Positions 1 through 39,221 of a DNA stretch of 39,221 bases are shown piece by piece (the first letter of the stretch is position 1; the number at the start of each line of letters is the position of its first letter). The position numbers and the translations under genes were made by a program. This stretch comes from Armatimonadota bacterium (GTDB lineage Bacteria; Armatimonadota; Zipacnadia; UBA1398; JAKPQA01): contig JAKPQA010000215.1 of the NCBI GenBank assembly GCA_029547025.1, positions 1 to 39,221 of the forward strand. Direction: 5' to 3'. The notes below the pieces were generated by a model that was given only the letters and a program-made list of their open reading frames with translations, searched no databases and was not told the DNA's origin.

Positions 1-995
1 CATGGAAGGGGCCCGCGAAGCGGGAAGGGCGCCATCCGGCCCGGTTGAATGACGCGCATCGCACTCGGCCCTTGGGCCGGATAGGGTCCCACCAGACTGC
101 GTCTGGTTCCCCCTATTCGGCCCCTCCGAAAACCGTCCGCGGGAACCGAAGAGGGGCCGAATGGAAGGGGCCCGCGAAGCGGGAAGGGCGCCATCCGGCC
201 CGATTGAATGCCGCGCATCGCACTCGGCCCTTGGGCCGGATAGGGTCCCACCAGCCTTCGGCTGGTCCGCCCCTATTCGGCCCCTCCGAAAACCCTCCGA
301 ACCACCGAGGAGGGGCCGAATGGAAGGGGCCCGCGAAGCGGGAAGGGCGCCATCCGGCCCGGTGGAGGGTCGCGCGTCGCACCCGGCCCTTGGGCCGGAT
401 AGGGTCCCACCAGCCTTCGGCTGGTCCGCCCCTATTCGGCCCCTCCGAAGACCCTCCGAGCAACCGAGGAGGGGCCGAATGGAAGGGGCCCGCGCATCGG
501 GAAGGGCGCCATCCGGCCCGGTGGACGGTCGCGCGTCGCACTCGGCCCTTGGGCCGGATAGGGTCCCACCAGCCTGCGGCTGGTCCACCCCTATTCGGCC
601 CCTCCGAACACCCTCCGAACAACCGAGGAGGGGCCGAATGGAAGGGGCCCGCGCAGCGGGAAGGGCGCCATCCGGCCCGGTGGAGGGTCGCGTGCCGCAC
701 GGCCCCTGGGCCGGATAGGGTCCCACCAGCCTGCGGCTGGTCCGCCCCTATTCGGCCCCTCCGAAGACCGTACAAACAACCGGGGAGGGGCCGCACAGGG
801 GTGCGCCAAGAGGGCGCGGGGCCCCTGACCGGCCCGAGGTTGAGGCGTGCAGATCGGGCGCGTTGGGGGCCCACCACGCTGAGAGAACGCGTGGTTCCCC
901 CCATGGCGCCCCTCCGAAAGGCATTGGAACCACCGAGGAGGGGCCGAATGGAAGGGGCCCGCGCAGCGGGAAGGGCGCCATCCGGTCCGGTCTCC
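1..995. repeat. Tandem array of ~159-bp palindromic repeat units
   Basis: The anchor ATGGAAGGGGCCCGCG recurs at 2, 161, 320, 479 and 638, exactly 159 bp apart. It is degenerate near 797 and returns at 948 (310 bp after 638). About six units are present; the window opens mid-unit, so the array probably continues left. Each unit contains a long hairpin with outer stem GGGCCG-G-ATAGGG / CCCTAT-T-CGGCCC and a 7-bp inner stem such as ACCAGCC/GGCTGGT around a 3-nt loop. It also has a second inverted repeat, ATTCGGCCCCTCC / GGAGGGGCCGAAT. Hairpins lie at 74-123, 233-282, 392-441, 551-600, 708-757 and 856-911. Because 159 is 53 codons, both strands stay open by chance and give long false reading frames with low-complexity Pro/Gly/Arg-rich products. 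I see no Shine-Dalgarno site or recognisable protein. Function is unknown; a structured RNA, a REP/BIME-like element or a minisatellite are all possible. Confidence 0.9.
856..911. other. Diverged repeat-unit hairpin with compensatory changes
   Basis: This is the hairpin of the most diverged repeat unit. Its inner arms are ACCACGC (873-879) and GCGTGGT (889-895) around a 9-nt loop, where other units have ACCAGCC/GGCTGGT around 3 nt. The outer arms are GGGCGC (856-861) and GCGCCC (906-911), instead of GGGCCG/CGGCCC, and GGGGG (865-869) pairs with CCCCC (898-902). Both arms changed together so that pairing is kept. The alternative partner upstream (CCGGCCC near 828) did not change to match, so the local hairpin is the structure being preserved. 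Whether it acts as RNA or DNA is not known. Confidence 0.75.
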
Positions 996-1073
996 AGAGA
1001 CCCATACCCCCAACTTCGCCTCAATCCCGATCTACTCATTGGGGTGGACTTCGCGGTTCGCACACTCCCCATC

Positions 1074-1102
1074 GGCCCTGAGCCTGTCGAAGGGAGGAGC
1101 GC
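1074..1102 (+). repeat. Dispersed short repeat, copy 1
   Basis: The core CCCTGAGCCTGTCGAAGGG is followed by AGGAGCGCG. The same core and flank recur at 36353-36382, and a reverse-orientation, diverged copy lies at 31629-31645. The motif is intergenic here, downstream of the minus-strand SGNH hydrolase gene. I recognise this core as a short repeat seen in intergenic regions of many unrelated bacteria, where its chance translations give peptides such as FDRLRA or LSLSKG. Its function is not established. It could be a repeat of REP type or a weak terminator. Confidence 0.7.
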
Positions 1103-1158
1103 GGGGTGGCCAGGGGGCCCAGCGGCACGAAGACCCAACTCGACTGCCTGCCCTGCTG

Positions 1159-2448
1159 TCAGTCGACCAGCTCTCCGATGAGCAGCACCCCACCGACCCA
1201 CATACGCGTGCCGTCGTAGCGCTTGGGGTCGTACCCGGCCTCATCCTTCACACGGTCCGTCACCGGCGTCCGGTCGGGCTGCTCGGGGGCGATCTCGACG
1301 GTGACCTCGTGGACGGCATCGGAGAGGCCAGAGGCGATGTGCAGTGCTGCCAAGCGATGATAGGTGCAGAACCAGTCGAAGCGGTCCACCGCACGCGGTT
1401 CGCCGTCGAGGGTGATGATCGCCCTGGCGCCATCAGGGCCCAGCAGGTCATAGAGGCCCACGGCGGTGCCGCGGAACCGGAACTGGATCCTCTCTCCGGG
1501 CGCATCCGCAGACCACATGGTGGGCATGCGGTCGTGGAACGCCGCACCCAGGCCCTCTGTGGTGCTCATGACCTTCCACCCCGGCGTGAGCATGGCCGGA
1601 GCGAGGGGCACTAGCCTGGCGCTCTCCCAGTTGTCGGCAACGAATGGTGGCTTGAGTTCGTGCGGCTCGGCCCGGGCGGCGGACTCCCACGTGGCGAGCT
1701 GATCCTGTATGGTCTGCGCGTAGATGGCGTGGCCCGCATCCCGAGGGTGGACGTTGTCATCGGACCAGATGACGACACCATCGGGGGGCGAGATCTCGTT
1801 GCCCTCGGCATCCCTCTTGGGCGAGAACCACAGCCTGCCAGCCCGAGCCATCTCCGCCGTGGGATATGCGACGCTGATCGACGGGATACCATAGTAGGCC
1901 GCGAGCATCTCGTCGGCGCTGGTCGCGCGGGGGAACAGTCCCTTGTCGTAGTCCGCCGCGAAGTCCGTCACCATGGTGTAGACATAGCAGATGTCAATGC
2001 TCGGGTCCTGTCGCCATGCCTGGCGGATGATGCCTTCCATGGCGCGCCAGATCTGGATCGGTTCGGCCCCCCCATCGTTAACGGCGAACTCGACGAAGAC
2101 CAAGTCCGGGCTCTTGCTCAGCACGTCCTGCCGGAAGCGGTAGACGCCCAGATCGGACCCCGTGCCGCCAATGGCGGCGTTGATCTCGGTGATCGTGGCT
2201 GCGGGATAGCGATCGCGGAACCATTGGAGCGTCTTGACCCGCCACCCGTCCGCCGCCGTGATACTGCCGCCGAAATAAGCGATGCGGACCTCTTGGCCGG
2301 CTCTGAGCTTGGCGAACACATTCCCGAGCCCGTCACGTACCGTGGCCAAACGGGCCGGCTGCTGGACCCACTCGGGTGCCGCACAGACCCTGTCACCCAG
2401 ACTCAGACCTAACAGCGTGACCACCACCATCCAGACTCTCGCGCGCAT
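1159..2448 (-). CDS. Secreted SGNH/GDSL hydrolase with C-terminal beta-sandwich region
   Basis: The predicted 429-aa product is probably an exported carbohydrate esterase or related SGNH hydrolase. I start it at the ATG at 2448 because a hydrophobic signal peptide (residues 1-24, likely cut after VCA) begins there and a purine-rich GGGGG stretch lies just upstream; the open frame extends to 2529 but adds only an Arg/Gly-rich tail. SGNH blocks are visible: FGGSIT with nucleophile Ser62, GGTGSD (Gly block, ~94-99), FAVND with Asn124, and DDNVHP with Asp231 and His234 completing the triad. Residues ~290-429 form a separate region rich in beta-type sequence, as in esterases that carry an accessory galactose-binding-like fold; that assignment is inference. 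The gene stands alone between the repeat array and the ffh operon, transcribed away from ffh. Substrate is unknown; acetylated glycans are the usual targets of such secreted relatives. Confidence 0.85.
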   Translation of the reverse strand: MRARVWMVVVTLLGLSLGDRVCAAPEWVQQPARLATVRDGLGNVFAKLRAGQEVRIAYFGGSITAADGWRVKTLQWFRDRYPAATITEINAAIGGTGSDLGVYRFRQDVLSKSPDLVFVEFAVNDGGAEPIQIWRAMEGIIRQAWRQDPSIDICYVYTMVTDFAADYDKGLFPRATSADEMLAAYYGIPSISVAYPTAEMARAGRLWFSPKRDAEGNEISPPDGVVIWSDDNVHPRDAGHAIYAQTIQDQLATWESAARAEPHELKPPFVADNWESARLVPLAPAMLTPGWKVMSTTEGLGAAFHDRMPTMWSADAPGERIQFRFRGTAVGLYDLLGPDGARAIITLDGEPRAVDRFDWFCTYHRLAALHIASGLSDAVHEVTVEIAPEQPDRTPVTDRVKDEAGYDPKRYDGTRMWVGGVLLIGELVD

Positions 2449-2858
2449 AGGGAGACCCCCTCTTCGCCGCCCCCCGGGCGGTCGCCGTGCGCGGCCCACC
2501 GTGCCTCCGCGCCCGCCCGACCCGGACATGCCGGGAGCCCCGGGCCGGTAACATGGACCCGGTCAGTTCCGGGAGGAATGCTTGCCCCGGGGGGCAGTTC
2601 GACATTGCCCAAGACGGGACATTCCTACGCCACGTTGGTTTCGAGCTTGTGAGCCACGGTCATTTCGGCCTGGCGGCAGCCCGTGCTCCCCATCAGCCAC
2701 AGAGGGCCCTGGTCCGGGTCGGGCCCCGCCCGACTGGGTAGGCTGCTCCCCTGCGCGGCCTCTCGACACGTCTCCCAACAGCCACGAGCCCGAACGGGAG
2801 GGGCCCGCGAAATGCGAGAGGTGGCTGTGGCTTGTGAGCTCGTGTGAGCGCGCGAAGC
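2449..2858. other. Non-coding stretch between the SGNH gene and the ffh promoter
   Basis: No convincing gene lies here. The region separates two divergently transcribed genes, so it should hold the SGNH gene promoter, which I cannot pinpoint. It contains a compact hairpin (GTCGGG 2718-2723, CCCGAC 2729-2734) and a relic of the 159-bp repeat near 2791. Inverted arms CAGCCAC (2779-2785) and GTGGCTG (2821-2827) enclose that relic. I looked for a 4.5S/SRP RNA, which would be a natural neighbour of ffh, and did not find its conserved GGAAG-loop/AGCAG signature. Confidence 0.6.
2791..2819 (+). repeat. Relic of the 159-bp repeat unit
   Basis: The stretch beginning CGAACGGGAGGGGCCCGCGAA matches the repeat-array consensus CGAATGGAAGGGGCCCGCGAA at 19 of the first 21 positions, then diverges. 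It is a fragment of one unit about 1.8 kb from the array and on the far side of the SGNH gene. It is enclosed by 7-bp inverted arms (2779-2785 and 2821-2827). This suggests that units have been copied or lost around this locus, although chance similarity of GC-rich DNA cannot be fully excluded. Confidence 0.5.
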
Positions 2859-2888
2859 TTGACGCCCACAGCCGCCGCGCGGTAGATT
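2859..2888 (+). promoter_or_regulatory. Predicted sigma70-type promoter of the ffh operon
   Basis: TTGACG (2859-2864) and TAGATT (2883-2888) are separated by 18 bp. They match the -35 consensus at 5 of 6 and the -10 consensus at 4 of 6 positions. Transcription would begin near 2895, leaving a leader of about 110 nt before the chosen ffh start. It is the best promoter-like pair upstream of the operon. Confidence 0.5.
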
Positions 2889-3003
2889 ACACTGTTTGGC
2901 TTGTGCGGTCGCGCATTGGTGCGTGAGGCGCAGGGCTGCGCGTCAGCGCGGTTCGATGGATCTGCCCCTGGGCCCAATCCCTGACGATCCGGACGGTCGT
3001 GGC

Positions 3004-4401
3004 ATGTTCGAAGGTCTCAGTGAGAAACTGAGCGCCACGTTCAAGAAGCTGCGGAGCCGCGGACGGCTCACGGAGGCCGATATTAGCGCGGCGCTCCGCG
3101 AGGTTCGCATGGCACTGCTCGAGGCTGATGTGAGCTTCCAGGTCGTCAAGGACTTCACCAACGCCATCAAGGAGCAAGCCCTCGGCGAGGAAGTCGCCAA
3201 AGCACTGAGTCCCGGCCAACAGGTGGTGAAGATCGTCCACACCGAGTTGGTGCGCCTGCTCGGCTCGGATGCCACGGGGCTTGCCACGGCGGAGACGCCA
3301 CCGACGATCATTCTGCTGGCCGGCCTGCAGGGCAGTGGCAAGACGACCATGGCCGGCAAGCTCGCGCGGATGATGGCGAAACGTGGTGGCACACCCCTGC
3401 TGGTGGCCACGGACACGCGTCGCCCGGCGGCGATCCGGCAGCTCGAAGTGGTGGCCGAGCAGGTTGGGGTGCCGTTCTTCCAGATGGGCGACCAGTTGGA
3501 GCCGGCTCGTATCGCGGCGGCCGCTGTGTCCCATGCCCGGTCGCACAACCTGGATACCGTCATCATCGACACGGCGGGCCGGCTTCATACCGACGCAGAG
3601 ATGATGGACGAGATCCGAGCGGTGCATCAGGCGGTATCGCCCCACGAAACGCTGCTCGTGCTGGACTCGCTCACCGGTCAAGACGCCGTGAACGTGGCTA
3701 CCGAGTTCTGTGGCACGGTGGATGTTGATGGTGTCGTGCTCACGAAGCTCGATGGCGACGCCCGCGGCGGCGCGGCCCTCTCACTACGCGCCGTGACCGG
3801 GAAGCCCATCAAGTTCGCCGGGGTGGGCGAGAAGTTCGACGCGCTCGAAACGTTTCACCCGGAGCGCATCGCGTCGCGCATCCTGGGTATGGGTGACGTA
3901 CTCACCCTGATTGAGAAGGCCCAGGAGACCGTCGATCAGGACAAGGCGGTTGAGCTCCAGAAGAAGGTTCTCCAGGACCGCTTCGACCTCGAGGATTTCC
4001 TTGAGCAGCTCCAGCAGATGAAGCGCGTCGGACCGCTCAACCAGATCCTCGAGATGCTTCCAAAGAGCTGGCTTGGGTGGGCCGGGGCCCTGGAGGACGA
4101 GGAAGTGGACCCAAAGGAGCTCGATCGGATTGAGGCCATCATCCGATCGATGACTCCCGACGAGCGACACAATCCGGGGCTGCTGAACGGCAGCCGCAAG
4201 AAGCGCATCGCGCGCGGCAGCGGAACCACGGTCGCCGATATCAACTCCCTGCTCAAGCAGTTCGACGAGACCCAAGTCATGATGAAGCAGATGATGGGGG
4301 CTCAGCAGGGCATGGCGGGCCGGGGCCTCCATGGCGCGAGACCCATGCGGCGCAAGAGCGCTCGTGCAACGAAGTCCAAGAAGCGAAGCCGCTCCAGATA
4401 G
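3004..4401 (+). CDS. ffh: Signal recognition particle GTPase Ffh
   Basis: Ffh (SRP54 homologue, 465 aa) binds 4.5S RNA and nascent signal sequences and targets ribosomes to the membrane through FtsY. The start at 3004 gives MFEGLSEKL, matching the usual Ffh N-terminus; the open frame reaches 2896 but adds residues with no family counterpart, and no strong ribosome site marks either start. The N domain (ALREVRMALLEADV) precedes the G domain: GLQGSGKTT (~107-115), DTRRPAAIRQL (~138), DTAGRLHTD (~190) and TKLDGDARGG (~248). The C-terminal M domain is methionine-rich (QVMMKQMMG) and has the RIARGSGTTVADIN segment typical of the RNA-binding helices. A Lys/Arg-rich tail ends the protein. It is the first gene of the housekeeping operon and rpsP follows 72 bp later. 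A standard full-length member with no oddities. Confidence 0.97.
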   Translation: MFEGLSEKLSATFKKLRSRGRLTEADISAALREVRMALLEADVSFQVVKDFTNAIKEQALGEEVAKALSPGQQVVKIVHTELVRLLGSDATGLATAETPPTIILLAGLQGSGKTTMAGKLARMMAKRGGTPLLVATDTRRPAAIRQLEVVAEQVGVPFFQMGDQLEPARIAAAAVSHARSHNLDTVIIDTAGRLHTDAEMMDEIRAVHQAVSPHETLLVLDSLTGQDAVNVATEFCGTVDVDGVVLTKLDGDARGGAALSLRAVTGKPIKFAGVGEKFDALETFHPERIASRILGMGDVLTLIEKAQETVDQDKAVELQKKVLQDRFDLEDFLEQLQQMKRVGPLNQILEMLPKSWLGWAGALEDEEVDPKELDRIEAIIRSMTPDERHNPGLLNGSRKKRIARGSGTTVADINSLLKQFDETQVMMKQMMGAQQGMAGRGLHGARPMRRKSARATKSKKRSRSR

Positions 4402-4473
4402 ACGCGGCCCGTTGTCGGGTCGACGCCACCTGTAGTGGCTCGCATCCGTGAGAGTGCTGGGAGGCACGTGCAA

Positions 4474-4761
4474 ATGGTGAGGATTCGCCTGCGGCGGACA
4501 GGGAGCCGCAATGCGCCGGCCTATCGGGTGGTGGTGGCGGACGCTCGAGCTCCGCGCGACGGTCGGTTCATCGAGAATCTCGGACACTACAACCCACTGA
4601 CCGATCCGGCAGAGGTCGTCATCGACAAGGATCGGGCTTTGTACTGGCTCGGTGTGGGGGCCCAGCCGTCGGAGACGGCACGGTCGCTCCTTCGCCAGGA
4701 GGGTATCCTCCAGGCATTTGAGGAGGCCAAGTCGAGAGCCCATGAGACGCCGTCGGAGTAG
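4474..4761 (+). CDS. rpsP: 30S ribosomal protein S16
   Basis: S16 (95 aa) is a small-subunit assembly protein. The start [20 protein letters not shown] at 4474 matches the family N-terminus and has a GGGAGGC ribosome site about 8 nt upstream; an earlier in-frame start at 4435 would add 13 unsupported residues. Family landmarks are visible: [20 protein letters not shown], the Tyr-Trp segment ([21 protein letters not shown]) and a short acidic tail. The next gene may overlap its last codons. Length is normal for the family. Confidence 0.97.
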
Positions 4762-5086
4762 TCGGCCGGTGCCGCGGGATCCGTCCGCGCAACCCTCGCC
4801 AGCGTCGGCGGATTGTGACGCGGCTGGGGCTTCGGACGCCGCCGATGTTCCTCCGTTCGAGGAGCTGGTCGCTTTCATCGCCCGGCAGCTGGTGGACAGC
4901 CCGGACGATGTCAGCGTGATGCGGGTGGAGCAGGACCGGTCCGTGGTATATCAGCTGCGCGTGGGACCCGAGGACATCGGCAAGGTGATTGGCAAGGGGG
5001 GGCGCATCGCCAACGCCCTTCGCCAGATCGTGCGCGCCGCGTCCAGCCGATCCCGCAGGAAGTGCACGGTCGAGATCGCCTCGTAG
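4742..5086 (+). CDS. khpA: KH-domain RNA-binding protein (KhpA/YlqC type)
   Basis: This 114-aa product carries one KH domain with the GxxG loop in [20 protein letters not shown] (~residues 82-101), preceded by the helix [19 protein letters not shown]. KhpA proteins are small RNA binders, often paired with KhpB, and the gene classically sits between rpsP and ylqD/rimM, as here. KhpA is usually about 75-80 aa. This reading frame has a 35-residue Arg/Pro/Ser-rich extension if the ATG at 4742 (20-bp overlap with rpsP) is used. A GTG at 4769, just after the rpsP stop with GGAG 10 nt upstream, is an equally plausible start and would shorten it by 9 residues. The function is certain at family level only. 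Confidence 0.88.
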
Positions 5087-5158
5087 CCCTGCCTTCCGCA
5101 TCGGCCTCGCCCGTGCAGGGGGGCGCCATGGCTTGCGGAGGGACCCACCGGCGCTTCG

Positions 5159-5187
5159 ACGCATGCCTCCGTCCGGATGGCATGCGT
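5159..5187 (+). promoter_or_regulatory. Perfect 9-bp inverted repeat in the khpA-ylqD gap
   Basis: ACGCATGCC (5159-5167) and GGCATGCGT (5179-5187) are perfect 9-bp arms around an 11-nt loop. They lie in the 141-bp gap between the KH-domain gene and ylqD, the longest gap inside the housekeeping operon after rpsP. No T-run follows, so it is not a canonical intrinsic terminator. It could be an attenuator, an RNA-processing or protein-binding site, or a symmetric DNA operator. Confidence 0.45.
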
Positions 5188-5227
5188 TCGCCGGAAGACA
5201 GACTTGCCCAGAGGAGCACAAGCCAAG

Positions 5228-5644
5228 ATGCCCAGCCTGATTGTTCGGAGACCGGTGGGGATCCTTCGGATCGTGACGGAGGACTTCAAGAGCAAGCTTA
5301 TCGCCGACCTCAAAGAGGCGGCTGAGTCGGTCGAGATGCGCATCCAGCAGATCGACTTCCAGACCCGTGGTTACATCGAGCAGGTCCAGAAGAGCGATAT
5401 CAAGCGCGCCATGGCGCTCAAGGAGCAGGTGGCTGCCGAGAAGCGACGCCACGAGTCGCTCCGTGGTGAGATTCTCGAGCGGCTGCAGGAGGCCGAGGCA
5501 CTCGAACTGGATTCGGAGTATGAGCAAGGCCACGTTGAGAGTGAGATCGAGATCAAGGAGGGCGACAACATCACCGAGGTGCTGGGGGATGCCGCCATCG
5601 TGGTCAAGGACGACGTGGTCATCGAGATCCGAGGCGTGAAGTGA
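5228..5644 (+). CDS. ylqD: YlqD family protein
   Basis: A 138-aa protein of the YlqD family, whose function is not known. The start at 5228 (MPSLIVRRPVGILRIVTEDF) follows a GAGGAG ribosome site by 11 nt; an upstream ATG at 5177 lies within the inverted-repeat leader and is less likely. Residues ~15-100 are a strongly charged helical, coiled-coil-like segment (KLIADLKEAAESVEMRIQQI, then IKRAMALKEQVAAEKRRHE). The C-terminal ~35 residues (IKEGDNITEVLGDAAIVVKD) look like a small beta domain. The gene sits between the KH-domain gene and rimM exactly as ylqD does in Bacillus, and overlaps rimM by 4 bp. Identification rests on this position plus the coiled-coil/beta-tail layout. Confidence 0.75.
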   Translation: MPSLIVRRPVGILRIVTEDFKSKLIADLKEAAESVEMRIQQIDFQTRGYIEQVQKSDIKRAMALKEQVAAEKRRHESLRGEILERLQEAEALELDSEYEQGHVESEIEIKEGDNITEVLGDAAIVVKDDVVIEIRGVK

Positions 5645-6162
5645 ATGATCTGAGCGACTGGTCGGTGGTCATCGGCCGAGTCCGGACGGCCTACGGTATC
5701 CGAGGCCAGCTGAAGGTCCTGCCTCTGTGCGATGACCCCCAACGGTTTGCTCAGCTCACCGACGTGTGTGTGGCTTTCGCCGACGGCCGCCGCGAGATGG
5801 CCTCGGTGGTGAGCGTCACGATCCAGGGCGACGAGATCCGACTGGCACTCCGGGGAGTCGAGGACCGGACCGCCGCCGAGGGATACCGGCACGCGGAGCT
5901 GCGGGTTCGCCCGGAGATGCGGGTGCCTTTGCCCGAGGGCCAGTACTATGTCGATGACTTGTTGGGCCTTCGCGTCGTCACCATGGACGGGAGGGAGTTG
6001 GGGACGATCCGTGATGTCCTGCTCCTTCCCGCACATGATGTCTACGTGACGGAACATGCGATGATCCCTGCCGTGAGGGAGGTCATCCGTTCGGTGGACT
6101 TGGCCGGGGGCGTTATCACGGTCGACCCACCCGCTGGCTTGGCGCCGGAGTTGGGCATCTGA
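5641..6162 (+). CDS. rimM: Ribosome maturation factor RimM
   Basis: RimM (173 aa) assists maturation of the 30S head with S19. It begins with GTG at 5641, overlapping the ylqD stop in GTGA, which suggests translational coupling. The N-terminal half has the RimM barrel signature [20 protein letters not shown], and the PRC-barrel half is marked by [20 protein letters not shown] and [20 protein letters not shown]. Its stop overlaps the trmD start by one base (TGATG). Length and order are normal for the family. Confidence 0.95.
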
Positions 6163-6938
6163 TGGTCTTCGACATCCTGACCACGTTCCCCGAGAGCCTG
6201 TCGGGCCCCCTCGGCACGAGCATTCTGGGGCGTGCGAGGGAGCGAGGACTCGTCAGTGTGCGCATCACGAATATCCGGGACTTCGCGACCGGCCGGCACA
6301 AGACGACGGACGACGCGCCCTTCGGCGGCGGCGCGGGCATGGTGATGAAGCCCGAGCCACTGGTGGCAGCCATTGAGCATGTTCAGGCGCTTCCGCCGGG
6401 CCCTGGCGGATTGACCGTCATCCTGTCGCCCCAGGGCGAGAGGCTGACGCAGAGGCTGGCCGAGCGCCTGGTCGAGGAGCCTCGCCTCATATTGGTGTGC
6501 GGTCACTACGAGGGGATCGACGAGCGGGTCTATGTGCTTGCGGCTGATCTGGAGCTCTCGATCGGTGACTACGTGATGACCGGCGGCGAACTCGCGGCTG
6601 CCGTGGTGGTCGATGTGGTGGCACGGCTGGTCCCGGGGGTCCTGGGACACCCGGATTCCCCGGTGCAGGACTCCTTCGCCGGCGACGGACTGCTGGACTA
6701 CCCGCACTACACGCGGCCGCGCGAGTTCCGCGGACTGCGGGTGCCCGAGATCCTGCTGTCTGGCCACCATGCCGAAGTGGAACGGTGGCGCCGCCGAGAG
6801 GCATTGGCGCGAACACGGCACCGGCGTCCGGACCTCCTCGAGAGTGCCCGGCTGAGCCGGCAGGATCTGGAGTATCTTCGTTATCTCGACGCTTCGGACG
6901 CCGGAGCGGGCCAGAACCATCAGGAGGAACATCCATGA
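6162..6938 (+). CDS. trmD: tRNA (guanine-N1)-methyltransferase TrmD
   Basis: TrmD (258 aa) methylates G37 of certain tRNAs using SAM and prevents frameshifting. The start [13 protein letters not shown] is typical. The trefoil-knot SAM-binding motifs are clear: [13 protein letters not shown] (~50-62), [12 protein letters not shown] (~110-121) and [14 protein letters not shown] (~132-145). [10 protein letters not shown] and the linker [20 protein letters not shown] (~190-210) also match the family. It follows rimM with a 1-bp overlap and overlaps rplS in ATGA, the standard rimM-trmD-rplS arrangement. Confidence 0.97.
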
Positions 6939-7288
6939 ACCCCATCATCGCCGAGATCGAGAAGGAACAGGTGCGGCCCGGGCTGCCCAAGTATCGAACG
7001 GGCGACACGGTACGTGTCCATGTGCGGGTCGTCGAGGGAGGCCGCGAACGCGTCCAGGTGTTCGAGGGCATCGTGCTCAAGTGCAACCACAAGCACACGC
7101 GGCGCTCACTCACGGTTCGCCGCGTCACGGCGGGCATTGGGATTGAGCGCACCTTCTTGGCTGACTCACCCCGCATTGACCACATCGAGGTCGTCCGCTA
7201 CGGTCGGGTCCGCCGCGCGAGGTTGTACTACCTGCGCTCGCGCATTGGCAAGAAAGCCACCAAGGTCAAGGAGCGCCGCTTCCGGTAG
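6935..7288 (+). CDS. rplS: 50S ribosomal protein L19
   Basis: L19 (117 aa) lies at the 30S-50S interface. The start at 6935 has a perfect AGGAGG 7 nt upstream and an ATGA overlap with trmD. The sequence shows the expected [57 protein letters not shown] and [20 protein letters not shown] segments. One small variation is [10 protein letters not shown] where many species have a shorter loop. Length and ending are normal. Confidence 0.97.
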
Positions 7289-7332
7289 GCGTGTGCCCGG
7301 CTCGGACGTTCTAGACCTGGGGAGGTGGGGCC

Positions 7333-8106
7333 ATGCCGATGCTCGATTCGACGTGGAAGGTCTGTGTGCTCATTGGCGTGCTCGTTATCATCCGGATGGC
7401 TCTGCGGTTCGATGGCGGACTCAAGCCGGAGACGAGGCGTTCGCTGATCGAGTTTGTCGACTCGGCACTCATCGCGCTGGCCCTGGTTTTCTTCATTATC
7501 CGGCCGTTCGTCATCCAGGCGTTCTACATCCCGTCGCGGTCGATGGAGGATACGCTCAAGATTAACGACCGGATCCTGGTCAACCGCTTCGTCTACCGGT
7601 ACCTGGGACCCAAGCGCGGGGACATTGTCGTGTTCAAGGCGCCGCCCAAGGCACTGGAGACCTCGTCGGGCTCACCGGAGGAGAAGGACTTCATCAAGCG
7701 CCTGATTGGCCTGCCCGGCGACCGGATTCGCGTGCGTGACGGGTATGTCGAGATCAACGGTCAGCGCCAGGATGAGCCATACGTCCGGGAGCGGCCCCTG
7801 TACACCTACCCGGCACCCGAGGACTACATGGAGGGCACCCTGCCCATCGACGGCGACGAGGTCGTGGTGCCCCAGGGTGCCTACTTTGTCCTCGGCGACA
7901 ACCGGAACCAGAGTCACGACGGTCACCGTTGGGGTTTCGTCCCGCGGGAGAACGTGCTGGGCAAGGCGCTGCTGGTGTTCTTCTCATGGCCGCCCAAGGA
8001 GCCTGGCGCGGAGGGCGGCGGGTTCGACCTCAAGCGGCTCGGATGGCGCCGTTTGTCCGACCGGCCCAAGCCCATCCCCTTCGGCGTAGAAGAGCCCCTC
8101 TCATAG
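7333..8106 (+). CDS. lepB: Signal peptidase I (first of two)
   Basis: Type I signal peptidase (257 aa), a membrane serine/lysine protease that removes signal peptides from exported proteins. Two hydrophobic segments (~7-22 and ~42-62) anchor it. The catalytic Ser is Ser70 in YIPSRSMEDTL and the general-base Lys is Lys122 in FIKRLIGLPGD. Box E is visible as VLGDNRNQSHDGHRWGF. An insert (KALETSSGSPEEK) lies before the Lys box. GGGAGGTGGGG precedes the ATG at 7333. It follows rplS and directly precedes a second, diverged lepB, suggesting two enzymes with different substrates or roles; the window encodes many secreted proteins that would need them. Confidence 0.95.
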   Translation: MPMLDSTWKVCVLIGVLVIIRMALRFDGGLKPETRRSLIEFVDSALIALALVFFIIRPFVIQAFYIPSRSMEDTLKINDRILVNRFVYRYLGPKRGDIVVFKAPPKALETSSGSPEEKDFIKRLIGLPGDRIRVRDGYVEINGQRQDEPYVRERPLYTYPAPEDYMEGTLPIDGDEVVVPQGAYFVLGDNRNQSHDGHRWGFVPRENVLGKALLVFFSWPPKEPGAEGGGFDLKRLGWRRLSDRPKPIPFGVEEPLS

Positions 8107-8118
8107 GAGGACGGTGCT

Positions 8119-8820
8119 GTGGACCCCAACGGAGCCTCCGTTGCGGTGCTGCTGCTCGTCCTGGTGGGCTTCTGCGTCTCGGTTCGGGTCTGGGAATGGC
8201 GCCGGGGCCAGTTGGAGCCCTCGGGATTGCGGTCTGTCGCCGACAGCGCCCTCTCGGGGGTGGCCCTCTTCTTTCTGCTCGTCCGCCCCTTCGTCGTGGA
8301 GGTGGTGGGCATCCCTGGTGATGGCCGCAGCATGCGACCGGGCTTTCACGAGAGAGACCGGATCGTGGCCAACAAGATCGGAACACGTTACTGCGCGCCG
8401 CGGCGCGGCGATGTCATCATCTTCCGCGCGCCACCCGCCGCCACGGACCTCAGACCGGGGCAGAAGCGGCTCATCAAACGGGTGATCGGGTTGCCGGGTG
8501 ACCGGATACGGGCCGACCAAGACGGTCACCTGCTCCTTAACGGCACGTCGCTCGCGGAGCCCTATGTGGCCGAACCGATGCGATATCTACCCTTCCCGGG
8601 ACCCAACCACAACAGCTTGGCTCTCAACGTTCACCAGGGCGAGGTGGTCGTGCCCGAGGGCAAGCTGTTCGTGCTTGGCGACAATCGGAACGCCAGCTAC
8701 GATAGCAGCCAGTGGGGGTTCCTTTCGCTCGACCTGATCGAGGGGAAGGCCAGTGCGGTGCTATGGCCCCCTCAGCGCGCCCGCCTGGTCAGACGGGGCT
8801 TGGCAGGTCTGTCGCCTTGA
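8119..8820 (+). CDS. lepB: Signal peptidase I paralogue (second of two)
   Basis: A second type I signal peptidase (233 aa), 12 bp after the first. It starts with GTG at 8119, 8 nt after an AGGAGG site. Membrane segments are near 7-23 and 43-61. The catalytic Ser is Ser71 in [14 protein letters not shown], where the loop before the Ser is longer than the usual IPSGSM; Lys120 lies in [13 protein letters not shown]. Box E reads [17 protein letters not shown]. Both catalytic residues are present, so it is probably active. The changed Ser-side loop lines the substrate pocket in this family, so an altered cleavage preference is a reasonable inference. Confidence 0.93.
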
Positions 8821-9509
8821 TCCGGGAGGAGCAACCGCCGCTGTTCCCCCCCCCACGTCCACGTCGGGGGAAGGGGGCCCATCCGCTCTTGCGCTTTGAG
8901 GACGAGCTATGGGCCCGAGGTCTCCTCCGCGTTGCGGGGGTGGATGAGGCCGGACGGGGGCCCCTGGCAGGCCCGCTCGTCGCGGCCGCCGTGATCCTGA
9001 GGCCACACGCACCCGTGGGCCTGATCCGGGACTCCAAGCGGCTCAGCGCGGCGCAGCGCGACGATGTGATCGCCTTCATCCACGAACAGGCTCTGACCTG
9101 GAGCGTGGCCCGGATCGAGCCCGGAGACATTGACCGGCTCAACGTACTGCAGGCGACGTTGCGGGCCATGCGAATGGCCGTCGAGCGCCTCCGCACTCGA
9201 GTCGACTACGTGCTCGTCGACGGCACCTACTGCATACCGGGCGCCGGTCTTGCCCAGCGAAGCCTGGTTCGGGGCGATCAGCGCTCCGCCTCGGTGGCCG
9301 CGGCATCCATTGTCGCCAAGGTCACACGCGACCGCATCATGATGGAGTACCACGCGCAGTACCCGGAGTATGGTTTCGATGAGCACAAGGGCTACGGTAC
9401 GGCCGCACACCTCGACGCGTTGCGCCTCCATGGCCCGTGCCCCATCCACCGCCGATCCTTCGGTCCCGTGCGCGAACTGACCGAGGCGAGGCTCAACCTG
9501 GATGCCTAG
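8817..9509 (+). CDS. rnhB: Ribonuclease HII
   Basis: RNase HII (~230 aa) cleaves the RNA strand of RNA-DNA hybrids and single ribonucleotides in DNA. Motifs are [15 protein letters not shown] with catalytic Asp43-Glu44, [17 protein letters not shown] with the third acidic residue (~135), and the C-terminal [10 protein letters not shown] / [11 protein letters not shown]. The start is uncertain. TTG at 8817 overlaps the lepB stop in TTGA and gives a normal length. In-frame ATGs at 8763 and 8712 would lie inside lepB and add unsupported Pro/Arg-rich residues. It overlaps yraN by 8 bp. Confidence 0.93.
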
Positions 9510-9870
9510 AGGAACCTCCGAGGTAGGCCTTGCCGCTGAGCAGACGGTGTGCCGGTTCCTCCGGCACAAGGGCCTGCGGATCGTGGCGACCCGTTTCCGC
9601 TCGCGCCGAGGCGAGATCGACATCATCGCCCGCGACGGGGCCACCTATGTGTTCGTTGAGGTCCGCGCCCGCCAAGCCGGCGCCCCGTATCGTCCGGGCG
9701 CGACCGTCACCGCCGCGAAGCAACGGAACGTGATCCGGACGGCCGAGGCATACCTGGCCGCACATCGCCTGGGACAGCCACCGTGCCGTTTCGATGTGGC
9801 CGAGGTCTTCCTCGACCGGGACCAGCGCCCCGAGCGCATCGAGCTCATCGAGAACGCCTTCACGGCATGA
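9502..9870 (+). CDS. yraN: YraN/UPF0102 endonuclease-like protein
   Basis: A 122-aa UPF0102 protein, a small fold related to Holliday-junction resolvase/restriction endonucleases. Key residues are visible: the early Glu in GLAAEQTVCRFL, then RSRRGEIDIIARDGATYVFV-EVRARQ, which carries the Asp and Glu-x-Lys/Arg nuclease-like core. The biochemical role is not settled in the family. It overlaps rnhB by 8 bp and closes the housekeeping operon, an order common in many bacteria. The next gene is convergent after only 7 bp, so its terminator must lie within coding sequence or be absent. Confidence 0.93.
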   Translation: MPRGTSEVGLAAEQTVCRFLRHKGLRIVATRFRSRRGEIDIIARDGATYVFVEVRARQAGAPYRPGATVTAAKQRNVIRTAEAYLAAHRLGQPPCRFDVAEVFLDRDQRPERIELIENAFTA

Positions 9871-9877
9871 GCGACCG

Positions 9878-11176
9878 CTAACCCAGCCTCCAAGGCTTCC
9901 GGTACTCATAGTGCAGTAGTCTGTTGGCCTCGTCGGGACGGGTGAACCTTTCGCGCTTGGCGTCCCACTCCACGCGAGCTTCGAGGGCGAGCGCGATGTT
10001 CCCCAGGTGGGAGAAGGTGGTCGAACGGTGCCCGACCTCCACATCGGCTCTGGGGCGCTGGCGGGACTTGACGCAGTCGAGGAAGTCACGGATGTGGGCC
10101 ACGGTCAGGTCGCCCTCGTCGGCTCTCACAGTCGTGGCCTCGGGTAGGGGTTTCGGATCCCCAAACTGCCCAGCCGTCTCCGGCAGGATCTCGTAACTCG
10201 ACGTGGTGGCGAACACGGTGCCCAGGGTGCCGCGAAGCTCCACTTCAGCATTCCGCGCGAATGGAGAGGTCCCGCTCGCCTCGTACTGCCCGAACAGCAG
10301 CAGGCGGCCCGACGCGAACTCGTAGGTGGCATGCAGCGTGTCGGGGATCGTCCGGTCGTCGTCGACGGCGAACCGCCCGCCGTGGCACGAGACCGAGGCC
10401 GGCGCCTCCTCGTCGAGCAGCCAGCGCAGCAGGTCGAAGTAGTGCACGCCCCAGTTGCCGAGCTGGGACGAGTAGGCATCCCACCAGCGGAACTTGTAGG
10501 GGGCGATGTTCGCCCGGAACGGCCGCCGCGGCCGCGGTCCCAGCCACATGTCCCAGTCGAGGTTGTCCGGCGGCTCCGTGTCGGCAAGCCGCCCGATGCC
10601 CGAGGGGAACATGTTCGTGATGCGGTATGCCCGGGCCACAGTAACCTTGCCCACGACGCCGTTCCGGATGACGACCGCCAGGTCCGAGAACATGCGCGAG
10701 GCCCGGCGCTGCACACCGACCTGCACGACCCGGCCACTGCGCCGGGCCGCCTCTACCATGCGACGCCCCTCCCTTACGGTCATGGAGAGGGGCTTCTCGA
10801 CGTAGACGTCCTTCTCGGCGTCGCAGGCGTTGATGGTCTGGATCGCATGCCAGTGGTCGGGTGTTGCCACGAACACGGCATCGAGGTCGCGGAGGTCCAG
10901 CATGCGGCGGAAGTCACGAAACACGCGGGCCGAGGAGCCGCACTCCTGAGCCCACTTCTGCAGGTGGGGCTCGTATACGTCGCACAACGCGACGATCTCG
11001 GCATCCTTGTGCGGCCGGAGCGCCTCGATGAGCTGCCCGCCGCGGTTGCCGACACCGATGAACCCGACCCGGACGCGTTCGTTAGCGCCGAGCACACGAG
11101 ACGAGCTGAGCGCAGTGGCCGCCAAGGTCGCGGCCGATGCTCTCACGAACTGCCTGCGCGTCACTCCCGAGTTCAT
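9878..11176 (-). CDS. Tat-exported Gfo/Idh/MocA-family oxidoreductase
   Basis: A 432-aa NAD(P)-dependent oxidoreductase of the Gfo/Idh/MocA family with a twin-arginine signal (TRRQFVRASAATLAATA, cut near residue 31). The Rossmann fold shows GFIGVGNRGGQLIEAL (~38-53). The catalytic-lysine motif is VEKPLSM (EKP 127-129), and the C-terminal domain carries WGVHYFDLLRWLL, the usual substrate-site His/Asp helix. Export in folded form with bound cofactor is typical of such Tat substrates. It stands divergent to the GH38 gene (227-bp gap), which suggests shared control and a role in oxidising or epimerising a released sugar; that link is inference. Substrate unknown. Confidence 0.9.
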   Translation of the reverse strand: MNSGVTRRQFVRASAATLAATALSSSRVLGANERVRVGFIGVGNRGGQLIEALRPHKDAEIVALCDVYEPHLQKWAQECGSSARVFRDFRRMLDLRDLDAVFVATPDHWHAIQTINACDAEKDVYVEKPLSMTVREGRRMVEAARRSGRVVQVGVQRRASRMFSDLAVVIRNGVVGKVTVARAYRITNMFPSGIGRLADTEPPDNLDWDMWLGPRPRRPFRANIAPYKFRWWDAYSSQLGNWGVHYFDLLRWLLDEEAPASVSCHGGRFAVDDDRTIPDTLHATYEFASGRLLLFGQYEASGTSPFARNAEVELRGTLGTVFATTSSYEILPETAGQFGDPKPLPEATTVRADEGDLTVAHIRDFLDCVKSRQRPRADVEVGHRSTTFSHLGNIALALEARVEWDAKRERFTRPDEANRLLHYEYRKPWRLG

Positions 11177-11403
11177 GACGACCCACCCTCCGAACGCAAG
11201 GGGCGCCCGGCGCGCCCGATGATGCCAACCCGGTCACGGGCAGGCCCTGGCACAGGATGGGCGCTGCTCCCACGTACCTTCGGGCGGCGACCCGGTTCCA
11301 TTCGCGGTGCCGCACGCTCGCGCCTCCGGCAGGTTATTCGGCCGGCCTGTCCCGAATGCATACGCCAGCCCGCCCGTGCGGTACCACGAAGGAGGCGCTT
11401 CCT

Positions 11404-13893
11404 GTGGCAGCACGCCAAGTGCATCTGGTCTGCAATGCTCACCTCGACCCCGTGTGGCTGTGGGAATGGGAAGAGGGCGCCGCCGAGGCCGTGTCGACCT
11501 TCCGCACTGCCGCCGATCTGTGCGAGGAGTTCGACGGCTTCATCTTCAACCACAACGAGGTCATCCTGTACCGGTGGATCGAGGAGTATGAACCCGAGCT
11601 GTTTGCCCGCATCCAGCGCCTTGTGGCCGAGGGCCGGTGGCACATCTGCGGCGGCTGGTATCTCCAGCCCGACTGCAACATGCCCTCGGGTGAGTCGTTC
11701 GTCCGGCAGATTCTGGCCGGGCGGCGCTACTTCCGCAGTCACTTCAACGCGGTCCCGACGGTTGCCGTGAACTTCGACTCCTTTGGCCACTGCTGGGGCC
11801 TGCCACAGATCCTGCGAAAGAGCGGCTATGAGGGCTATCTATGCTGCCGCCCCGGGCCGGGTGAGATCGAGCTGCCGCAGGACACGTTCATCTGGGTGGG
11901 CGCGGATGGCTCCGAGGTGCTCGCCACCCGGTCATCGGTCTGGTACAACTCCCCTCTGGGCGGCGCGCGCAACAAGGTCGAGGCGTGGCTTGCCGACCAC
12001 CCGGACGAGCCCTGCGGCTTGGTCCTCTGGGGTGTCGGCGACCACGGAGGCGGACCATCGCGCAACGACCTGCGTGACCTGGCGTCACTGCTCGCGGAGC
12101 ACCCTGAGCACGGCATCGTCCATTCCACTCCTGAGGGATTCCACGCTGGCCAGCGGGCGGCCCGTGGCGACTTCCCCCAATGGCGCCGCGACATCAACCC
12201 GTGGGGGCCGGGCTGCTACACCTCGATGGTCCGCATCAAACAGAAGCACCGCCGGCTTGAGTGCGACCTGTACACCCTGGAGAAGATGGCCGCATCGGCC
12301 TGGGTACAGGGCCTGATGGACTACCCATCGGACGAGATCTCCGAGGCGCTCCAGGATCTCCTGACCTGCGAGTTCCACGACATCCTCCCGGGATCGTCGG
12401 CACCCACGGTGGAGGAGATGGCTCTGCGCCTTCTGGACCACGGCCTCGAGATCGCGTCCCGCCTGCGGGCCCGAGCCTTCTTCGCCCTATGCTCCGGCCA
12501 ACCCGCACCCGCCGATGGGGAGATCGCGATCCTTGCCTACAACCCCCACCCGTTCGCAGTCGATACCATTCTTGAGGTCGAGTTCCAGCTCGCCGACCAA
12601 AACTGGGAGGACACCTTTACGAATCCCCTCGTGCATCAGAACGGTGTGGCGGTGCCGTGCCAGTGCGAGAAGGAGCAGTCGAACCTCACTCTGGACTGGC
12701 GCAAGCGAGTGGCCTTCCGCGCCACCTTGGCGCCGTCCCAGATGAACCGCTTCGACACCAAGCTCGAAGTGCTCCCGAAGAAGCCCGCACTGCCGACTAT
12801 TGTCGACGACGCGTACCTTTTCCGAACCGAGGAGCTTGAGGTTGCCGTCAACGCGCGCACAGGCCTGGTGGACCGCCTCCGCATCGGCGGACTCGACTAC
12901 GTCGGCCCCCGGGCGTTCGAGCCCCTGGTCATGCGCGATAACGAGGACCCATGGGGTATGGGCGTCCGGGGCTATCGCGAGGTTATCGGGCGGTTCGAGC
13001 TCATGTCACCGGAGGAGGGCACCCGGTTCTCCGGAGTGACTTCGGGCCTGCTGCCCTCGGTCCGCATCGTCGAGGATGGCCCCGTGCGCACGGTGGTTGA
13101 GGCCGTGATGGCCTACGGACAGTCGGCCGTCTGCCAGCGCTACAAGCTGCCGAAGCAGGGCACCGAGATTGAGGTGGAGATCCGCGTCTTCTGGGCGGAG
13201 AAGGACCGCATGCTCAAGCTCAGTATCCCGGTGCCTCCGGGCGACTATCGCTACGTGGGCCAGACCGCCTTCGCCGTCACCGAGCTGCCCACCAACGGTG
13301 ACGAAGCCGTGGCCCAGCAGTGGACGGCGGCCGTCTCGAGGGACGGCTCGAGAGCGTTGACCTGCATCAATGAGGGGACCTACGGCTCCGACTTCTCGGA
13401 GGACGGCCTTCGGATGACGCTGCTCCACTCGCCCGCCTATTCGGGACATCCCATCTTTGACCGGCCCATCGTTCCGCAGGACCGGTTCTCGCCGCGCATC
13501 GACCAGGGGGAACGGGTGTTCCGGTTCTGGATCAACGGAGGACCCGCCGAGGCGCGACTGGCCGCCGTGGATCGCGAGGCCCAGGTCCATCAGCAGTGCC
13601 CGTTCGTGCTTTCTTTCCGCCCCAGCGGTACGGGGGAGCGGCCGAAGCCGCTGGTCACACTCAGCGACGACGCCGTCGTGCTGTCTGCCGCCAAGCGGGC
13701 TGAGGGCGACGATGAGGCGCTCATCTTGCGGCTCTATGAGCCCACCGGCCAGGGGCGCGAGACGCGCCTGTCGTTGCCCTGGCTGGGCGGCGAGCTCTCG
13801 GTCGCGCTTTCACCCTTCGAGGTGAAGACCCTCCGCGTGAACCCCGACACGGGCGAGGTTACCGAGACCGATCTGCTGGAACAGGGAGTGTGA
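11404..13893 (+). CDS. GH38 alpha-mannosidase
   Basis: An 829-aa glycoside hydrolase of family GH38, a zinc-dependent alpha-mannosidase. I start it at GTG 11404, which lies 8 nt after GGAGG; the open frame reaches back to 11257 but the extra 49 residues are low-complexity. Zinc and catalytic residues are visible: NAHLDPVWLW (His13, Asp15), the nucleophile Asp125 in VNFDSFGHCWG, and the later His in GVGDHGGGPSRND. The middle helical domain includes LLTCEFHDILPGSS, typical of the family, and the C-terminal half is beta-sandwich. No signal peptide is seen, so it should act in the cytoplasm on imported mannosides. It is transcribed divergently from the Gfo/Idh gene. Confidence 0.93.
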   Translation: MAARQVHLVCNAHLDPVWLWEWEEGAAEAVSTFRTAADLCEEFDGFIFNHNEVILYRWIEEYEPELFARIQRLVAEGRWHICGGWYLQPDCNMPSGESFVRQILAGRRYFRSHFNAVPTVAVNFDSFGHCWGLPQILRKSGYEGYLCCRPGPGEIELPQDTFIWVGADGSEVLATRSSVWYNSPLGGARNKVEAWLADHPDEPCGLVLWGVGDHGGGPSRNDLRDLASLLAEHPEHGIVHSTPEGFHAGQRAARGDFPQWRRDINPWGPGCYTSMVRIKQKHRRLECDLYTLEKMAASAWVQGLMDYPSDEISEALQDLLTCEFHDILPGSSAPTVEEMALRLLDHGLEIASRLRARAFFALCSGQPAPADGEIAILAYNPHPFAVDTILEVEFQLADQNWEDTFTNPLVHQNGVAVPCQCEKEQSNLTLDWRKRVAFRATLAPSQMNRFDTKLEVLPKKPALPTIVDDAYLFRTEELEVAVNARTGLVDRLRIGGLDYVGPRAFEPLVMRDNEDPWGMGVRGYREVIGRFELMSPEEGTRFSGVTSGLLPSVRIVEDGPVRTVVEAVMAYGQSAVCQRYKLPKQGTEIEVEIRVFWAEKDRMLKLSIPVPPGDYRYVGQTAFAVTELPTNGDEAVAQQWTAAVSRDGSRALTCINEGTYGSDFSEDGLRMTLLHSPAYSGHPIFDRPIVPQDRFSPRIDQGERVFRFWINGGPAEARLAAVDREAQVHQQCPFVLSFRPSGTGERPKPLVTLSDDAVVLSAAKRAEGDDEALILRLYEPTGQGRETRLSLPWLGGELSVALSPFEVKTLRVNPDTGEVTETDLLEQGV

Positions 13894-13934
13894 GACGGCC
13901 AGCGGCCCGGTGCCGCGCCGGCCCTGAACGGCGC

Positions 13935-14897
13935 CTAAGGCAGCCGTGCCATCGCCTCGATCTCGGCAAACCGCTCGGCGGCGACCCACTCGCCGTAGGG
14001 GACGTAGCGGCGCGCGTCGTGCCAGGCCGCCCACGCATCGCCGGCGCGACCGCCCAGCTCGAGCTGGTGGCTAACCAGCGCCTGTTCCGCTCGGATGAAG
14101 GCCGTGCGCGTCGTGTCATCCCACCGTGGCATGTGCCTCGCCAGCCGGGCCAGGCGGTCGACGATCACCTTCGAGACCCGCTCCCCCTCGTCAGCTGAGC
14201 TCTCACGCTTCGGGTCGCCGCCGCCTATGCCCCTGTAGGGCGGCGGGCCCTCGAGGCGGGACAGGTCCACGAGCTCAGGATGGAGTGCCATCAGTAGCGA
14301 TGTCTCGAACCGCCCACCATGATCGCCGAGATAGCCGGCGTCCATGGCCAGGAGGTACTCGGGCGTGCCGAGGATCGGAATCGCCAGGCGCTGGCTCTCG
14401 CGGACGGCCGTCTCGCGGACCGCGATCTGCTGGGACGCTCCGTAGTGGCCAGTCAGCACGATAGCGGCCCGGAAACCAATGCGCTTGAGCTCGGCGAGGA
14501 TGCCTCGAAGCCACGGCTCGAGAAGGTGGGACGAGAACGTCGGCTCCGGCTCCATCACCACCGTGTAGGGCTCGGCGACCCCACCCACGCCGCCATAGAG
14601 CGGTGGTAGCACGATCCCGCCGCCCTGTCTCGCGGCGCGCACGCACAGGGCGTGGGCTTTGAGGGCATCGAGGCCCAGCGCGTTCTGGTAGCCGTGCCAC
14701 TCGAGTGTCCCAAGAGGCACGAAGGCCGTCGGGCAGGCCTCGAGCGCAGCCTTCATCTCGTGGGGGAGCATGAGCTCCCACTGGACCTTCGGGCCGTCGG
14801 CCGCCATCGGTGGTCCCTCCTGGGTGGCTTGGGCGCTCGCGCGCGCCGCGAGCACGGTGCCCGCCGCCATCGCCTTCAAGAACTCCCGGCGGCGCAC
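13935..14897 (-). CDS. Tat-exported creatininase-family amidohydrolase
   Basis: A ~320-aa member of the creatinine amidohydrolase superfamily (metal-dependent). The likely start is GTG at 14897, because GGAAGGGGG lies just upstream and it leaves a compact Tat signal (RRREFLKAMAAGTVLAA, cut near ASA). An ATG at 14921 and the longer frame to 15023 lack ribosome sites. Family motifs are LGTLEWHGYQNALGLDALKA (Glu/His/Asp metal ligands, ~68-87), VLTGHYGASQ (~155) and DHGGRFETSLLMALHPELV with the ligand Glu. True creatininases are cytoplasmic, so the Tat signal points to a different periplasmic substrate. It lies between two glycosidase genes and is convergent to GH38 (41-bp gap). Confidence 0.85.
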   Translation of the reverse strand: MRRREFLKAMAAGTVLAARASAQATQEGPPMAADGPKVQWELMLPHEMKAALEACPTAFVPLGTLEWHGYQNALGLDALKAHALCVRAARQGGGIVLPPLYGGVGGVAEPYTVVMEPEPTFSSHLLEPWLRGILAELKRIGFRAAIVLTGHYGASQQIAVRETAVRESQRLAIPILGTPEYLLAMDAGYLGDHGGRFETSLLMALHPELVDLSRLEGPPPYRGIGGGDPKRESSADEGERVSKVIVDRLARLARHMPRWDDTTRTAFIRAEQALVSHQLELGGRAGDAWAAWHDARRYVPYGEWVAAERFAEIEAMARLP

Positions 14898-15009
14898 GCG
14901 TAGGCCCCCTTCCAGCAGCATCGCCGGCAGTCTTCGGCGTGGGAAGCCTCGCGTCCTCGACAGAGCGGCAGGCGAATGCCGCACGCTGGGGGAAGAGCCG
15001 GGCGGAGTG

Positions 15010-17139
15010 ATGGACATGCCCACGGTGCCGCACGCGGTCTGCGTGGCTGCGCTGATCCCCGTTGCCTGGACGGCGGCAGAGCCCCTCGTGCTCCAGAACA
15101 GGGCGCTCCGCCTCGAGTTCCGCTCCGATCCCCTTGCGCTGACCGCCGTCCGTAACCGCCTGACCGGCGAGGTCTACACGGTGGAGGGCGACCAGTTCGC
15201 CATCGAGCTCGGCAGCGGCACCATCGAGCAAGCGTATGCCCGGCGCGCGTCACTCTCCGCCGACCGCACATCGGTCAGGGCTAGGTATGAGGCCGACGGT
15301 GTGCGGATTGACCTGTCCTACACCCTCGGGCCCGCCAACCACTTCGTCGAGAAGCGCCTCGCGCTGACCTTCACCCGGGATGACACCCTCCGCCAAGTGA
15401 CGGTCAGCCGTCCCGCGTTCGCCGCGCCCGGGCTGGAGCTCGTCCGCTACCGCTACCCGCAGTTCGGCCGCGTGCCGGGCGCTGAGCCGTGTAGCACCTT
15501 CTTCGGCCGGACAGGGCGCGGTAGCCTGTTCGCGGGCCTCGCCATGCCGTTCGACCGGTCGACGGGGGGCGGCAACGCCATCGAGCTTGCCTACTTGCCG
15601 AGCGTGAAGGTATCGGCCGGGCAGACGGTGCCCTGTGAGGCCATGTACCTGGGCGTGTGCGCTCGCAGCGAGGCGGACACCCGTCCTCTGCCGCCTCCGA
15701 TCCGCTGCTCGCCCTCGGACCCGGGCGCGCCGGTCGAACTGCGCGAGGCCGAGCCCGGGATCGTGCCTCTGGCTTCGGAGTCGGCCGCCATGGTGGCGAT
15801 GACCGAATCCTGGCTCGGACCACCGCGTCACGGCTTCGTCCCCATGGCATGCGGGTGGCACTCGGAGATGCAGCAGGGCCCCTATGCCTCCGATGAGGAC
15901 GTCGAGGCCGACATGAGGTCGCTGGAGTTCCTGGCCGATTGCGGCATCGACTGGTTCTCCGAATCGCACCCGTGGGGCGGCGAGACCGAGCGGATGAACG
16001 CCCTCGGGCCCGACGACCACTACACCCCTGGACCGCGGGCACGACGGTTGCTCGAGCATGCGCGCGACCTCGGCATGGGCGCCGTCATGTGGTCGTCGAT
16101 GACGAACACCCACCACTGGTCGCCGCTCGGGAGACCCTTCCGCGCGGACCAGCCCGACTGGCTCCTCACGCCCGGGCCAGTGTCGCGCGCCATCTGGATC
16201 ATCGCGCCCGCGAAGGGCAACTGCGTCGCGAACCGGCCCTTCTTCGAGTGGCTCTCGCGCATCAATCGTGAGGGCTTCAGCACGGGGCTCTACCGCGGCT
16301 GGGCCATGGATGGTAGCTTCTTCGGCGACGGCGGGTGGTACTCGAGCATCGTGCCTGTTGACTGCATGTCCGCCACGCACGACCACCTGCCGGGCGACGC
16401 GAACTGGGCCAGTCAGAACGCGCTCGATCGCCTTTTCGCCGATGTGCGCGCCCAGCGGCCGGACACCCTTATCTTCACGTGCCGGCCAGCGCAGGATCTG
16501 GGCGTCTTCAGCCTGCGCAACGTGGATGTGTGCTTCACACTCCTCGAGACGGGTACGGGCGCCTCGAACCTGCAGGCGGGCGACGAGATCCGGCGGTGGT
16601 CGCGCTACCGCGTCCACCACCACTTCGTCCCGCACTATATCGACCAGCCGCTGCTGTTCCCCAGCCGGGCCGACCGGACCACGCCGCTCGTCTGGTCGAG
16701 CGAGCACCTCGATTACATCCTGCTGAGCGCCATCTCGTCGTCGCCGAACCTGCTGTTCTACATGCCGACCAAGTCCGGCATCCCCGATAGGGACAAAGCC
16801 ACCATCCGGCGCTGGCTGGACTGGGCACGCGCCCAAGAGGAGCTCCTCAAAGTGCGGCGCGACCTCCCCGAGTGGCCCGAGCCGGACCGCGTCGATGGCT
16901 CGGCGCACATCGTGGGCGATCGCGGGCTCGTGTTCCTCTTCAACCCGGGCGACCAGCCACGAGAGGCGGAGTTCGCCCTGACCGAGGAGGGCACTGGCTG
17001 GCGCAAGAGGGGCCGATGCCGCATCTCGCAGGCGCACCCGGCTGGCGGACCGCGGCAGGTCGCAAGGCACGGAGACACGGTGCGGTGGGTGGTGCCCCCC
17101 GCGAGTGCCGTGGTGTTAACCGTTGCCGCGGAGCGCTAG
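15010..17139 (+). CDS. Secreted glycosidase-like protein, family unassigned
   Basis: A 709-aa exported protein that looks like a TIM-barrel glycosidase with an N-terminal beta-sandwich. The start ATG at 15010 or 15016 (GGAG 8 nt before the latter) gives a signal peptide ending near WTAAEP. Residues ~25-260 are beta-rich (RNRLTGEVYTVEGDQFAIEL). The central part has barrel-like strands with acidic or aromatic residues: FLADCGIDWFSESHPWGG, MGAVMWSSMTNTHHWSP, and GWAMDGSFFGDGG with a candidate nucleophile Asp ~434. A small beta domain ends the protein. It resembles clan GH-D (GH27/GH36-type) layouts, but I cannot assign it to a family with confidence. It is divergent from the creatininase gene (112-bp gap) and 138 bp before the next secreted protein. 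Confidence 0.75.
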   Translation: MDMPTVPHAVCVAALIPVAWTAAEPLVLQNRALRLEFRSDPLALTAVRNRLTGEVYTVEGDQFAIELGSGTIEQAYARRASLSADRTSVRARYEADGVRIDLSYTLGPANHFVEKRLALTFTRDDTLRQVTVSRPAFAAPGLELVRYRYPQFGRVPGAEPCSTFFGRTGRGSLFAGLAMPFDRSTGGGNAIELAYLPSVKVSAGQTVPCEAMYLGVCARSEADTRPLPPPIRCSPSDPGAPVELREAEPGIVPLASESAAMVAMTESWLGPPRHGFVPMACGWHSEMQQGPYASDEDVEADMRSLEFLADCGIDWFSESHPWGGETERMNALGPDDHYTPGPRARRLLEHARDLGMGAVMWSSMTNTHHWSPLGRPFRADQPDWLLTPGPVSRAIWIIAPAKGNCVANRPFFEWLSRINREGFSTGLYRGWAMDGSFFGDGGWYSSIVPVDCMSATHDHLPGDANWASQNALDRLFADVRAQRPDTLIFTCRPAQDLGVFSLRNVDVCFTLLETGTGASNLQAGDEIRRWSRYRVHHHFVPHYIDQPLLFPSRADRTTPLVWSSEHLDYILLSAISSSPNLLFYMPTKSGIPDRDKATIRRWLDWARAQEELLKVRRDLPEWPEPDRVDGSAHIVGDRGLVFLFNPGDQPREAEFALTEEGTGWRKRGRCRISQAHPAGGPRQVARHGDTVRWVVPPASAVVLTVAAER

Positions 17140-17244
17140 AGGCTCCCATTCCGGGCGCCTGAGAGCGATACAGGTTCCTGGGGGCGCGGCCCAAAGTCGC
17201 GGGCCAGCGCGGCGGCCTTGTCTGCTGCCCGACCATCCGTGAGT

Positions 17245-17262
17245 GCGGAGTGCTTGCTCCGC
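17245..17262 (+). promoter_or_regulatory. Hairpin abutting the ribosome site of the next gene
   Basis: GCGGAG (17245-17250) and CTCCGC (17257-17262) form a 6-bp GC stem with a 6-nt loop. It lies immediately before the strong ribosome site GGGGAGGGG (17263-17271) of the secreted protein gene starting at 17278. A hairpin touching the ribosome site could affect translation, but it is short and may be chance in this GC-rich DNA. Confidence 0.3.
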
Positions 17263-17277
17263 GGGGAGGGGCTTGCA

Positions 17278-18429
17278 GTGAAGTACCTCATTGGGTCTGG
17301 CCTTCTGCTTTGCGTCGCGTTGCCTCACCCGGCACGCGCTGATCTGGTCCTGCTGGATGAGTACTGGTCGCCCGAGATAGCAGGGAATGATGTGGTCGTG
17401 GCGGAGGTCGACACGCAGGAGACCGGCGACCCGACCGAGGCCAAGTTCGGCGAGTGCAGCGCGAAGCTCTGGAACGAGTCCGGTTCGCCCAACGTGCGCT
17501 TCCGCGGTGCCGCACCGATGACGCTCTCCCAGATTCCGCCCGGTGACTGCGAGCTGTCGCTGTGGTACCGCACCAACGGATGGACAGGCCCGTGGCGCGT
17601 AGAGGTGTGGGTCTGGCATGAAGCACTGCACAACGCACCGGCCCCTGCACCGGTGAGGGTGCTGCAAACCACGCTCGATGGTGGCGGGCCGGACGGCCAG
17701 CTTCTGGCCGACGACCAGTGGCACGAGGCCCGGGGCAGACTGACGGCAGGCGAGTCCTACGAGGCCACGCCGAAGGAAGAGCACATGGGCGCCGCCTACG
17801 TGTGGCTTGTTCCCGTAGGTGGCTGGAATGTGGCCCATCGAACGTACATCGACCGCATCAGCATCGAGGTGGTAGACGGTGACCGGAAGGGTGAACCAGC
17901 GCCTGCTCCCGCTCGCCGGATCCGGCCGAAGCCCGGAGCGCAGACCGATGGGCCCGGCTGGATCTGGTGGGAAGGCGAGGACGCTTTCGAGCACAACGTG
18001 CCCACCGGCGGCGCGACGGTGCCGATGACCGAGGCCCAGCAGGCTCTGCTCTCCGGCAACGCGTGGCTCAGCCACCACGGAGTCGAGGACCTGCAGGTGC
18101 AGTGGGAGATCACCGTGCCGGAAGACGGACGCTACACGCTCTGGTGCCGCGGGCAGGGCGCGCCCTTTCGCTGGTGTTGGGACGATGGGACGTGGAGTGA
18201 GTGCGGCTTCGAGGCCGTCTGGACCGATCATGTCCCGTACCAGGACCATGGCGCCTACGGATGGCTCCGGCTCTGCTGGGTGTGCCTGGGCGAGGTCCAG
18301 ATGTCGCGCGGCCGACACGTGCTCGCAGTGGGCGGCGTGCCCGATGACCAAGCCGTGGGGTTCGACTGCTGGCTGGTCACGCGGGGGGGCTTCATGCCGG
18401 ACGGCGCGCGGCGGCCTGCCGATGAGTAG
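17278..18429 (+). CDS. Secreted protein with two beta-sandwich regions
   Basis: A 383-aa exported protein of unknown function. GTG at 17278 sits 6-8 nt after GGGGAGGGG and starts a clear signal peptide (VKYLIGSGLLLCVALPHPARA). The frame from 17218 would bury it. Two beta-rich halves follow: residues ~23-205 (LSLWYRTNGWTGPWRVEVWV, then RTYIDRISIEVV) and ~235-375 (WWEGEDAFEHNVP, ITVPEDGRYTLWCRGQGAPF). The second is rich in Trp and Cys and ends in a ligand-fold-like GFDCWLVTRGGF. Paired beta-sandwiches without a catalytic motif resemble carbohydrate-binding modules; that is inference. It lies between the glycosidase-like gene and the sensor pseudogene on the same strand. Confidence 0.75.
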   Translation: MKYLIGSGLLLCVALPHPARADLVLLDEYWSPEIAGNDVVVAEVDTQETGDPTEAKFGECSAKLWNESGSPNVRFRGAAPMTLSQIPPGDCELSLWYRTNGWTGPWRVEVWVWHEALHNAPAPAPVRVLQTTLDGGGPDGQLLADDQWHEARGRLTAGESYEATPKEEHMGAAYVWLVPVGGWNVAHRTYIDRISIEVVDGDRKGEPAPAPARRIRPKPGAQTDGPGWIWWEGEDAFEHNVPTGGATVPMTEAQQALLSGNAWLSHHGVEDLQVQWEITVPEDGRYTLWCRGQGAPFRWCWDDGTWSECGFEAVWTDHVPYQDHGAYGWLRLCWVCLGEVQMSRGRHVLAVGGVPDDQAVGFDCWLVTRGGFMPDGARRPADE

Positions 18430-18483
18430 CCCGCCGCGGATCGGCGTGATGCGAGCCGGGCCGGGCGCGGGGAGGGGGAGGGC

Positions 18484-19976
18484 TTGCTGAGCGGTTCCGA
18501 CCGACGCCCCCGCCTCTCGCGCGCTGCGGTGGGCGTGCCTCTCTTTCGACGCTTGCCGCTGTCGTTCATGCCGGTTGCGGGGCTTCCGGTTATCGGGCTC
18601 GGCACCTATTTGCTGGTCTCGGAACGGTCCGAAGCTACCACCGACGAACTCGACGGGCTCTTGGCGCTGTCCCAGCGGCTCGCCGACAGGATCGACGTCC
18701 ACGTATCGGCGAACCAGGGGCTTGTTCGGCATCTGGCGGCCACCGACCACGTGGTTGGCTTCCTGGCGAAACGACCGCGGTCAGAGGCCGACCGGGATAC
18801 GTTCGACCGATGGCTCGCGCTTCAGAGCGCTCTGTCTTCGGAGCCGATCGACATCTACGCCATGGACCGCACGGGCCCTTGTGTCGCGTCCACCAACCGG
18901 TCGTAGCTCGGCAGCAACTTCGGGTTCCGCCCCTACTTCAAGGCCGCGTTGGGCGGCGACTACTTCCAGACAGACTGGCTGGTCGGTTCGCTGACGCGGG
19001 TGCCTGGGGTCTTCTCGGCATCACCAGTGGTGCGCGGAGAGACGATCACCGGTGTCCTCGCGGTAAAGCTCAGGTGCACTCACATCCGCAAAGCGGTGAC
19101 CGAGCTGGGCACCCAGGGACGCAACGCATTCCTCATCAATCATCAAGGCATCGTGTTGGTTCACAGTCAGCCGTCCCACGAGTACACGTCTCTCGTCGAG
19201 CTATCGGAGGACGAGCAGGACTCACTCCGCACGAGCCGGCAGTTCATGCAAGAGCGCATCCGCCAGTACCCCGTCGGGCCCGAGCTGACGCAGGCCCTCA
19301 ACAACGTCCTGCAGTCCGGTCGGCCCCAGACGGTGGCCTACTCGCTCGGATGCGTGCCGCACTGGTACGGTGCGTGGACCAGGACTGGGTGGCGGGCGTT
19401 TCGTCTCCGGACTCGGCCGTCTACGCCTCCTCCGGGCGAATTCCGCGGGACACCGTGGTGTTCGCCGCGCTCGCATTGCTCGTGTGTCTAGCGGCCAGCC
19501 TGGTGATGAGCCACCGCCTGTCCCGTCCTATCGCTCGCCTGACAGAAGCGGTCGAGCAGTTCGGAGCCGGAGACAGCGACGCCCGGGCCGCACGAGTCGA
19601 CGGGGGCGAGGTAGGTCTCTTGGCCGCGCGGTCCAATGAGATGGCCGATGCCATCTCATCGAACACCGAGGTTCTGGAGCGGCGCGTGCGCGAGCGAACT
19701 CATGAGCTCACTCGGGCGAGTGAGGAGAGCGCGCGGACCATCGATGAGCTACAGAAGGCTCTGGCCCCGGTCCGGACACTTGGCGGACTGCTACCCATCT
19801 GTAGTTCGTGCACGAGGATCCGCAACGATGAGGGCTACTGGACGCGGATCGAGGCCTACATTCGCGATCACTCTGAGGCTGAGTTCACGCACGGGATCTG
19901 CCCGGAGTGTGCGAAGCAGCTCTATCCGGAGGCGGCGCCGAGGGCTGACCGCACGCCGGGGATGAAAGACGGATGA
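18484..19976 (+). pseudogene. Broken membrane sensor (dCache-like, HAMP, coiled coil, Cys4 tail)
   Basis: This was probably one ~495-aa sensor with two lesions. From TTG 18484, the frame encodes a membrane segment (LSFMPVAGLPVIGLGTYLLV), then a helical and Cache-like extracellular domain. It meets an in-frame TAG at 18904-18906 inside CVASTNRS-stop-LGSNFGFRPYF, where a GAG codon would be expected. The same frame continues through FRPYFKAALGGDYFQTDWLV to about residue 290. A one-base deletion near 19362-19380 then shifts the rest into another frame. That part holds a second membrane segment (TVVFAALALLVCLAASLV), a HAMP domain, a coiled coil and the tail LLPICSSCTRIRNDEGYWTR...HGICPECAKQLYPE with four cysteines. 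I infer a sensor for a ligand near the glycan genes, lost by decay or affected by sequencing error. No kinase domain is present. Confidence 0.8.
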
Positions 19977-20054
19977 ATCACCGCACGGCCTCCATCGGCC
20001 GCGTCAACACCCCTGCTTTGCAGTTCCGGTCGGCCCCTCTCCTGGCTGATCGGC

Positions 20055-20083
20055 TGGACAGCTTACACTCAGTAAGTTACACT
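20055..20083 (+). promoter_or_regulatory. Predicted promoter with an inverted repeat in its spacer
   Basis: TGGACA (20055-20060) and TACACT (20078-20083) are separated by exactly 17 bp, a near-consensus sigma70 promoter. The spacer carries the perfect inverted repeat CTTAC-ACTCA-GTAAG (20062-20076), and TTACACT is repeated at 20063-20069 and 20077-20083. A site placed like this would be covered by RNA polymerase, so a bound regulator would block transcription. The XRE-type gene downstream starts at 20156, leaving a ~65-nt leader, so autoregulation is plausible. Confidence 0.55.
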
Positions 20084-20155
20084 GATGGTGCCGGGGGGCG
20101 ATGGCGGGCGGATCCCGCCAGGGACACACTACTCGCCCTCCGCACGGAGGCGAAA

Positions 20156-21991
20156 GTGCGCAGTTCAGCCCCTTCCGAAGAGGAACTCATTCTTTTCCGC
20201 GCGAGACTGGCATCGGTCCTCGCCGCGCTAGGTGTTTCGCGCGCCGAGTTGGGCAGACGACTTGGGGGCAAGTCAAGCCAGTATGTCTCCCAGCTGTTGA
20301 GTGGCGCTGCACGACCCTCTCGCCGTCGAGTGCAGGAGATCGAGCGCGCCCTCCAGTTGGGGGTTGGCAGCCTGACCCAGGAGGGTCCTGCCCTGCCCGA
20401 AGGGCTCGAGACACCCGAACGGGTGCTGGCGCCGGACTTCGCCGCCTGGGAGGAACTGCTCGCCAGCGCCCGGAGGCTTCGTCACGATGGGCACCTGGGT
20501 ACAGCCTTGATCGTGGCCAACCAACTGGTCGAGCGTCTCTCGGCGGTTCGGACGACGAGCGAGAGGGTTGCCGGGCTGTTTGCGAATGCTCTGATCCTGC
20601 GGTCGGAGCTTCACCGGTGCCAGTGCGCCCCGGACATGGCGCTGGAAGACGCGGCGCGCGCCCGTCGCCTGGCCACGCCACTGAAAGCGAGCGACCCCGG
20701 CCTCTTCTCCCGGGCCTACTTCTGGCACATCATCCGGGCACAGGATCTTCGCGGGGCGTCGGGACTGGCAGAGGTGGTCACGGACGCGTTCCCGGAGGGC
20801 CCGGATCCGGCCATGGCTTTGCTTCCCGTTACTGCCGAGGCATTCATCGCCGATGGCGGGGCCGGGGTGACGCCTGAGCTGTCGGCTCGCCTGGCCGGGG
20901 CCATCGAGGGAGCACCGTTCTCTCCGGCCAAGTCCGTGGCGTTTCTCATGCTCCAGACGCGCCACGACCGCGGCGACGAGTTCGGCGATCGGTGGACGGA
21001 CGAGGCTCGCCGAGCCGGTGAGGTCGTGGGGCTGGCTGAGGCACTCTACCACGCGGCTCATCGCGCTTTCCGCTCGGGCCGGCCGCTGGATGCATACCGT
21101 CACCTTCTGGAGTCGACCCAGATTGCCGCATCCGCGGAGTTCCAGCTTGGTATGGAGCACGCGGCCGAGGTGTGGTCCCAGATGCTCCGCGCCCCCGCAC
21201 TCGAGAGGGCCGAGGCGTCGGGGGTGCCCCGGGAGTTGCTGCGGGGCGAGATCGTCGTGCCGGCGTGTCAGCTACTGCGCGAGGTGGGGTTGCGGTCCGA
21301 GTGGTTCGGTACGGCGCGCGCCTTCGCGTGGGCGGCGTGCGCGCACGGTAGTGCGGCGCTGGGTGACCCGGCCGGTGCCCTCGAAGCTGCCGGCTGGCTT
21401 CTGCCCATGGCACGGCGGGCCTTCAACGCGGACAATGCCGCCGCGAACCTGGCGTGGGCGGCATGGGCGCTGCAGAAGTCGGGCTTCACCGATGAGGCCA
21501 CAGCCATGTGGTCGCACGTCCGGTCAGCTACGGGGCTGGCGCTGGCCGAAGGCTCGAGAGTCCCCCATGAACGGCTGTCGGAGATGGCCTATGCGGCCAT
21601 GGAGGCGGGGCACGGCCTCCCGGAGCTCGACTCCGTGATGCGCCATATTGCGACTCAGCAACCGACGGATGCATGGGCATGGGGCCTCAACGCGCGCTAC
21701 CAGCTCTCCAGGGGTCAGGTGCTCGACGCCCTGGCAGCGGCGGAGCGCAGTTGGCGGCTGGCTCAGTACCTTGGGCTGGCGCAGGCCTTTCCCCCGCTCC
21801 CGAGCTATCGGGCGCCGCTGGGCCGCGTCCAGCGGCAGCAAGCTGCCCGGCGCGAGGCCATGGCGTGGACCGCTGAGGCCTTCGCCCGAGCGCTGGAGTT
21901 GGACAGCCTCTCCCCCTCCACCCGTGAGTCGATCTCGCGGTCGCTGGCCGCACTTCAGTCCGAGTGCGCCATGGTGTCTGCGCCCGAGTGA
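20156..21991 (+). CDS. XRE-type regulator with long helical-repeat C-terminal region
   Basis: A 611-aa putative transcriptional regulator. GTG at 20156 has GGAGG 5 nt upstream and begins VRSSAPSEEELILFRARLAS; the frame is open to an ATG at 19973 that overlaps the sensor stop in ATGA, but that start would place the predicted promoter inside the coding region. The helix-turn-helix (residues ~12-70) shows VLAALGVSRAELGRRLGGKS and YVSQLLSGAARPSRRRVQEI, an XRE/Cro pattern. The remaining ~530 residues are Ala/Leu-rich helices (GTALIVANQLVERLSAVRTT, GSAALGDPAGALEAAGWLLP, MSRGQVLDALAAAERSW-like), resembling TPR-type repeats that sense a ligand or partner. It lies right after the broken sensor, and a spacer inverted repeat suggests autoregulation. 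What it controls is not known. Confidence 0.75.
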   Translation: MRSSAPSEEELILFRARLASVLAALGVSRAELGRRLGGKSSQYVSQLLSGAARPSRRRVQEIERALQLGVGSLTQEGPALPEGLETPERVLAPDFAAWEELLASARRLRHDGHLGTALIVANQLVERLSAVRTTSERVAGLFANALILRSELHRCQCAPDMALEDAARARRLATPLKASDPGLFSRAYFWHIIRAQDLRGASGLAEVVTDAFPEGPDPAMALLPVTAEAFIADGGAGVTPELSARLAGAIEGAPFSPAKSVAFLMLQTRHDRGDEFGDRWTDEARRAGEVVGLAEALYHAAHRAFRSGRPLDAYRHLLESTQIAASAEFQLGMEHAAEVWSQMLRAPALERAEASGVPRELLRGEIVVPACQLLREVGLRSEWFGTARAFAWAACAHGSAALGDPAGALEAAGWLLPMARRAFNADNAAANLAWAAWALQKSGFTDEATAMWSHVRSATGLALAEGSRVPHERLSEMAYAAMEAGHGLPELDSVMRHIATQQPTDAWAWGLNARYQLSRGQVLDALAAAERSWRLAQYLGLAQAFPPLPSYRAPLGRVQRQQAARREAMAWTAEAFARALELDSLSPSTRESISRSLAALQSECAMVSAPE

Positions 21992-22353
21992 GTGGGCCCG
22001 GGTTACCATGACTTACGGGTTGCGGCGATCGCCATTGACGCGCTCTAGCAGATCAGTTAACTTAGAATAGGGCGCAAGAGAGCGCTTTCAGCCGCTTGGT
22101 GCTCCCCTCCGGGAATGTGTGGATTGGTGCCCCCACCGCCCGGATAGCTGGGCATGTGCTTCCAGTTGGGGGCGCGTGCCACTGGGGTGGGCTGGCTCGG
22201 GTCTGGTTGGGCAGGTGACTCGGCGGCGAGGATGCCCCCCGACGCCGTTCGAGCAGCCGCCTCGAGGTCTCTTGCGGGGTGGTATGGCCCGAGCCGGCCA
22301 CACTCCGATCGTGTTTCCGGTCCAGTTCGCCCCGAGACGCCTGTGGTCCGCGT
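21992..22353. other. Gene-free stretch with a possible plus-strand promoter
   Basis: These 362 bp separate convergent genes and hold no convincing coding sequence. On the plus strand TTGACG (22035-22040) and TAACTT (22058-22063), 17 bp apart, resemble a promoter; the palindrome AGTTAACT (22055-22062) overlaps the second element. Anything transcribed from it would run into the metallophosphoesterase gene as antisense RNA. On the minus strand a ~95-codon frame stays open from about 22350 to 22054 but lacks a supported start. No clear terminator is visible. Confidence 0.4.
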
Positions 22354-23403
22354 TCACTCGACCCGCAGGGCTTGCAGGCCGGCGGGCCCGGTGCCACGGG
22401 GCCGCTTCGCCCTCTCCAGCCGGATCGACAATGTACGCTCATCCGGGTTCCCCCACACGTATTCCTCGTGGCCCAGGTGGCTCGCGTCCGTGTAGTCGTG
22501 GTCGTAGCGCGGGAAGCCGTGGATGTCGCCGCCACGATCGAGCCATCTCTCCGGCGCCCGGTGCATCGCGACGTCGACGCGGTCGTCGAACACGTCGAGG
22601 GACACGAAGTCGGCGGGATAGCCGCAGGTGCCCCCCGAAGTGATGTGAGCGACTCCACGCCGCGTCACCGCCGCAGTCAGATGGAGATGCCCGGTCAGCA
22701 CGGCCACCACGGCCTCGGAGTGGGCCTCCACCACATCCAGAAGGCCGGCATCGAGCACCTTGTAGCTGCTGAAGCCGAAGCTCTCCTTCAGGACAGCCTC
22801 ATCACGCATGGGGATGAGCGGAACGTGGGTTAGCAGGAAGACCGGCATGTTGCCGATGCGCTCCAGCGCTCGGCGCGCCAGTGCGTTGCGTGCTCGCGTC
22901 ACGTCGTCCGGTTGCCGATGCGCGCCACTGGTGTCCAGCACGAGGAAGGCGACGCCCCCGCACGCGAACGCGTAGTTCCGGCGGCCAGGACCAAAGCAGC
23001 AGTCATAGGCATCCGTTCTGCCCTCGATCCCCTCGCCCTGCGCGTTCTCGTGATTGCCAAGGCACGGGAGGAACGGCACGGGTAGGCGGTCGAGGATGGC
23101 CGTCCGGAGGTGCCGGAAGTCCTGATCGAAGTCCTCGAGCTCGCCATCGATGATGTCGCCGGCCGAGACCACGAAGTCAGGCGGCTCGATGTCATGCAGG
23201 CCGAGAGCACACTCGAGCGCCCACCGTGCCTTCTCCTCGGCACAGGGGTAGCCGGGCGGCCGTCCAGCGACACCCTGGGCCCGTACGTGCATGTCATTCC
23301 AGACGAAGAAGCGGAACCGGCGCTCGCATCGATTCGGCGTGGCCACAGGCGTCAGCGCACCGGGCAGGCTGAGGGCTGAAGAGACGAACTGCCTTCGCGT
23401 CAC
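22354..23403 (-). CDS. Tat-exported calcineurin-like metallophosphoesterase
   Basis: A 349-aa metallophosphoesterase with a Tat-type leader (TRRQFVSSALSLPGALTP). The start is GTG at 23403. Two-metal site motifs are in order: WNDMHV (Asp37, His39), SAGDIIDGE (Asp83), LGNHENAQGEG (Asn117, His118), LLTHVPLI (~200) and TGHLHLTAAV (~240). The C-terminal region (RLERAKRPRGTGPAGLQ) resembles accessory tails. Exported members of this family act on phosphodiesters or phosphomonoesters of sugars or nucleotides; substrate unknown. It is transcribed in the same direction as, and 122 bp downstream of, the dehydrogenase gene. Confidence 0.88.
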   Translation of the reverse strand: MTRRQFVSSALSLPGALTPVATPNRCERRFRFFVWNDMHVRAQGVAGRPPGYPCAEEKARWALECALGLHDIEPPDFVVSAGDIIDGELEDFDQDFRHLRTAILDRLPVPFLPCLGNHENAQGEGIEGRTDAYDCCFGPGRRNYAFACGGVAFLVLDTSGAHRQPDDVTRARNALARRALERIGNMPVFLLTHVPLIPMRDEAVLKESFGFSSYKVLDAGLLDVVEAHSEAVVAVLTGHLHLTAAVTRRGVAHITSGGTCGYPADFVSLDVFDDRVDVAMHRAPERWLDRGGDIHGFPRYDHDYTDASHLGHEEYVWGNPDERTLSIRLERAKRPRGTGPAGLQALRVE

Positions 23404-23525
23404 GACGTCTCACCTCAGAGCGGCGCGGGCTGCTCTCACACCGATGGCATTGCGGTGCCGAAGCCCGGATGACCTGCACGAAGCGAGGTCGTTCCTGCCG
23501 CGGCGGCTACGAGGGCACTGCCCGC

Positions 23526-24563
23526 CTAGTGAGGCACGCGCAGCACGAGCTTGCCGAACTGCTTGCCGGCCTCCATGCGCTCCATGGCGTCCGCAGCGTC
23601 CTCAATGTCGTAGGTCGAGTCGATAACGGGCCGGAGTCCTGCGGACTCGGTCGCGTTCAGCAGAAGTCGGAACTCCTCGTCGTTCCCGAAGGTGGAGCCC
23701 AATAGGCTGAGTTGGCGCCAGTAGACGGTACGCAGGTCGGTAGGGGCCTCGGCTCCCGTCGTGACACCGCACAGCACAACACGGCCGCCCTTTCGCACGA
23801 CGCTGAGGTCGATCGGCCACGTGGCCGCGCCAACCGTGTCCACGACGACGTCGACCCCGCGGCCATCGGTCAGTTCGCGGACGGCCCCGGCCACGTCGGG
23901 GCTGGCGCCGTAATCGATGGAGTGGTCGGCCCCCAGCGCTCGCGCCTTGGCGAGCTTCTCCTCCGACGACGAAGTTACAATCACAAGGGCACCGATGAGC
24001 TTGGCAATCTGGAGCGCGGCCAGCGCGACGCCGCCGCCAACGCCATGTACAAGTACTGACTCACCAGGGCGCAGCTTGGCGCGGCTCAGGAGCATACGCC
24101 AGGACGTGAGATAGGCCACGGGAAGGGCGGCAGCCTGGTCGAAGCTCAGAGCCCTTGGCTTTGGATGAGCGCAATAGGCCGGCACCGCGACGCGCTCGGC
24201 AAAGGTTCCGGGGCGATTGGCGCCGATGATGCCGAAGCTCTCACACTCGCTGTGCTCGCCACGGATGCAGGCCTCACACCGGCGGCACGAGAGGCCCGGC
24301 GTGATCACGACCTCCTCGCCGAGCCGTGATCGGGGCACTCCCTCACCCACGGCAGTGATCACGCCCGCGGCGTCCGAGCCCAGTATATGGGGCATCGGCA
24401 GCCCTGGACCCGGGCGGCCGTTGCGGACCCACACGTCCAGGTGATTGAGAGCCGCCGAGCGCACGTCGATCACCACCTCTCCATCCGCTGCGGTGGGCTC
24501 ATCGACCTCGATGAGCTGGACGCGGTCCAGACCGCCGTACTCGTGGATCCCGATGGCCCTCAT
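23526..24563 (-). CDS. Zinc-type alcohol dehydrogenase / quinone reductase (MDR)
   Basis: A 345-aa medium-chain dehydrogenase/reductase. The N-terminal GroES-like domain contains LNHLDVWVRNGRPG and, unusually for a quinone-reductase-like length, the structural zinc lobe CRRCEACIRGEHSEC (Cys residues ~93-107). The Rossmann domain has VHGVGGGVALAALQIAK (~170-186), then the NADP-contact segment VTSSSEEKLAKARALGAD. The C-terminal segment IEDAADAMERMEAGKQFGKL is the usual dimer-edge signature. It is NAD(P)H-dependent with unknown substrate. It is divergent from the UroD-like gene (146-bp gap) and lies upstream of the phosphoesterase. Confidence 0.9.
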   Translation of the reverse strand: MRAIGIHEYGGLDRVQLIEVDEPTAADGEVVIDVRSAALNHLDVWVRNGRPGPGLPMPHILGSDAAGVITAVGEGVPRSRLGEEVVITPGLSCRRCEACIRGEHSECESFGIIGANRPGTFAERVAVPAYCAHPKPRALSFDQAAALPVAYLTSWRMLLSRAKLRPGESVLVHGVGGGVALAALQIAKLIGALVIVTSSSEEKLAKARALGADHSIDYGASPDVAGAVRELTDGRGVDVVVDTVGAATWPIDLSVVRKGGRVVLCGVTTGAEAPTDLRTVYWRQLSLLGSTFGNDEEFRLLLNATESAGLRPVIDSTYDIEDAADAMERMEAGKQFGKLVLRVPH

Positions 24564-24709
24564 CGCGGTCCCCGTCCTCTCTCTTGGTTGCGGGCGATCC
24601 CTTCAGGCACAACGCACTGGACCCGACGGGGTTCCGGGCGCAGGTCCGAGGCCCGACGGCCCGAACCCTGGTTTCGTCGCCGGAACGCTGCCGGGATGGG
24701 TGGATCTGG

Positions 24710-25798
24710 ATGACCGGACGGGACATTGCACTGGGCACGCTCCACCGCGAAGCCGTTCCATTCCCGTGCATCAACTACTGCTGGATGACCCACACGCGCT
24801 ACATGAGCCACGTCGCGGGGCGCGAGTACTGGGATGACCCCGAGGGAGTGTTCATAGCGTATGTCCGCCGGTCCGGTGCCAACCTGGTACCGCAGTGGTA
24901 CTACCCGGACGAAGGACACCGGCGGCTGGAGGCGGGCGAGGTGATGCACGCCATCGACCCGCACGTCCGCCGCGGCTTTCGAGAGCCCGAGGACGTGCTG
25001 AGGTACATCGAGCGGTTGCCGAGCGACGAGGCCGTGGAGCGCGAGTTCAACGTCGAGGTGGTCGCCGAGGCCTACGGCGGCAACATCCGCCAGCGAATGG
25101 AGCAGCTCGGCCCAGACGTGTTGGTCATCGATGGCTTCGGCCAAGCCGACTTCATGGGCGGCTACAGCCAATGGGGTTACGAGAACTACCTCGCCGCGTC
25201 CGCGCTGTGGCCCGAGGCGATGCACCACTACTACCACCATACGGCCGTCCAGGGGCGGCTCATGAACCACGCCATCGCTCTGGCGTGCGAGCGGTACGGC
25301 CTCGCCCCTTTCGTCTACGGCGGGCAGGACATCTGCACGGCCAAGGGCCCCATCATGTCCCCGGCGGCGCTGAGAGAGATCTACTTCCCGGAGCTGAAAT
25401 GGTGCCTGGAGCCCCTGGTCGAGGCCGGCATCGGCATCGTATGGCACTGCGACGGCGACATCAGACCGATCCTCGGCGACGTCCTCGACCTCGGGGTGAT
25501 CGGCCTGCAGGGCTTCGAGGAGGAGCACGGCGTCGATTATGGCGAGATGGCCCGGCTCCGCGACGCGAAGGGCCGCCCCATCGCTATCTGGGGCTGTGTA
25601 TCGGTGACCTCGACGCTGCCGCACGGCACGGCCGACGATGTACGGCGCGCGGTCGAGCGTTCCTTCACCATCGCCGGGCCCGGGCGGGGCTTCGTGCTGT
25701 CGTCGACCAGCTCGGTCATGCCCGAGGTACCGCTCGAGAACGTCGATGCGCTGTTCACGCACGGCCGCCAGTTCGGCCGGGAGTACCTCGGCGGGTAG
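24710..25798 (+). CDS. Uroporphyrinogen decarboxylase-like protein
   Basis: A 362-aa protein of the UroD/MtaA-like superfamily. The start at 24710 (MTGRDIALGTLHREAVPF) is preceded by a purine-rich GGGATGGGTGGAT stretch; the open frame from 24584 adds a low-complexity tail. The pattern of AVPFPCINYCWMTH, PIMSPAALREIYFPELK, WHCDGDIRPILGDVLDLG, LQGFEEEHGVD and IWGCVSVTSTLPHG is characteristic of the UroD fold's barrel. Relatives either decarboxylate uroporphyrinogen or move methyl groups through corrinoid proteins; no heme genes are near, so a role in sugar or methyl metabolism is possible but unproven. It leads the operon with the secreted 1051-aa protein (15 bp apart). Confidence 0.8.
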   Translation: MTGRDIALGTLHREAVPFPCINYCWMTHTRYMSHVAGREYWDDPEGVFIAYVRRSGANLVPQWYYPDEGHRRLEAGEVMHAIDPHVRRGFREPEDVLRYIERLPSDEAVEREFNVEVVAEAYGGNIRQRMEQLGPDVLVIDGFGQADFMGGYSQWGYENYLAASALWPEAMHHYYHHTAVQGRLMNHAIALACERYGLAPFVYGGQDICTAKGPIMSPAALREIYFPELKWCLEPLVEAGIGIVWHCDGDIRPILGDVLDLGVIGLQGFEEEHGVDYGEMARLRDAKGRPIAIWGCVSVTSTLPHGTADDVRRAVERSFTIAGPGRGFVLSSTSSVMPEVPLENVDALFTHGRQFGREYLGG

Positions 25799-25813
25799 GG
25801 AGAGGCGGTTCTC

Positions 25814-28800
25814 ATGGCTCGAGTCGGCGCGTGGATCGCGGCACTGACCGCTGTGGGCACGGCGCAGTGCCCTGCCGGCGCGGTGACCGTTCAGAGCAAT
25901 GCCTACGTGGCGCGGATCGACGCGGGCGGACTGACGTCTCTGGTCGATGCCTCGGGTCACGCGTTTGTGACGCCAGCGGGCGATGCCCGGAGTGTGGGCA
26001 TCCTCCGCACCGCGCGCGAACACTGGGCCGCCGTGGATGCAGAAGGGCCAGACGGGCGCATGACGGCATTTGAGGGCCTGCCGGGAACGTGGGTAGAGGC
26101 CTCCTCAACCGTCGATGACGTCTCGGGCGACCTCGTGCTGACCCAGCGCTGCTCGTCTCCCGAAGGGGGCGTGTACGGCTTGGCCTGGGTGACGGGCAAC
26201 ATCCCGCTCAACATGAGCATCATCGTTCCGGGGAACTCCGGGGTGCGACTGGACGGACGGGCGCCCATCGACTCCATGAGCTTCGACTACCCGATGACGT
26301 GGGAAGCGCAGCTGGTCATCGTGGAGGGGGAAGGCCGCGGCTTCTACGTCTGGGGCGACGACACGCTGGGCGTGTTCAAGCGGGTGACGGTACAGAGGAC
26401 GCCTGACGGGTGGCGCCTGCAGTTCGTCACCATGGCTACCGCGCCATTCGAGCCGGTGTTGGGCTTGGTCTCAGTGCCTTGGCACGTCAACGTGTACGAG
26501 GGTGACTGGCGCGTGCCGGCTCGGCGGTACCGCGACTGGGCCGAGCATGCCTTCGCCCCGACCCGCGTTGCCGAGCAATCGCCCGCCTGGGTGAAGGACA
26601 TCCGCTGCTGCGTCATCATGGGGATGGATGCACCGACCATCGAGGAGCTGGCCGCGCGCATCGACCCGAAGCAGACGCTGCTCTACATCCCGGACTGGCG
26701 CACGGCGGGCTACGACCGCGACTACCCGACCTACGACAAGCCCATCGATGGGCTGGACGCCTTCCTCTCGCGAGCTCACGCGCTCGGTTACCACGTGATG
26801 CTGCACGTCAACTACTTTGGCTGCGACCCACTCCACCCGCTGTACGGCGACTTCGAGCCCTACCAGGTCCGCAGCCCCTGGGGTGCGCACGAGAAGGAAT
26901 GGTGGCTCTGGGACCGGGCAGATCCCATCATCAAGTTCGCCTACATCAACCCGGCGCACAAAGGCTGGCGCGAGCTGTTCATCGCGCGGATGAAGGACCT
27001 GTGTACCGATCACGCAGTCGATGCGCTCCACTTGGACCAGACACTGTGCATCTTCAACGACCACAACGGTCTTGTCGACGGGATGAACATGATCGCGGGC
27101 AACGTTGCCCTGCACCGCGAACTCCGGGAGGCCCTGCCCGAGGTTGCACTCAGCGGCGAAGGGCTCAACGAGGTCACCTACCGGTATGAGGCGTTTGCCC
27201 AGCGCCACGCGTGGGGCATCAACCATGCCGATGGCACGTGGGACCGCGCGTTCCTCAGGTTGGCGCACCCGATCTCCTCGTACCTGTTGCGGCCGTACAC
27301 GGTCATCTACGGCTACCTGGGCTACGCGCCGCCCACCAGCGGCCAGCTCTACGCCGCGTGGAACGAAGCGTATGAGCACTGGGGCGTGATCCCGACGCTG
27401 AAGCCGGAGCGCGCCCAGATCGCGGACCCCACGGGCTTCTCGCGGCAGTTCTTCGATGAGGCGCGCTTCTGGCTCGATGGTCGTCTGGAACCCGACATGG
27501 ATGGTGACTGGCCCCAGAATGTGTGCTTCCCGTTCAGGGCGGCGGGCGGCGAGCGCGTCGTCCGCAGCTCCGACCACTGCCTCCTGGCGGGCGAACGCGA
27601 GATCAGCCGGACCGTCACGGGCGTGGGCGAGCTACGGGGACCGGGGTCCATCCCCGGCTGGCGCGCCTACAACGCGGAGTGCATCATCGGGCTGGACCCG
27701 GACCAGTGGTACCCATACCTACCCGAGCCCCGCGATATGGGGGCCCTGCACGTGGAGGCGCTCCCTGAGGGGTTCTCGGTCGCTACCGCCGTGTCGACGG
27801 ACGAGCTGGTCTACATCCGCACGCGGCAGACGGGGGGCGTGATCGCGGCCCTCCCCGCCGCGCTCCCGGAGGCCACATGTGCGTCGTTCCCCCGTCAGGG
27901 TGCTCCGACAAGGGTGAGCGGGGCGCTGAACGCACCCGATGGCGGGATCGTCCGGGCCGACGGGACGGGGCTCTTCCTCCATCCGCCCTGGAAGCCGGGC
28001 GGGCCGGGTGACGGCACGCCGCCCGACGACCCGCGCGTGGCCACGGTGCGCGCCGAGTTCGCGGTTACCCTTCCCGCGGGCGGGGACCCTCGTTTCGTCA
28101 GCCAGGTCGCCATGGACCCCGGTGCCATCGGCAAGGACAAGACGGACGGCGTGACCTTCACCGCAGTGGCGCGTGGGGACGGAACTGAGGTTCGCGCTTC
28201 GGTCCACAGCGCCACGGCCACGCCCCAGGAACTCGAACTCGATCTGCGGCAGTTCGCCGGCGAGACGATCACGCTGGAGCTGTCGGCTCACCCCGGCCCG
28301 GCCGGCAGTCCGACATACGACTGGGCCCGATGGCTTATGCCGCGCATAGTGCGGGAGGTGGCGCTCGATGCCAACCTCGAGCTCGTCGCTCCCGGAGCAT
28401 GGACCGTCGGCCTGGCCGGGGTGGAGTCGGTGATCCCACTGCCACCGGGGCCGCGCTACGCGTTTCCCGCGCACTGGCCGGGCGGGGCGGTGCTGCTGCG
28501 CGAGGCGCCCAAGCGTGCCGCGATTCCCCTCGATCTGTGCAGGGCCAAGCGCCTCGTGGCCTATGTCTCGGCCTCGGGCGAGACGCTCAAGTCGCCGCAA
28601 CACGCGACCGCCGCGAACGGCACCTCGGTTGTGGGTGGCATCGGCCGCGACGGGATCTTCGCGCACCCGCCCGACCATGGAGCGACCATGGTTTTCGTGC
28701 CCTTCGAACTCCCCCGCGATCCCGCCGAGTTCCATGCCTATGTCGGTCTGCGCGACGGCGCGAAGTCCGAAGGCGTCACATTCATCGTCGAAGCCAACGG

Positions 28801-28969
28801 AGCGCAAATCGCGCGCGCGAGGATGCTCCCGGGTGCTTGGCGCGAGCTGTCGTGCGATCTGGCGCCCTGGGCCGGGCGGCCCTGCGTGCTCACGCTGATC
28901 ACGGACTCCGACGGGTCCTTCAACTGCGACTGGGCGGCCTGGGGCGAACCCGTAGTGCGAGGCAAGTAG
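25814..28969 (+). CDS. Secreted large glycosidase-like protein (DUF6259-type)
   Basis: A 1051-aa exported protein. It begins with a signal peptide (VGAWIAALTAVGTAQCPAGA) at ATG 25814, after GGGAGAGG. Residues ~25-240 are beta-sandwich. A TIM-barrel-like part follows, with YIPDWRTAGYDRDYPTYD, GYHVMLHVNYFGCDPLHPL, AVDALHLDQTL with a candidate nucleophile Asp ~409, and a later acidic SGEGLNEV (Glu ~451). Two similar C-terminal beta-sandwiches (~715-850 and ~920-1051) both contain an ITLELSAHPGPAG/VLTLITDSDGS-type strand before a YDWARW / CDWAAW tryptophan motif, as carbohydrate-binding modules often do. I place it near the DUF6259 glycosidases by pattern, not by search. It is translated just after the UroD-like gene and just before the isomerase-like gene. 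Confidence 0.8.
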   Translation: MARVGAWIAALTAVGTAQCPAGAVTVQSNAYVARIDAGGLTSLVDASGHAFVTPAGDARSVGILRTAREHWAAVDAEGPDGRMTAFEGLPGTWVEASSTVDDVSGDLVLTQRCSSPEGGVYGLAWVTGNIPLNMSIIVPGNSGVRLDGRAPIDSMSFDYPMTWEAQLVIVEGEGRGFYVWGDDTLGVFKRVTVQRTPDGWRLQFVTMATAPFEPVLGLVSVPWHVNVYEGDWRVPARRYRDWAEHAFAPTRVAEQSPAWVKDIRCCVIMGMDAPTIEELAARIDPKQTLLYIPDWRTAGYDRDYPTYDKPIDGLDAFLSRAHALGYHVMLHVNYFGCDPLHPLYGDFEPYQVRSPWGAHEKEWWLWDRADPIIKFAYINPAHKGWRELFIARMKDLCTDHAVDALHLDQTLCIFNDHNGLVDGMNMIAGNVALHRELREALPEVALSGEGLNEVTYRYEAFAQRHAWGINHADGTWDRAFLRLAHPISSYLLRPYTVIYGYLGYAPPTSGQLYAAWNEAYEHWGVIPTLKPERAQIADPTGFSRQFFDEARFWLDGRLEPDMDGDWPQNVCFPFRAAGGERVVRSSDHCLLAGEREISRTVTGVGELRGPGSIPGWRAYNAECIIGLDPDQWYPYLPEPRDMGALHVEALPEGFSVATAVSTDELVYIRTRQTGGVIAALPAALPEATCASFPRQGAPTRVSGALNAPDGGIVRADGTGLFLHPPWKPGGPGDGTPPDDPRVATVRAEFAVTLPAGGDPRFVSQVAMDPGAIGKDKTDGVTFTAVARGDGTEVRASVHSATATPQELELDLRQFAGETITLELSAHPGPAGSPTYDWARWLMPRIVREVALDANLELVAPGAWTVGLAGVESVIPLPPGPRYAFPAHWPGGAVLLREAPKRAAIPLDLCRAKRLVAYVSASGETLKSPQHATAANGTSVVGGIGRDGIFAHPPDHGATMVFVPFELPRDPAEFHAYVGLRDGAKSEGVTFIVEANGAQIARARMLPGAWRELSCDLAPWAGRPCVLTLITDSDGSFNCDWAAWGEPVVRGK

Positions 28970-29002
28970 TCAGTCGTGGGACTGGTGGAGGGAAGTCGGC
29001 AC

Positions 29003-30265
29003 ATGCTTGAGCGAGCCATCCACCCGGAGGCACTTCGCGCCGTGGTGGAGCAGTCCGTCCAGGAAACGCCCGTGCTAGACATCCACACGCACATCTACCC
29101 GGAGGCCTTCGGACCACTGTGCCTTCGGGGAATGGATGAACTCATTCGCTACCACTACCTCATCGCCGAGACATGCCGGGCCAACCCCTCGGTGGCGCCG
29201 GAGGCGTTCTTCGCCCTGGCCCCGCCGGACCAGTGCCGACACATCTGGAAGACCCTGTTCCTGGAACGAAGCCCGGTCTCCGAAGCATGCCGGGGTGTGC
29301 TGACCACGCTGTCGGCATTTGGCCTCGATGTCGCCGCGCGGGACTTGGCACGTCATCAGGCGTTCTTCGCAGGCCTGAGTCCTGCAGAGCATATCGAGCG
29401 TGTTTTCGAGCTGGCTCGGGTCTCCCACGTGGTGATGACGAATGACCCGTTCGATGCGGCCGAGCGGGCCGTCTGGCTCGAGGGGGTTGAGCGCGATCCA
29501 CGGTTCCTGCCCGCGCTCCGCGTCGACCGGCTCATGGGCGCCCCGGAGTCGGTGGCCGCAGCTTTGGCCGCCGCCGGGCACGCCGTGACCTCGCTCGGCG
29601 CCCTGTGCGATACCGCGAGACGGTTCCTCGATGAGTGGGCCGACCGCATGGACCCGATCTACCTGGCCATGTCCCTGCCCTCGGATTACACCTTCCCCGA
29701 GGCCTCGCTGCGCGGGCGCATGATGGCCGAGTGCATCATGCCCTTCTGCCGGGAGCGAGGACTCCCGCTCGCCCTTATGATCGGCGTGAAGCGGCAGGTG
29801 AATCCGCGCCTGGGGCTGGCCGGCGACGCCGTCGGGCGATGCTCGGTCGACGCCGTCGAGGCCCTGTGCGCCCAGAGTCCTGACGTGCGCTTCCTGGTGA
29901 CGCTACTCTCGCGGGAAAACCAGCACGAGCTGTGCGTCTCGGCTCGCAAGTTCCCGAACCTGATGCCTTTCGGGTGCTGGTGGTTTCTGAACAACCCGAG
30001 CATCATCGAGGAGATGACGCTCGAGCGGCTGGAACTGCTGGGCTTGAGCTTCATCCCGCAGCACTCCGACGCCCGCGTGCTGGATCAGCTCGTCTACAAG
30101 TGGTCGCATTCGCGAGCCGTTATTGCGGACGTGCTGTGCCGCAAGTACGATTCGGTCCTCCGCACTGGCTGGGCGCTCACCGAGGACGAGATCCGCAGGG
30201 ATGCGGAGATGCTGCTACGCGGCAACTTCATTCAGTTCGCCAGAATCGAGAGTCGAGTCGGCTGA
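29003..30265 (+). CDS. Glucuronate-isomerase-like amidohydrolase-superfamily protein
   Basis: A 420-aa protein related to uronate isomerase (UxaC). The ATG at 29003 follows GGAGGG by about 10 nt; the GTG at 28976 is in frame but lacks a ribosome site. The metal-binding DIHTHIYPEAF motif is near residue 26, and RMMAECIMPFCRERGLPLAL, MIGVKRQVNP, SRENQHELCVSARKFPNLMP and FGCWWFLNNPSIIEE resemble the UxaC core. Uronate isomerases open the ring of glucuronate or galacturonate to the ketose. The family also contains enzymes of other function, so the substrate is open. It lies 33 bp after the glycosidase gene and 38 bp before the DegT-family gene. Confidence 0.78.
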   Translation: MLERAIHPEALRAVVEQSVQETPVLDIHTHIYPEAFGPLCLRGMDELIRYHYLIAETCRANPSVAPEAFFALAPPDQCRHIWKTLFLERSPVSEACRGVLTTLSAFGLDVAARDLARHQAFFAGLSPAEHIERVFELARVSHVVMTNDPFDAAERAVWLEGVERDPRFLPALRVDRLMGAPESVAAALAAAGHAVTSLGALCDTARRFLDEWADRMDPIYLAMSLPSDYTFPEASLRGRMMAECIMPFCRERGLPLALMIGVKRQVNPRLGLAGDAVGRCSVDAVEALCAQSPDVRFLVTLLSRENQHELCVSARKFPNLMPFGCWWFLNNPSIIEEMTLERLELLGLSFIPQHSDARVLDQLVYKWSHSRAVIADVLCRKYDSVLRTGWALTEDEIRRDAEMLLRGNFIQFARIESRVG

Positions 30266-30303
30266 CAGCCGCATCGAAAGGCACGAGAGGGAGGCACGCA
30301 CGT

Positions 30304-31596
30304 ATGGCTTCGAAGCTGGCAGCGCTGGGCGGGGATCCCATCCTGGCACCCGGTTCGGTGCGCCCATGGCCGCATATCACTGATGAGGACCGCCGGGCGG
30401 TTGCGGAGACCGTCGCGGTCGAGGATCTGGGCCAGAAGCGGCAAGAGAACGAGGAAGGCCTGGCGGCCGACTTCGCCGCGTACCTCGGCGTCAAGCACGT
30501 CGTGCCCGTCAACAGCGGCACCGCCGCCCTACACTGTGCGGTGGGAGGGTGCGGGATACTCCCGGGAGACGAGGTCATCTGTCCGGCGTTCACATACTGG
30601 GCCACCGCTGCAGCCGTGCTCCACCATAACGCCATTCCCGTGTTCGTGGACATCGAGCCCGAGACCTGGACCATGGACCCGGCGCGGCTCGAAGGTGCCA
30701 TCACCGAGCGCACTCGAGCCATCATGCCCGTGCACATCCACGGTATGCCGGCGGACATGGATCCCATCGTCGACGTCGCCAAGCGCCATGGCCTCAAGGT
30801 CATCGAGGACTGCGCGCAGTCGCACGGCGCCCGGTACAAGGGGCGGCTGACGGGTACTATCGGCGATGCCGCTGGCTTCTCGCTACAGGCGAGCAAGCTA
30901 CTGACGACCGGGAGCTACGGTGGCTTGTTCGCCACCGACGACGACGCCATCGCGCACCACGCGCGGCTGATGCAGTATCTGGGCGAAGTCGTCACACCCG
31001 GCCGGGAGCGGGCAGAGCAGAAGTACATCCACTATGGCATGGGCTGGATGTACCGCGGCGACGTGTTCGGCCAGGCCTTCGCGCGCAGCCAGCTCAAGCG
31101 CTTGGACTCGAACAACGATCTCCGCCGTCGCAACGCGGACCTGCTGAGCGAGCTGCTGGCTCCCATCCCTGGCGTCACCACCCCCGTGGTGCCCGAGGGG
31201 AGGGGGATGGCCTACTACAGCTACACGGTGAGCTTCCGGCCCGACCAGTTGGGCCTGGACGTGTCACCCGAGGAGTTCCGGGGCCGGGCCGAGCGCGCGC
31301 TTGGCGCCGAGGGCGTGCCCGTCGGCCGATGGCAGGCCATCCCCGTGCCCTCGCAGGATATCTTCCAAACCAAGGGCGGCTACGGTCGCGGATGCCCGTG
31401 GGACTGCAAGCACTACTCGGGCAACGTCAGCTACGATCCGGCTCAGTTCCCGGTCACCCTCGAGTTCCTGCGGTCGCACACCTACGTGCATGCCGTGTGG
31501 CCGCCGAATGGCCCAGAGCTGATGCGGCAGATCGCGAACGCCTTCGAGAAGGTGCTGAGACAGCCCGAGGCGCTGATGCAGATCGAGATGGGGTAG
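30304..31596 (+). CDS. DegT/DnrJ/EryC1-family PLP-dependent aminotransferase
   Basis: A 430-aa aminotransferase of the DegT/DnrJ/EryC1/StrS family, which transaminates keto-sugars or keto-cyclitols. The start at 30304 follows GGGAGG by ~10 nt; the longer frame from 29932 overlaps the upstream gene. PLP-site residues are visible: VVPVNSGTAALHCAV (~67-81), PAFTYWATAAAV, EDCAQSHGARYKG with Asp169, and GFSLQASKLLTTGSYGG with the Schiff-base Lys198. The family usually works in biosynthesis of amino sugars or aminocyclitols. Here it closes a catabolic-looking operon, so an amino group may be added to or removed from the product of the isomerase-like step; that role is inference. Confidence 0.9.
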   Translation: MASKLAALGGDPILAPGSVRPWPHITDEDRRAVAETVAVEDLGQKRQENEEGLAADFAAYLGVKHVVPVNSGTAALHCAVGGCGILPGDEVICPAFTYWATAAAVLHHNAIPVFVDIEPETWTMDPARLEGAITERTRAIMPVHIHGMPADMDPIVDVAKRHGLKVIEDCAQSHGARYKGRLTGTIGDAAGFSLQASKLLTTGSYGGLFATDDDAIAHHARLMQYLGEVVTPGRERAEQKYIHYGMGWMYRGDVFGQAFARSQLKRLDSNNDLRRRNADLLSELLAPIPGVTTPVVPEGRGMAYYSYTVSFRPDQLGLDVSPEEFRGRAERALGAEGVPVGRWQAIPVPSQDIFQTKGGYGRGCPWDCKHYSGNVSYDPAQFPVTLEFLRSHTYVHAVWPPNGPELMRQIANAFEKVLRQPEALMQIEMG

Positions 31597-31611
31597 GGGA
31601 CGGCACGGAGT

Positions 31612-31662
31612 GGAGCGGGGGCGCGGCCGTTCGACAGGCTCAGGACAGCGCCCCTGCGCTCC
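31612..31662. terminator. Hairpin between convergent genes, enclosing a dispersed repeat
   Basis: Inner arms GGGGCGC (31618-31624) and GCGCCCC (31648-31654) plus outer arms GGAGCG (31612-31617) and CGCTCC (31657-31662) form a two-part GC stem with a 2-nt bulge. The 23-nt loop contains the dispersed motif TTCGACAGGCTCAGG. It lies between the end of the aminotransferase gene and the end of the convergent minus-strand glycosidase gene, where a bidirectional terminator would be expected. No T-run follows on either side, so factor-independent termination is uncertain. Confidence 0.5.
31629..31645 (-). repeat. Dispersed short repeat, copy 3 (reverse orientation)
   Basis: GTTCGACAGGCTCAGGA is the reverse complement of TCCTGAGCCTGTCGAAC, matching the core CCTGAGCCTGTCGAA of the copies at 1074 and 36353. 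It sits in the loop of the intergenic hairpin at 31612-31662, between convergent genes. Compared with the other two copies, it has lost the flanking GGG. Confidence 0.55.
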
Positions 31663-31674
31663 TCTCGCCGTGGG

Positions 31675-34600
31675 CTACCGTGCACCGTGGAACACGTAGC
31701 AATAGATGCTCCCCGGCGGCATGCCGCCGGGGACGCCGCCCGTCTGGGCATCCACGCGGAACTCTCCCGCGCGGAGTGCTCCCGCCGGTACGTCGACCGA
31801 CTCCGGCTGGATTCGCGTCTCGCTGCGGTTGCTGTCCCTTGGGTCGCCGGTGAGTCTATGGAGCTCGATCCGCTGAACCGAGGCGAACGGCATCTTCAGC
31901 AAGACGGGCGTCGACCCGTCGCCGAAGCTGGCGCCGTCGTGGTTCCCGTCGAGCTTGCGTGAGAGCACGAACACCGACCACCGGTCACCATCGCGAAACG
32001 CGTAGGCGCCGACCAGTGGGTACGAGGCCTCACCCATTCTCAGCGTCGGCGTCGAATCGGCACCGACCCACACCATATCGCCCGAGGCAAAACGGTTCCG
32101 CAGGGCCAGGGCCTGCCAGCCCGGGCAGGGGCGAAAACCCTCCGAGAACCCGGTGTGGCTGTTCCAGTACTGCCCCTGGCCATAGCCCAGGAAGCCTTGA
32201 TAGGTCCAGCCAAGTGCGTAGGCGCCGAGCCAGGCGTCGAGCGCAGCCACGCCCATGGCCAGACTCTTGCCGTACCGCTCATTCACCTCAACCTGCTCGG
32301 CGTTGCCTTGGCCGGGGAGGGTGTAGCCGCTGGGGCCGCTCTCGTAGGCGGCCAAGTCGTAGGCGTGCCCGGCCGCGGCCATCTCATCGCGGACCTTCTG
32401 CCACTCCCCGAACTCGGCGCCGCCTCCAGTCTGGAACGCCAGCAGAGTGGCCTGCACGCCATGATCGTCGAAAGTGCTGCTGGAGGCATCGCCGGTCTCC
32501 CACTTTGGCCCGACATAGTTCGCGTGGGCGAGAACGTCGGCCTGTGGGCACTCGAGCATGGCCTCCTCACCGTAGGTCAGCATCCGGCCGTTGATGTCCC
32601 GCCGGACATACCCGTCGCCGAGCGCGAAGCGGATGCGGCCGGCGAGCTTCTGCTGCTGCCAGTAGGGACTGCGCTGCATGTTCTCGATGAGGTAGCGGGC
32701 GAACATGCCGTACTCCTGCCCGCCCTGCCAGACGGCGTTGCGGGTGCGGAAACCGAGCCAGTCCTCGAACACACCGTTGTGCCAGGTCTCGTTCCCGAAC
32801 TCGATGATGAGCTCGCGGAACTCGTCGATCCACGGCGTGCCGGTGCCGCGCTGCCGAAAGCGGCGGAAGGCCCAAGGCTTGGTCTCTGGTGAGTCCGCCG
32901 CGGGGTCATAGGGCGCGGCGAGGTACTCCACCAGCGCCAGCCAGTCATCCTCATCATGCAGAATGTGCTGAATCACGATCCACGGCACCACCCGCTGCGT
33001 CGGATCGGGGCCAGTGAGCCGACAGAACTCGAGGAGCTGCGGCATGGTCATGTCGACGGTCCCGCTGATACTCGTGGACCAGTCGGGCCGCACCTGCGAG
33101 TTGCCATACCAGCTGAGCAGGTGGTCCATGGTCGAATCGCGCGCCAGTACCCAGCACCGTTGCATGCCCTTCGGACCGGCGGGGGGCGACGCGGCCTTCA
33201 GCTCGTCGAGCACGGTTGCGTTCGGCACGTACGGCTTGGTGGCATCCTCTGGCCGGTCGACGCGCGCGATGCGGCAGTTGTCCATCCAGAGCGTGCCGGG
33301 GCCGGTGAAGGTGAATGTGTGACCGAAGTGCCACGGGTCCGCCGGCCGCTCGGGGCCATCGAACTCGCAGGTGTACTCCGCCCACTGGTTGGTGACGCCG
33401 AAGTGGTGTGAGATGCCGGGGTATCCCTGGCCGTAGGAGAACCGGACGGCTCCGCCATTGGCCAGCCCCTCCTGGCGCAGCCAGACACTCAAGCGATAAT
33501 GCCTCCCCGGCTCGAGCTGGCCGTACCAGATCGACTCGCCGCCATGGTCGGTGCCGATGAACACGATCTGGTTGATGGAGGCTTCCTCGGCCACGAGCGC
33601 ATCGACCTGGAGGCACGTCTCGCCAGGATCGACCATGGCCTCGGGAAGTGGCTGTGGGTGTGGCACGAGGGAGAAGCGCACCTGGCCGGGCTCGCCGCGC
33701 CAGTGCCAGTTGGGCGAGTCCATGGGATTCCCGATGCCGCGCACGCGCGGGTGGGTGTACCTCATGTCGTAGCTGCCGAAGCGGCGCTCCACGACGACGT
33801 AGTCGAACGGCTCGATCCGGGGCCCGCCATCGACCACGTAGACGCGGTTCTCCTGCTTCGCCAGCGGCGCGGTGGAGCGCTTGAGCCGGTAGCCGGCGAC
33901 ACCCGCCGACGGGCTTGGGATCCAGCTCAGTGTGATGCAACCGTCGCCGGCAACCGCGGTCAGTCCAGTGGGGGGCGCCGGCTTCTCAGCTTTCGGCTGC
34001 TCCGACGGGTTGAGCACCCAGCGACGCACGTCGCTGCGCCCTCGGGCATCGGTGACCCGCAGCAGGAGGGGCGTGTTGGCTGCCGCCGTCTCGGTGGCGA
34101 TGCCCTCGATCACGCCCGTGGCCGGATCGAGCTGCAGCCCTGCCGGTGGGGCTCCGGTCCGTCCGTTGTCATCGATCACGGTCCATACGAACGGCGGCTG
34201 CCCGCCCGCGGTCTTCGGCTCGAACCGGAGGCCTTCGCCCTGGCGGATCTCGGGGAAGCGGTCATCGCTGGAAGATACCAGGATATGCGGCGGAGTGTCG
34301 ACGCCAGCCTGCGGCGTCGCACTGACCTCATCGGCCAGCTCGGACTCCTGCCCATCGGCCGTGACGGCAACCACGCTGTACCAGTAGGTGCGGCCGTTCT
34401 CGATACCCGAAGCATCTGTGGCACGCAGGTTCCCGCCACGGATCCAACCATTCGGGTAAACGTCGCCGTACCGGGTAACCACCCAGCCCCCGTCCGGGAA
34501 ACCTGGACTACCCTCGGGAACTACCTGCGTCCGTCCGGCCAGCACGACGTGGTCTGCCAAGGCCATGTCGAGGTACCCGTCGCGGACGGGCAAGGGCGCG

Positions 34601-34992
34601 CCATCGGCGCCGACGATGCGGTAGATGCGCAGATCAGCCCCGCTGAGAAACCCACTGCCCCACAAGTCCCACCATGAGACCCCGCCGCCATCGATCTCGA
34701 ACCAGTTCGGCCCGCAGGCCGTGACCCGGTGTAGGTTCTTCCAGTAAACGGGTTCATTGCCCGGGTTGATAACGAAGTTGTTCGCCGCCCACTGGATGGC
34801 GCCGCAGCCGCCGTAGTTGTTGGCTCCGAGCGGGGGTACCTTGTCAGCCGGCCGCAGCACGGTACCGGTAACCCTGAACGCCGCGGGAGCGAACGGGTCA
34901 GCGTCCTGTGCGCGCCCGGGTGCCATGAGGCCGGCGATGGCGCAGCCCATGACCATCGCGGACGCGGCCATGGCCCGTCGCGATCGGTGCAT
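31675..34992 (-). CDS. Large secreted multidomain protein with GH-A-type catalytic domain
   Basis: A 1105-aa exported protein. A signal peptide (MAASAMVMGCAIAGLMAPGRA) follows a short basic start at 34992; GAGAGGAT lies ~12 nt upstream. In order I see an N-terminal beta region, a fibronectin-III-like segment (~165-230, RTYWYSVVAVTADGQESELA), a putative Ig-like He_PIG segment (LQLDPATGVIEGIATE, ~285-300), a second FN3-like segment (PPTGLTAVAGDGCITLSW), a CBM-like beta-sandwich (~430-590) and a catalytic part with FGNETWHNG (acid/base Glu ~733) and AAYESGPSGY (candidate nucleophile Glu ~883). This pair fits a retaining clan GH-A glycosidase. A small beta domain ends the protein. Substrate is unknown. 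It is downstream of and likely co-transcribed with the amidohydrolase (57-bp gap). Confidence 0.8.
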   Translation of the reverse strand: MHRSRRAMAASAMVMGCAIAGLMAPGRAQDADPFAPAAFRVTGTVLRPADKVPPLGANNYGGCGAIQWAANNFVINPGNEPVYWKNLHRVTACGPNWFEIDGGGVSWWDLWGSGFLSGADLRIYRIVGADGAPLPVRDGYLDMALADHVVLAGRTQVVPEGSPGFPDGGWVVTRYGDVYPNGWIRGGNLRATDASGIENGRTYWYSVVAVTADGQESELADEVSATPQAGVDTPPHILVSSSDDRFPEIRQGEGLRFEPKTAGGQPPFVWTVIDDNGRTGAPPAGLQLDPATGVIEGIATETAAANTPLLLRVTDARGRSDVRRWVLNPSEQPKAEKPAPPTGLTAVAGDGCITLSWIPSPSAGVAGYRLKRSTAPLAKQENRVYVVDGGPRIEPFDYVVVERRFGSYDMRYTHPRVRGIGNPMDSPNWHWRGEPGQVRFSLVPHPQPLPEAMVDPGETCLQVDALVAEEASINQIVFIGTDHGGESIWYGQLEPGRHYRLSVWLRQEGLANGGAVRFSYGQGYPGISHHFGVTNQWAEYTCEFDGPERPADPWHFGHTFTFTGPGTLWMDNCRIARVDRPEDATKPYVPNATVLDELKAASPPAGPKGMQRCWVLARDSTMDHLLSWYGNSQVRPDWSTSISGTVDMTMPQLLEFCRLTGPDPTQRVVPWIVIQHILHDEDDWLALVEYLAAPYDPAADSPETKPWAFRRFRQRGTGTPWIDEFRELIIEFGNETWHNGVFEDWLGFRTRNAVWQGGQEYGMFARYLIENMQRSPYWQQQKLAGRIRFALGDGYVRRDINGRMLTYGEEAMLECPQADVLAHANYVGPKWETGDASSSTFDDHGVQATLLAFQTGGGAEFGEWQKVRDEMAAAGHAYDLAAYESGPSGYTLPGQGNAEQVEVNERYGKSLAMGVAALDAWLGAYALGWTYQGFLGYGQGQYWNSHTGFSEGFRPCPGWQALALRNRFASGDMVWVGADSTPTLRMGEASYPLVGAYAFRDGDRWSVFVLSRKLDGNHDGASFGDGSTPVLLKMPFASVQRIELHRLTGDPRDSNRSETRIQPESVDVPAGALRAGEFRVDAQTGGVPGGMPPGSIYCYVFHGAR

Positions 34993-35049
34993 ATGCGATC
35001 ACATCCTCTCGGTGGAGGGGTAGGTGGGTCCTGACACCGCTCCCTGAAA

Positions 35050-36252
35050 TCATCCGCGCTCGAAGCACTGCTCGACATTGCCCGACATCAGGCGCTCGGC
35101 TAGCCTCTCGGCCAAGGCTGCCGAACACAACCCGTCGCTCACGCGCTCGCTCAGCACGTGCGCCAGCACATGCTCCCACGCCATACGTGCACCGTAGGCC
35201 TCCTCGCCGGTCCAGCAGTCGTCGCCCCACAGGATCCGGTCGGCCGACGGCGCCACATCGAGATACTCGTGGAGCGCCCGCACAGCCGCAGTGGTGGAGA
35301 TCAGCGGCAGCCAGCACAGGTCGGCGCGCACATTGTGGTAGTTGTGCAGGAGCCCACCGATCTCGTCGACCCAAGGGTAGCCGCAGTGGAAGAGGTCGAA
35401 GACCGTGGTCGGGTAGGCGGCGATGACCGGCTCGAACAGCATCGGCCGGCTGCCACGCAGGATCCCGAGCCCCAGGTGCACCTGCACAGGCAGGCTCAGA
35501 CGGCCCGCGATCAGGCAGATGCGGTGGAAGACCACGTCGCCGAAGGCCTGCGCGTCCTCCGGGCTCACCGACGACGCCCCACGGCCGAAGGCGCGCCCAG
35601 CGGCCTCCATATCGGGTTGGTCGAAGGCGACCGTGCGGTCGTAGGCCAGGGCCGACTTGATGGCCACGCAGCCACGGGCCACGGCGGCCTCGATGGCAGC
35701 TTCCAGCGCCGCCAGGTACTCCTCGAGCGTCGCAGGTGAGAAGCCCTCGCGCCAGGGCGTGCCTCCGTTGTGGTCCGTGACACCCGGCCCGTGGCCCATC
35801 ACCCACGAGTTGATGCGGTAGGCCGGGCGGAACAGATCTGGGCGGTCCAGGTCGCTACCGGGGTCCCAGTAGGAGTCCTGGACGGCGAACCGGTACCGGC
35901 AACGCTGCGAGAGCAGCCGGAAGTGGTGCCCGGGATCCTCGTGGGCCGCCACCATGGCCTCGGAGATGGCATTCCAGCTCGCCACGGTGATCTCGCCGTG
36001 CCCGTAGAGCTCGGCCACTGCCTTCGAGAGCCAGACGAAGTAGGTGTTGGCGCCGATCTGATCGATGTACGACTGGCGCTCCGCGGCCGTCTGGCCCACG
36101 GGGACGCCGCACCAGCCGGCGTAGCTCAAGTTCAGCAGCCGATCGAGGCTCAGACCATTGTGCTGGTCGGCTTGCATGTGGTGGCAGTGGCTGCTGGCTG
36201 CGGGGAGCTGCCGCAGATACCCGAGCCAGCCCTCAACCCCGTCCCGGCTCAT
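35050..36252 (-). CDS. Amidohydrolase-superfamily protein
   Basis: A 400-aa amidohydrolase. I chose the ATG at 36252, seven bases after GGAGG, over the GTG at 36255. Metal-site residues are visible: SSHCHHM (His22, His24), the Lys in VAIKSALAYDR (~190), VQVHLGLG (~255), FDLFHCGYPWVDE (~285) and ILWGDDCW (Asp ~345). The layout matches the TIM-barrel amidohydrolase-2/uronate-isomerase-like groups; substrate unknown. It is divergent from the FAD oxidoreductase gene (260-bp gap containing a dispersed repeat) and precedes the large secreted glycosidase on the same strand, so the two probably form an operon. Confidence 0.85.
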   Translation of the reverse strand: MSRDGVEGWLGYLRQLPAASSHCHHMQADQHNGLSLDRLLNLSYAGWCGVPVGQTAAERQSYIDQIGANTYFVWLSKAVAELYGHGEITVASWNAISEAMVAAHEDPGHHFRLLSQRCRYRFAVQDSYWDPGSDLDRPDLFRPAYRINSWVMGHGPGVTDHNGGTPWREGFSPATLEEYLAALEAAIEAAVARGCVAIKSALAYDRTVAFDQPDMEAAGRAFGRGASSVSPEDAQAFGDVVFHRICLIAGRLSLPVQVHLGLGILRGSRPMLFEPVIAAYPTTVFDLFHCGYPWVDEIGGLLHNYHNVRADLCWLPLISTTAAVRALHEYLDVAPSADRILWGDDCWTGEEAYGARMAWEHVLAHVLSERVSDGLCSAALAERLAERLMSGNVEQCFERG

Positions 36253-36352
36253 CACAGGCCCTCCTTGGTGGTGAGTGCACGGCTGACGTTCGGTGGGTCA
36301 CGGCGGAGGGCCTGCGCGGAGGCACCGCCCGCGCCACCCTTTAGCCCCCGTC

Positions 36353-36382
36353 GGCCCTGAGCCTGTCGAAGGGAGGAGTGCG
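36353..36382 (+). repeat. Dispersed short repeat, copy 2
   Basis: GGCCCTGAGCCTGTCGAAGG then GAGGAGTGCG matches copy 1 (1074-1102) in all but one base of core plus flank. It lies in the gap between the divergent amidohydrolase and FAD-oxidoreductase genes, so it may overlap their promoters. The other copies are downstream of genes, so the context differs. Confidence 0.65.
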
Positions 36383-36512
36383 TGGTGGTCGGCGGCGGGC
36401 GCGTTACGATTGGGCAAGACGGGCGCCGAGGCGGCCTTGGCGAGAAGGTCCCGAGGCCCTTGCCGGACAACTCGTCACGCGGCACCGGCACGTCTCGCCC
36501 TGGAGGTCCGCC

Positions 36513-37898
36513 ATGATCGAAACCGTGATCCAGCCCGAGCAGGATGTCCCCGTGATCGCCGACGTCGATGTGTGTGTGATCGGCGGTGGTCCAGGCGGCC
36601 TTCCGGCGGCCCTGGCGTCGGCGCGGCAGGGCGCCAGCACGCTCCTCGTTGAGATGCAGGGCTTCTTCGGCGGCATGGCCACGGCGGGGCAGATCGGGCC
36701 CATCCTGGGCCACACCGCGAGCCGGAGCCACACGCCGGTTATCGGCGGCATCCCCCAGGAGATCTGCCAGCGGATGGCCGACATGGGCCATGCGTGGGAG
36801 TGGGGGCGGGCGCTCCAGTTCTGGGGCATACCGTTTCACTCTGAGGGCCTGAAGATCGTTGCCGACCGAATGGTCAAGGAGGCCGGAGTGGATCCCCTGT
36901 TCCACGCGCTGTTCGTGGACGCCATCGTCACCGACGAAGGCCTCATGACCCATGCGGTCATCGAGAGCAAGTCGGGCCGGCATGCCATCAGGGCGAGAGT
37001 CTTCGTCGATGCCACGGGTGATGCCGATGTGGCATACCGCGCGGGCGCCGAGTGCACCAAGGGTCGACCCGCGGACGAGATGCCCATGAGCATGGGCAGC
37101 ATGTTCCGCTTCGGCGGCATGGCCTCGGTGCCCGAACCCGTGCAGACGGCCATGGTCGAGACCATGCGCGAAGCCATCCGCACGGGCGCGCTCAACCTCT
37201 ACGGCGCCGGGCTGGGCTGCCTTGGGTCCACCACGCGCGAAGACGAGCGCACGGCCAACATCACGCGGGTGCCCGGCGACCCTACCGACGTCTGGGACCT
37301 GACTCGCGCCGAGCTGGCGACCCGCGAGCTTGCCTGGCGCGTTCTCGACCTCTGGCGGTCCGTCCCAGGGGCCGAGGGACTCTATCTCGTCTCGACACCG
37401 GCGCACGTCGGCTTGCGGGAGTCTCGCCAGATCGTCGGCGAGCAACGGCTCACAGGCGAAGATGTCATCGAAGGCCGCAAGCGCTCTGACGCCATTGCCC
37501 GGTGTGGCTACTGGATCGACATTCACTGCCCGCGAGGCCTGGTGGACGGCGGAAGTGTGCATCTGTGCTCCACCGCGTGCACGAAGCGCGACTGCTACAT
37601 GCTGACCGACTTCGCCGACCAACTGCCGACGGAGCTGTATCCGCCCGATGACGACTGGTTCGACATCCCCTACGGCTGCCTCGTACCGCAGTACGTCGAT
37701 GGTCTCCTGGTCTCTGGGCGATGCATCTCGGCGGACCACCAGGCCATGGCAGCCACACGGGTGATGGGCACGTGCATGGCCATTGGGGAAGCCGCCGGGA
37801 CTGCCGCCGCGCTGGCCGCAATGGGCGAGCGGCAGCCCAGGCAGGTGGACGTCGACGAGCTACGCGAGACGCTAATCGCGGCCGGCGCGCTGGTGTAG
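36513..37898 (+). CDS. FAD-dependent oxidoreductase (FAD_oxidored family)
   Basis: A 461-aa flavoprotein. ATG at 36513 follows GGAGG by 6 nt; the longer frame from 36378 adds a low-complexity Arg-rich tail. The dinucleotide-binding motif DVCVIGGGPGGLPAALASAR (GGGPGG 24-29) is followed by EMQGFFGGMATAGQIGPILG and the second FAD-contact segment VFVDATGDADVAYRAGAE (~165-182). PAHVGLRESRQIVGEQRLTG (~290-310) and CISADHQAMAATRVMGTCMA near the end are typical of the FAD_oxidored group. These proteins are often encoded beside glycosidases, but substrates are rarely known. It has no signal peptide. It is convergent to the GH29-like gene (28-bp gap). Confidence 0.88.
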   Translation: MIETVIQPEQDVPVIADVDVCVIGGGPGGLPAALASARQGASTLLVEMQGFFGGMATAGQIGPILGHTASRSHTPVIGGIPQEICQRMADMGHAWEWGRALQFWGIPFHSEGLKIVADRMVKEAGVDPLFHALFVDAIVTDEGLMTHAVIESKSGRHAIRARVFVDATGDADVAYRAGAECTKGRPADEMPMSMGSMFRFGGMASVPEPVQTAMVETMREAIRTGALNLYGAGLGCLGSTTREDERTANITRVPGDPTDVWDLTRAELATRELAWRVLDLWRSVPGAEGLYLVSTPAHVGLRESRQIVGEQRLTGEDVIEGRKRSDAIARCGYWIDIHCPRGLVDGGSVHLCSTACTKRDCYMLTDFADQLPTELYPPDDDWFDIPYGCLVPQYVDGLLVSGRCISADHQAMAATRVMGTCMAIGEAAGTAAALAAMGERQPRQVDVDELRETLIAAGALV

Positions 37899-37926
37899 GC
37901 AGGGCGGCACTCGTCCTGACCAGCCC

Positions 37927-39221
37927 CTACTCGTATGCCTCCAGTTCGGCGATGGCCATCTGTACACCCTCCTGGTCCGGTCCGTCGGGCTTGACGGCCT
38001 CGACCCGGATGTAGCGGACCGGCGAGCCGTCGAGCGCGTGCTCCATCCGCCCGCCCATGCAGTCGGCCGCGTGCGCCACGGTGTTCCACGTGAAACCGTC
38101 CTCGGAGACATGCACCTTGTACTCAGTGGCCCATCCACCGCCGAAGTTGATGGCGACTCTCCGGATGGCGTAGGGCCGCTCGAGATCGACGTGGTACATC
38201 CATGCCCATTCATAGGCGCCCTGGGCCCAGGTCCAGGCATGCCCGTCGACACCGTACCTGGCGAAGGCGAAGCCTGACGCGATCAGCGAGTGCGTGCCAT
38301 CGGTGCTCAGCAGCTTCGCCGGCTTGTGCGTGGCCAGGTTGCCCGGCGGGATCGGCCGCAGATCGGGGGCGGGCGCCACCTGCTCATCGTTCAGCGGGGC
38401 CGCGAGGGTAATCTTGAGAATCGTGTCGATGGGATCGGCCTCCACATCACCGAGTGGTATGACAAGCTGACCACCATCCTGGCGGAACGGGATGGACACG
38501 TCCCGGTTCATCCACCGGACTTCGGTGGCCTTGGGACAGGGGAGCGCGATCGTCCCCTCCGCGGGCATCCCCGTCTTCCCGAACGGGTTCTCGAGCATGT
38601 GGATGTAGAGCGCTTCCCGCCCGAGGCTGACGGTGGTGTAGCCCCAGTCGGCATCGCGGATCGGACCAGGGCTCACGTTGGTGTAGGACTCGTAGAGTGG
38701 CGGAATGCCAGGCGGGCTGGCCCAGTCGGCCATAGCCATGTGCGCTTGGGCAACGACGGACTCGGCAAGCCGGCGGTACGGTGTGGCGATGGTCGGGCTG
38801 TGGTCCATGTTGGCCACGAACCCCTGGCCGATGACAGTGAGCTGGACGCGCAGGTACTCCTGCCAGTCCGGCATGATGCCCTTCGACGAGTCGAAGGCGG
38901 GATCGGCGATGAGCCGCCAGGTCTCCACGGGAACGCGCTTGGGCCACTTCAGTTCGAAAGGCCAGGTGGCCCAGATCCTGTCGCCCCACGCGCCCCAGCC
39001 CTCGACGCAGACCACATCCCAGTCGCCCTGGTAGAGCGTCTGCACGCCGTTGAGGACGATGACCGTCTCGGGACTCTGCACCCGGATCATGCTGTAGAGG
39101 GCATCCAGTGAGACGTAACCGTCGGGGTCGGGGCTCGCCCAGTCAAACCACAGGGCCGCGGGCTTGTAGCGGACCACGGCCTCCTCGACCATGCGGATCG
39201 CTCCGTTGTCGCCGCCGTGGT
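37927..39221 (-). CDS. Alpha-L-fucosidase-like GH29 protein with F5/8C domain (5'-truncated)
   Basis: The 3' part of a gene whose start lies beyond the right edge; the frame stays open to 39221 (reading HGGDNGAIRMVEEAVVRYKP). RYKPAALWFDWASPDPDGY carries the GH29 nucleophile Asp in the WFDW motif. Further barrel segments follow (WDVVCVEGWGAWGDRIWATW, GFVANMDHSPT). The last ~120 residues (RPYAIRRVAINFGGGWATEY, VRYIRVEAVKPDGPDQEG) look like an F5/8 type C (CBM32-type) module. GH29 enzymes release alpha-L-fucose. The acid/base residue and any signal peptide cannot be verified here. It is convergent to the FAD oxidoreductase. Confidence 0.8.
   Translation of the reverse strand, partial: HGGDNGAIRMVEEAVVRYKPAALWFDWASPDPDGYVSLDALYSMIRVQSPETVIVLNGVQTLYQGDWDVVCVEGWGAWGDRIWATWPFELKWPKRVPVETWRLIADPAFDSSKGIMPDWQEYLRVQLTVIGQGFVANMDHSPTIATPYRRLAESVVAQAHMAMADWASPPGIPPLYESYTNVSPGPIRDADWGYTTVSLGREALYIHMLENPFGKTGMPAEGTIALPCPKATEVRWMNRDVSIPFRQDGGQLVIPLGDVEADPIDTILKITLAAPLNDEQVAPAPDLRPIPPGNLATHKPAKLLSTDGTHSLIASGFAFARYGVDGHAWTWAQGAYEWAWMYHVDLERPYAIRRVAINFGGGWATEYKVHVSEDGFTWNTVAHAADCMGGRMEHALDGSPVRYIRVEAVKPDGPDQEGVQMAIAELEAYE

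Follow-up and report, generated by a model that had tools for sequence, protein, structure and literature searches.

The 159-bp tandem array and its hairpins

The window, that is, the whole stretch of 39,221 nucleotides analysed here, is contig C134 (G000:C134) of a 6.3-Mb draft genome of an uncultured Armatimonadota bacterium, assembled in 369 contigs. TRF identified an array with a 159-bp period at positions 2-793 (5.0 copies, 92% matches), and a related run extends past the array called by TRF to approximately position 989. As the array begins at the contig start, its left side is truncated. A preliminary description, made from the sequence alone, had reported a 159-bp tandem array with hairpins changing in step, and this was confirmed by TRF and direct reading. 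The features are listed below, named after the kind of element to which, as discussed later, they very probably belong.

1-989: REPINs in a tandem cluster of BIME type, which the contig start cuts off on the left (TRF, contig start, direct reading)
2-43, plus strand: H2 REP of which the contig edge leaves only the 3' part (H2 profile match)
74-127, minus strand: H1 REP of unit 1 (profile match, H1 alignment, ssDNA fold)
150-201, plus strand: H2 REP of unit 1, with the foot AGAG instead of GGAG (direct reading, profile match)
233-287, minus strand: H1 REP of unit 2, inner stem ACCAGCC/GGCTGGT, loop GAA (profile match, ssDNA fold)
309-360, plus strand: H2 REP of unit 2, GGAG followed by GGGCCGAATGG...CCATCCGGCCC, inner stem CCCGC/GCGGG, loop GAA (profile match, pattern)
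392-446, minus strand: H1 REP of unit 3 (profile match, ssDNA fold)
468-519, plus strand: H2 REP of unit 3 (profile match, pattern)
551-605, minus strand: H1 REP of unit 4 (profile match, ssDNA fold)
627-678, plus strand: H2 REP of unit 4 (profile match, pattern)
708-762, minus strand: H1 REP of unit 5 (profile match, ssDNA fold)
784-835, plus strand: subfamily-B REP b1, GGAG followed by GGGCCGCACAGGGG...CCCCTGACCGGCCC (ssDNA fold, genome matches of the B unit)
856-915, minus strand: subfamily-B REP b2, 'unit 6' of the preliminary description (ssDNA fold, genome matches of the B unit)
937-988, plus strand: H2 REP, head-to-head partner of b2 (profile match)
2712-2823, plus strand: weak, decayed REPIN-like match, E 4e-6 (sequence-only model)

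Two unlike REP hairpins, H1 and H2 (52-55 nt each), make up every 159-bp unit as an inverted, head-to-head pair, together with a spacer of 28-32 nt; the period is the sum of a REPIN of about 129 bp and a spacer of about 30 bp. Read on the strand that carries GGAG, H1 consists of this foot and GGGCCGAATAGGGG, the inner stem ACCAGCC/GGCTGGT with a three-base loop, and then GGGACCCTATCCGGCCC. On the opposite strand, H2 consists of GGAG and GGGCCGAATGG, the inner stem CCCGC/GCGGG, and then CCATCCGGCCC. The GGAG feet of the two hairpins point toward each other and are about 21 nt apart in the array. H1 of unit 1 has the GGAG foot, the outer stem GGGCCG.ATAGGG/CCCTAT.CGGCCC, the inner stem ACCAGAC/GTCTGGT and the loop GCA. 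In b2, GGAG is followed by the outer stem GGGCGC/GCGCCC, the inner stem ACCACGC/GCGTGGT and a 9-nt loop. The pairings given in the preliminary description (ACCAGAC/GTCTGGT in unit 1, ACCAGCC/GGCTGGT in units 2-5, ACCACGC/GCGTGGT in unit 6) are all present, as are the outer arms GGGCGC/GCGCCC of unit 6 against GGGCCG/CGGCCC elsewhere.

The stability of the array hairpins was examined by ssDNA folding of the strand starting with GGAG. H1 of units 1-5 gave -17.3 to -20.7 kcal/mol (z -4.4 to -5.0), and none of 200 shuffled sequences was as stable. The same was true of b2 (-22.7 kcal/mol, z -4.5, 0/200), and b1 gave -21.3 kcal/mol (z -4.2). H2 alone folded no better than its shuffles (z -1.3).

Concerning the surroundings of the array, the DNA directly to its right (window 986-1105, CCAACTTCGCCTCAATCCCGATCTACTCATTGGGGTGGACTTCGC) is repeated beside REP arrays at loci L005, L017, L021, L065, L066 and L079. 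A 43-bp sequence containing CCCTGAGCCTGTCGAAGGG is found twice in the window, at 1067-1109 and 36346-36388, with 93% identity.

Genomic copies and covariation of the hairpin arms

A sequence-only profile built from 19 copies found 115 matches in the genome at E<=0.001, some counts being inflated by tandem copies and relatedness. The copies occur as the 129-bp pair, as a lone H1 or H2, and in arrays. In all 22 close head-to-head pairs H1 is joined to H2; the gap is 20-25 nt except in one pair, where it measures 31. Neighbouring hairpins in tail-to-tail orientation lie 28-32 nt apart. According to a rough codon-model gene caller, 54 of 67 copies are located outside called genes, although approximately 72% of the same DNA was called coding. 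The copies are found between genes of any relative orientation.

What the preliminary description had counted as a sixth copy turned out to be a subfamily-B hairpin joined to an ordinary H2. Subfamily B (window 784-915; query unit 795-935) has 56 genome matches and represents a second, more abundant REP subfamily. Its full-length matches are mostly 91-98% identical. The matches are often found at contig ends, and often in tandem at 152-159 bp. Many contigs start inside REP arrays, namely C6, C25, C47, C58, C101, C134, C154, C164, C218, C229, C277, C320, C329 and C332. As REP repeats break the assembly, array lengths and copy numbers are underestimates.

For the covariation test, 32 genomic H1 copies were aligned without reference to structure. 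Across them, 90.9% of the cells pair, and 8 of the 19 H1 pairs display two-sided changes (20 such cells, against 4.4 in shuffles). For four of five measures, none of 500 shuffles reached the observed value, and slid controls were far lower. The two-sided changes in the 32 copies are significant. We also examined 36 distinct inner inserts, 33 of them from relatives, lying between the fixed outer arms; 23 self-pair at p<=0.05. The two-sided changes and the pairing kept in relatives support the view, put forward in the preliminary description, that the hairpin is maintained.

The 32 copies share further features. The foot is GGAG in 27, the others having GGAA, GGAC or TGAG. Twenty-four retain a mid-stem mismatch at stem position 7, where A or C faces C, and so do 30 of 33 relatives. 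C(GNA)G triloops (CGCAG, CGAAG, CGGAG, CGTAG; alignment columns 29-33, GGAG strand) are present in 24 of the 32. Triloops of this kind are unusually stable in ssDNA.

The array by itself is no proof of which fold is maintained, since units 1-5 contain one two-sided change and satisfy a four-armed fold as well as two hairpins. The maintained fold is shown by the genome-wide copies, the single hairpins and the relatives. The preliminary description had argued that the competing partner did not co-vary and that this fold, not another, is kept. This applies to unit 6 but not to units 1-5, as both folds are satisfied in the latter, and the argument comes down to unit 6. The layout of unit 6 is that of the other units, with outer and inner arms both matched. 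Taking into account that it belongs to subfamily B, its differing arms represent a comparison between subfamilies.

RAYT genes in relatives and in this genome

We searched the 46 genomes of the class Candidatus Zipacnadia (phylum Armatimonadota) for the foot and outer-arm pattern. It was found in 17, and the reversed pattern, used as a control, in none. The hairpins of these relatives have the same foot and outer arms with unrelated inner stems. Candidatus Zipacnadia is also the nearest named relative of the window's genome as judged by this repeat. A pattern scan of genome contigs gave one true relative, L033; another match, L034, looks coding and was discarded as a chance hit. A REPIN built of the same kind of unlike pair occurs in a different family of this class, at L159 (G007:C9:53547-53702), where the inner hairpins are not the same.

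Among the PF01797 genes of the window's genome, one (L032; C246:5815-6273) encodes a RAYT (REP-associated tyrosine transposase) broken by an in-frame TAG, and an H1-type hairpin lies directly upstream of it (L032:1290-1352). Homologs of this protein are present in 32 of the 46 class genomes. Those at L036-L045 and L048 adjoin, or sit between, hairpins with the GGAG foot (GGAG-GGGCCG). The relatives' homologs exceed the cut-off of NCBIfam NF047646 (REP-associated tyrosine transposase), and the sole PDB match of the L036 protein is E. coli TnpArep (4ER8, E 1.8e-12). The tested RAYT loci contain 12 strict-pattern hairpins against 0.086 expected; the hits are clustered, so that a formal p-value overstates their independence, and five separate loci contribute. 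A RAYT gene flanked by REPs that are also dispersed in the genome was found in the relatives at L036, L038, L040, L042 and L048. In addition, GGAG is located 5' of different palindromes flanking the related RAYTs at L051, L052 and L053, which identifies the foot as a consistent variant. The linkage to RAYT genes supports the suggestion of the preliminary description that a copying mechanism may depend on the hairpin.

As for an intact cognate RAYT in the window's own genome, none was found; the sole clade homolog found is the one with the in-frame stop. Two other RAYT genes were considered and rejected as partners, as each sits among its own, different repeats. One, in L031 (G000:C157, 1020-1980), is intact (182 aa, NF047646 133 bits) and surrounded by another palindromic repeat (GAGGCTGAAGCCTC / GAGGCTTCAGCCTC) in many copies. 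The other, in L155 (G000:C80, 900-2070), is a RAYT-like gene (184 aa) inside tandem arrays of the palindrome GGCGGCCGTCCTCGGCCGCC with the foot GTGG. With this third gene, the RAYTs of the genome number three or more, and each has a repeat family of its own. As the cognate RAYT is broken and the other two are tied to different repeats, the REPs described here may no longer move in this genome. It may be that the family is dormant, that it depends on a RAYT copy missing from the assembly, or that a host role preserves it.

Identity of the element and competing explanations

The preliminary description knew of no named family matching this unit. This is incorrect, as the array is of the REP/REPIN/BIME kind, in which both preserved palindromes and compensatory changes have been reported (PMC2817692, PMC3116915). 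REPINs are inverted REP doublets that form tandem clusters including their flanks, with compensatory changes being common (PMC3116915), and selection in favour of complementary mutations in REPs has been inferred by Nunvar et al. (PMC2817692). Compensatory change in REPs is already published and not new here. The spread of such hairpin pairs in bacterial genomes is attributed to a single-strand transposase, the RAYT. As in the REPINs and BIMEs of Pseudomonas fluorescens SBW25 and E. coli (PMC3116915, PMC3686654), we find inverted pairs of REP hairpins with a short spacer (22 pairs, and also in the relative G007 at L159), many dispersed intergenic copies as singlets and doublets, an associated RAYT gene, and tandem clusters in which flanking sequence is repeated too. 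The hairpins are imperfect palindromes (z -4.2 to -5.0 for H1, b1 and b2) with many copies (115 matches), located mostly between genes as judged with the rough gene caller (54/67). On the other hand, the foot is GGAG and not GT[AG]G, the tetranucleotide that defines canonical REPs (PMC3686654, PMC6006769). The members of a pair differ in type (H1, H2), somewhat as in the Y-Z BIMEs of E. coli, the REPs are long, at 52-55 nt, and have an inner stem nested within the outer one, and the host belongs to the Armatimonadota. Taken together, we are confident that the array is a REPIN/BIME cluster, a known kind of element accompanied by a RAYT, in a GGAG-foot variant.

The genes adjacent to the relatives' hairpins match NF047646, the family of TnpA_REP (4ER8, E. 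coli; TnpA_Y1 class 2, PMC6006769). Most relatives' RAYTs keep the HUH motif and the equivalents of Q95 and R104. The guide-contact stretch is WQRSYWDRHAR, whereas that of E. coli TnpA_REP is WQPRFWEHAIR, and the copy in the window's genome differs further by its in-frame stop. We considered a specificity code in which R at the position of E. coli H101 goes with GGAG, and rejected it, as L127 has R with a GTAG foot and L155 and L156 carry R with GTGG. The subterminal hairpins of IS200/IS605 and their TnpA presumably offer a parallel in single-strand hairpin recognition and a guide tetranucleotide at the foot. Nevertheless, the NF033573 (IS200) scores of the RAYTs fall far short of the cut-off, the hairpins here are scattered in the absence of the gene, and the array shows no IS structure.

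These comparisons suggest how the array may have arisen. Replication or repair would expose one strand, on which each hairpin with a GGAG foot would fold and be bound by the RAYT, an HUH/Y1 nuclease. The enzyme would recognize both the foot and the mismatched hairpin stem, cleave close by at a dinucleotide that the foot specifies, and move or copy the REPIN to intergenic sites. If only copies that still fold are recognized, changes in one arm would survive when matched on the other, and recognition by the RAYT would be the force keeping the arms matched. The 159-bp tandem repetition, spacer included, is probably a secondary amplification by recombination or replication slippage. In E. coli, cleavage by TnpA_REP requires a mid-stem mismatch bulge, and in Marinomonas the foot guides the cleavage site, CT being chosen by A3G4 and CA by T2G4 (PMC8266576).

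Pairing without selection for structure could also result from template-switching during replication of quasi-palindromes, with one arm serving as the template for the other. The two arms lie near each other and are for the most part perfect, and the inner stems turn over freely yet stay paired, an outcome expected of quasi-palindrome correction. Such correction should, however, erase the mid-stem mismatch (A or C facing C) retained in 24/32 H1 copies and 30/33 relatives, and it leaves aside that different families of the class share the conserved foot and outer arms and that hairpins cluster at RAYT genes. Retention of the mismatch agrees with an imperfect hairpin being what is recognized, and argues that simple correction of palindromes is not the only cause; we consider template-switching unlikely. 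The least probable explanation, in our judgement, is a structured RNA (cis-regulator, sRNA or terminator) selected as RNA. REPs elsewhere affect mRNA ends, either strand of the hairpins folds stably, and most copies are intergenic; yet the copies lie between genes of any relative orientation, H1 or H2 also occurs singly, the inner sequence is unrelated between families, and the linked genes encode ssDNA nucleases. An Rfam covariance-model search of the window, which the preliminary description had proposed as a check, gave no match above the gathering score. The array is neither an unnamed minisatellite nor an unnamed RNA.

A further candidate is a single MITE-like element with terminal inverted repeats, folding into a four-way junction in which GGGCCGGAT pairs with ATCCGGCCC 120 nt away and the middle arms pair together. 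In most full-pair copies 11/11 and 14/14 of these pairs are satisfied, and full units, where dispersed, have a discrete length of 129 bp. The two-hairpin fold is favoured by the single hairpins, by unit 6 and by the RAYT flanks: H1 and H2 are each found alone, single GGAG hairpins flank RAYT genes, and the outer arms of b2 (GGGCGC/GCGCCC) match each other and not the neighbouring H2. Reading of the flanks revealed no evident target-site duplication. A single four-armed element is therefore very unlikely, while both folds may form, as proposed for REPINs (PMC3116915). As to maintenance by the host, which would have co-opted the array, as a BIME, to bind gyrase or IHF, to end transcription or to protect mRNA, such functions are described for enterobacterial BIMEs (PMC2817692, introduction), and persistence beside a broken RAYT suggests that some copies stay without active movement. 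The covariation and the class-wide RAYT linkage require no such role, which we regard as rather improbable here; it is compatible with, and not exclusive of, the REPIN/RAYT explanation.

In the literature, we found no relevant paper joining RAYTs with GGAG or REPs with Armatimonadota; matches for RAYT and Armatimonad were, as judged by title, community surveys or metagenome catalogues without relation to the subject. It is plausible, and just as open to doubt, that a REP/RAYT clade extends throughout Zipacnadia, with the guide shifted from GT[AG]G to GGAG, a changed guide-contact stretch in the transposase, a near-fixed outer stem and inner hairpins that can be replaced freely. If the guide has shifted in this manner, the published guide rule (PMC8266576) predicts that CT cleavage is kept and that CA is exchanged for CC. 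A possible claim of a new RNA gives way to a testable case of REP/RAYT co-evolution. Across families of this poorly known class, foot and outer stem hardly vary, whereas inner stems are swapped, usually with their pairing restored, which amounts to a natural experiment on what the transposase reads in a REP.
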